Shown here: piece by piece, positions 1 to 28,998 of the stretch
Layout of the letters: each line of letters opens with the position of its first letter
Numbering within the stretch: the first letter of the stretch is position 1
Virus record (IMG/VR): IMGVR_UViG_3300031884_000106
Span: 1-28,998 of that record
From: a virus
Length of the DNA stretch: 28,998 nt
Direction: 5' to 3' (one strand)
Notes under the pieces: model-generated
What the model saw: only the letters and a program-made list of their open reading frames with translations
The model's database searches: none
What the model was told of the DNA's origin: nothing
Translations under genes and position numbers: made by a program

Positions 1-539
1 GGCGTAATCATACGAAACAATGATTTAAGTTGCTTTGCACGAGTCATATCGGCGACAGATTTTTCATTCAGCGCATCTTCAACTTCCTTTTTAGAAGCTA
101 GATTACCGATCGAATCAATTAGAATCATTACATGATCGCCGCGTTCGATATTCTTTAATTGAGTCATTATATCAAACTTAAGTTCTTCAATATCCGTAAT
201 AGGTGTATGGACAACAGAATTAAGATCAATACCGAAAGTTTCAAAATAAGACTGAGGCGTACCGAACTCTGAATCGTAAAATAGAATTATACCATCTTTA
301 TATTTCTTAAGAAAAGCCGAAGCAAGTAGAAGCGAAAAGCCGGACTTGAAATGTTTAGAAGGACCGGCAAGCATTGTTAGGCCCGGAGTAATACCGCCAT
401 CAATAGAACCAGACAACGCAACGTTAATCATTGGAACTGATGTTGGAATCATATCTTTCTTAGTGAAAATTTTACTATCAATTAGACTCGCTGTAAGATC
501 TATTGTACTGTTTTTAATAAGTTTTTCTTTAAGTGACAT
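1..539 (-). CDS. uvsX: UvsX recombinase, RecA-like (3' part outside window)
   Basis: T4-type strand-exchange protein that coats single-stranded DNA and drives recombination-dependent replication and repair. The visible 179 residues follow T4 UvsX closely from memory: the start MSLKEKLIKNSTIDLTA, PMINVALSG near residue 37, Walker A GPSKHFKS at 59-66, LFYDSEFG at 86-93, Walker B MILIDS at 138-143, then NLASKKEVEDALNEK and DMTRAK. The ATG at 539 is preceded by AGAGGT at good spacing. The reading frame is still open at position 1, so the C-terminal half lies beyond the window. It has its own sigma70-type promoter at 566-594. The family assignment is firm; only the missing end is unknown. Confidence 0.96.
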   Translation of the reverse strand, partial: MSLKEKLIKNSTIDLTASLIDSKIFTKKDMIPTSVPMINVALSGSIDGGITPGLTMLAGPSKHFKSGFSLLLASAFLKKYKDGIILFYDSEFGTPQSYFETFGIDLNSVVHTPITDIEELKFDIMTQLKNIERGDHVMILIDSIGNLASKKEVEDALNEKSVADMTRAKQLKSLFRMIT

Positions 540-565
540 TGTTTACCTCTTATTTACGTATTATT

Positions 566-594
566 AGTATAACTTATGTTTTGCAAAATATCAA
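566..594 (-). promoter_or_regulatory. Early sigma70-type promoter for uvsX
   Basis: On the minus strand TTGATA (594-589) is followed after 17 bp by TATACT (571-566), about 27 bp upstream of the uvsX start. The -35 box overlaps the stop codon of the upstream gene at 591. Confidence 0.65.
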
Positions 595-929
595 CTGTTA
601 ATATAGTCATCCATCTTCTTAATGAAGTCTTTAATTTTCTTTTCTCTATCAGGCCAAACAATCGTATCCTTTTCAGGATTCTTCATCAAATTATTAAGCA
701 AAGGCATGATCATTTTGCGTAACCCTTGAGCTTTGTCCTCGACATTTGATTTTATTTGGTTTTGTATTTCGTTACTATCGGAAAATGTAAACCCGAAATC
801 GTCTTCAACTTCTTTATTTTCAATCATAGTTTTTCCTTTTAGTGGTTTGTCTTGATATGGGCAATTTCTTTTACCACAATCTTTTTTATCATCATCAAAA
901 CAAACAAAACAACCCCGATCTTGACTCAT
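591..929 (-). CDS. Small conserved T4-type phage protein, function unknown
   Basis: A 112-residue protein starting at the ATG at 929, whose ATGA overlaps the stop of gp43B; GGAGG lies about 10 bases upstream inside the polymerase gene, so the two are translationally coupled. The N-terminus has four cysteines (CFVC, then CGKRNC) that could bind a metal. The C-terminal half, MIMPLLNNLMKNPEKD followed by IVWPDREKKI, resembles small helical proteins I remember from other T4-like phages, without a known function. The longer frame from 971 would lie wholly inside gp43B and lacks its own ribosome site. Its place between polymerase and uvsX suggests a role in replication or recombination, which is inference. 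Confidence 0.75.
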   Translation of the reverse strand: MSQDRGCFVCFDDDKKDCGKRNCPYQDKPLKGKTMIENKEVEDDFGFTFSDSNEIQNQIKSNVEDKAQGLRKMIMPLLNNLMKNPEKDTIVWPDREKKIKDFIKKMDDYINS

Positions 930-2239
930 CCAAAAAAATCCTCCAACGTTGATCTTTGTTCTGCTTCCCAACCAATAACATCGGTTATAGACTTCAATGG
1001 TTCCAAAAACGATTTATTGAATTGCATATCACGATCTATATAATTATCAAGGTTAAATTGTTCGGGTAATAGATCAGAAGTCGCGATAACTGTGTCTTGA
1101 ACGGGATTAGGTATCTTCAAATATGCAAATCTAATTTTATCTCCATCAGAAAGAGGAGGTATATTCGTAATATTATGCTTTTTGAGCATATTATTGAATA
1201 ATAGAGCTCCCTTAACCTGAATTGGAGTTCCTTTCTTGTAGATATCAGCGGAATCTTTATACTTGTTTATTCCTTTCAATCCTCTTGGAAAAGCTACATC
1301 CTGAAACGGTAAAGAAGCAAATTCATTTCTAAATTCCTCAATGAATTTTTGTAGAGAAGCTTGATCCTCGTTCATTATTATACTAAGAGCTTTCTTAATA
1401 TTTTCGCGGCAAGCATGTGGTGTTGAAGAACGAACAGCTTCAATACCAGACAATTTCAACTTGGGCTTATCATATTGAACACCTTCAACATTCCAAGCGT
1501 TAAGAATATACATCTTCTTACCACGCCAAATACCTTTGTTGGCAATGGTTTCACGCTTCATCTGCATCTTCTGCTGATAAGCATTCATCATTCCAGCAAG
1601 TTCGTCATAACAAATATCAAGATATGGTTGAATCTTTTTTTCGCAGAATTGATCGATCAACTTAACAGCTTTAAGCTCATCGCTGCCTTCAGGAATCAGT
1701 CGTTCAAATGTAACATAGATAGAATCAGTATCAGAAGCGATAACGTAATCAACATTTTCAGTCTTACAAATCTTATTCATAAACTGATTCATCTTATTGA
1801 TAATAAATTTAATTGTTAATTGACCTGACGAAGTAATAGATTCTGCATTATCAAAGTTAAACCAACGAAAATACATATTAGACAAGGCTCCATAAAAGCT
1901 GTTGAGTTGAATTTTTTTGGCCATTTGGAGATTATTATATCTAGAAACTAATTTTTCATCTTCCTTGCTTTTGGTTTTTTCATATCTTTTTTTAGTCTCA
2001 ATCATCAATTTTTTATATTTCGACCTGTCATCGAACATTTTTTGCATAAGCGCCGTTGCAAAACCATGAGAATCATTTTTATATAAACAACCGTTTGCAG
2101 TCAAAGAATAACCTTCTATTTTTGGCGTCGTTTTATTTTTAAATATAAAAGAGTTATCATAAGATTCAGGTCGAATGTCATCTAACATTTTTTCCAGAGT
2201 ATACAATTCTTCATCAGTTAAATTTTCTAAAATGTTCAT
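926..2239 (-). CDS. 43B: DNA polymerase gp43, C-terminal chain (palm, fingers, thumb)
   Basis: The second half of a family B T4-type polymerase, 437 residues. Motif B is seen as KKIQLNSFYGALS (about 108-120) and motif C as ASDTDSIYV with catalytic Asp170 and Asp172. The last residues STLEDFFG match the T4 C-terminal sliding-clamp peptide. The part upstream of motif B starts with ENLTDEELYTLEKML, roughly where T4 gp43 continues after motif A, so little or nothing is missing. GGTGGAG sits just before the ATG, inside the end of the HNH gene, giving a 26-nt overlap and coupled translation. It must pair with the product of 2907-4172 to make a working enzyme. Confidence 0.95.
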   Translation of the reverse strand: MNILENLTDEELYTLEKMLDDIRPESYDNSFIFKNKTTPKIEGYSLTANGCLYKNDSHGFATALMQKMFDDRSKYKKLMIETKKRYEKTKSKEDEKLVSRYNNLQMAKKIQLNSFYGALSNMYFRWFNFDNAESITSSGQLTIKFIINKMNQFMNKICKTENVDYVIASDTDSIYVTFERLIPEGSDELKAVKLIDQFCEKKIQPYLDICYDELAGMMNAYQQKMQMKRETIANKGIWRGKKMYILNAWNVEGVQYDKPKLKLSGIEAVRSSTPHACRENIKKALSIIMNEDQASLQKFIEEFRNEFASLPFQDVAFPRGLKGINKYKDSADIYKKGTPIQVKGALLFNNMLKKHNITNIPPLSDGDKIRFAYLKIPNPVQDTVIATSDLLPEQFNLDNYIDRDMQFNKSFLEPLKSITDVIGWEAEQRSTLEDFFG

Positions 2240-2882
2240 TTCTCCACCTAATTGCTCTAGTTACATTAGAATTTATTCGACCATCTTTAGCGTAATAATT
2301 CTGTTTAGATAACCAATTATTAAATTCTTCTTCGCTCATATTGATATATTTGTATTTGGTCTTTTTTCTTTGTTCAGATATTTTTTCTAACTTTTCTTTT
2401 GAACATGGTGCAGATAATCTATTTTTGGGATAATTTATTTTCATACCCGTCTTTTTTTCTCTCATTTTTTCTATACCTTTTAGTATAGTTTTTCTATCTG
2501 CACCGAAATAAGCCTTTCCAATCATATCAACTCGTTTTTTACCTTTTTTAGATTCAACGACTGCAGTTCTAGCCGATTCATATAGATAAGAATTATTGAA
2601 AATTTTTTGTCTATACGTATCACCTTTTCCATAAATCATCCAATGAAAAGCCATGGCCATTTTCCTAGTTTTTTCGTCTTCTGATCCATAACGTTTACGA
2701 AATATTTTCCATAAAAGTTTATGAGAAATGTAATGTTCTCTTAAAGTTAAAGGAACTACGAAATCATTTGGACCATAAATTGACACGGGAAAAACATGAT
2801 GATATTCGTATAATTTTCTGTCTATTTCTTTTCTATTTTTCGCTCTTCTTATAATTAAAATATATTTCTTTAAATAATTCAT
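2214..2882 (-). CDS. HNH homing endonuclease between the two polymerase genes
   Basis: A 222-residue free-standing homing endonuclease. The N-terminal nuclease core reads YEYHHVFPVSIYGPND then LREHYISHKLL, giving the H28-H29, N39 and H50/H54 pattern of phage HNH enzymes (MobE-like). The basic C-terminus (KEKLEKISEQRKKTKYKY and later NSNVTRAIRWRN) is a likely DNA-binding region. It starts 24 bp after the gp43A stop and overlaps gp43B by 26 nt, so it splits the polymerase between motifs A and B. Its ribosome site lies in a small hairpin beside a late-promoter-like sequence (2889-2911). By analogy with the split gene 43 of Aeromonas phages, it probably cuts intact gene 43 of relatives and promotes its own spread; that is inference. 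Confidence 0.88.
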   Translation of the reverse strand: MNYLKKYILIIRRAKNRKEIDRKLYEYHHVFPVSIYGPNDFVVPLTLREHYISHKLLWKIFRKRYGSEDEKTRKMAMAFHWMIYGKGDTYRQKIFNNSYLYESARTAVVESKKGKKRVDMIGKAYFGADRKTILKGIEKMREKKTGMKINYPKNRLSAPCSKEKLEKISEQRKKTKYKYINMSEEEFNNWLSKQNYYAKDGRINSNVTRAIRWRNEHFRKFN

Positions 2883-2888
2883 AAATTT

Positions 2889-2911
2889 ACTCCATTTAAA
2901 GAGTATTTAGG
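2889..2911 (-). promoter_or_regulatory. Late-type promoter overlapping an RBS-covering hairpin (HNH gene)
   Basis: On the minus strand CCTAAATA (2911-2904), similar to the T4 late box TATAAATA, covers the gp43A stop codon. It runs into ACUCU (2904-2900), which can pair with GGAGU (2893-2889) over a 6-nt loop; GGAG is the ribosome site for the ATG at 2882. Early read-through mRNA would hide the site, while a late transcript starting a few bases downstream would lack the 5' arm. The stem is short (5 bp, one G-U). Confidence 0.5.
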
Positions 2912-4172
2912 TCAAACCGCGTCTTTTCTTCTCTCTTTCAATCATTTCTTTTAATGTTTTTTTGTTTATCATTTTTTCGGGGCTAATATTATATTGTTGA
3001 ATTAAACTTGGGTATAGAGATGTTAAATCAAAAGAAACAACCCACCTACTCAAACCAATCTTTGGTTCCTTGACGTATCCACCAACCAAACTATCAAAAT
3101 TAGATTGTTTCTTGAACTGAGGAATAACAATACCTTGATCAAGTAGATAATTATGAATAATAACATCCCAAGGACGCACAGTTGTCATTGTATCATTGTA
3201 ATTTACCTTGGCGTCATATGCCAAAGCCATTACTTGTTCAAGAAACTTCATTTTATCGTCAAGACGTTCAACCAGAACGCAGTCATGAATATTATATTCA
3301 ATAAACTTTTGAAAGTCGTCTCTATAGAATGTTAGGAAGTTTTTATGTTCTGAGTGATCAATTTTCTTTTCGCCCAATTCAATCTGAGCAATATAATCGA
3401 GTTTATAAGATTCCTGATTACCAAATGTAAATTTACGATACAATTGATAATAATCAAGAACAGCTATGCCAGCGGGAGTGAAACTTTGATTTTCCTTACC
3501 ACGAAATTCGACGGTCTTTTCATCAAGAATAAACCAAGGCGAAAGACGCTTTGCTTCCTTTTCATTGAACAGAACACGAATACGATTAACCAAATATGGA
3601 ATGTCGAAAAATTCTATATTCCAACCAGTAACAATATCTAGGTCAAGAGACATCCAACAAGACAAAAACTTCTGAAGTAATTCGTGTTCGTCTTGACATT
3701 GAATATAGAAAGTTTTATTGTCCTTCGGAGTAAACTTACCACAGCCAAAGACAAAGTTTTTATTATTAAATCTCACTGTTATGGCTGTGATTTCTTTGTC
3801 CGCTTTTTGAATATCAGGAAATCCTTCATCAGCGGCGCACTCGATATCAAGAATGCCAATCTTAACCAGATTAGGATCGTAATCAATATCACCTTTGAAC
3901 GTGTCGTAGATGAAAGTATAAACGAATGAATTAAGCCCGTATATTTCCATATTCGCTACATCTTCATAACGATTAACGAAATCACGAGCATCTGAAATAT
4001 CATCGAACATCATCTTCTCAACGGGTCTACCATCAAGAGTTTTATATTTACCATTACTTTTTTGAATAAACATATAAGGTTTGTAGTTGACGACTTCTTT
4101 AACTCTCAAACCTTTATCGTAACCTTGGTAATAAATTCTATTACCACGCTGAAAAACACTAGTGTAAAACAT
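2907..4172 (-). CDS. 43A: DNA polymerase gp43, N-terminal chain (exonuclease and motif A)
   Basis: First half of the family B replicative polymerase, 421 residues from the ATG at 4172 (GGAG 8 bases upstream; a TTG one codon earlier is less likely). It carries the 3'-5' proofreading exonuclease: Exo I ILDIECA (Asp109, Glu111), Exo II TGWNIEFFDIPYL (Asp190), Exo III YNIHDC (Asp297). The polymerase domain begins with VGGYVKEP and motif A SFDLTSLYPSL (Asp382). It ends at a real TAA after EREKKRRGLT, well before motif B, which is in the gene at 926-2239. No intron-like conserved core was recognised between the halves, so two separate chains are expected. Confidence 0.95.
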   Translation of the reverse strand: MFYTSVFQRGNRIYYQGYDKGLRVKEVVNYKPYMFIQKSNGKYKTLDGRPVEKMMFDDISDARDFVNRYEDVANMEIYGLNSFVYTFIYDTFKGDIDYDPNLVKIGILDIECAADEGFPDIQKADKEITAITVRFNNKNFVFGCGKFTPKDNKTFYIQCQDEHELLQKFLSCWMSLDLDIVTGWNIEFFDIPYLVNRIRVLFNEKEAKRLSPWFILDEKTVEFRGKENQSFTPAGIAVLDYYQLYRKFTFGNQESYKLDYIAQIELGEKKIDHSEHKNFLTFYRDDFQKFIEYNIHDCVLVERLDDKMKFLEQVMALAYDAKVNYNDTMTTVRPWDVIIHNYLLDQGIVIPQFKKQSNFDSLVGGYVKEPKIGLSRWVVSFDLTSLYPSLIQQYNISPEKMINKKTLKEMIEREKKRRGLT

Positions 4173-4224
4173 CAAATCTCCTTTTGCAATCCGGCCAAAA
4201 TTAGCCCACAGATGCTAATAATAT

Positions 4225-4252
4225 AGTATACTATAGATTATGTATTAGTCAA
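4225..4252 (-). promoter_or_regulatory. Early promoter for gp43A
   Basis: Minus strand TTGACT (4252-4247), 16 bp spacer, TATACT (4230-4225), about 53 bp upstream of the gp43A start. The TGA inside the -35 box is the stop codon of the lysozyme-like gene. Confidence 0.6.
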
Positions 4253-4695
4253 GCTTCTTGTTTTACTTCTGTATTAAAATAGAAAAACCAATTTTGCGCT
4301 TTTTTTCCTCTATACTGTTGTTGTGTAGCGGAAGCGGGTCTTTCGTAATATTTACATGCAATAGCACCAGCATCATATGGAGTTGTTGCTGTTTTAATTT
4401 CTACCAACGCGCGATGTTCTGAATGTTGTAATTCCCACCAGACACCATTCAATTGATCTTCCAAAGAAGGCAATTTAGTAATATCAATACCACAACCTTT
4501 TTTAATTAATTCGCATCTATCAGCATGTAATTGATGAAGTCCAAAGGCTTTACCTTTATCACCAACTGCCGATGGATTTAGTGAACTTTCCGCATCAGCT
4601 TGAGCCAACATTCCACAAGCTTGTGGTTTAGTTAGACCAACTGAAAGCCAGAATTGATATATTTGTTTGGCGTTATCGTAATAATATTTTGACAT
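4249..4695 (-). CDS. Lysozyme-like peptidoglycan hydrolase (phage tail lysozyme type)
   Basis: A 148-residue protein resembling the Phage_lysozyme2 group. The sequence GMLAQADAESSLNP (28-41) places a probable catalytic Glu at 36, followed by GKAFGLHQLH, typical of the lysozyme/transglycosylase core; WWELQHSEH and the late YERPA also fit. No signal peptide or membrane anchor is visible, so it needs a holin or tail delivery. Its ATG shares one base with the TAA of the M15 peptidase upstream (TAATG), so both are made from one mRNA. Together they would cut glycan strands and peptide links. It could be a tail or endolysin enzyme; the neighbour favours endolysin. Confidence 0.8.
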   Translation of the reverse strand: MSKYYYDNAKQIYQFWLSVGLTKPQACGMLAQADAESSLNPSAVGDKGKAFGLHQLHADRCELIKKGCGIDITKLPSLEDQLNGVWWELQHSEHRALVEIKTATTPYDAGAIACKYYERPASATQQQYRGKKAQNWFFYFNTEVKQEA

Positions 4696-5198
4696 TATTT
4701 AATTCCATGAGCAACTTGATCTGCGTAAGGATCGTAATTCTTATCAGGATACCAAGTACCAGCAAACAATGCATTCTGACGAAATACAGGAATACGTTGT
4801 ACGTGGTCCCAATCATGAAATGAATGATGTTCGGCGGGTGTTCCCCAATCAAACCCAGAAATTAATCCAACCTTACGACACATTTGTTGAAGAAATGTAT
4901 AATGTTCGCCATTAGGATCAAATTTACCATTAATAAGCAATTGTAGATCAACGGCCACACCATATCCGTGACAACCCACCTTTTTAAGTTGTGTTGCGCC
5001 ATTTCTATAACATTCTCCCTGTCTGGCTTGTGATCTAAACGTTTCGCCAACTCTTAATTCGTGACCGGCTTCGTGTGCTAAAACTATAAGTTTAGCAACA
5101 GCAACTCTAGTTCCGGGTTCAAGTAAAGAAATATCTTTAATTATGGCTGTAGAATTAAATCTTGGATCTTTTTTGATAACATCGGTGTAAAATGACAT
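4695..5198 (-). CDS. M15-family peptidase, probable endolysin
   Basis: A 167-residue zinc D,D- or L,D-peptidase of the VanY/phage L-alanyl-D-glutamate endopeptidase group, which cuts the peptide part of murein. Seen: GETFRSQARQ (51-60), CHGYGVAVDLQ with zinc ligands His77 and Asp84, and HDWDHVQ with His132. The length is usual for a single-domain phage M15 enzyme. There is no signal peptide. The ATG at 5198 is preceded by TAGGAG, which lies in a hairpin next to a late promoter (5205-5233), suggesting production only late in infection. It overlaps the lysozyme-like gene by one base. Confidence 0.88.
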   Translation of the reverse strand: MSFYTDVIKKDPRFNSTAIIKDISLLEPGTRVAVAKLIVLAHEAGHELRVGETFRSQARQGECYRNGATQLKKVGCHGYGVAVDLQLLINGKFDPNGEHYTFLQQMCRKVGLISGFDWGTPAEHHSFHDWDHVQRIPVFRQNALFAGTWYPDKNYDPYADQVAHGIK

Positions 5199-5204
5199 AA
5201 CAAT

Positions 5205-5233
5205 CTCCTAGTAAAAATCTAAGAGTATTTATT
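5205..5233 (-). promoter_or_regulatory. Late promoter nested with an RBS-hiding hairpin (endolysin)
   Basis: Minus strand AATAAATA (5233-5226) is one base from the T4 late box. Directly after it CUCUUAG (5225-5219) can pair with CUAGGAG (5211-5205) over a 7-nt loop; all seven positions pair, one as G-U. The 3' arm contains the ribosome site of the M15 gene. A late transcript would start inside the 5' arm and so leave the site open; read-through from upstream would close it. Same logic as T4 gene e. Confidence 0.65.
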
Positions 5234-5402
5234 CACTTTCCTTCATCATTGATTTATGAACGATATGATAAATTTCGTATCTATTGATACCCATATCAGC
5301 CAATTCTCTATCAGATAGATTATTAAGTTCAGATATGGCTCTATTAAATCTTACTATCTTTAATAAGTTTTCTACTATGTAATTAAAATAATTATAGAAC
5401 AT
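5229..5402 (-). CDS. DUF1127 small protein
   Basis: A 57-residue protein; the ATG at 5402 has AAAGGA at good spacing, whereas the longer frame upstream would run through a terminator. Residues 15-48, KIVRFNRAISELNNLSDRELADMGINRYEI, match the DUF1127 pattern common in Alpha- and Gammaproteobacteria (R-x-L-x-x-L-x-D-x-x-L-x-D-I-G). In hosts such proteins bind RNA or modulate regulators; in a phage the natural inference is host gene takeover or RNA handling. It lies downstream of the hsp20 terminator, so it probably depends on read-through. Gene acquisition from a host is likely. Confidence 0.85.
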   Translation of the reverse strand: MFYNYFNYIVENLLKIVRFNRAISELNNLSDRELADMGINRYEIYHIVHKSMMKESE

Positions 5403-5421
5403 TTGTTTTCCTTTCAAACGC

Positions 5422-5448
5422 AAAAAAGGGAGGGTTTGCCACCCTCCC
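5422..5448 (-). terminator. Rho-independent terminator after hsp20
   Basis: On the minus strand GGGAGGGT, loop GGCAA, ACCCTCCC, then six T. An 8-bp perfect GC-rich stem with a U tract, placed between the Hsp20 stop (5471) and the DUF1127 start (5402). Confidence 0.9.
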
Positions 5449-5470
5449 AGAAGTAATATGTAATATTCAA

Positions 5471-5911
5471 TCATTTTTCGATTGGAATATTCATAAGTTT
5501 CTTTGCTTCAATCATTGCGTCCAATGTAATTTGAAGCATACCGTTAATATACTTTGCATTATTAACAGTAACGTTGTCGTTCAACGTAAACTTACGTTCA
5601 AAAGGCTTTTCGGAAATGCCCTTGTAAAGATAATCATCGGTTTTCTTATCATCTTGGTTCAATTTACCTTTGACAATAAGCTGATTGTCTTCAAGAGTAA
5701 CACTTAGTGCACTTTCAGGGAAACCAGCAACAGCGATTTCAATTTCGTACTTTTTTTCTGAAAGTTTCTTAATGTTGTATGGGGGATAACTTGTTGATAT
5801 TGTATTCGCAATATCCTTATGAACCTTTTGTAGTGTGTCAAAAAGACGATCAGAACCTACAAAATATTTGTCCATATCAACGAATTTAAAATTAGTCCAT
5901 GGGTTAGTCAT
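5471..5911 (-). CDS. Small heat-shock protein, Hsp20/IbpA family
   Basis: A 146-residue alpha-crystallin-domain chaperone. Seen: VGSDRLFDTLQ (18-28) and YPPYNI (42-47) as in bacterial IbpA/HspA; the core KYEIEIAVAGFPESAL (54-69); YLYKGISEKPFERKFTL (94-110); the GML signature in INGMLQITL (122-130); and a C-terminal IPI (residues 142-144) equivalent to the I-x-I tail. Phage Hsp20 proteins are known from T4-type phages of cyanobacteria and other hosts, where they are thought to help protein folding during infection. Start at 5911 follows AAGGAG. It has its own promoter (5967-5996) and a strong terminator. Confidence 0.95.
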   Translation of the reverse strand: MTNPWTNFKFVDMDKYFVGSDRLFDTLQKVHKDIANTISTSYPPYNIKKLSEKKYEIEIAVAGFPESALSVTLEDNQLIVKGKLNQDDKKTDDYLYKGISEKPFERKFTLNDNVTVNNAKYINGMLQITLDAMIEAKKLMNIPIEK

Positions 5912-5966
5912 ATTTTTCTCCTTTTCAGCAAGATTAAATTTTTATGGACCCTCTCAGCATCCACAT

Positions 5967-5996
5967 ATTATATAGGTTACATTAATGAATTTTCAA
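5967..5996 (-). promoter_or_regulatory. Promoter for hsp20
   Basis: Minus strand TTGAAA (5996-5991), 18 bp spacer, TATAAT (5972-5967), about 56 bp upstream of the Hsp20 start. It occupies the 89-bp gap with no other feature seen. Confidence 0.6.
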
Positions 5997-6000
5997 CCCA

Positions 6001-6207
6001 TCAATGCAACTTTTTTCCATATGTTTCCTTACAAAAACAATAAAGAAGCATCTTATCATAATCATAAAGGAACATAGGTGTAAGATTGGCTGCTCTATAC
6101 TCTTCAGATGTAGCCAACATTCTTTGAAATGAACTATTAGCTCCTGAATATTCAGCGGCTTTCGTTACAACGTATTCAGGAACTTCGATTAACTTGTTGT
6201 CACTCAA
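6001..6207 (-). CDS. Small hypothetical protein, probable TTG start
   Basis: About 68 residues, product not recognised. The frame contains no ATG near its beginning. Two TTG codons are available: at 6213 only 2 bases after GGAGGT, and at 6207 with 8 bases of spacing and a TTGA overlap with the upstream stop, so 6207 is preferred. The sequence starts SDNKLIEVPEYVVTKAAEY and ends LLYCFCKETYGKKLH; no motif or membrane segment stands out. It is the last gene of the run 7588-6001, translated directly after the conserved gene at 6204-6782. Confidence 0.65.
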   Translation of the reverse strand: MSDNKLIEVPEYVVTKAAEYSGANSSFQRMLATSEEYRAANLTPMFLYDYDKMLLYCFCKETYGKKLH

Positions 6208-6782
6208 GTCCAAAGACCTCCGTAATATTTACCGAAGAGCCTAAAGCCATTGTTGGCGCGATTATTTAACTCTTCGTATTTTTCTTTATTAAAGAAATTA
6301 GTTTCGTGATCATAATACTGATCACAGAAATCTTCATCAAGAACAGTTGAAAATGCATAAATCATTTCATCAACAACCCATTCCCAACGCCGATGATATA
6401 AATCATCAAAATCCGATTCGTTTTCTATTGGTTCCGCTAGCGGAACGTGTGGTTTCGCTGCGGTTGAGCGAAGATTCTCCGGAACATCTTCATCATCAAC
6501 AAATCCAGAACTATGTTTATTATCACGAATATTAACAAGAATGGGATGAATGATCAAAGCCATAGTATGATCAGCATTCCAAATATCATAATCGTCGATA
6601 CGTATCTTGATCTTACGTTTTCTTTTTGAATAAATTTGGTTTAAAAACTTATTAACCCAAGTTTCGGCCAACCAATCGCCTATATCGTCGCATTTCTGCG
6701 CCGACACTCCAACATATTTAAGAAGGTCCACGATCTGATAAGGACCCCAAAAATTTTTATAAGGACCAATATTCACTTTCAT
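6204..6782 (-). CDS. Conserved phage protein of unknown function
   Basis: A 192-residue acidic protein of a family I recall from many phages, with hallmarks IWNADHTMALIIHPIL (67-82), VDDEDVPENLRSTAA (95-109), RRWEWVVDEMIYAF (131-144) and the ending FRLFGKYYGGLWT. No catalytic motif is evident and no function is established. A 16-bp perfect palindrome (6431-6446) sits in the codons for VPLAEP. The ATG at 6782 has AAAGG 10 bases upstream; the gene follows the papain-like protease by 14 bp and overlaps the next gene, so it belongs to that transcript. Confidence 0.82.
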   Translation of the reverse strand: MKVNIGPYKNFWGPYQIVDLLKYVGVSAQKCDDIGDWLAETWVNKFLNQIYSKRKRKIKIRIDDYDIWNADHTMALIIHPILVNIRDNKHSSGFVDDEDVPENLRSTAAKPHVPLAEPIENESDFDDLYHRRWEWVVDEMIYAFSTVLDEDFCDQYYDHETNFFNKEKYEELNNRANNGFRLFGKYYGGLWT

Positions 6783-6796
6783 AACAAAAACCTTTC

Positions 6797-7588
6797 TTAA
6801 GGAATTATAACTTTACGATCCGGATTAACAGGAGCAATTGTTCTTATGGTCCAGAAGTCTGAACATAGATTTGGATCGGTAATATAATCATAAGGAAAAT
6901 AACAATAACCTTTATCACCCCAATCTTTGGACCAACTATTTAAAACTGTAAATTTTCTTGTATTATCATCATAACCAACGATAAGAATAGCATGACCGCC
7001 AGCCGATCTTGAGTTAGGAGTTGGCATTGGTACAATACCCGTTCTAGCCACTTCGTCTCCTTCAAATTCCTGAAAGATATTAGCACCAAATACAACTGGA
7101 TAACCTTCATGAAGGCACATCTTTATTTCATTTTCGGTTTGTTCAACAGTCATGTATTGGCTTGCTTCATCTTGTATAGCGTCTTTATAAGATTGTTCTG
7201 TTGGTTTATCTTTAAACTTACTTTCAACATAAGGCCAATCAGTTTCAATAGGAGCGCCATATGTTCCTAATACTTTAGCACCGTCTCTTATTTCAGCACC
7301 AGCATCTTCATCAACAGTGCCTTCCATTAATCTTTCATTATAATAAACAAAGAGCCTTGATAATTCCATATCAGGTAAGCCCTGTTTAATTCTTGCAATT
7401 CTGTTTGCCATTGTTAAAGCCTGAGCAGTACAAGAACCTAATTCGCCTTGATCCAAAACTTCCGGAATAATAGGTCTTAGATCGACTGATGAAGGTAGAG
7501 ACTTATAGACAACAGGATTAACTGTTTTAAGTCTAAAGTCTCTACTGTCTGGTTTAGATTGTTTCCAACCGTAATTTCTAGTAACCAT
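6797..7588 (-). CDS. Papain-like (C1) cysteine protease
   Basis: A 263-residue protein with the complete papain set: DQGELGSCTAQA (oxyanion Gln47, nucleophile Cys53), GGHAILIVGYDD (His199), and LNSWSKDWGDKGYCYFPY (Asn217). The N-terminal YGWKQSKPDSRDFR and LPSSVDLR resemble bacterial and phage C1A enzymes without a long propeptide. No signal peptide is visible, so it probably acts in the infected cell or virion. The target is unknown; prohead processing, host protein cleavage or defence evasion are possibilities. The ATG is partly enclosed in a hairpin coupled to a late promoter (7587-7625), which argues for late expression. Confidence 0.9.
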   Translation of the reverse strand: MVTRNYGWKQSKPDSRDFRLKTVNPVVYKSLPSSVDLRPIIPEVLDQGELGSCTAQALTMANRIARIKQGLPDMELSRLFVYYNERLMEGTVDEDAGAEIRDGAKVLGTYGAPIETDWPYVESKFKDKPTEQSYKDAIQDEASQYMTVEQTENEIKMCLHEGYPVVFGANIFQEFEGDEVARTGIVPMPTPNSRSAGGHAILIVGYDDNTRKFTVLNSWSKDWGDKGYCYFPYDYITDPNLCSDFWTIRTIAPVNPDRKVIIP

Positions 7589-7625
7589 AGTGGTACTCCT
7601 TTAAAAAGAACTACCACTATTTATT
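7587..7625 (-). promoter_or_regulatory. Late promoter nested with a start-codon hairpin (papain-like protease)
   Basis: Minus strand AATAAATA (7625-7618) overlaps a perfect 9-bp inverted repeat: AUAGUGGUA (7620-7612) and UACCACUAU (7595-7587), with AAAGGAG in the 16-nt loop and the first two bases of the AUG in the stem. Initiation 5-7 bases after the late box would remove most of the 5' arm and free the start codon. Confidence 0.65.
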
Positions 7626-7630
7626 CTAAA

Positions 7631-8836
7631 TTATTTTGTAGGAACCGGAGAAGCAGGGGCCTTTGGTACGAGGTTAATCAAGCCCTCAATAATTCCCGGC
7701 GAGACAAACATAGGAAGACCGTGCTTATCCATACCGCTTGCCAATCCACGCTGAACATCAAGCTGTGCAGTGGCCTGAAGAGTTGCCATGACCGGACCAA
7801 GCTTGGCTGCTTCATAGAAGTTATTGACAGTACGCTGAACTTCACTGTCAAATTCAAAAGTATCGGCCCAACCAATAAAGTTGATAGTGATACCAAAGTT
7901 CTTGAAATATGCCCTAACGTTCTTCTCGATATCGTCCATCATTGGTACATAATCTTCGTTGGCTTTATCGAAAGTACGACGACCAATTTCGTTACAAACC
8001 AGAGTCTGAACCTTCTTACGACCAACATCGTCCATTACACTCCAAAGGCTACGACCATAATAAACGCTCTGAAAGATAACCTGTGGATCGTTTGGATTGC
8101 CCTTTGGCTGCTGAACACCGAAGTTATAAAGAAACTTGGCTGCATCCTGCTCGGCAACACTGGCGGCAATACTAACGCCTGCAGTAATATTCAAACCTTC
8201 CTTGGACTGACAAGGAAAAGACTGATCAGTGTTTGAGCTGCCACGTTCCCTCGACTTAACCCATTCATGAGAATAAGGAGTACGATCAACAATATACAAG
8301 CGACCCGTTGGAACATAATAATCCCATCCATAATAACCGCCTGTGTTGGCCAACTTCGCGTGAGGAATTACGAAACGCTTTGAAGCAATCTTACGTTCGT
8401 TATAATACTCTTCACTTTCAAACTGAGCCTGACTGTCCTTATTGGCGCCGGCATCAGGAACCCAAAACGCTGTCTGGTTGGGAAGAATTGTATACGCTTC
8501 GGTCTTATCAGTCGTATCAGCGTAAGCCCATGCTCGATCAGACTGATATGTAAACACCATAAAGGCTAGAGAGGCGCTAATCGCAGCTGTAATCAAATTC
8601 TTTGTTGGCTTGAACCAGATAGCCACCAAAACAATAATAAGAGCAATACTAAACAATGCATTCACACCACTAAAAAACGAGAACGTGTAAACTGTCTGTA
8701 GATATGCCATATCGCTATTACCAAACTGATTGCTAGCAACTCGACCAGTTACAAGAGTGGCGATTGGAGTATAGAGATTCGTCAAGAAACTATAAAACGC
8801 CAAAACAACCAGTGAACCAAAAACTCGATTAAACAT
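7631..8836 (-). CDS. SPFH/Band-7 domain membrane protein
   Basis: A 401-residue protein with about three N-terminal membrane segments (roughly 5-24, 54-75 and 80-96), then a domain like stomatin/prohibitin: NERKIASKRFVIPHA, a DRTPYSHEW stretch, QSKEGLNITAGVSIAASV, AAKFLYNFGV, and NVRAYFKNFGITINFIGWAD. The C-terminus EAAKLGPVMATLQATAQLDVQ is helical. SPFH proteins assemble into membrane-bound cages that often control proteases; in a phage this may remodel or protect the host membrane (inference). The ATG at 8836 has GAAAGGAA upstream. It follows the 8862-9200 gene by 25 bp under the promoter at 9230-9258. Confidence 0.82.
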   Translation of the reverse strand: MFNRVFGSLVVLAFYSFLTNLYTPIATLVTGRVASNQFGNSDMAYLQTVYTFSFFSGVNALFSIALIIVLVAIWFKPTKNLITAAISASLAFMVFTYQSDRAWAYADTTDKTEAYTILPNQTAFWVPDAGANKDSQAQFESEEYYNERKIASKRFVIPHAKLANTGGYYGWDYYVPTGRLYIVDRTPYSHEWVKSRERGSSNTDQSFPCQSKEGLNITAGVSIAASVAEQDAAKFLYNFGVQQPKGNPNDPQVIFQSVYYGRSLWSVMDDVGRKKVQTLVCNEIGRRTFDKANEDYVPMMDDIEKNVRAYFKNFGITINFIGWADTFEFDSEVQRTVNNFYEAAKLGPVMATLQATAQLDVQRGLASGMDKHGLPMFVSPGIIEGLINLVPKAPASPVPTK

Positions 8837-8861
8837 TTAATTTCCTTTCATATCATATCAA

Positions 8862-9200
8862 TTAGTCTTCAACGCGACGGAAGCCCTCCGGAGTATACTC
8901 GCGCTGGCGACGAACATGATAAGTTCCCTTATCGAACAAAATAGGCTCATGAGTGTCAGTCGAACGAAGATGTTCGAGAGTAGTAGGCTCATTGACAACC
9001 AAGAGGCAATCCATGATCGAATCAGGCAGACGATACATGGTAACCGTATCAGCATCCATTACGTGATGGTGGCCGGTTTCGGAATGAGTGACAATGTTCT
9101 TACCGTTTTCAGGATCAACCTTGATCACATCAGCAGGGAGGGAATCGACACGACGAATGTAGATATCACCCTGAGCACAAACATTCTTAAAAGTACGCAT
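8862..9200 (-). CDS. Conserved hypothetical protein with SETGHHHV motif
   Basis: A 112-residue protein of a family I recall in phages and proteobacteria but cannot assign a function. Characteristic parts: CAQGDIYIRRVDSLPAD (8-24), THSETGHHHVMDAD (38-51), HLRSTDTHEPILF and the ending YHVRRQREYTPEGFRRVED. The conserved histidines suggest a metal-binding cupin-like fold, which is inference. GGAGAA precedes the ATG at 9200. It has its own early promoter and lies beside the DUF6745 gene. Confidence 0.82.
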   Translation of the reverse strand: MRTFKNVCAQGDIYIRRVDSLPADVIKVDPENGKNIVTHSETGHHHVMDADTVTMYRLPDSIMDCLLVVNEPTTLEHLRSTDTHEPILFDKGTYHVRRQREYTPEGFRRVED

Positions 9201-9229
9201 TATAAGTTCTCCTTTTTAGGTACGTTTAC

Positions 9230-9258
9230 ATTATATACTTAGTTTGATTAAAAGTCAA
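9230..9258 (-). promoter_or_regulatory. Early promoter for 8862-9200 and SPFH gene
   Basis: Minus strand TTGACT (9258-9253), 17 bp, TATAAT (9235-9230). The stop codon of the DUF6745 gene (9257-9255) is the TGA inside this -35 box. Confidence 0.8.
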
Positions 9259-10208
9259 GTACGAATTTCCGGAGGAATAAAGCTCTTTTTATCCATTCCC
9301 CAAGTCCAAGCTTGTGCCTCAAGCGCAGTCTTCATTTCCGGAGGAACCGGAAGAGCAAACTCACGCTTGGTGCCGCAAAGAACATGAAGGAACTTTTCTT
9401 TGCCAATGTCCGGAATGTTGACCTCGATCAATTCGCCAATTTCAGGATCGCCGTCCTTGTCGATAACCTTACCCTTCAACTGACGAATAACGTTAGCCCA
9501 ACCAAGGATTTCCATCGCACAACGACGCTGCTCGATGTTGGCCCACTTGATGGCAATCGTCGGAGTAAGGCTAGCCTTATCCTCAATCCATTCAGAAGGA
9601 ACGTGAACGCCATGCCAGCAATAGACCGAGAAACCATCACGATAACGGATCGAAGGACCGTCTTCACAATGCAAACGGTTTTCGTTGTCACGCTTGAGAA
9701 TTTCAGGACGATCAGTGATGATAGCAATGTCCTTATACGCCCAAAACCAACCAGCGGACTTGGTAACACGAGTCAGAGGCTCAAGCTTCTTCGTACAATC
9801 AAGACCACAAACACGATCAAAGAAGTTGTAGAAAGAAATCCAACCAGCGTCATGCTGACCATAACCGGAAGCGTGGATATAGTTCTTAACAGTCTTCTTC
9901 TCTTTAAGAACTTCAACTTCGGCGTTAACAGCTTCGGTAAATTCCTTGGGCTCAAGGTTACCATACTTCTTCATGAACTTCTTGTCATTAAGAACATTGG
10001 CAGCGATACAGCCCTCGTAAGGCGAAGCAAAATGGAAGATGATCTTCGGCGGATCAAGACCGACAACAACATAAGCGTCGTTCAGACCTTCATCAGCAGT
10101 CTTCCAATCGGCGGGTTCAGTAGACAATCCGTAAGCGATAAACTCGTCACGAATAACAGGAATCATGGCTTCCTGCTCAGGCGTAAGCTTCTCAATCTTG
10201 TCAGTCAT
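9255..10208 (-). CDS. DUF6745 domain protein
   Basis: A 317-residue protein matching the DUF6745 pattern: TDRPEILKRDNENRLHCEDG and SIRYRDGFSVYCWHGVHVP (about 165-204), and the C-terminus FLHVLCGTKREFALPVPP followed by AQAWTWGMDKKSFIPPEIRT. The N-terminal TPEQEAMIPVIRDEFI and YGQHDAGWISFYNFF also fit. The biochemical role of DUF6745 is not known to me; it occurs in bacteria and phages. The gene is preceded by promoter 10242-10270 and followed at once by the SETGHHHV gene; I recall related pairs elsewhere, so a shared function is plausible. Confidence 0.85.
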   Translation of the reverse strand: MTDKIEKLTPEQEAMIPVIRDEFIAYGLSTEPADWKTADEGLNDAYVVVGLDPPKIIFHFASPYEGCIAANVLNDKKFMKKYGNLEPKEFTEAVNAEVEVLKEKKTVKNYIHASGYGQHDAGWISFYNFFDRVCGLDCTKKLEPLTRVTKSAGWFWAYKDIAIITDRPEILKRDNENRLHCEDGPSIRYRDGFSVYCWHGVHVPSEWIEDKASLTPTIAIKWANIEQRRCAMEILGWANVIRQLKGKVIDKDGDPEIGELIEVNIPDIGKEKFLHVLCGTKREFALPVPPEMKTALEAQAWTWGMDKKSFIPPEIRT

Positions 10209-10241
10209 ATTTTAGTTCTCTTTCACAGTTTCAATAATAAG

Positions 10242-10270
10242 ATTATAGCTCGGGTTCATTTTAAAGTCAA
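10242..10270 (-). promoter_or_regulatory. Early promoter for DUF6745 gene
   Basis: Minus strand TTGACT (10270-10265), 17 bp spacer starting TTAAAA, TATAAT (10247-10242), 34 bp upstream of the start. Confidence 0.82.
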
Positions 10271-10281
10271 CTGATATTAGA

Positions 10282-10548
10282 TCACTCGAAACACTCCTGA
10301 TCGTAAACAGGACGACCAAAGCGATCATAACCGATCAGACATTCGACTGGCGGTCGCTGGTTATTAAGAATAATTGCCCCAACGATACCAAGGCCAAGTA
10401 GACCGGCACCGATACCAATGTTACGACCGTAATGACGATCAAATTGGCGACCAACCGGATGACCAACTCTTGGACCAAAGTGATGACCAGCATAAGAAGG
10501 CGAAATAGTGGCAAAAATAATTGCCGATGCGATAAGAATATTTTTCAT
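10282..10548 (-). CDS. Small secreted or membrane-anchored protein
   Basis: An 88-residue protein with a convincing signal peptide: MKNILIASAIIFATISPSYA, cut before Gly21. The mature part has histidine- and arginine-rich sequence (GHHFGPRVGHPVGRQFDRHYGR), a glycine-rich hydrophobic helix (IGAGLLGLGIVGAIIL, about 46-61), and two cysteines near the end (PVECLIGYDRFGRPVYDQECF) that could form a disulphide. It resembles small periplasmic proteins of Rhizobiales. Its ATG overlaps the stop of the upstream membrane protein (ATGA). Likely role at the host envelope, for example in exclusion of other phages (inference). Confidence 0.8.
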   Translation of the reverse strand: MKNILIASAIIFATISPSYAGHHFGPRVGHPVGRQFDRHYGRNIGIGAGLLGLGIVGAIILNNQRPPVECLIGYDRFGRPVYDQECFE

Positions 10549-10769
10549 TTATTGACCCCGAACAAAACCCAGTGAAAAAGCGAAATTCCTAGAAACATAA
10601 GAAAAATTATCACCATAGTTGCCGGAATCGCAAAAGCATAACTAAAAAAGTTATTCATGGGGTCTTTTCTATCTTGTTCATCTAAAAAAATAGTATATAT
10701 AAATTTATGAACAAAATAGTAAACAAAGAACGGAACACAAGCAACAATAGCTCTCGCAAGAATGTCCAT
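10545..10769 (-). CDS. Small membrane protein with two hydrophobic segments
   Basis: A 74-residue protein. Start chosen at the ATG at 10769 with GAGAGGG at good spacing; an in-frame TTG at 10775 is too close to it. Hydrophobic stretches ARAIVACVPFFVYYFVHKFIY (about 5-25) and FAIPATMVIIFLMFLGISLFHW (about 46-67) flank a charged loop DEQDRKDPMN. Function unknown. It lies in a four-gene operon of very small proteins (11072 to 10282) and overlaps the secreted protein downstream by 4 nt, so both may act at the envelope. Confidence 0.75.
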   Translation of the reverse strand: MDILARAIVACVPFFVYYFVHKFIYTIFLDEQDRKDPMNNFFSYAFAIPATMVIIFLMFLGISLFHWVLFGVNK

Positions 10770-10771
10770 TA

Positions 10772-10867
10772 TCAAACCCTCTCAAACAAGAATACACGAA
10801 ATTCAGTATTGGTCAACCAGTAACCAACTTCCCAAAGATTGCTCAGAACATTATAACGCTTGATCAT
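10772..10867 (-). CDS. Micro-protein, 31 residues
   Basis: ATG at 10867, 10 nt after the upstream stop, ending in TGA two bases before the next start (TGATAATG). The product runs MIKRYNVLSNLWEVGYW to FRVFLFERV, rich in aromatic residues. The ribosome site of the next gene (GAGAGGG) is inside its last codons, which supports coupling and real translation. Only a weak AGAAGA precedes its own ATG. Function not recognised. Confidence 0.55.
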   Translation of the reverse strand: MIKRYNVLSNLWEVGYWLTNTEFRVFLFERV

Positions 10868-10877
10868 TATTCTTCTG

Positions 10878-11072
10878 CTATGCTCGAACCACAGTCGGTG
10901 TTCCCACAACAGTTACGCCATTCTTTGAAGTCCCACGAATCTGACGTGCAAACTCAACCGCCTCAAGAAAGCTATCAAACGTAGACTTACGCTCGATAAT
11001 CAATCCATAAAGCGAAGGTGTATTAACGTCAAGATGTTTGACGGTATAGAGTACCTTGTGTTTATCTTTCAT
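10878..11072 (-). CDS. Small hypothetical protein
   Basis: A 64-residue protein, first gene of the operon driven by promoter 11095-11123; AGGAG lies 8 bases before the ATG. The sequence (start MKDKHKVLYTVKHLD, end KNGVTVVGTPTVVRA) has an apparent beta-alpha-beta arrangement with the helix TFDSFLEAVEFARQIRG. No known family recognised. Confidence 0.75.
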   Translation of the reverse strand: MKDKHKVLYTVKHLDVNTPSLYGLIIERKSTFDSFLEAVEFARQIRGTSKNGVTVVGTPTVVRA

Positions 11073-11094
11073 GTCAGACTCCTTTTATTTTATA

Positions 11095-11123
11095 ATGATA
11101 CCTTATTCATTTTTTAAAGTCAA
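11095..11123 (-). promoter_or_regulatory. Early promoter for the 11072-10282 operon
   Basis: Minus strand TTGACT (11123-11118), 17 bp starting TTAAAA, TATCAT (11100-11095). The stop TGA of the micro-gene at 11120-11212 is inside the -35 box. Confidence 0.78.
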
Positions 11124-11212
11124 TCGAAAAATGCTCTAAAGAAAATAAAAACAAAAATGACAATAGGCAACCAGAAGATATATAAAAGAGCCTTTACGTC
11201 ATCCTTGTTCAT
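11120..11212 (-). CDS. Micro-protein with one membrane segment, 30 residues
   Basis: ATG at 11212, overlapping the ArfA-like gene by 14 nt; the upstream GGTAAGAAGG provides a ribosome site. The product begins MNKDDVKALLYIFW and continues as one hydrophobic stretch (LPIVIFVFIFF) before RAFFD, so an inner-membrane helix is expected. The stop codon is embedded in the next promoter. No homologue recognised; small size limits confidence. Confidence 0.55.
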   Translation of the reverse strand: MNKDDVKALLYIFWLPIVIFVFIFFRAFFD

Positions 11213-11321
11213 CCTTCTTACCTTTTCTAGTATAAGAGCCTTTTCCCTTTTTGCTCTTGACGATCCTTTGTTTATATAGGCCAGAAGCAAGAACTTTGGC
11301 CATAGGATTATGTTTATGCAT
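11199..11321 (-). CDS. ArfA-like ribosome rescue protein, 40 residues
   Basis: ATG at 11321 with GGAG 9 bases upstream. The product contains QRIVKSKKGKGSYTRKGKK, which matches the core of E. coli ArfA ([22 protein letters not shown] from memory); the preceding NPMAKVLASGLYK lines up with NAIEALLHDPLFR. ArfA enters ribosomes stalled on mRNA without a stop codon and recruits RF2. The phage protein ends just after the KGKGSY block, like the short functional form of ArfA. Function by homology only. A tmRNA gene is also present (26566-26848). Flanked by a 12-bp repeat that carries the upstream stop and its ribosome site. Confidence 0.72.
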   Translation of the reverse strand: MHKHNPMAKVLASGLYKQRIVKSKKGKGSYTRKGKKDEQG

Positions 11322-11322
11322 C

Positions 11323-11352
11323 GACCTACTCTCCGACCTACGTTGTTACCTA
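11323..11352 (-). repeat. 12-bp GACCTA spacer repeat, copy A
   Basis: In plus-strand reading GACCTACTCTCC, GACCTACGTTGT and TACCTA follow one another at exactly 12 bp. On the coding (minus) strand the units give TAGGTA...TAGGTC...TAGGTC, supplying the stop of the 11350-11517 gene and GGAG for the ArfA-like gene. Confidence 0.65.
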
Positions 11353-11517
11353 CAGAATATCAACCACTCGACCGCTCTGATCAACGGCGCGAACACGATA
11401 ATTAGGATACCTTGAAGACAATTGCTTCATTGCCTGGACAATATACATAGAATTGTTCAGCGTCGTCTGATAGGTTACCCAATTACCAGTACCTTGCTGC
11501 AGCTGAATATTGATCAT
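11350..11517 (-). CDS. Small hypothetical protein, 55 residues
   Basis: ATG at 11517 overlapping the previous stop (ATGATC); stop TAG at 11350. The product starts MINIQLQQGTGNWVTYQTTL and ends RVRAVDQSGRVVDIL, a beta-alpha-beta pattern with helix MYIVQAMKQLSSRYP that resembles small phage proteins of unknown function. GGAAATGAATC precedes the ATG. Part of the chain 12008-11120 of tightly spaced small genes. Confidence 0.7.
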   Translation of the reverse strand: MINIQLQQGTGNWVTYQTTLNNSMYIVQAMKQLSSRYPNYRVRAVDQSGRVVDIL

Positions 11518-11675
11518 GATTCATTTCCATGATGTTGAAGTTTATCCAAACATTCTTGTTTAGTCTTAAATGGTCCTACTATCATTACGATATGACCGTC
11601 AACAGACTCCAAACCAAACCACATACCCCAAGTACTTGGGCTGTTATCATCAAAATCTTGCCATGTTCTTATCAT
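11514..11675 (-). CDS. Small hypothetical protein, 53 residues
   Basis: ATG at 11675 with AGGAGA 7 bases upstream, provided by the 12-bp repeat spacer. The product starts MIRTWQDFDDNSPSTWGMWF and ends in a helix KTKQECLDKLQHHGNES after the strand HIVMIVGPF. Overlaps the next gene by 4 nt. Function not recognised. Confidence 0.72.
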   Translation of the reverse strand: MIRTWQDFDDNSPSTWGMWFGLESVDGHIVMIVGPFKTKQECLDKLQHHGNES

Positions 11676-11711
11676 GACCTATCTCCTGACCTAGCTATAG
11701 ACCTACTGTTC
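11676..11711 (-). repeat. 12-bp GACCTA spacer repeat, copy B
   Basis: Plus-strand reading GACCTATCTCCT, GACCTAGCTATA, GACCTACTGTTC in exact tandem. On the coding strand this gives TAG GTC three times, including the stop codon of the 11703-12008 gene, and the AGGAGA for the next gene. The third unit differs by one base from coding units at 16039 and 16135. Confidence 0.7.
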
Positions 11712-12008
11712 GTTAACAGAAAGATGAGCGAAGCAATCAGAAACTCGCTCATCACCATCAAAATAGAACACCCAATCACCAAGCTCTTGTCGGTATTCCT
11801 TATTGATATACTCAAAACCACCGTAATACTGAAGAGTACGATCGTTGCTTATGTCAACCACAATTGTTGTACGATCTTCATCAACGTACAAACAATAACC
11901 AGCTCTTGAATCCAATCCAAGATCAGAAGCCTTGACATGATCAAGCTTTTGAACGTACCTCTCAACCTTATCGTTTATTGCTTCGACGAAATCGTAACCA
12001 GCCAACAT
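11703..12008 (-). CDS. Conserved phage hypothetical protein, 101 residues
   Basis: Starts at the ATG at 12008 (AAAGGAAA upstream) under promoter 12043-12071. Contains GYCLYVDEDRTTIVVD, then DRTLQYYGGFEYINKEYRQE and LGDWVFYFDGDERVSDCF, a pattern I recall from other phage proteins of unknown function. Acidic, no membrane segment. First gene of the small-gene chain that continues to the ArfA-like gene. Confidence 0.78.
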   Translation of the reverse strand: MLAGYDFVEAINDKVERYVQKLDHVKASDLGLDSRAGYCLYVDEDRTTIVVDISNDRTLQYYGGFEYINKEYRQELGDWVFYFDGDERVSDCFAHLSVNEQ

Positions 12009-12042
12009 GCATGTTTTCCTTTATTTCACAGACCACATATTG

Positions 12043-12071
12043 ATTATACCGGAGTTATTTTTAAAAGTCAA
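12043..12071 (-). promoter_or_regulatory. Early promoter
   Basis: Minus strand TTGACT (12071-12066), 17 bp spacer starting TTTAAAA, TATAAT (12048-12043), 34 bp upstream of the 12008 start. Confidence 0.85.
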
Positions 12072-12075
12072 GCGG

Positions 12076-12369
12076 CTAGCCGAAGAAATTCTCATATTCC
12101 TCGTCGGTCATGAGCTTTTCGCAATACATCCAGAGATCACCATCCTGCCAAAGGTTCCAACGATTACCTTTGCTGTCGACAAAGTAAATAGAATTCGTCA
12201 CCGAATCCCAGGATTCCCAATACCATTCCGCATCGGGTCCCTCTAGAAGAGTTTCAATATCCGAGGGATTATAACCTTCCCAGGACTTACCAGCGTTAAC
12301 AATTTCAGCGAAATCGCGAGGGATATAGACGCCACGATTATCAGAGAGGATAAGTTCGATACCAGACAT
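12076..12369 (-). CDS. Conserved phage hypothetical protein, 97 residues
   Basis: Starts at 12369 with AAGGAGC upstream. The pattern NRGVYIPRDFAEIV (11-24), then EGPDAEWYWESWDSVTNSI and RWNLWQDGDLWMYC (70-83), is one I recall from phage proteins of unknown role. Acidic and tryptophan-rich. Own promoter at 12401-12429; single-gene unit. Confidence 0.8.
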   Translation of the reverse strand: MSGIELILSDNRGVYIPRDFAEIVNAGKSWEGYNPSDIETLLEGPDAEWYWESWDSVTNSIYFVDSKGNRWNLWQDGDLWMYCEKLMTDEEYENFFG

Positions 12370-12400
12370 TTGTTTGCTCCTTCATTTCAACTTATAACTC

Positions 12401-12429
12401 ATTATAGCGCTGATTTGTTTTAAAAACAA
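12401..12429 (-). promoter_or_regulatory. Early promoter
   Basis: Minus strand TTGTTT (12429-12424), 17 bp starting TTAAAAC, TATAAT (12406-12401), followed by GAGTTATAAG, the conserved initial transcribed sequence of this phage's promoter set. Confidence 0.87.
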
Positions 12430-12431
12430 AT

Positions 12432-12710
12432 TCAAAATTTGCGATGGCGAACAATGTCCCATTTCACAACAGACCAAGAACCATCATCACGCTCATCAAC
12501 GATTACGTGAGCAACGTTGCCTTTCACAAGAGCCAAGCGCGTCTCGCCAAGAGGGCCGACATAAATCTTATGTGGGAATACTACGTTGCGTCCGCCATGA
12601 GCAGGCGGAGAAAGAATCATCTCATCGGCAGCAGCGTAATCAAAAACTTTTCCACAAGTTTTCTCTATGAAGTAGCCAAGAGTCTTTTCGACGGCGGGCG
12701 CATTAGCCAT
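12432..12710 (-). CDS. Hypothetical protein, 92 residues
   Basis: Starts at 12710 with AAGGAGAAC 6-8 bases upstream. Product starts MANAPAVEKTLGYFIEKTCG and contains LSPPAHGGRNVVFPH and VDERDDGSWSVVKWD. Not recognised. It is the first leftward gene at the divergent control region and has its own promoter at 12742-12770. Confidence 0.75.
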   Translation of the reverse strand: MANAPAVEKTLGYFIEKTCGKVFDYAAADEMILSPPAHGGRNVVFPHKIYVGPLGETRLALVKGNVAHVIVDERDDGSWSVVKWDIVRHRKF

Positions 12711-12741
12711 TTTAGTTCTCCTTCAACCAACCTTATAAATC

Positions 12742-12770
12742 ATTATAGCGCGGAAAAGTTTTAAAAACAA
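12742..12770 (-). promoter_or_regulatory. Early promoter, leftward side of the divergent region
   Basis: Minus strand TTGTTT (12770-12765), 17 bp starting TTAAAAC, TATAAT (12747-12742), then GATTTATAAGGTTGG. Confidence 0.87.
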
Positions 12771-12805
12771 GCGCCCTAATTGACGGAAAAAAAGAGTGAA
12801 ATGTG

Positions 12806-12834
12806 GTATTTGACGTAAAAATTAAGTGAAATAC
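12806..12834. repeat. GTATTTGAC...GTGAAATAC element, copy 1
   Basis: A 29-bp near-palindrome between the two divergent promoters, with GTATTTGAC and GTGAAATAC as imperfect inverted arms (8 of 9). Similar elements are at 16608-16636 and, inverted, 18881-18907. Confidence 0.6.
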
Positions 12835-12839
12835 GCCGC

Positions 12840-12868
12840 TTGTTTTTAAAACCATATGAGGGTATTAT
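12840..12868 (+). promoter_or_regulatory. Early promoter, rightward side of the divergent region
   Basis: TTGTTT, 17 bp starting TTAAAAC, TATTAT, then TGGTTATAAGGTTG. Drives the PD-(D/E)XK-like gene. Confidence 0.87.
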
Positions 12869-12896
12869 TGGTTATAAGGTTGATAAGGGAAACGAA

Positions 12897-13421
12897 ATGA
12901 TCAACGTCGAAAAGGAACTCGCATTCCTAGATCTCGCCACCGACATTCTCAAATACACGCGCTCGGAAAGAGCCTTTATTCGCGAATGGATCAATAAGGG
13001 ACACGAATTCAGCGGTAGAATTTGGGAAGAGCTCATCGAAAAGCTCGCTCGCACCAAGTTTAATGACACAGCCCACATGGATTTCACTGATGGGACTGAG
13101 GCCAAGACTGCGAGCACTCGTCTTTATAAAAAGAAAGAAGGGTCTACCGGAATTGTTGGCCAGATAACCAATGTGGCCGGCAAGACCGGATACATTCGCG
13201 TCGCTTGCTATAACAACCATAGCAAGAAGATTGACTTCTTTGTTCTTCCTCCAAACCACGACGTAACTATTCGTTTCGCTAAAAGTCAAGGTAATAAAGG
13301 CTGCATACAGTTTTCTTATAGTAGAAAAGATGACACTTATTCGGCTAACCTTGAGAAATATCGCGTTAAGAACATCAAGGAATGTTGTAAGCAGTTTAGA
13401 TATCTGAAGCTGGTCGCTTGA
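12897..13421 (+). CDS. Putative PD-(D/E)XK-fold nuclease-like protein
   Basis: A 174-residue protein; the ATG at 12897 has AAGGGAAAC upstream, and the longer frame would cross the promoter. HMDFTDGTEAKTASTRLYK (60-78) offers the pattern D62/D65 - E68 - A - K70 of restriction-like nucleases, followed by beta strands GIVGQITNVAGKTGYIRVAC and KKIDFFVLPP. I recall related phage and host proteins with the same DGxxAK and KxDYFxxP features; nuclease activity is not shown. The N-terminal helical part resembles none recognised. First rightward gene; own promoter. Confidence 0.6.
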   Translation: MINVEKELAFLDLATDILKYTRSERAFIREWINKGHEFSGRIWEELIEKLARTKFNDTAHMDFTDGTEAKTASTRLYKKKEGSTGIVGQITNVAGKTGYIRVACYNNHSKKIDFFVLPPNHDVTIRFAKSQGNKGCIQFSYSRKDDTYSANLEKYRVKNIKECCKQFRYLKLVA

Positions 13422-13438
13422 TTTTTTGGGCGACTCCG

Positions 13439-13467
13439 TTGATTTTAAAACGTTTCCGGGGTATTAT
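13439..13467 (+). promoter_or_regulatory. Early promoter
   Basis: TTGATT, 17 bp starting TTAAAACGTTTCC, TATTAT, then TGATTATAAGATTGG; nearly identical to the copy at 14648. Confidence 0.87.
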
Positions 13468-13497
13468 TGATTATAAGATTGGATGAAAGGAAACGAA

Positions 13498-13719
13498 ATG
13501 GCTAATATGTCTTATTGTCGGTTCGAAAACACTCTTCGCGATCTCCAAGATTGCTTGAACGTTCTCGACGAGGCTTGTGAGGACGATAAGTCTTTGGAAG
13601 ATTTCGAGAAATCTCTTGGTTCCGATTACGAACGTCGGGCTTTCAAGAGCCTCTTGACAGTCGCCGAGGAACTTTTGATGATTGCCGATCGAATGGCGAA
13701 CGCTGAAAACGAGGCTTGA
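13498..13719 (+). CDS. Conserved MSYCRFENT phage protein, 73 residues
   Basis: Start at 13498 (GAAAGGAAAC upstream) rather than the frame start at 13483. The N-terminus MANMSYCRFENTLRDLQDC is a signature I recall from many phages; the rest is helical and acidic (LDEACEDDKSLEDFEKSLG). Function unknown. The gene has its own promoter, and its stop TGA lies in the -35 box of the next one. Confidence 0.85.
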   Translation: MANMSYCRFENTLRDLQDCLNVLDEACEDDKSLEDFEKSLGSDYERRAFKSLLTVAEELLMIADRMANAENEA

Positions 13720-13744
13720 TTTTAAAACGTTCCCGCGCTATAAT
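13716..13744 (+). promoter_or_regulatory. Early promoter for the AAA+ gene
   Basis: TTGATT, 17 bp starting TTAAAACGTTCC, TATAAT, then GAGTTATAAC. The preceding gene's TGA is at 13717-13719 within the -35 box. Confidence 0.87.
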
Positions 13745-13775
13745 GAGTTATAACTGAATCAAACAGGAGTTCAAT

Positions 13776-14627
13776 ATGCCCCGTGGTGTTTACGACCGTT
13801 CCGCCGCTCGCGCTGCTCGCACCGAGAAGTTCACGGCCATCAAGGTCAATTATGATAATCAGCCGCACGAAACCGACGAGCAGATCGATGCGCGCATTTC
13901 CGAGCGTTTCGAGATTCTCGATGTTCTGACCGAAGCTTGTACGGTCGGCAACGCTCGCGCTCTTATCGTTTCCGGCCCTGCCGGTCTTGGCAAGAGCTTC
14001 ACTGTCGAGAAACGTTTGAACGAGTGGGACCCCAACGAGATCAACCACACGATCGTCAAGGGCTATGTTCGCGCCACCGGTCTCGTCAAGCTTCTGTATC
14101 AATATCGCGAAGAGGGTCAGGTCATTGTTTTTGATGATGCCGACTCTATCTTCTATGATGATATCTCTCTCAATCTTCTCAAGGCGGTTTGCGACACGAC
14201 CGAGCGTCGTCGTGTTTCTTGGTTGAGTGAGGGCAAGCTTATCGACGACGAGAGCGCCGATCTTATCCCGCGTTCTTTCAACTTCAACGGCACGATCATC
14301 TTCATCACGAATATGGACTTTGACGCGATGATCGATCGTGGCCATAAGCTGGCGCCTCATCTTCAGGCTCTGGTTTCTCGTTCGCACTACATTGATCTTT
14401 CTATGAAGACGCGCCGCGATTATCTTGTTCGCATCAAGCAGGTCATCAAGCAGGGTTTGCTCAACCATTTGAATGGCGTTGAACGTCATGAGGTTATTGA
14501 GTTCATTAACTCCAATCACGAGCGTCTCCGTGAGTTGTCGCTGCGCGTTGCTCTGAAGATTGGTGCTCTTCGCAAGCAAGGCGCTAACTGGCAGAAGATG
14601 GCTAAGATTACCTGCTGCCGCAATTAA
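13776..14627 (+). CDS. AAA+ ATPase
   Basis: A 283-residue ATPase. Walker A SGPAGLGKSF (Gly67-Ser74), Walker B VIVFDDAD (116-123), sensor-1-like TIIFITNMDF (Asn179), and a helical lid after MKTRRDYLVRI. It resembles phage ATPases of unknown target; the family fold can remodel proteins or act on DNA. The N-terminal MPRGVYDRSAARAARTEKF is basic and may bind DNA or be a targeting tail. The ATG has CAGGAG upstream. GC content is higher than in the core genes. Single-gene cassette with its own promoter and a hairpin behind it. Confidence 0.88.
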   Translation: MPRGVYDRSAARAARTEKFTAIKVNYDNQPHETDEQIDARISERFEILDVLTEACTVGNARALIVSGPAGLGKSFTVEKRLNEWDPNEINHTIVKGYVRATGLVKLLYQYREEGQVIVFDDADSIFYDDISLNLLKAVCDTTERRRVSWLSEGKLIDDESADLIPRSFNFNGTIIFITNMDFDAMIDRGHKLAPHLQALVSRSHYIDLSMKTRRDYLVRIKQVIKQGLLNHLNGVERHEVIEFINSNHERLRELSLRVALKIGALRKQGANWQKMAKITCCRN

Positions 14628-14634
14628 ATTCAAT

Positions 14635-14676
14635 CCCCGGAAGCGGTTTGCTTTTAAAACGTTTCCGGGGTATTAT
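14635..14676 (+). promoter_or_regulatory. Stem-loop plus early promoter (PeSL-like)
   Basis: CCCCGGAA (14635-14642) and TTCCGGGG (14663-14670) form a perfect 8-bp stem whose loop holds the -35 box TTGCTT (14648-14653) and the TTAAAACG stretch; TATTAT (-10) is at 14671-14676. It could end the AAA+ mRNA and start the next one, like the promoter/stem-loop cassettes described for T4-type phages. Confidence 0.75.
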
Positions 14677-14707
14677 TGGTTATAAGGTTGGTTGAAGGAG
14701 AACTGAA

Positions 14708-14800
14708 ATGAGTTGGGCAGAAGCGTTTGAACATGTAGGCATCGCTGTTTGTATGTGCGTTGCTTTCTTGGGGTGTTTTCTTTTCCTATCAAGGCTCTGA
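14708..14800 (+). CDS. Micro-protein with membrane helix, 30 residues
   Basis: ATG at 14708 with AAGGAGAAC at ideal spacing directly after a promoter. The product begins MSWAEAFEHVG and continues IAVCMCVAFLGCFLFLSRL, a cysteine-containing hydrophobic helix. It is followed 2 nt later by the SWIM-domain gene, so the two form one unit. Function unknown. Confidence 0.65.
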   Translation: MSWAEAFEHVGIAVCMCVAFLGCFLFLSRL

Positions 14801-14802
14801 AT

Positions 14803-15213
14803 ATGACTACTCTCACTGTTCGTATTCGCAACTCTATGTATCAATACCGCGACAGGTATTCTTACTTCATTCCAGAGTTTGTGGAGCATACAGGAGATGT
14901 AGTTCCTAATCCCCCATGGGTCAAGGCTGATTCATTTTGTCTTTCGACTGGCGATCCGTCTTGGCCTTTTCGTATTTTGTCCAAAGACGATATCGTTTGC
15001 GGTTGGAAACATTCGGGCTCTTCTCTCAAGAAAGAGTCAAAGGTTCAATCATATATCGTCAAAGGTTCAAAGTCAAGCTACGTCGTTACGATTGACGAGA
15101 AGAATAAGGCGTCTTGTAATTGTACGGGATTCGCTTATCGTAAGAATTGTTCTCATGTTAAAGAAGTTCTTTCGCGTCGGGACGCCGAGACAGAGCGTCG
15201 GGACGCCAGTTGA
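14803..15213 (+). CDS. SWIM zinc-finger protein
   Basis: A 136-residue protein; the ATG at 14803 is preferred to an upstream in-frame ATG at 14749, which lies inside the micro-gene. SCNCTGFAYRKNCSHVKEVL (104-123) is a SWIM finger (Cys105, Cys107, Cys116, His118), a DNA- or protein-binding zinc module. The preceding SYIVKGSKSSYVVTIDEKN strand pattern is usual for SWIM proteins. The end repeats RRDAE/RRDAS, encoded by two GCGTCGGGACGCC copies. The stop lies in the next promoter's -35 box. Confidence 0.82.
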   Translation: MTTLTVRIRNSMYQYRDRYSYFIPEFVEHTGDVVPNPPWVKADSFCLSTGDPSWPFRILSKDDIVCGWKHSGSSLKKESKVQSYIVKGSKSSYVVTIDEKNKASCNCTGFAYRKNCSHVKEVLSRRDAETERRDAS

Positions 15214-15238
15214 TTTTAAAACGCATCCGCGTTATAGT
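15210..15238 (+). promoter_or_regulatory. Early promoter
   Basis: TTGATT, 17 bp starting TTAAAACGC, TATAGT, then AGGTTATAAG. The SWIM gene stop TGA is inside the -35 box. Confidence 0.83.
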
Positions 15239-15311
15239 AGGTTATAAGTTAAAGGGAAATGAAATGAACAACGAACACACTCAAAAGATCTAATACAGAA
15301 AGGTCAGTAAC

Positions 15312-15485
15312 TTGTCTAAGGATATTCGTAATCTCCGTAAAGAGGCCAAGGGTCTTATTAAGAAGATGAAGAAGAACGGAATTGAATATGATGTGCCGGA
15401 TATTTCGTTCATGGATGTCTTTGAACTACGAGAGTTTATTAATGCGCTCTTGTTGACTCTCAAAGGATATACTGCTCTTGTATAA
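15312..15485 (+). CDS. Small basic protein with TTG start, or remnant of a longer ORF
   Basis: A 57-residue product (L/M)SKDIRNLRKEAKGLIKKMKKNG...LLLTLKGYTALV. The TTG at 15312 has GAAAGG 9 bases upstream. An ATG at 15264 with a good promoter and GGGAAAT is in the same frame, but its reading stops after nine residues (TAA at 15291-15293). So either a nine-residue leader precedes a TTG-started gene, or a nonsense change cut a 73-residue gene. No family recognised. It overlaps the next gene by 8 nt. Confidence 0.5.
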   Translation: MSKDIRNLRKEAKGLIKKMKKNGIEYDVPDISFMDVFELREFINALLLTLKGYTALV

Positions 15486-15699
15486 CATAAGTCGTGTTCA
15501 ATATGAACTTAATACAGTAATAAAGTTTAAATATAAACCATTACCGAGTACAATAAATTATATCAGCGGATCATCTAGGATTGTGTTTGTTCCAATTTTA
15601 AATAATATTGGCAATGAAATACGCGACAATATTCGCGGTGGTTTGAAAGATATAGATATTACTGCTGCCAAAACACTGATGATTAATGGTGAATTGTGA
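15478..15699 (+). CDS. MY-family small protein, member 1 (TTG start)
   Basis: A 73-residue product. The TTG start is supported by its paralogue at 20956: MYNISRVQYELNTVIK here against MYNMSDLEYKLNTKIP there. The start overlaps the upstream stop in the string TTGTATAA, the same 8-nt junction (ATGTATGA) found at 21146 and 21336. The C-terminal part NNIGNEIRDNIRGGLKDIDI has hydrophobic residues every four positions. Function unknown. Confidence 0.62.
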   Translation: MYNISRVQYELNTVIKFKYKPLPSTINYISGSSRIVFVPILNNIGNEIRDNIRGGLKDIDITAAKTLMINGEL

Positions 15700-15914
15700 T
15701 GTACGATGTTGAGAGAATCGACAGAGCTTCTTTTTATCTAAAATTTTTAGAAAAAATAGACCTTAAAAATATTAATGATGCTATCCAAGGTGATATTATT
15801 AATACGATTGTTATTGGGCTTAATCCGATTCTTAATGGGATATATGAACGAATAGGTGATGAAATAAAAGATCAGCTTATTGATATAATTGAAGACAAAC
15901 TAGAAAGCCGATAA
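15699..15914 (+). CDS. MY-family small protein, member 2
   Basis: A 71-residue product starting MYDVERID (ATG at 15699 in TGATG overlap with the previous stop; a GTG one codon upstream is possible). The C-terminus GIYERIGDEIKDQLIDIIEDKLESR shows the four-residue spacing of hydrophobic and acidic residues shared with the other members. Cytoplasmic, acidic, function unknown. Confidence 0.65.
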   Translation: MYDVERIDRASFYLKFLEKIDLKNINDAIQGDIINTIVIGLNPILNGIYERIGDEIKDQLIDIIEDKLESR

Positions 15915-15915
15915 C

Positions 15916-16176
15916 ATGTATCAAATTGAATTAGATCATGACAATGACGATATTCTTTGTATCTTACATAAGATGTATGGGGAACTATTTAAAGAATTAT
16001 ATTACCCATTAGATAACCAAGCTGAAGACCAATTCCTCGACCAACTGTTTGACCCAATACGCGACCAATTCCTTGACCCACTGGTTGGCCAACTGTTTGA
16101 CCCAATACGCGACCGACTCATCGACCAACTTGTTGACCAACTGTTCGACCTACGGAAAGACCAACATAATGGCTAG
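15916..16176 (+). CDS. MY-family protein, member 3, with 12 tetrapeptide repeats
   Basis: An 86-residue product starting MYQIELDHDND. From residue 38 to the end it consists of four-residue units with consensus D-Q-L-F/I: DQFL DQLF DPIR DQFL DPLV and so on, encoded by 12 exact-length 12-bp units (16027-16170). The reading frame ends two codons after the array. The regular array suggests an extended or helical solenoid and growth by DNA slippage. Function unknown; I recall similar DQxx-repeat proteins in other phages without assigned roles. Confidence 0.7.
   Translation: MYQIELDHDNDDILCILHKMYGELFKELYYPLDNQAEDQFLDQLFDPIRDQFLDPLVGQLFDPIRDRLIDQLVDQLFDLRKDQHNG
16027..16170 (+). repeat. 12 x 12-bp tandem repeat, GACCNANNNNNN
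   Basis: Twelve consecutive 12-bp units, eleven beginning GACC and one GGCC. Some units are identical (GACCCAATACGC at 16051 and 16099), others diverge in the last six bases. The end of the array runs into the ATG of the next gene. Confidence 0.9.
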
Positions 16177-16435
16177 AATAACCAAACGCTCATTGTTTAC
16201 TAATAAGGTTAGAACACTTGATATTCCTCAGTACACTCAGGAAGAGTTTGATAATAGATATAATGCTTATTTGAAACAAGGTAAACTCATACAAGATGTA
16301 TTCCCTGATCTATCTTTATCAGCAAGAGAGTTTATAATGACTGGTATTACTGATGAAGAATGGTATGAATTTATGAGTGACGCTGATACTAAACAAGAGA
16401 AAGCGTCGGGACGGTTGAATGATTGGTATGAATAG
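16169..16435 (+). CDS. Conserved small phage protein (LIQDxFPxLS...REF motif)
   Basis: An 88-residue product starting MARITKRSLFTNKVRTLD at the ATG formed at the end of the 12-bp array; the longer frame upstream is out of phase with the real gene there. Residues 33-66 carry YLKQGKLIQDVFPDLSLS and AREFIMTGITDEEWYEFM, a signature I know from many small phage and plasmid proteins of unknown function. No clear Shine-Dalgarno, so translation is probably coupled to the repeat gene ending 7 bases inside it. Confidence 0.75.
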   Translation: MARITKRSLFTNKVRTLDIPQYTQEEFDNRYNAYLKQGKLIQDVFPDLSLSAREFIMTGITDEEWYEFMSDADTKQEKASGRLNDWYE

Positions 16436-16490
16436 TTGATTGTTGATGAATATTCGTGGGTTCTTTGTGAATCCTTTGGTGTTTCTTTGG

Positions 16491-16530
16491 AGTTCTTCGT
16501 AGTTGTTCGTAGTTGTTCGTAGTTGTTCGA
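16491..16530 (+). repeat. 4 x 10-bp tandem repeat
   Basis: AGTTCTTCGT, AGTTGTTCGT twice, then AGTTGTTCGA in direct tandem in a gene-free stretch. Confidence 0.85.
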
Positions 16531-16607
16531 GTTTCTTTGGTGAATTTCTTCTAAGTTGGTAAACGTTTACTAATTGATTTAAATCCCGTTTAATAAATGT
16601 TTTCTTA

Positions 16608-16636
16608 GTATTTGACTGAGAAATGTCGTGAAATAC
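16608..16636. repeat. GTATTTGAC...GTGAAATAC element, copy 2
   Basis: Same outer arms and same 29-bp length as the element at 12806-12834; the central 11 bases differ. Confidence 0.6.
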
Positions 16637-16752
16637 TGGGGCTCGCTGTTGCTCTGCGGCTCTCTTGGTTGAACTTTAAATTTGCGCTCAAAAAGTTTTA
16701 AAAGCAAGCCCAAAGATTCTTAGTTGTCGCTCGATAATCTTTGAGCGCCTCC

Positions 16753-16781
16753 TTTTTTTTAAAACGGAAGCGCGCTAATAT
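16753..16781 (+). promoter_or_regulatory. Early promoter variant with preceding stem
   Basis: Aligned to the promoter set as TTTTTT, 17 bp starting TTAAAACG, TAATAT, then TAATTATAAGGTTG. GCGCCTCC upstream can pair with GGAAGCGC in the spacer (one mismatch), giving a stem-loop/promoter cassette. Confidence 0.65.
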
Positions 16782-16813
16782 TAATTATAAGGTTGAAACG
16801 AGGGAAACGAAAA

Positions 16814-17074
16814 ATGAGCGAACACCGCACGAACTATTCGGCCTCTGAGATTCTTCGCCTGATCGCGACGGCCAAATTTCGCCCGTTCGACGAGGCCGAT
16901 TGGGACGCGTTCCCCGGTTGTGAGTCCGAGAATCCAATGATCGCTGAGTACGAATACAATGGTCGCACTGGGGTTATCGTTCTTGACGGGGATCGCGGCG
17001 CCGCGATCCCCGATATCGTCGAATTCGTCGACGAATTCGGCGGCCAAATGTTTTCTCTCAGCCTCCTCGATTAA
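16814..17074 (+). CDS. Small acidic protein, paralogue of 17510-17734
   Basis: An 86-residue product; the ATG at 16814 follows GAGGGAAACG. It shares SASEILRLIATAKFRPFDEADWDAF, GCESENPMI, VIVLDG and DEFGGQMFSLS with the gene at 17510, so the two are paralogues. Function unknown. Its DNA contains two long perfect palindromes (16988-17039) absent from the paralogue, making its C-terminal part longer. GC content is clearly above that of neighbours. Confidence 0.75.
   Translation: MSEHRTNYSASEILRLIATAKFRPFDEADWDAFPGCESENPMIAEYEYNGRTGVIVLDGDRGAAIPDIVEFVDEFGGQMFSLSLLD
16988..17039. repeat. Two perfect palindromes of 24 and 20 bp inside a gene
   Basis: 16988-17011 reads GGGGATCGCGGC and then its exact reverse complement; 17020-17039 reads CGAATTCGTC and then its exact reverse complement. 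Both are in frame inside the gene at 16814 and would make strong hairpins in mRNA or single-stranded DNA. Confidence 0.92.
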
Positions 17075-17077
17075 GGC

Positions 17078-17106
17078 TTGAAATTAAAAGCCAAACGGGT
17101 TATAGT
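17078..17106 (+). promoter_or_regulatory. Early promoter
   Basis: TTGAAA, 17 bp starting TTAAAAGCC, TATAGT, then AGGTTATAAGTTGA. Confidence 0.78.
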
Positions 17107-17134
17107 AGGTTATAAGTTGATGAAACGGAGAAAA

Positions 17135-17446
17135 ATGATGAATATGGTTTCCTATACCTATATGGGCGTGAAGCGTTCTTATACTCCTGTGCCGCTGAAT
17201 AAGCTTGACGTTGTTCGGCTTGAGCTTCGGGCTAAACTAGCTGAGCTGAAGGCCACTACTGGTGATGAGTTTATTCTTCGTACCTTTTACCTTGGCCCTC
17301 GTAAGTATTATAACCACAATACTTTGAAAACTGACGCTCGCTGCGCTAAAATCGGTGTATATAAGGTAGAAAAGCGCGGAAAATACGTTTATCCTAACGG
17401 TGAATTTTACCGCTACGTGAATTCTGAGTTGAAATATTACGTTTAA
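17135..17446 (+). CDS. Hypothetical protein, 103 residues
   Basis: Start at 17135 (ACGGAGAAAA upstream; a second ATG follows directly at 17138). Product starts MMNMVSYTYMGVKRSYTPVP and contains FYLGPRKYYNHNTLKTDARC and a tyrosine-rich end GEFYRYVNSELKYYV. Basic and aromatic; no family recognised. Single-gene cassette with its own promoter. Confidence 0.72.
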   Translation: MMNMVSYTYMGVKRSYTPVPLNKLDVVRLELRAKLAELKATTGDEFILRTFYLGPRKYYNHNTLKTDARCAKIGVYKVEKRGKYVYPNGEFYRYVNSELKYYV

Positions 17447-17450
17447 GGGC

Positions 17451-17479
17451 TTGACTTTAATTCAACTCGGGCGTAGAAT
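17451..17479 (+). promoter_or_regulatory. Early promoter, twin of 17736-17764
   Basis: TTGACT, 17 bp TTAATTCAACTCGGGCG, TAGAAT, then GAATTATAGGTTGA. About 40 bp identical to the next promoter, so the cassette was duplicated recently. Confidence 0.8.
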
Positions 17480-17509
17480 GAATTATAGGTTGAAATAAGG
17501 AGCTGTCTG

Positions 17510-17734
17510 ATGGTTGTGAAATTGAGCGCGAGCGAGGCAATTGTTCTTATTGCTAAGACCCAGTTCTCCCCTTTTACTGAGTCCGACTGGTCTGCGTTTA
17601 TGGGCTGTGAGGCGGACGAGCCGCTGATTGGTTACAACGGAGACTATTGCTTAGTTCTAGATGGCGAAACTATTAACATCATTCACGGCGAGGACGAGTA
17701 CGGCGGACAATTGTTTAGTTTCAGTGAGATGTGA
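17510..17734 (+). CDS. Small acidic protein, paralogue of 16814-17074
   Basis: A 74-residue product from the ATG at 17510 (AAGGAGCTGTCTG upstream). LSASEAIVLIAKTQFSPF, SDWSAFMGCEADEPLIGY, CLVLDG and DEYGGQLFSFSEM align with the paralogue at 16814. Function unknown. It lies between twin promoters, which supports a recent cassette duplication. Confidence 0.75.
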   Translation: MVVKLSASEAIVLIAKTQFSPFTESDWSAFMGCEADEPLIGYNGDYCLVLDGETINIIHGEDEYGGQLFSFSEM

Positions 17735-17735
17735 T

Positions 17736-17764
17736 TTGACTTTAATTCAACTCGGGCGTAGAAT
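17736..17764 (+). promoter_or_regulatory. Early promoter, twin of 17451-17479
   Basis: TTGACT, 17 bp, TAGAAT, then GAATTATAGGTTGATAGGAG; same sequence as the promoter 285 bp upstream. Confidence 0.8.
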
Positions 17765-17792
17765 GAATTATAGGTTGATAGGAGAACTGAAA

Positions 17793-17960
17793 ATGCTGAA
17801 GCCCAACGCCTCTAAGATCGCGAAGCACGCAGCCGTCGACGAAGCGGTCGGCGAGTTCCTCTCTCGTGGGGGAGTAATCGTTCGACATAAAGACGCGGTC
17901 GCCAACAGCCTGAAGAAGCGTCGTTATATTAAGCGGGCGACAACTGTGAAGTCCGCTTAA
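17793..17960 (+). CDS. Small basic protein, 55 residues
   Basis: ATG at 17793 with AGGAGAACTG upstream. Product starts MLKPNASKIAKHAAVDEAV, then GEFLSRGGVIVRHKDAVANS, ending LKKRRYIKRATTVKSA; strongly basic at the C-terminus, so nucleic-acid binding is possible. The first 30 bases and the ribosome site are reused in the chimeric gene at 19464. Function unknown. Confidence 0.68.
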   Translation: MLKPNASKIAKHAAVDEAVGEFLSRGGVIVRHKDAVANSLKKRRYIKRATTVKSA

Positions 17961-17975
17961 TATTCAGAGCAGCGG

Positions 17976-18004
17976 TTGCTTTTAAAACGAATCCGAGTTA
18001 GAAT
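17976..18004 (+). promoter_or_regulatory. Early promoter
   Basis: TTGCTT, 17 bp starting TTAAAACG, TAGAAT, then GGTTTATAACGTTGG. Confidence 0.83.
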
Positions 18005-18033
18005 GGTTTATAACGTTGGAATGGAGAACTCTC

Positions 18034-18198
18034 ATGCATAAGCTCAACATCGTCTATAAGATCCCCACTGGCCGTCGTGGTCGTCCTGAACTCTTCACCA
18101 AGAGCGTGAAGCTGCCTGTTCGTCGTGGCCAGTGCACTGGCCGAATCAACGAGGCGCTCGATAAGTATCTGCCCGTCAAGGCCGAATTGGTCGCCTAG
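18034..18198 (+). CDS. Small basic protein, 54 residues
   Basis: ATG at 18034 with TGGAGAAC upstream, not the ATG at 18016 in another reading of the frame, which lies before the ribosome site. Product starts MHKLNIVYKIPTGRRGRPEL and has many Arg/Lys residues, with KLPVRRGQCTGRINEALDKY. Two thirds look like beta strands plus a final helix. Not recognised. Confidence 0.68.
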   Translation: MHKLNIVYKIPTGRRGRPELFTKSVKLPVRRGQCTGRINEALDKYLPVKAELVA

Positions 18199-18226
18199 TA
18201 ATCGAGCGATAATCTTCTAGGGCTCC

Positions 18227-18255
18227 TTGCCTTTAAAAGATGCTCGGGTTATAAT
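18227..18255 (+). promoter_or_regulatory. Early promoter
   Basis: TTGCCT, 17 bp starting TTAAAAG, TATAAT, then ACGTTATAACC; preceded by GGGCTCC like other cassettes. Confidence 0.83.
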
Positions 18256-18291
18256 ACGTTATAACCTAAACGAAACGAAAGGAATTAACGC

Positions 18292-18828
18292 ATGACCGCT
18301 CTCAATAAGGCCGCGACTGCTCTCAAGCTCTATGCCGACGGCTTCAAGGATAAGGACTCGTTCAACACCGAGTTCATGAAGCTCTTTCCCGACTTCCCTC
18401 GCTCGACCGCTGGTTACTTCAGCGATGCGTTCCGTCATCACAATCCCGGCCAGTCTCAGCGCAAGGGTCGTGCTGCTTCTCCTCCGAAGGAACCGAAGGC
18501 TCCCAAGGAACCGAAGCCTGTCAAGGAGAAGGTTCTGAAGAAGAAGGCCGAGAAGGTCGTGAAGGAAAAGCCTTCGAAGGCTTCTGCGCCCGTGAAGAGC
18601 CTTGATGAGATCGCCAAGATCAAGGCCGCTAACCTTGCTCGCATGAAGGCTGTCTCTGAAAAGACCAAGAAGTACACGATGGTTGCTCGCGAAGAGGGCG
18701 CTGGTGTGCCGAACTTTGATCCCGAGAAGGCTCGGGCTGAGGTCGCTACATTCCTTGACACTGGGGACATTGATTCCTTCGCTGCTCCGGAGAAGCTTTC
18801 TGCTGATCAGGTCAGAGCTCTGGTCTGA
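18292..18828 (+). CDS. Lysine/proline-rich protein, histone H1-like middle
   Basis: A 178-residue protein from the ATG at 18292 (GAAAGGAATT upstream). Residues 1-50 look like a small helical domain (TALKLYADGFKDKDSF, FPDFPRSTAGYFSDAFRHH). Residues 60-103 are a K/P/E repeat (EPKAPKEPKPVKEK, KKKAEKVVKEKPSKAS) like the tails of histone H1 or bacterial HU variants. The C-terminus DPEKARAEVATFLDTGDID is acidic. DNA binding is likely by composition only. Its GC-rich codon use suits a host-like origin. Own promoter; a hairpin follows. Confidence 0.75.
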   Translation: MTALNKAATALKLYADGFKDKDSFNTEFMKLFPDFPRSTAGYFSDAFRHHNPGQSQRKGRAASPPKEPKAPKEPKPVKEKVLKKKAEKVVKEKPSKASAPVKSLDEIAKIKAANLARMKAVSEKTKKYTMVAREEGAGVPNFDPEKARAEVATFLDTGDIDSFAAPEKLSADQVRALV

Positions 18829-18842
18829 TCAACCAAACAACC

Positions 18843-18880
18843 ATTATATATCGGGTGGGGTTTAAAAACAAGCCCCACCC
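18843..18880 (-). promoter_or_regulatory. Leftward promoter with a built-in hairpin, possible terminator
   Basis: Minus strand TTGTTT (18871-18866), 17 bp, TATAAT (18848-18843) fits the early promoter set but points back into the gene at 18292. GGGTGGGG (18853-18860) and CCCCACCC (18873-18880) form a perfect 8-bp stem spanning it, which may end rightward transcription. No gene follows on the minus strand. Confidence 0.6.
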
Positions 18881-18907
18881 ATTTCACGTTTTGATTACGT
18901 CAAATAC
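18881..18907. repeat. GTATTTGAC element, copy 3, inverted
   Basis: Reverse complement reads GTATTTGACGTAA, then ACGTGAAAT; closest to the copy at 12806. It directly follows the hairpin at 18853-18880. Confidence 0.6.
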
Positions 18908-19123
18908 GATGAGAAAAGCGATCGGATTCTTGCGGCATCTTAAAAAACAGTGGCCTCTAAGTCATTGATATTATGTATGAAAATTTCAGGGCTTTTAGAT
19001 TTCGAATTTCGCTAAGTCGTTGATTTTATTGGCATTCGTTCTAGACGCTTTGTTGAGAGTGAGAGATGCTGGGTAACCGGGCACTCTGCGTCTCTCGGGC
19101 TGCATCTCTGTTCTAGAGCCTCC
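18908..19123 (+). other. Gene-free stretch with possible structured RNA
   Basis: No convincing ORF. 19061-19069 (GAGAGATGC) can pair with 19088-19096 (GCGTCTCTC), or 19063-19069 with 19102-19108 (GAGATGC/GCATCTC), two competing stems around GGGTAACCGGG. This could be a terminator, attenuator or small RNA. The remainder shows nothing recognisable. Confidence 0.4.
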
Positions 19124-19203
19124 TTGCTTTTAAAATCGATCCGCGCTATGATTGGTTATAAGGTTGATAGACGAGGCACGAGGCCTCTATAGGAGAACTG
19201 ATA
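19111..19203 (+). repeat. Duplicated promoter/leader block (second copy 19371-19463)
   Basis: TTCTAGAGCCTCCTTGCTTT, the promoter, and the leader GGTTGATAGACGAGGCACG through AGGAGAACTGA occur twice, 260 bp apart, differing mainly in the promoter spacer and -10 region. It marks a recent duplication. Confidence 0.88.
19124..19152 (+). promoter_or_regulatory. Early promoter
   Basis: TTGCTT, 17 bp starting TTAAAATCG, TATGAT, then TGGTTATAAGGTTGA. Confidence 0.83.
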
Positions 19204-19301
19204 TGACACATTCCGAGGCCGAATTCCAACGCTCCATGTTCGCGCTGTCGATGCTGCTGTTCGTTGGCGCACTGTTCCTTGTTGGCTTTCTTGGAGGTTG
19301 A
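19203..19301 (+). CDS. Micro membrane protein, 32 residues
   Basis: ATG at 19203 with AGGAGAACTG upstream, ideally spaced. Product MTHSEAEFQRSMF then a hydrophobic helix ALSMLLFVGALFLVGFLGG. Its last codons contain GGAGG for the next micro-gene 3 nt downstream. First of five consecutive tiny membrane proteins; function unknown. Confidence 0.65.
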   Translation: MTHSEAEFQRSMFALSMLLFVGALFLVGFLGG

Positions 19302-19304
19302 GTC

Positions 19305-19376
19305 ATGCGTAATTATGCTTTCTTTATCGCCATGATGGTGGCCGCGACCCTGATCATTCAGGCTGCTATGTTCTAG
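19305..19376 (+). CDS. Micro membrane protein, 23 residues
   Basis: ATG at 19305 with GGAGG 8 bases upstream. Product MRNYAFFIAMMVAATLIIQA plus AMF, essentially one membrane helix. The segment for VAATLIIxAA is shared with the chimeric gene at 19464. The stop TAG lies in TTCTAG of the next promoter block. Very short, so confidence rests on spacing and the shared segment. Confidence 0.55.
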   Translation: MRNYAFFIAMMVAATLIIQAAMF

Positions 19377-19383
19377 AGCCTCC

Positions 19384-19412
19384 TTGCTTTTAAAAGCAAC
19401 TCGGGCTATAAT
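19384..19412 (+). promoter_or_regulatory. Early promoter
   Basis: TTGCTT, 17 bp starting TTAAAAGC, TATAAT, then GGGTTATAAGGTTGA; matches the consensus best of all copies. Confidence 0.88.
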
Positions 19413-19463
19413 GGGTTATAAGGTTGATAGACGAGGCACGAGGCCTCTATAGGAGAACTGAAA

Positions 19464-19592
19464 ATGCTGAAACCCAACGCCTCTAAGATCGCGCTGGCGA
19501 TGCTGGCCATGATCGACGATCACCTCGCCCTCACCGCCGCCTTGGTGGTGGCCGCGACCCTGATCATTGAGGCTGCTATATTCTTTATGTGA
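19464..19592 (+). CDS. Chimeric micro membrane protein, 42 residues
   Basis: ATG at 19464 with AGGAGAACTG upstream. Residues 1-10 (MLKPNASKIA) and the leader equal those of the gene at 17793, while residues 29-39 (VAATLIIEAAI) equal the membrane helix of the gene at 19305. The middle LAMLAMIDDHLALTAALV is not found elsewhere in the window. So it looks like a fusion made by recombination between promoter cassettes. The product would be an inner-membrane helix; function unknown. Confidence 0.65.
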   Translation: MLKPNASKIALAMLAMIDDHLALTAALVVAATLIIEAAIFFM

Positions 19593-19601
19593 GGTATTGA
19601 C

Positions 19602-19670
19602 ATGATGGTAATGATCGGTTTTTTAATTTTCTTGCTTGGATTTTGTATTGGTAAGATGCTTTTACCCTGA
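19602..19670 (+). CDS. Micro membrane protein, 22 residues
   Basis: ATG at 19602 (GAGGTATTGAC upstream), ending TGA at 19670. Product MMVMIGFLIFLLGFCIGKML plus LP: a single hydrophobic helix. It sits between two other small membrane genes with 9- and 12-nt gaps, each gap holding a ribosome site. Existence as a protein is inferred from this arrangement. Confidence 0.5.
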   Translation: MMVMIGFLIFLLGFCIGKMLLP

Positions 19671-19682
19671 TGGAGATGTATT

Positions 19683-19880
19683 ATGATTGAAACGATTCTT
19701 ATTGCCCTTGGTATCATGTTCATCCTGACGGCTACATTCCTGCTTGGGGTGTGGATTGGTGCATACCGAGCCACTGATATAATCTATAACAGCCTGCAGA
19801 GCTCTGTGCACATTCTCGAAGAGAAGGCTGCGAAAGAAGCTGCTGCGACGTCAGCGGAGACCGAGGATGAGCGACGATAA
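19683..19880 (+). CDS. Small membrane protein with cytoplasmic coiled tail
   Basis: A 65-residue product from the ATG at 19683 (TGGAGATGTATT upstream). One membrane helix, IETILIALGIMFILTATFLL then GVWIGAYRAT, and a charged helical tail HILEEKAAKEAAATSAETEDERR. Overlaps the next gene by 14 nt. Last of the run of small membrane genes; function unknown. Confidence 0.7.
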   Translation: MIETILIALGIMFILTATFLLGVWIGAYRATDIIYNSLQSSVHILEEKAAKEAAATSAETEDERR

Positions 19881-20358
19881 CATACTCTTTGTATCCAGAC
19901 AAGGCACAATCGCGATTGAATGGTTCGATGCTGTTGTTTGGGATGCTGGCCATTATGGCTCGGAAGGCAAACATGCGATAGTGTCGTATCCGGGCTCTAA
20001 GTGGCTTGTCGTGGATAGTGTGTATTCTGCATATGAGTCCAAGAAGCCGCAGACGCTGCTTTATGTGGGCATTCATTATGACGGCGATGATCTTAATGCA
20101 GTTCGCGTAGACCCCAAAGAGTTCGAGCCATTGGCAGATGGCCAGAAGTTGTCGGACGACCTTTATCGTAGACACAAGAAATCCCATAGGATCGCATTGC
20201 GTAGATCGACTAACTCTGATCTTGAGAGCCAAATACGAGACGCCGAAGAAAGAGCCATGGCGTATTTGATGCTTGCGCGAGACATTAGAGCAAACCCTGA
20301 TCAGAAAAGATTCGCTGCTTCGTATGGCTCATACGTTGTCGGGTATGTTCGTCCATAG
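19867..20358 (+). CDS. Hypothetical protein, 163 residues
   Basis: ATG at 19867 inside the previous gene, with GGAGACCGAGG upstream. N-terminal half appears beta-rich (NILFVSRQGTIAIEWFDAVV, HAIVSYPGSKWLVVDSVYSA, TLLYVGIHYDGDDLNAVRVD), C-terminal half helical and charged (LESQIRDAEERAMAYLMLAR). No family recognised. Probably coupled to the membrane gene before it. Confidence 0.72.
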   Translation: MSDDNILFVSRQGTIAIEWFDAVVWDAGHYGSEGKHAIVSYPGSKWLVVDSVYSAYESKKPQTLLYVGIHYDGDDLNAVRVDPKEFEPLADGQKLSDDLYRRHKKSHRIALRRSTNSDLESQIRDAEERAMAYLMLARDIRANPDQKRFAASYGSYVVGYVRP

Positions 20359-20403
20359 CAGTTTGCTGTTAGAGCAACACCGTTGCTTTTAGGAACAACG
20401 TAG

Positions 20404-20432
20404 TTGTTTTTAAAATAATTTCAAGGTATACT
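20404..20432 (+). promoter_or_regulatory. Early promoter
   Basis: TTGTTT, 17 bp starting TTAAAATAA, TATACT, then AGGTTATAAACATTG. A partial older copy (GTTGCTTTTAGGAACAACG) lies just upstream at about 20382. Confidence 0.83.
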
Positions 20433-20466
20433 AGGTTATAAACATTGAAGCAATAGGAGAATTGTT

Positions 20467-20949
20467 ATGGGTCTTGATATGTATCTGTCTGCCAAACGCG
20501 ATATTTGGGGGTTCGATGCTGAAGACAAAAATCTTGGTAACTCCATTCAGAAATTGTTTCCGGAGCTTGATGATATTCAGGCCCGATTTAATTATACTAT
20601 CGTTAATAGCGTCAAGATTGAAGTTGGTTATTGGCGCAAGGCCAATGCCATTCATCATTGGTTTGTTGAGAACGTTCAAGGCGGTGAGGACGTTCAAGGC
20701 GGTGAGGACGAATGTCATCGTCATGAAGTAACTCGTGATAAGCTTAAAGCCCTCAAATTGGTTTGTGAAGCTGTTTTGAGAGATCGCTCAAAATCTGTTG
20801 TTCTTTTGCCGACTCGTGATGATTTCTTCTTTAGTAGCACTGATTACGATGAAGGTTATTATCAGGATATCACTGATACGATTGATATTATTGATCGTTG
20901 TTTGAAGCTTCCCGACAATTGGAGTTTTGAATATTGTAGCTCTTGGTGA
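20467..20949 (+). CDS. Conserved phage protein, MGLDMYL family
   Basis: A 160-residue protein from the ATG at 20467 (AGGAGAATTGTT upstream). Signature parts I recall from many phage and bacterial proteins: MGLDMYLSAKRDIWG, EVGYWRKANAIHHWFVENVQ, LLPTRDDFFFSSTDYDEGYY. The family function is unknown. An 18-bp tandem duplication (20673-20708) gives VQGGED twice. First gene of a unit that continues into the MY-family cluster. Confidence 0.88.
   Translation: MGLDMYLSAKRDIWGFDAEDKNLGNSIQKLFPELDDIQARFNYTIVNSVKIEVGYWRKANAIHHWFVENVQGGEDVQGGEDECHRHEVTRDKLKALKLVCEAVLRDRSKSVVLLPTRDDFFFSSTDYDEGYYQDITDTIDIIDRCLKLPDNWSFEYCSSW
20673..20708 (+). repeat. 18-bp tandem duplication in a coding region
   Basis: CGTTCAAGGCGGTGAGGA occurs twice in exact tandem, adding six residues (VQGGED) in frame. 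Confidence 0.92.
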
Positions 20950-20955
20950 GTAATC

Positions 20956-21153
20956 ATGTATAACATGTCAGACCTTGAATATAAGTTGAATACGAAAATT
21001 CCCAACGAAACTCATGTTCGGGTTTTAAAACATTTATCTAATGAATTAATCGTTCACACTGCAAATGAACTTGGTTGGAGAAATTCAGACTTTCAAGTTC
21101 AGGTTTTGTATCAAACTATTGCTGAAGTCAGAAAAAGTATGAAACATGTATGA
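20956..21153 (+). CDS. MY-family small protein, member 4
   Basis: A 65-residue product starting MYNMSDLEYKLNTKIPNETH, the closest relative of the protein at 15478. ATG at 20956, 4 nt after the previous stop (TAATC between). The C-terminus (QVQVLYQTIAEVRKSMKHV) is helical. It overlaps the next member by 8 nt in ATGTATGA. Function unknown. Confidence 0.68.
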   Translation: MYNMSDLEYKLNTKIPNETHVRVLKHLSNELIVHTANELGWRNSDFQVQVLYQTIAEVRKSMKHV

Positions 21154-21343
21154 TACAACAGAAGTTCATGATCCGGCGGACCGAACATTCCAACAAGTAA
21201 ACGATCAAGCTTGGTACCAAGTACAAAATCAGGTTTACTTTCATGTAAGCTATCAATTTTTGCGTCAGTCCAAAGATCAATTTGGGGATCATATACGTGA
21301 CCAAATTGTTGATCAAATAAGAAATGAGTTAAAAAATGTATGA
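21146..21343 (+). CDS. MY-family small protein, member 5, QV/DQI repeats
   Basis: A 65-residue product starting MYDTTEVHDPADRTF. Residues 17-60 have Gln/Asp plus Val/Ile every four positions (QVND QAWY QVQN QVYF, later DQFG DHIR DQIV DQIR), with 12-bp spacing in the DNA. It starts inside the previous gene's ATGTATGA and ends inside the identical junction of the next one. Function unknown. Confidence 0.66.
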   Translation: MYDTTEVHDPADRTFQQVNDQAWYQVQNQVYFHVSYQFLRQSKDQFGDHIRDQIVDQIRNELKNV

Positions 21344-21513
21344 TACATTAGAAGTCGATATCAAATATCCTAACGCTCTTGTTATTGAAATTGATTCGCG
21401 ATCATTATGTTGTTTATATGCATATGGCCTTATTGGCGCCTAGCAACGTTAAGGATAGATTGGTTAGACAGATTATTGACGAGCTTAAAACTAATATTTC
21501 ATATTCACACTAA
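21336..21513 (+). pseudogene. MY-family member 6, probably frameshifted
   Basis: The ATG at 21336 opens a 35-residue frame (MYDTLEVDIKYPNALVIEID...) that stops at 21443. In another frame an ORF overlapping it (ATG at 21424) continues with SNVKDRLVRQIIDELKTNIS to 21513, which resembles the family's C-terminal pattern (DRL, DEL). A single frameshift near 21424-21440 would explain both. Programmed frameshifting or two separate tiny proteins cannot be excluded. Confidence 0.5.
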
Positions 21514-21515
21514 TG

Positions 21516-21544
21516 ATTATACCGACTATTGAATAAAAGGTCAA
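21516..21544 (-). promoter_or_regulatory. Leftward early promoter between rightward genes
   Basis: Minus strand TTGACC (21544-21539), exactly 17 bp, TATAAT (21521-21516). It would transcribe the MY-family cluster in antisense. No rightward promoter was found before the HAD gene. Confidence 0.6.
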
Positions 21545-21574
21545 GCGTTATTTTGAACTACATTGGAGATTATT

Positions 21575-22096
21575 ATGAACGACAGTAAGTTACAGCGTAT
21601 TATTTTTATTGATATTGATGGTCCTATTATCAATACTCCTTGTTTTTATATCGATCCGATGTGTTCGATGAACCGTTCGGTTATGAATACGCAGGCTATC
21701 GGTTACGTCAATCGTCTTGCTCAAATCGTCGACGCCAAAATTGTTACAAACTCAAGTCACAATTCTTATTTGGTTGAGAATATTTTGACGCCCGAGAAAC
21801 GCGATTTGAGGCAAGACCTGATCAAATGGGGTATGAAAGAGGATTTGTTTCATACTGTTTGGCGTACAGGATTTCCTGATAACGCAAAATTCAATGCCAA
21901 TTGGCATAGAAGGATGGATGCAATCGAGGATTGGCAAGAGGCTAATGGCGAGTGTGATTGGATTTGTTTCGATGATGATAAATTTACTTCTAGAAAGAAT
22001 TTAATTGTCATCGATTTTGAAACTGGTATTGATCATGCTGCGTATAGGAAGGCGGGGAAATTTTGGGGTATTAGAAAAGAGCCCATCATTTATTGA
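21575..22096 (+). CDS. HAD-like hydrolase domain protein
   Basis: A 173-residue protein; ATG at 21575 with TGGAG 7 bases upstream. Motif I IIFIDIDGPII (Asp13, Asp15), motif II-like AKIVTNSSHNSY, and an acidic CFDDDKFTSRKNLIVIDF region near 135-150 suggest a HAD phosphatase fold similar to HAD domains linked with RNA repair or nucleotide phosphatases. A motif III lysine is not clear, so the substrate is unknown. It lacks a recognisable rightward promoter and may be read from upstream. Confidence 0.75.
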   Translation: MNDSKLQRIIFIDIDGPIINTPCFYIDPMCSMNRSVMNTQAIGYVNRLAQIVDAKIVTNSSHNSYLVENILTPEKRDLRQDLIKWGMKEDLFHTVWRTGFPDNAKFNANWHRRMDAIEDWQEANGECDWICFDDDKFTSRKNLIVIDFETGIDHAAYRKAGKFWGIRKEPIIY

Positions 22097-22097
22097 G

Positions 22098-22126
22098 TTG
22101 ACTTTTAAACGTTTTGGGTTTATGAT
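22098..22126 (+). promoter_or_regulatory. Early promoter
   Basis: TTGACT, 17 bp starting TTTAAACG, TATGAT, then TGGTTATAAGATGGAG. Drives the five-gene run 22149-23372. Confidence 0.83.
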
Positions 22127-22148
22127 TGGTTATAAGATGGAGAGTTAG

Positions 22149-22367
22149 ATGAGCAGTCTTGTTGGTGATATCAGAGCGGTAAATTATTGGGATTGGTATG
22201 AACCGATTTGGGACGGGGTTACGCTCCCAAGACCAAAGAAAGAACTAGTGGTTAGTAGTTACGAGTTGCAAATTCGTAAGGTTGTCGTCTCGGATCAAGG
22301 GTTGCCAACGTTGTCTGATTGGATGCCTATCCAAGTAGTGGACATTTATCCTGAGGGAGCGAAATGA
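22149..22367 (+). CDS. Hypothetical protein, 72 residues
   Basis: ATG at 22149 with ATGGAGAGTTAG upstream, directly after the promoter. Product starts MSSLVGDIRAVNYWDWYEPI and contains strand-like ELVVSSYELQIRKVVVSD. The last codons contain GAGGGAG, the ribosome site of the next gene, which overlaps by 4 nt. Not recognised. Confidence 0.72.
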   Translation: MSSLVGDIRAVNYWDWYEPIWDGVTLPRPKKELVVSSYELQIRKVVVSDQGLPTLSDWMPIQVVDIYPEGAK

Positions 22368-22564
22368 AGCATCGTAAGTTGGAAGATTATAACCCTAATG
22401 GTCACGTCGTTTCCGTTTACGATAAATCAAGATTGATTGAGCGTAAGGAATATCCTACTTACGGTAAAGCGATGCATGGCATTCTAGCTTTAGAAGCTCA
22501 GTACCCGCATTTTAAGGTTGAATACCGAGATCAACGAGTTTTTAGGACCGACACTTATGAATGA
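22364..22564 (+). CDS. Hypothetical protein, 66 residues
   Basis: ATG at 22364 (ATGA overlap). Product starts MKHRKLEDYNPNGHVVSVYD and has the helix TYGKAMHGILALEAQYPHFK followed by EYRDQRVFRT. Basic; compact alpha/beta protein by appearance. Not recognised. Overlaps the following gene. Confidence 0.72.
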   Translation: MKHRKLEDYNPNGHVVSVYDKSRLIERKEYPTYGKAMHGILALEAQYPHFKVEYRDQRVFRTDTYE

Positions 22565-22814
22565 GCAAGGTAAAAATCTGATTGAAAACTTTAGATGGGA
22601 GGCCAAAGCGAAAAGGGTCGGTCCCACTAATATTAGTTATTCGTTCACTCCGGAGGAACTCGAAAAATACTCTGAGATGATCATCAAAGAGTGTGTCGAT
22701 ATTATGTTGACGGAATTGAAGAATACTTCTATGCTTTTGTCTAATCCAGGCAAAAGTTCTGCAATTTGGGAAGCTAGAAATAAAATTAGCAAACGGTTTG
22801 GAGTTGATTTCTGA
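22557..22814 (+). CDS. Hypothetical protein, 85 residues
   Basis: Start at the ATG at 22557, within the end of the previous gene (TTTTTAGGACC upstream), not the longer frame from 22518. Product starts MNEQGKNLIENFRWEAKAKR; the motif FTPEELEKYSEMIIKECVDI and AIWEARNKISKRFGVDF resemble helical phage proteins of unknown role. Stop and next start overlap (TGATG). Confidence 0.7.
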   Translation: MNEQGKNLIENFRWEAKAKRVGPTNISYSFTPEELEKYSEMIIKECVDIMLTELKNTSMLLSNPGKSSAIWEARNKISKRFGVDF

Positions 22815-23134
22815 TGCATAGAATCATTCAAAACGAAGTCAAATGTCTTAAGTGCGAAGAGATTATTTGGTCAGCACATCGTCACGACTACAAGAGTTGT
22901 AAGTGTGGTTCTATCGCTGTCGATGGAGGAACAGACTATCTAAGACGCGTCGGAGATTTTTCAAACGTCGAAGAGCGGTCAATGTCGATGGACGAGGAGG
23001 CGATTTATAAATGTATAGAGGCTGTTAAATGGGGTAAGAAATCTGGTCGTAACGAATACGGTATCTCTCTAGCTGTGATCAGAGCATTGAGGGATACGGG
23101 TTATCTTAACATGGAAAAATTCAAAGGAGAATAA
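22814..23134 (+). CDS. DUF7695-like zinc-ribbon protein
   Basis: A 106-residue protein. The N-terminus EVKCLKCEEIIWSAHRHDYK then SCKCGSIAVDGGTDYLRRVG (8-47) matches the DUF7695 pattern, with four cysteines (11, 14, 29, 31) able to bind zinc. The C-terminal part is a separate helical extension (EEAIYKCIEAVKWGKK). Role unknown. ATG overlaps the previous stop by one base. Confidence 0.8.
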   Translation: MHRIIQNEVKCLKCEEIIWSAHRHDYKSCKCGSIAVDGGTDYLRRVGDFSNVEERSMSMDEEAIYKCIEAVKWGKKSGRNEYGISLAVIRALRDTGYLNMEKFKGE

Positions 23135-23135
23135 T

Positions 23136-23372
23136 ATGAGCGCAGAAATTATTGATTTTGTTTCTAAGAACGTTCCGGTTGATTTTGGGTTTGTCAAAGG
23201 CGAAAAGGTTAAGAAGCCCAAGACGCCTCAAGATTATCAAAATCTCTTGAAGAAGTTTTTGACGACAGAGGATTATGAAGAAGTTCTGCTTTGTATTATG
23301 GATGATGAATATTACGATTCTGCGGACCCTGAAATTCAAAAAATTGTAGACGCTTACGATTCCTTTTGGTGA
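23136..23372 (+). CDS. Small acidic hypothetical protein, 78 residues
   Basis: ATG at 23136 with AAGGAGAATAAT upstream. Product starts MSAEIIDFVSKNVPVDFGFV, contains KKPKTPQDYQNLLKKFLTTE and ends ADPEIQKIVDAYDSFW. Helical, acidic C-terminus. Not recognised. Last gene before a late promoter. Confidence 0.74.
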   Translation: MSAEIIDFVSKNVPVDFGFVKGEKVKKPKTPQDYQNLLKKFLTTEDYEEVLLCIMDDEYYDSADPEIQKIVDAYDSFW

Positions 23373-23374
23373 TA

Positions 23375-23382
23375 TATAAATA
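23375..23382 (+). promoter_or_regulatory. T4-type late promoter
   Basis: Exact TATAAATA, 21 bp upstream of the start at 23403. Its match to the T4 consensus indicates late, gp55/gp33/clamp-dependent transcription of the next gene. Confidence 0.68.
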
Positions 23383-23402
23383 TTATCAAAACAGGAGTTA
23401 AA

Positions 23403-23789
23403 ATGGACTGTGTAGCAATAGGTGACGATATAGCGATAGGAGTTGCTGCTCCTCTTACTTGTGAAGTTAGAGCAGCAACAAACTTGACTAGTTCGCGTAT
23501 TATTCAATATGCAAACGGTACGTATCACGCCTATTGTGTTTTGTCTGCGGGAACTTTTGATCCAAACAGTAGTAAGCTATCGACAAATTTGATGAGTATT
23601 AGAAACGAATCAAATTGTAAGTTTTACGTTTGGATTTTACCTGTTAATTCAACAGCTTCTAAAGTTGTTAGTTCTGTGGCCGTAAAACATTCTGATTACA
23701 CAGTATCTTTTACTCCAGGTATTGATGGTATAACGCCTTCTAGCTATAATGATCTAGCTGGCGCCATACTCAATAAAACTAACAACTAA
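23403..23789 (+). CDS. SGNH-hydrolase-like protein lacking its catalytic residues
   Basis: A 128-residue protein resembling phage SGNH/GDSL hydrolases: MDCVAIGDDIAIGV at the N-terminus (block I), YCVLSAGTFDPNSSKLSTNL (block III), FYVWILPVN, and DGITPSSYNDLAGAIL (block V). In active members these blocks read GDS, GxN and DxxH. Here the nucleophile Ser is Asp9, the Asn is Phe52 and the His is Thr111, so hydrolysis is not expected. A binding or virion role is more likely, in line with the exact late promoter upstream. CAGGAG precedes the ATG. Confidence 0.62.
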   Translation: MDCVAIGDDIAIGVAAPLTCEVRAATNLTSSRIIQYANGTYHAYCVLSAGTFDPNSSKLSTNLMSIRNESNCKFYVWILPVNSTASKVVSSVAVKHSDYTVSFTPGIDGITPSSYNDLAGAILNKTNN

Positions 23790-23884
23790 ATAAAAAGTAT
23801 TCTTCTTTACAGTTAGGGCGATCTGTGTTGAAGTATTTGTTTTTGTTAAAATCGCTAAACTCAATATATTGAAAGGAAATTAAA

Positions 23885-24271
23885 ATGGCTCCATTTGTTG
23901 TTGTGGCCCTTGTGGCTGCAGGTTTGTTTGGTACTGGTACGGTTGTTCGTGAGCAGCAGCCTGTAATTGGTACGGTTCTTCAGGGCGCTGGTGTTGGTAC
24001 TCTCGTTGGTGGCGGTATTGGCGCTGCTGTGGGCGTTCCTTCCGCTCTTGCCACTGGTTTTGGTGCTACCACTACCGCTGGTCTTGTTACTGGCACTGCT
24101 ATCGTCGGTGCTGGTGCCGGCGCTGCAGGCGGTTATGTTCTTCAGAATCGCGCTCCTGCGGTTATTGCTCCGTTCGAGAATAGCCTTCAGAACGATGTTA
24201 ATGTTCTCAAGCAGGACGTTGCTTCTCTTAAGGCAAAGCGCCATAAGAAGAAGGTTGTTGCTTCTAAGTAA
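23885..24271 (+). CDS. Glycine-zipper membrane protein with coiled-coil tail
   Basis: A 128-residue protein from the ATG at 23885 (GAAAGGAAATT upstream). N-terminal hydrophobic helix APFVVVALVAAGLFGTGTVV, a long Gly/Ala-rich stretch VGTLVGGGIGAAVGVPSALA and GTAIVGAGAGAAGGYVLQN with glycine-zipper spacing, then a coiled coil SLQNDVNVLKQDVASLKAK and a lysine-rich end. Glycine zippers often build membrane pores or insert in membranes; holin-like or virion roles are possible but unproven. A strong terminator follows. Confidence 0.75.
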   Translation: MAPFVVVALVAAGLFGTGTVVREQQPVIGTVLQGAGVGTLVGGGIGAAVGVPSALATGFGATTTAGLVTGTAIVGAGAGAAGGYVLQNRAPAVIAPFENSLQNDVNVLKQDVASLKAKRHKKKVVASK

Positions 24272-24280
24272 CATATTAGA

Positions 24281-24303
24281 GGGAGCTTCGGCTCCCTTTT
24301 TTA
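24281..24303 (+). terminator. Rho-independent terminator
   Basis: GGGAGC, TTCG tetraloop, GCTCCC, then six T and ATTT, 10 bp after the stop of the glycine-zipper gene. Confidence 0.95.
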
Positions 24304-24317
24304 TTTCATAATTGCGC

Positions 24318-24346
24318 TTGCTTTTAAAACAAATCCGTATTATAAT
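24318..24346 (+). promoter_or_regulatory. Early promoter for the DUF932 gene
   Basis: TTGCTT, 17 bp starting TTAAAAC, TATAAT, then AAGTTATAAATTGG. Confidence 0.87.
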
Positions 24347-24398
24347 AAGTTATAAATTGGTTGAGCGGTTCGGCCAATAAAGAATGAGGATCTATATT

Positions 24399-25361
24399 AT
24401 GGCACACGAAATTGAATTTGTTGACGGTAAAGCTCAGATGGCCTATGTTGGTCAGGTTCCCTGGCACGGTCTTGGTACACGAGTTCCGGCCGATCTCACT
24501 CCCAATCAGATGCTTGATGCGGCTGGTCTTAATTGGACCGTGCGTAAGGTTGAGGCTACTGCTTACGATTTCGAGACCGATCGTCTTTATACTCTTGATC
24601 GGGCGGCTTTGATCCGTAACAATGATGGTAAGCTTCTCGATGTCGTTTCGAACGATTGGAATCCCGTTCAGAATGAGGAAGCCTTTGAGTTCTTTAACGA
24701 ATTCGTGGCGGCTGGTGATATGGAAATGCATACCGCTGGTTCTCTGAAGGATGGTCAGATCGTTTGGGGTCTTGCTAAGATCAAGGAATCTTTCGAACTC
24801 TTTAAGGGCGATCGTATTGATTCTTATCTTCTTTTCTCTAACTTTCATAAGTACGGATTTTCAACGGACGTCCGATTCACCCCTATTCGTGTTGTTTGTA
24901 ACAACACTCTTTCGCTTTCGCTTTCTTCGAAGGTTGAGCGAATGGTTAAGATTTCTCACCGTAAGGTTTTCGATCCTTCGAACGTCAAGGATATGCTCGG
25001 TATTGCTACCGACAAGCTTGTAAAGTATAAGGATATGGCTTCTTTCCTTGGTTCTAAGAAGGCCAAGAACGAAGATATCGTTGAATATTTCAAGCGTATT
25101 TTCCCTGTTTCGGGTTCTGGTGATAAGAAGAAGGAAGTTTCTAAAAATGCGCAGACTGCTCTCGGTATTCTTCATACTCAACCTGGCGCTGAATATGCCG
25201 AAGGGACTTGGTGGCAGCCTTTTAACGCTGTTACGTATTTGACCGATCATCTCGCGGGTCGTTCGCCCGATTCGCGTTTGGCTTCGGCTTGGTACGGTCA
25301 GAATAAGAACCTCAAGACTAAGGCTCTTGAACTTGCTGTTGAAATGGCCGAAGCGGCTTGA
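24399..25361 (+). CDS. DUF932 / phage-plasmid-like protein (TIGR03299 type)
   Basis: A 320-residue protein with the family's N-terminus MAHEIEFVDGKAQMAYVGQV, PWHGLGTRVPADLT, and later VSNDWNPVQNEEAFEFFNEF, SYLLFSNFHKYGFSTDVRFT, PIRVVCNNTLSLSLS, and AVTYLTDHLAGRSPDSRLAS near the end. The family is common in phages and plasmids; its role is unknown, though linked by several authors to mobile elements and anti-restriction. The ATG at 24399 fits GAGGATC; an in-frame ATG at 24384 precedes the ribosome site. Single-gene transcription unit. Confidence 0.93.
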   Translation: MAHEIEFVDGKAQMAYVGQVPWHGLGTRVPADLTPNQMLDAAGLNWTVRKVEATAYDFETDRLYTLDRAALIRNNDGKLLDVVSNDWNPVQNEEAFEFFNEFVAAGDMEMHTAGSLKDGQIVWGLAKIKESFELFKGDRIDSYLLFSNFHKYGFSTDVRFTPIRVVCNNTLSLSLSSKVERMVKISHRKVFDPSNVKDMLGIATDKLVKYKDMASFLGSKKAKNEDIVEYFKRIFPVSGSGDKKKEVSKNAQTALGILHTQPGAEYAEGTWWQPFNAVTYLTDHLAGRSPDSRLASAWYGQNKNLKTKALELAVEMAEAA

Positions 25362-25386
25362 TTTTAAAAAGGATCTAAGCTATAAT
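25358..25386 (+). promoter_or_regulatory. Early promoter
   Basis: TTGATT, 17 bp starting TTAAAAAGG, TATAAT, then ACAATATAACTTGGAG. The DUF932 stop TGA (25359-25361) is inside the -35 box. Confidence 0.86.
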
Positions 25387-25409
25387 ACAATATAACTTGG
25401 AGAACAGTA

Positions 25410-26534
25410 ATGGCTCGTCGTCAACCACTTATCGCTAATCGCAAACAGAAAGCTCCTCGCGTTTCTCGTTCGGAGCAGTACATCGTCAACTATAAGTATC
25501 TCGGCGACGAGCCCCTTTTCGATAAGGTTCCGTCAATTTCGGAATATTCTCAGGCTTTGACTTGGTACAATTATATGTGTACCAACGACGAAGCTCGCGG
25601 TTATCTTAAAGATTACCTTAAGAGCAAGTCGCGAACCGAGGAATTGAAGAAGCTTAATCGCGTATCTGATACTTGGGTTTCAACGACCGCTTGTTGGGTC
25701 GCGCGTATGATCACTCGTGGTTCTAAGATGCCAGAAACAGCGGGAACTTTCCTTGAAACTAAGATCAAGGAGATGCTTTCTCGCGCGAAGGTTGAAGAAC
25801 CTGTTGTTGAAACCGAAGTCAAGAAGCCTACGGTTAAAGAGCGTATTCAGGACAAAGCTTCTGACATTATCGGCGATATCGAGGAAATGATTGATTCTGA
25901 CGTTAAGTTTTCGCTTTACGATTGGATGAAGTCGAAATATATTCCCGCTGTTTACGCTTCTATGATTGTAGAGAAGTATACACCATGGCTCGACGAGTTG
26001 CTTGAGGCTCTCGAAGGCAACGATAATCAACTTAAAGAGGCTTATCGTTATCTTTCTAAGAAACAACTCAAGGAACGAGTTTTGTTCTTTAACTCGTTGA
26101 TCGAGGACGCCGAACGTTATGGCGCTGTGACTAAAAAGACGCGTAAACCACGTAAGCCTCGCGCTGTTTCGGTCGAGAAGAAGCTCAAGAACCTTAAGTA
26201 TCAAAAGGAAGATAAAGAGTTCAAGATCGCTTCGGTCAATCCAGAAAAGATTATTGGCGCTCAAGAACTTTGGACGTTCAACACCAAATATAAGACGTTG
26301 ACCGTACTAAGAGCTCTTGATCGCGGTGGTCTACAAATCAAGGGTACGAGCGTTTTGGGGTACGATGAAAACAACTCCGTAACCAAACGTACTGGTCGCA
26401 AGCCAGAAGAATACATTAAGAAGGTTTTGGAAGGTGGTAAGATCGTATTGCGTAAGCTTATGGATGAGTTGAAGAAAGAAGCTTCTTTGGCTTATCGTAT
26501 AAACGAAAATACTATTCTGCTAAAAATCACTTGA
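25410..26534 (+). CDS. Conserved protein of T4-like phages, unknown function
   Basis: A 374-residue basic protein from the ATG at 25410 (TTGGAGAACAG upstream). Parts such as YSQALTWYNYMCTNDEARGY, STTACWVARMITRGSKMPET, PAVYASMIVEKYTPWLDELL and the K/R-rich VTKKTRKPRKPRAV linker resemble proteins I remember from cyanophage-type T4 relatives with no assigned role. The C-terminal domain ELWTFNTKYKTLTVLRALDR and GTSVLGYDENNSVTKRTG may be a small beta domain. DNA binding is possible from composition. Its stop TGA is inside the -35 box of the tmRNA promoter. Confidence 0.78.
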   Translation: MARRQPLIANRKQKAPRVSRSEQYIVNYKYLGDEPLFDKVPSISEYSQALTWYNYMCTNDEARGYLKDYLKSKSRTEELKKLNRVSDTWVSTTACWVARMITRGSKMPETAGTFLETKIKEMLSRAKVEEPVVETEVKKPTVKERIQDKASDIIGDIEEMIDSDVKFSLYDWMKSKYIPAVYASMIVEKYTPWLDELLEALEGNDNQLKEAYRYLSKKQLKERVLFFNSLIEDAERYGAVTKKTRKPRKPRAVSVEKKLKNLKYQKEDKEFKIASVNPEKIIGAQELWTFNTKYKTLTVLRALDRGGLQIKGTSVLGYDENNSVTKRTGRKPEEYIKKVLEGGKIVLRKLMDELKKEASLAYRINENTILLKIT

Positions 26535-26564
26535 CCTTTTCAGCAGAATAGGGTAATATAAATA
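26512..26564 (+). promoter_or_regulatory. Stem-loop with overlapping early and late promoters for the RNA genes
   Basis: CTATTCTGCT (26512-26521) pairs perfectly with AGCAGAATAG (26542-26551). Early promoter TTGACC (26531-26536), 17 bp, TAATAT (26554-26559) lies partly in it. An exact late box TATAAATA follows at 26557-26564. Both would start just before the tmRNA acceptor piece. Confidence 0.7.
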
Positions 26565-26565
26565 T

Positions 26566-26848
26566 GTTGCTTGGTCGTTGAGGCGTAAAGAATAGATGCT
26601 TTGGACGTGGGTGCGAATCCCACCTGGTCCACCACAGATACACCGGGACCGACTCGAAAGAGACTCCTTAGAAGATGAGGGATTAGGTGTATCTTTGATG
26701 GGCCAGAATAGGTTCGACAAGGTATGTCAAGGTTACGAGTAGACTAAGTAAAAACGTTAAATGCAAACGATAACAATGCATCTGGTTTCGCCCTAGCGGC
26801 GTAACATGAGTCCGGCAGGAACTTGGAAACAGAATCCTGCCATCTTTT
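26566..26848 (+). ncRNA. ssrA: Permuted tmRNA (ssrA), acceptor piece first
   Basis: Transfer-messenger RNA that rescues stalled ribosomes and tags the unfinished protein. Acceptor piece: T arm GTGGG-TGCGAAT-CCCAC (26607-26623), 3' strand CTGGTCC (26624-26630) and ACCA to 26634. Coding piece: 5' strand GGGCCAG (26700-26706) pairs with CTGGTCC including the alanine identity pair G3-U70, then AATAGGTTCGAC. Tag reading frame from the resume codon GCA at 26763: ANDNNASGFALAA, stop TAA at 26802. The spacer between pieces is closed by AGATACACC/GGTGTATCT (26636-26644, 26686-26694), and a GGCAGGA/TCCTGCC stem ends the RNA. Outer ends are approximate. The permuted order is typical of Alphaproteobacteria. 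Confidence 0.93.
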
Positions 26849-26851
26849 CAT

Positions 26852-26928
26852 GGCTCCTTAGCTCAGCTGGACAGAGCACCGGATTTCTACTCCGGGCGTC
26901 GAGGGTTCGAATCCTTCAGGGGCCGCCA
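26852..26928 (+). tRNA. tRNA-Arg(UCU)
   Basis: A 77-nt cloverleaf: acceptor GGCTCCT/AGGGGCC, D arm GCTC...GAGC, anticodon stem CCGGA/TCCGG with loop TTTCTAC (anticodon TCT at 26886-26888), T loop TTCGAAT, and encoded CCA. It reads AGA/AGG, codons often rare in GC-rich hosts but used in this AT-richer phage. Confidence 0.93.
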
Positions 26929-26932
26929 TTTT

Positions 26933-27025
26933 GCTTCTGTAGTGTAACGGTCAGCACCCGGTCCTTATAAGTCCGTATCGCCAGATTAGCGAGGAGTCTT
27001 GGTTCGAATCCAAGCAGAAGCACCA
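26933..27025 (+). tRNA. tRNA with anticodon UAU and a long variable arm
   Basis: A 93-nt RNA: acceptor GCTTCTG/CAGAAGC, D arm GTG...CAC, T arm CTTGG-TTCGAAT-CCAAG, encoded CCA. The anticodon stem CGGTC/GTCCG has one T-T mismatch and the loop CTTATAA gives anticodon TAT (26966-26968, isoleucine AUA). The 22-nt variable region forms TCGC/GCGA (26978-26992), a class II feature normally seen in Leu, Ser and Tyr tRNAs. Identity is therefore uncertain; Leu(UAA) would break the U33 rule. Confidence 0.75.
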
Positions 27026-27046
27026 ATTTTTAAGGGTATGATATTA

Positions 27047-27274
27047 ATGGAAGCATTAGCGAATAGTAATTCTTTTATAGAAGATATAGAAAAGTTATGT
27101 CGAACTAAAAACATAGAATACATAGACGCTGTTGTGCTTTGGTGTGAAAAAAACAATCTCGAAGTTGAAACAGCAGCGTATTGGATACGTAAAGATCCAA
27201 CGATGAAATCAAAAATTCAAGCTGAAGCGGAAGTCCTTAACATACTTAAAAGATCGGCACGCCTTCCTATTTGA
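27047..27274 (+). CDS. 33: gp33-like late transcription co-activator
   Basis: A 75-residue protein; the ATG at 27047 has AAGGGT 9 bases upstream, better than the ATG at 27038. IEYIDAVVLWCEKNNLEVET (23-42) and IRKDPTMKSKIQAEAEVLN (47-64) resemble the core of T4 gp33 (YLEATTAFLEENSIPETQF, IEKIQSEA from memory) and the shorter gp33 of cyanophages. gp33 bridges RNA polymerase and the sliding clamp for late transcription. The position just before the 59-32 pair is as in T4-type phages. The late boxes in this window fit its presence. Confidence 0.68.
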   Translation: MEALANSNSFIEDIEKLCRTKNIEYIDAVVLWCEKNNLEVETAAYWIRKDPTMKSKIQAEAEVLNILKRSARLPI

Positions 27275-27304
27275 TAAATATAAGATGGAATCAAATAGGG
27301 AGAG
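27266..27304 (+). promoter_or_regulatory. Late promoter in the loop of an RBS-hiding hairpin (zinc peptidase)
   Basis: CCTATTTGAT (27266-27275) pairs perfectly over 10 bp with ATCAAATAGG (27290-27299), which runs into the ribosome site AGGGAGAG (27297-27304) of the ATG at 27309. GATAAATA (27273-27280), two bases from the T4 late box, overlaps the 5' arm, so a late transcript starting near 27286 would lack that arm. Confidence 0.65.
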
Positions 27305-27308
27305 TACC

Positions 27309-27785
27309 ATGTATCTCAGAACTATAGGGAAACCATCCAAAATACAATTAAAACTTTGCAAAGAAGCTGTGAAGTTTTATGGTAAATTTCTTTTAGGCGA
27401 AAATTTATATAATAAAGTATCAATAAAATTAAAATTTGACGAAACTATAATCAAATCTAAAGATTTTGCGTATTGTGGTTGGGACGATAATAATCACCGA
27501 TCTAGAGAATTTACGATAGTAATATCGCCTGTTCTTAATAGAAAACTTATGCTTAAGACCCTTGCTCACGAAATGGTTCACGTCAAACAATACGCGAAAG
27601 GCGAGCTTAAAGATTATCTAATATCAAACAAATCAAAATGGAAGGGCGAAGTATTCATTCATGATGAAGTAGAATACTGGTTTCAACCTTGGGAAATAGA
27701 AGCCCATGGTATGGAAATGGGATTATATTTAAAATTTGTTGAACATATGAGAGGAAAAAAAGATGAGCGTAAAAGCTTATGTTGA
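27309..27785 (+). CDS. SprT-like zinc metallopeptidase
   Basis: A 158-residue protein; start at ATG 27309 with GGGAGAG upstream (the in-frame ATG at 27285 is inside the hairpin loop). LAHEMVHVKQYAKGEL (85-100) is the zinc HExxH motif (His87, Glu88, His91); the downstream WFQPWEIEAHGMEMGLY (124-140) should give the third ligand. CGWDDNNHRSREFTIVIS fits SprT-like phage proteins known next to gp33/gp59 in T4-like genomes. Substrate unknown. Overlaps the next gene by 23 nt. Confidence 0.82.
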   Translation: MYLRTIGKPSKIQLKLCKEAVKFYGKFLLGENLYNKVSIKLKFDETIIKSKDFAYCGWDDNNHRSREFTIVISPVLNRKLMLKTLAHEMVHVKQYAKGELKDYLISNKSKWKGEVFIHDEVEYWFQPWEIEAHGMEMGLYLKFVEHMRGKKDERKSLC

Positions 27786-27990
27786 AACTGTAGTTGATGT
27801 TGTCCTTGATGATATCGCCGAAGAAGATTTGATTGATTATCTCGAGGATAAAGGATATGTGATCAAAGAAGGCGAATCCGTAAGCGAAATAGAAAATCTA
27901 TATTACGATTGGCTTTCTCTTCCACCAGATGCTTTTAATAAAGTTCTCAAGAAATTTTTCAGCGAACAATTAGACAAGATTGTTGTATGA
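27763..27990 (+). CDS. Small acidic protein, 75 residues
   Basis: ATG at 27763 within the end of the peptidase gene; GAGAGGAAAAAAAG upstream. Product starts MSVKAYVETVVDVVLDDIAE; helical and very acidic (EEDLIDYLEDKGYVIKEGES). Ends in the ATGA overlap with gp59. Not recognised; conserved position between gp33 and gp59 suggests a replication or transcription helper, or a DNA mimic (inference). Confidence 0.72.
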   Translation: MSVKAYVETVVDVVLDDIAEEDLIDYLEDKGYVIKEGESVSEIENLYYDWLSLPPDAFNKVLKKFFSEQLDKIVV

Positions 27991-28568
27991 CCACAGCAAT
28001 AGAAGCGTATAAAGAATATCTGGCTCTTAAAAATCATTTTACCAAAACATCCTATAATTATTTTAAGTACAATGGTAAGGCTAGAGTAAATCAATCAACG
28101 TTTGAAGCAAGAAAAGATAAACTGTTTTTTCAAAAGCTAGCGAAACATCCGGACGTAAAGAACTTTTTGGTCGCCAATTTTTCAATTAACGAGAAAACCT
28201 GGATCAAAGAATTAGCATATTCAGAAGAAGCTGAGAATAATTATAAGGACTGGCTGAAACGACAGCAGTCCTTATCTTACGTTTTCAAACAAGATTTGTC
28301 AAAATTAGACGACAATTTCAACGATAACTTTATTTGTCGTGATAATGAACATCCGATTTTATTAAAGAAATATCTAGGAAAAGAAATTTCCCTAGAAACT
28401 TTATGTTTGCTTTTAGATATCACTGGCGCTAAAAAGCATTGGGATACTAAAATGCAATACGATTTGGTTTGGGATAATCTACGAACCAGAGTGGAGAAAT
28501 ATACTCCTTTTATTAATGTTGATAAAGAAAAGATCAAAAAATTGATAGTTGACTTTTTCATTGAATAG
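27987..28568 (+). CDS. 59: gp59 helicase loader
   Basis: A 193-residue, all-helical protein that in T4 loads the gp41 helicase onto gp32-coated DNA. Matches to T4 gp59 from memory: AIEAYKEYLALKNHF (4-18) with T4 VYKLYLMIKQHM; the hallmark ARKDKLFFQKLAKHPD (41-56) with T4 KRRDKYFFQKLSEKYK; VANFSINEKTWIKELAYSEE with T4 VANQDAWIGDISDAD; YDLVWDNLRTRVEKYTPFIN with T4 DNLVWNNYSIKLKAYRKILN. Length is slightly under T4's 217. It lies directly before gene 32, as in T4. Confidence 0.9.
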   Translation: MTTAIEAYKEYLALKNHFTKTSYNYFKYNGKARVNQSTFEARKDKLFFQKLAKHPDVKNFLVANFSINEKTWIKELAYSEEAENNYKDWLKRQQSLSYVFKQDLSKLDDNFNDNFICRDNEHPILLKKYLGKEISLETLCLLLDITGAKKHWDTKMQYDLVWDNLRTRVEKYTPFINVDKEKIKKLIVDFFIE

Positions 28569-28648
28569 GTTATACTAAATAATGTTGGACGCTATACGTG
28601 GTCCAATGCAAAACATACATTGCTATACAAAACATACGGAGAATATAT
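28549..28648 (+). promoter_or_regulatory. Promoter and leader of gene 32
   Basis: TTGACT (28549-28554), 16 bp, TATACT (28571-28576) inside the end of gp59; a late-like CTAAATA follows (28575-28581). The leader contains TTGGAC/GTCCAA (28585-28590, 28601-28606) and two copies of CAAAACATAC (28609, 28628) before CGGAG and the ATG. T4 gene 32 is autoregulated through a leader pseudoknot followed by an unstructured A/U-rich stretch; this layout is similar. Confidence 0.6.
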
Positions 28649-28998
28649 ATGGTAGATTTTAAAAAACTTAAGTCGATGTCTGGTAAGAAGTCTCTCGAAG
28701 CACTTAACGCAGAACTTTCAAAGATTTCTGGTGGACAAGAAGGTAAAAAGGGCGATGATCGTTTGTGGTCGCCAACAGTAGATAAGGCTGGTAACGGTTA
28801 TGCCGTTATTCGTTTCCTTCCTCCTCCCGCTAATGAAGATGTTCCTTTTGTTCGTCTTTTCGATCACGGATTTCAAGGACCGGGCGGTTGGTACATCGAA
28901 AACTCACTAACCACAATTGGTAAGGATGATCCAGTTTCTGAGTATAATACCAAGCTTTGGAACAGCGGTATTGAAGCTAATAAGGAAATTGCTCGTAA
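28649..28998 (+). CDS. 32: gp32 single-stranded DNA-binding protein (3' part outside window)
   Basis: The first 116 residues of T4-type gp32, which coats single-stranded DNA in replication and recombination. DKAGNGYAVIRFLPPPANED (45-64) and VRLFDHGFQGPGGWYIENSL (68-87) match T4 ([32 protein letters not shown]). The N-terminus MVDFKKLKSMSGKKSLE carries the basic/Ser cooperativity region. Where T4 has the zinc cysteines CPVC, this protein has DPVS (94-97), so the zinc site is absent, as I recall from cyanophage gp32. CGGAG precedes the ATG. The frame is open at the right edge. Confidence 0.95.
   Translation, partial: MVDFKKLKSMSGKKSLEALNAELSKISGGQEGKKGDDRLWSPTVDKAGNGYAVIRFLPPPANEDVPFVRLFDHGFQGPGGWYIENSLTTIGKDDPVSEYNTKLWNSGIEANKEIAR

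Follow-up and report, generated by a model that had tools for sequence, protein, structure and literature searches.

The window analysed here, a 28,998-base virus record, carries within 26566-26848 on the + strand a complete circularly permuted tmRNA gene, which probably specifies a working, phage-owned, two-piece tmRNA made both early and late in infection from a composite promoter. The T4-like assignment of the window comes from DNA polymerase pieces and gp59. Anatomy, covariation, selection on the tag, promoter conservation and synteny are read directly from the sequence, and processing, charging, use of SmpB, tagging and benefit to the phage form the predicted part of this reading. Phage two-piece tmRNAs are already known from Melnitz, HTVC008M and others: a 2021 count gave 53 two-piece forms in phage genomes, of which 50 came from marine or aquatic phages (PMC9004378), and phage tmRNAs are included in the tmRNA database (PMC11915505). 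What the present analysis adds to the published phage tmRNAs is a conserved composite promoter, a fixed place at gp59, the position of the phage genes outside the bacterial clade, and a cassette swap.

A covariance search with cmscan matched the gene to tmRNA_permuted (RF04321) with 95.9 bits (cut-off 47, E 1.1e-17) and to alpha_tmRNA (RF01849) with 79.8 bits (cut-off 50, E 2.4e-20), and ARAGORN called it permuted, with the tag ANDNNASGFALAA. The sequence-only reading, which had suggested the alpha-model search, had proposed a permuted two-piece gene with G3-U70 in its acceptor stem, a tag ending in ALAA and a paired spacer, and all of these were borne out. As in RF04321, the 3' half of the tRNA domain is encoded before the 5' half, with an intervening segment between them, and an alanine acceptor stem with G3-U70, a T arm, CCA, a resume region and a tag frame ending in Ala-Ala are present. 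The acceptor strands GGGCCAG/CTGGTCC pair fully in the window, G3-U70 included, and the fold of the whole precursor has a z of -3.9. The parts of the gene are as follows.

26566-26634 (approximate), +: acceptor piece, from reading of the sequence, its probable 5' end placed by the promoter
26567-26576, 26584-26588 and 26596-26603, +: P2 strands of the acceptor piece
26624-26630, +: 3' acceptor strand, with the T arm in the same piece; encoded CCA at 26632-26634
26635-26699, +: intervening segment (spacer), presumably removed, with paired ends
26636-26644 with 26685-26693, +: pairing of the spacer ends, AGATACACC with GGTGTATCT
26700-26843, +: coding piece, starting at G26700, with a presumed 3' end; it also holds the D loop and the resume region
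26700-26706, +: 5' acceptor strand GGGCCAG
26718-26725, 26733-26737 and 26742-26751, +: P2 strands of the coding piece
26763-26804, +: tag reading frame, GCA to GCG followed by TAA, encoding ANDNNASGFALAA (ARAGORN)
26814-26841, +: terminal hairpin GGCAGGA/TCCTGCC with the loop ACTTGGAAACAGAA, as at the end of the alpha_tmRNA model

Related phage genes bear marks of selection on the same elements, although the compared phages are related and the counts are not independent. Across 33 phage genes, every cell of the acceptor stem is paired (231/231) and every gene has G3-U70; both sides are altered in a compensating manner at three of the seven stem pairs; most phage genes have GGGGGCG/CGCCTCC where the window has GGGCCAG/CTGGTCC. 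Acceptor and P2 pairing was scored by position-based counts and partner permutation, MAFFT-based pair counts being prone to one-base shifts. The duplex between the two pieces is stronger with own partners (mean -13.2 kcal/mol) than with permuted ones (-10.8 kcal/mol, the lowest of 2000 permutations being -12.1), and for the spacer ends the corresponding values are -14.3 and -8.2 kcal/mol (lowest permuted value, -9.7). The tag ends in Ala-Ala in 45 of the 46 distinct tag DNAs, with all four Ala codons in use. A DNA word taken from the start of the tag served to retrieve most phage loci, and we draw no conclusion from that stretch of the tag; the tag ends are not covered by the word. Stem covariation, pairing of pieces and spacer, and the tag ends thus point to what would be a functional tmRNA carrying a functional degradation tag.

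The sequence-only reading had also placed two overlapping promoters, an early and a late one, ahead of the gene:

26531-26559, +: sigma-70 type promoter TTGACC-17-TAATAT (9/12 match); TTGAC is found upstream in 41/50 non-redundant phage genes
26557-26564, +: T4-type late promoter box TATAAATA, overlapping the -10; the exact box is found at the same place in 35/50 non-redundant phage genes

Taken alone, the window does not bear this out, since a word scan retrieved 12 sites of the TTGACC-17-TAATAT class with 8.6 expected and two TATAAATA boxes with 2.5 expected, which is chance level in both cases. We therefore used conservation in relatives instead. Among 50 non-redundant phage tmRNA upstream regions, 30 contain TTGAC together with TATAAATA and 10 contain TTGAC together with AAATA; TATAAATA only, AAATA only and TTGAC only account for 5, 4 and 1, respectively. 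The distance from the exact late boxes to the 3' tRNA domain downstream is 25 to 34 bases. TTGAC precedes TATAAATA by exactly 17 bases at 33 of 44 tmRNA boxes (by 18 at one), and before inspection the same spacing was seen at 10 of 102 non-tmRNA boxes of the same contigs. On inspection, 7 of these 10 proved to belong to tmRNA genes missed by ARAGORN, so that the corrected count is 41/51 tmRNA boxes versus 3/95 other boxes. Since it is conserved in this way, we take the promoter pair to be real. In the subgroup of the window, the late box lies 3 bases downstream of the -10 (TAATATAAATA; TATACTAAATA and TATAATAAATA in relatives). The composite promoter is absent at that place in HTVC008M, DLP_6 and RHph_I1_18, and one phage clade (L126, L128, L129 and L135) has a late-type box or a near match without TTGAC, so early expression is not universal. 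The outer edge of the P2 helix is where both the early and the late start are expected, and transcription initiation alone may thus set the 5' end of the acceptor piece. That the tmRNA is made throughout infection is, on this conservation, a good prediction. The literature we searched, with partial coverage, yielded no paper on a composite early/late promoter for tmRNA.

The gene is followed on the same strand by two tRNA genes and by the region of gp33 and gp59:

26852-26928, +: tRNA-Arg(TCT), directly 3' of the tmRNA (cmscan, ARAGORN)
26933-27025, +: tRNA with a TAT anticodon and a long variable arm, called tRNA-Ile (cmscan, ARAGORN)
27763-27990, +: 75-aa ORF in the place of the late-transcription coactivator gp33 (by position only)
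27987-28568, +: helicase loader gp59 (phrog_269, E 2.3e-56)

In 67 of 71 phage loci gp59 is found downstream of the tmRNA on the same strand, at a median distance of about 1.2 kb, and the window shares this place with the T4-like phage tmRNA of Melnitz. The best named relatives of the phrog_11903 protein encoded upstream of the tmRNA are in large phages of Sinorhizobium, Rhizobium, Caulobacter, Ochrobactrum and Stenotrophomonas. The tRNA with the TAT anticodon has a relative with 76% identity in Stenotrophomonas phage DLP_6. Elsewhere in the window, the DNA polymerase gene gp43 (926-4175, - strand) is split into two reading frames, matching profile residues 9-431 and 420-852, with an HNH/homing endonuclease ORF (2214-2882) between them, and an Hsp20-like (5471-5911, - strand) and a Band 7/SPFH-like protein (7631-8836, - strand) are encoded.

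A route from this gene to tagged protein can be proposed, with processing, charging, SmpB and tagging steps drawn from known tmRNA biology. Transcription from the composite promoter would give a single precursor RNA whose first base coincides with the 5' edge of the acceptor piece or lies only a few bases from it, and in the folded precursor the spacer hairpin would bring the CCA end and G1 together. Host enzymes would remove the spacer, with RNase P cutting at G26700 and 3' processing reaching the encoded CCA at 26634, and trimming against the tRNA-Arg would involve an exonuclease and RNase P. The acceptor stem and the P2 helices would hold the two pieces together, a host enzyme would charge them with alanine via G3-U70, and delivery to stalled ribosomes would occur with host SmpB, followed by addition of ANDNNASGFALAA and transfer of the tagged product to host proteases. 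Host SmpB is presumed because SmpB was found in 0 of 12 phage records, complete isolates included (the window being a fragment), and in 10 of 14 control genomes. Early synthesis would be carried out by the host sigma-70 polymerase and late synthesis by the phage late machinery, so that ribosome rescue would continue once host transcription has stopped; the phage probably gains from this continued rescue at a time when transcription by the host is failing and mRNA is being cleaved.

Other roles for the gene can be weighed against the same data. Expression might be restricted to the early stage, with tagging and recycling of host proteins before phage proteins build up, as proposed for Melnitz, whose tmRNA is described as having an early promoter, a sigma-70 promoter ahead of the gene (PMC9004378). 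However, the Melnitz promoter sequence, CTTGACATTCAAATGTCTTTGTGGTATAAATA, includes the exact late box TATAAATA 17 nt after TTGACA, i.e., TTGACA-17-TATAAATA compared to TTGACC-17-TAATATAAATA in the window, and late-type boxes stand without TTGAC in the phage clade mentioned above; we consider early-only expression improbable. A decoy that blocks host trans-translation, like the tag-less tmRNA of mycobacteriophage DS6A, is suggested by the inhibition of endogenous E. coli tmRNA by a phage tmRNA that has no reading frame (PMC11915505), but the reading frame here is complete and the degron, with its Ala-Ala ends written in four Ala codons, is under selection, which makes a decoy somewhat less probable still. 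Genes for tmRNA serve as integration sites, a point also made in PMC11915505, and this gene might in principle be a functionless relic of integration at a host tmRNA gene. The gene is nevertheless complete, has its own conserved promoter, a fixed place upstream of gp59 and coevolving pairs, and no integrase was present among the window proteins scanned, so we give a relic hardly any credence.

As to origin, the sequence-only reading held that the phage probably took the gene from an alphaproteobacterial host. Two candidate host orders were compared. The first (G362) offered 6 genomes only, with unlike tags; the second is an order that we take to be SAR11-like on the evidence of a 16S probe. 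In a tree of 121 genes, limited by about 208 alignment columns, a midpoint root, sampled hosts and several long branches, 69 bacterial genes and 10 genes from the SAR11-like order formed one clade (95/100) with no phage genes inside; the exceptions, DLP_6 and one bacterial beta-like gene, were paired elsewhere. The window, too, falls outside this 79-gene bacterial clade. The exact tag-start DNA of the window was searched for in 84,980 species genomes and was found at four bacterial loci, none of them an ARAGORN-recognised tmRNA. BLASTN of the window tmRNA against phages retrieved mainly Streptomyces phage tmRNAs, through the tag region.

A recent capture of ssrA from an alphaproteobacterial host, in part also the reading of the Melnitz paper (PMC9004378), can draw on alpha_tmRNA being the best clade-specific Rfam model and on two bacterial genes with similar tags, ANDNNAEGFAVAA and ANDNNAKGYALAA. 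Against it stand the bacterial clade without these phages, the lack of a match to the tag-start DNA in any ARAGORN-recognised tmRNA of the species genomes searched, and the same genomic place in distant phages. Since the phage genes lie outside the bacterial genes, SAR11-like ones included, and host tags differ in the comparison with host ssrA genes, the earlier proposal is not supported if a recent capture was meant, and we regard such a capture as unlikely. In our reading the gene is instead long established in this phage group, Alphaproteobacteria-like in type and with one or several phage origins; an old origin from an Alphaproteobacteria-like gene is possible. The early/late promoter, the selected degron and the phage-specific lineage argue that these phages have to control ribosome rescue themselves, and the same evidence speaks against an early-only gene or a recent capture from a SAR11-type host.

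Two-piece tmRNA of the Alphaproteobacteria (RF01849; Caulobacter type) shares with the window the gene order, the G3-U70 acceptor stem, the resume region, an ALAA-type tag and the terminal hairpin with its conserved loop, but differs from the phage genes in P2 sequence, in its separate clade and in its shorter spacers (host median 27 nt; phage 50-142 nt). Another close system is that of Methylophilales phage Melnitz (MZ577097, PMC9004378), which is likewise T4-like, with a permuted tmRNA upstream of gp33 and gp59 and a composite promoter, and which falls among the phage genes in the tree. Unlike the window, it has the tag ANDNYVPVDYALAA, a spacer of 142 nt and no tRNA-Arg directly behind the gene, and it has a glutamine riboswitch 3' of the tmRNA, none being found in the window by cmscan. 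This riboswitch lies between the tmRNA and gp33 (L287:1886-1934), a position that in our reading suits regulation of the gene downstream of it better than the published regulation of the tmRNA. Pelagibacter phage HTVC008M (NC_020484) also has a permuted tmRNA (RF04321, 90.6 bits), which lies a short distance ahead of gp59 when the two ends of the record are connected, but its tag is ANFNEYALAA, it has no TATAAATA at the usual place and its tree branch is long.

Stenotrophomonas phage DLP_6 (KU682439) is T4-like and related, and it encodes a homologue of phrog_11903, the protein next to the tmRNA in the window, but its tmRNA is of beta type (RF01850, 103.7 bits), groups with the beta-like bacterial gene, occupies another genomic place and has no composite promoter. 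Since it scores with the beta model, at least one separate capture has happened, and by this sequence comparison the DLP_6 tmRNA is an independent capture. The DLP_6 gene is unannotated (L184:2339-2560; KU682439 102838-103059; tag ANDDSFAPMAIAA); the Stenotrophomonas family is expected to have one-piece tmRNA.

Comparison of the window with its close relative L141 points to exchange of part of the gene as one cassette:

26608-26714 (approximate), +: block of T arm, acceptor strand, spacer and 5' acceptor strand, exchanged between the window and L141

The two are identical at 557/557 bases up to 26607 and at 99.2% over 2.3 kb downstream. Inside the block identity is about 65% and the spacer is 116 nt in L141 versus 65 nt in the window, with pairing intact; L141 is a single metagenome contig, for which an assembly fault is possible, and the window type is present in several contigs. 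L079 and L083 likewise have 98% identical flanks and 74% identical cassettes, and the pairs L040/L128 and L037/L105 show the reverse, with cassettes that are nearly identical and flanks that are not alike. Permutation of the gene places the acceptor strands next to each other in the DNA, and one exchange therefore keeps them matched. The swaps thus suggest a practical consequence of permuted order, namely that both acceptor strands move in one recombination; no report of such an exchange was met with in the literature, of which coverage was partial. We lean somewhat towards a general picture in which T4-like aquatic phages have an old phage-specific tmRNA lineage before gp59, a fused sigma-70/late promoter that keeps rescue on during all of infection, and a permuted order that lets the aminoacyl domain swap as a self-paired cassette.

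Several phage loci differ from this arrangement. No RF04321 match was obtained in Ochrobactrum phage OC, in which an annotated ArfA-like rescue factor (L152:6317-6514) lies near the phrog_11903 homologue and is possibly another way to keep ribosome rescue. In the permuted tmRNA of the jumbo Sinorhizobium phage Phosso (L288; PV764938 349596-350198), the intervening segment is very long, and the match spans 603 bases. A close relative of the window (L124:7127-7504) has an odd predicted tag, ATYASNDNVPYSAMKVAA, with an apparent insertion in the tag start.
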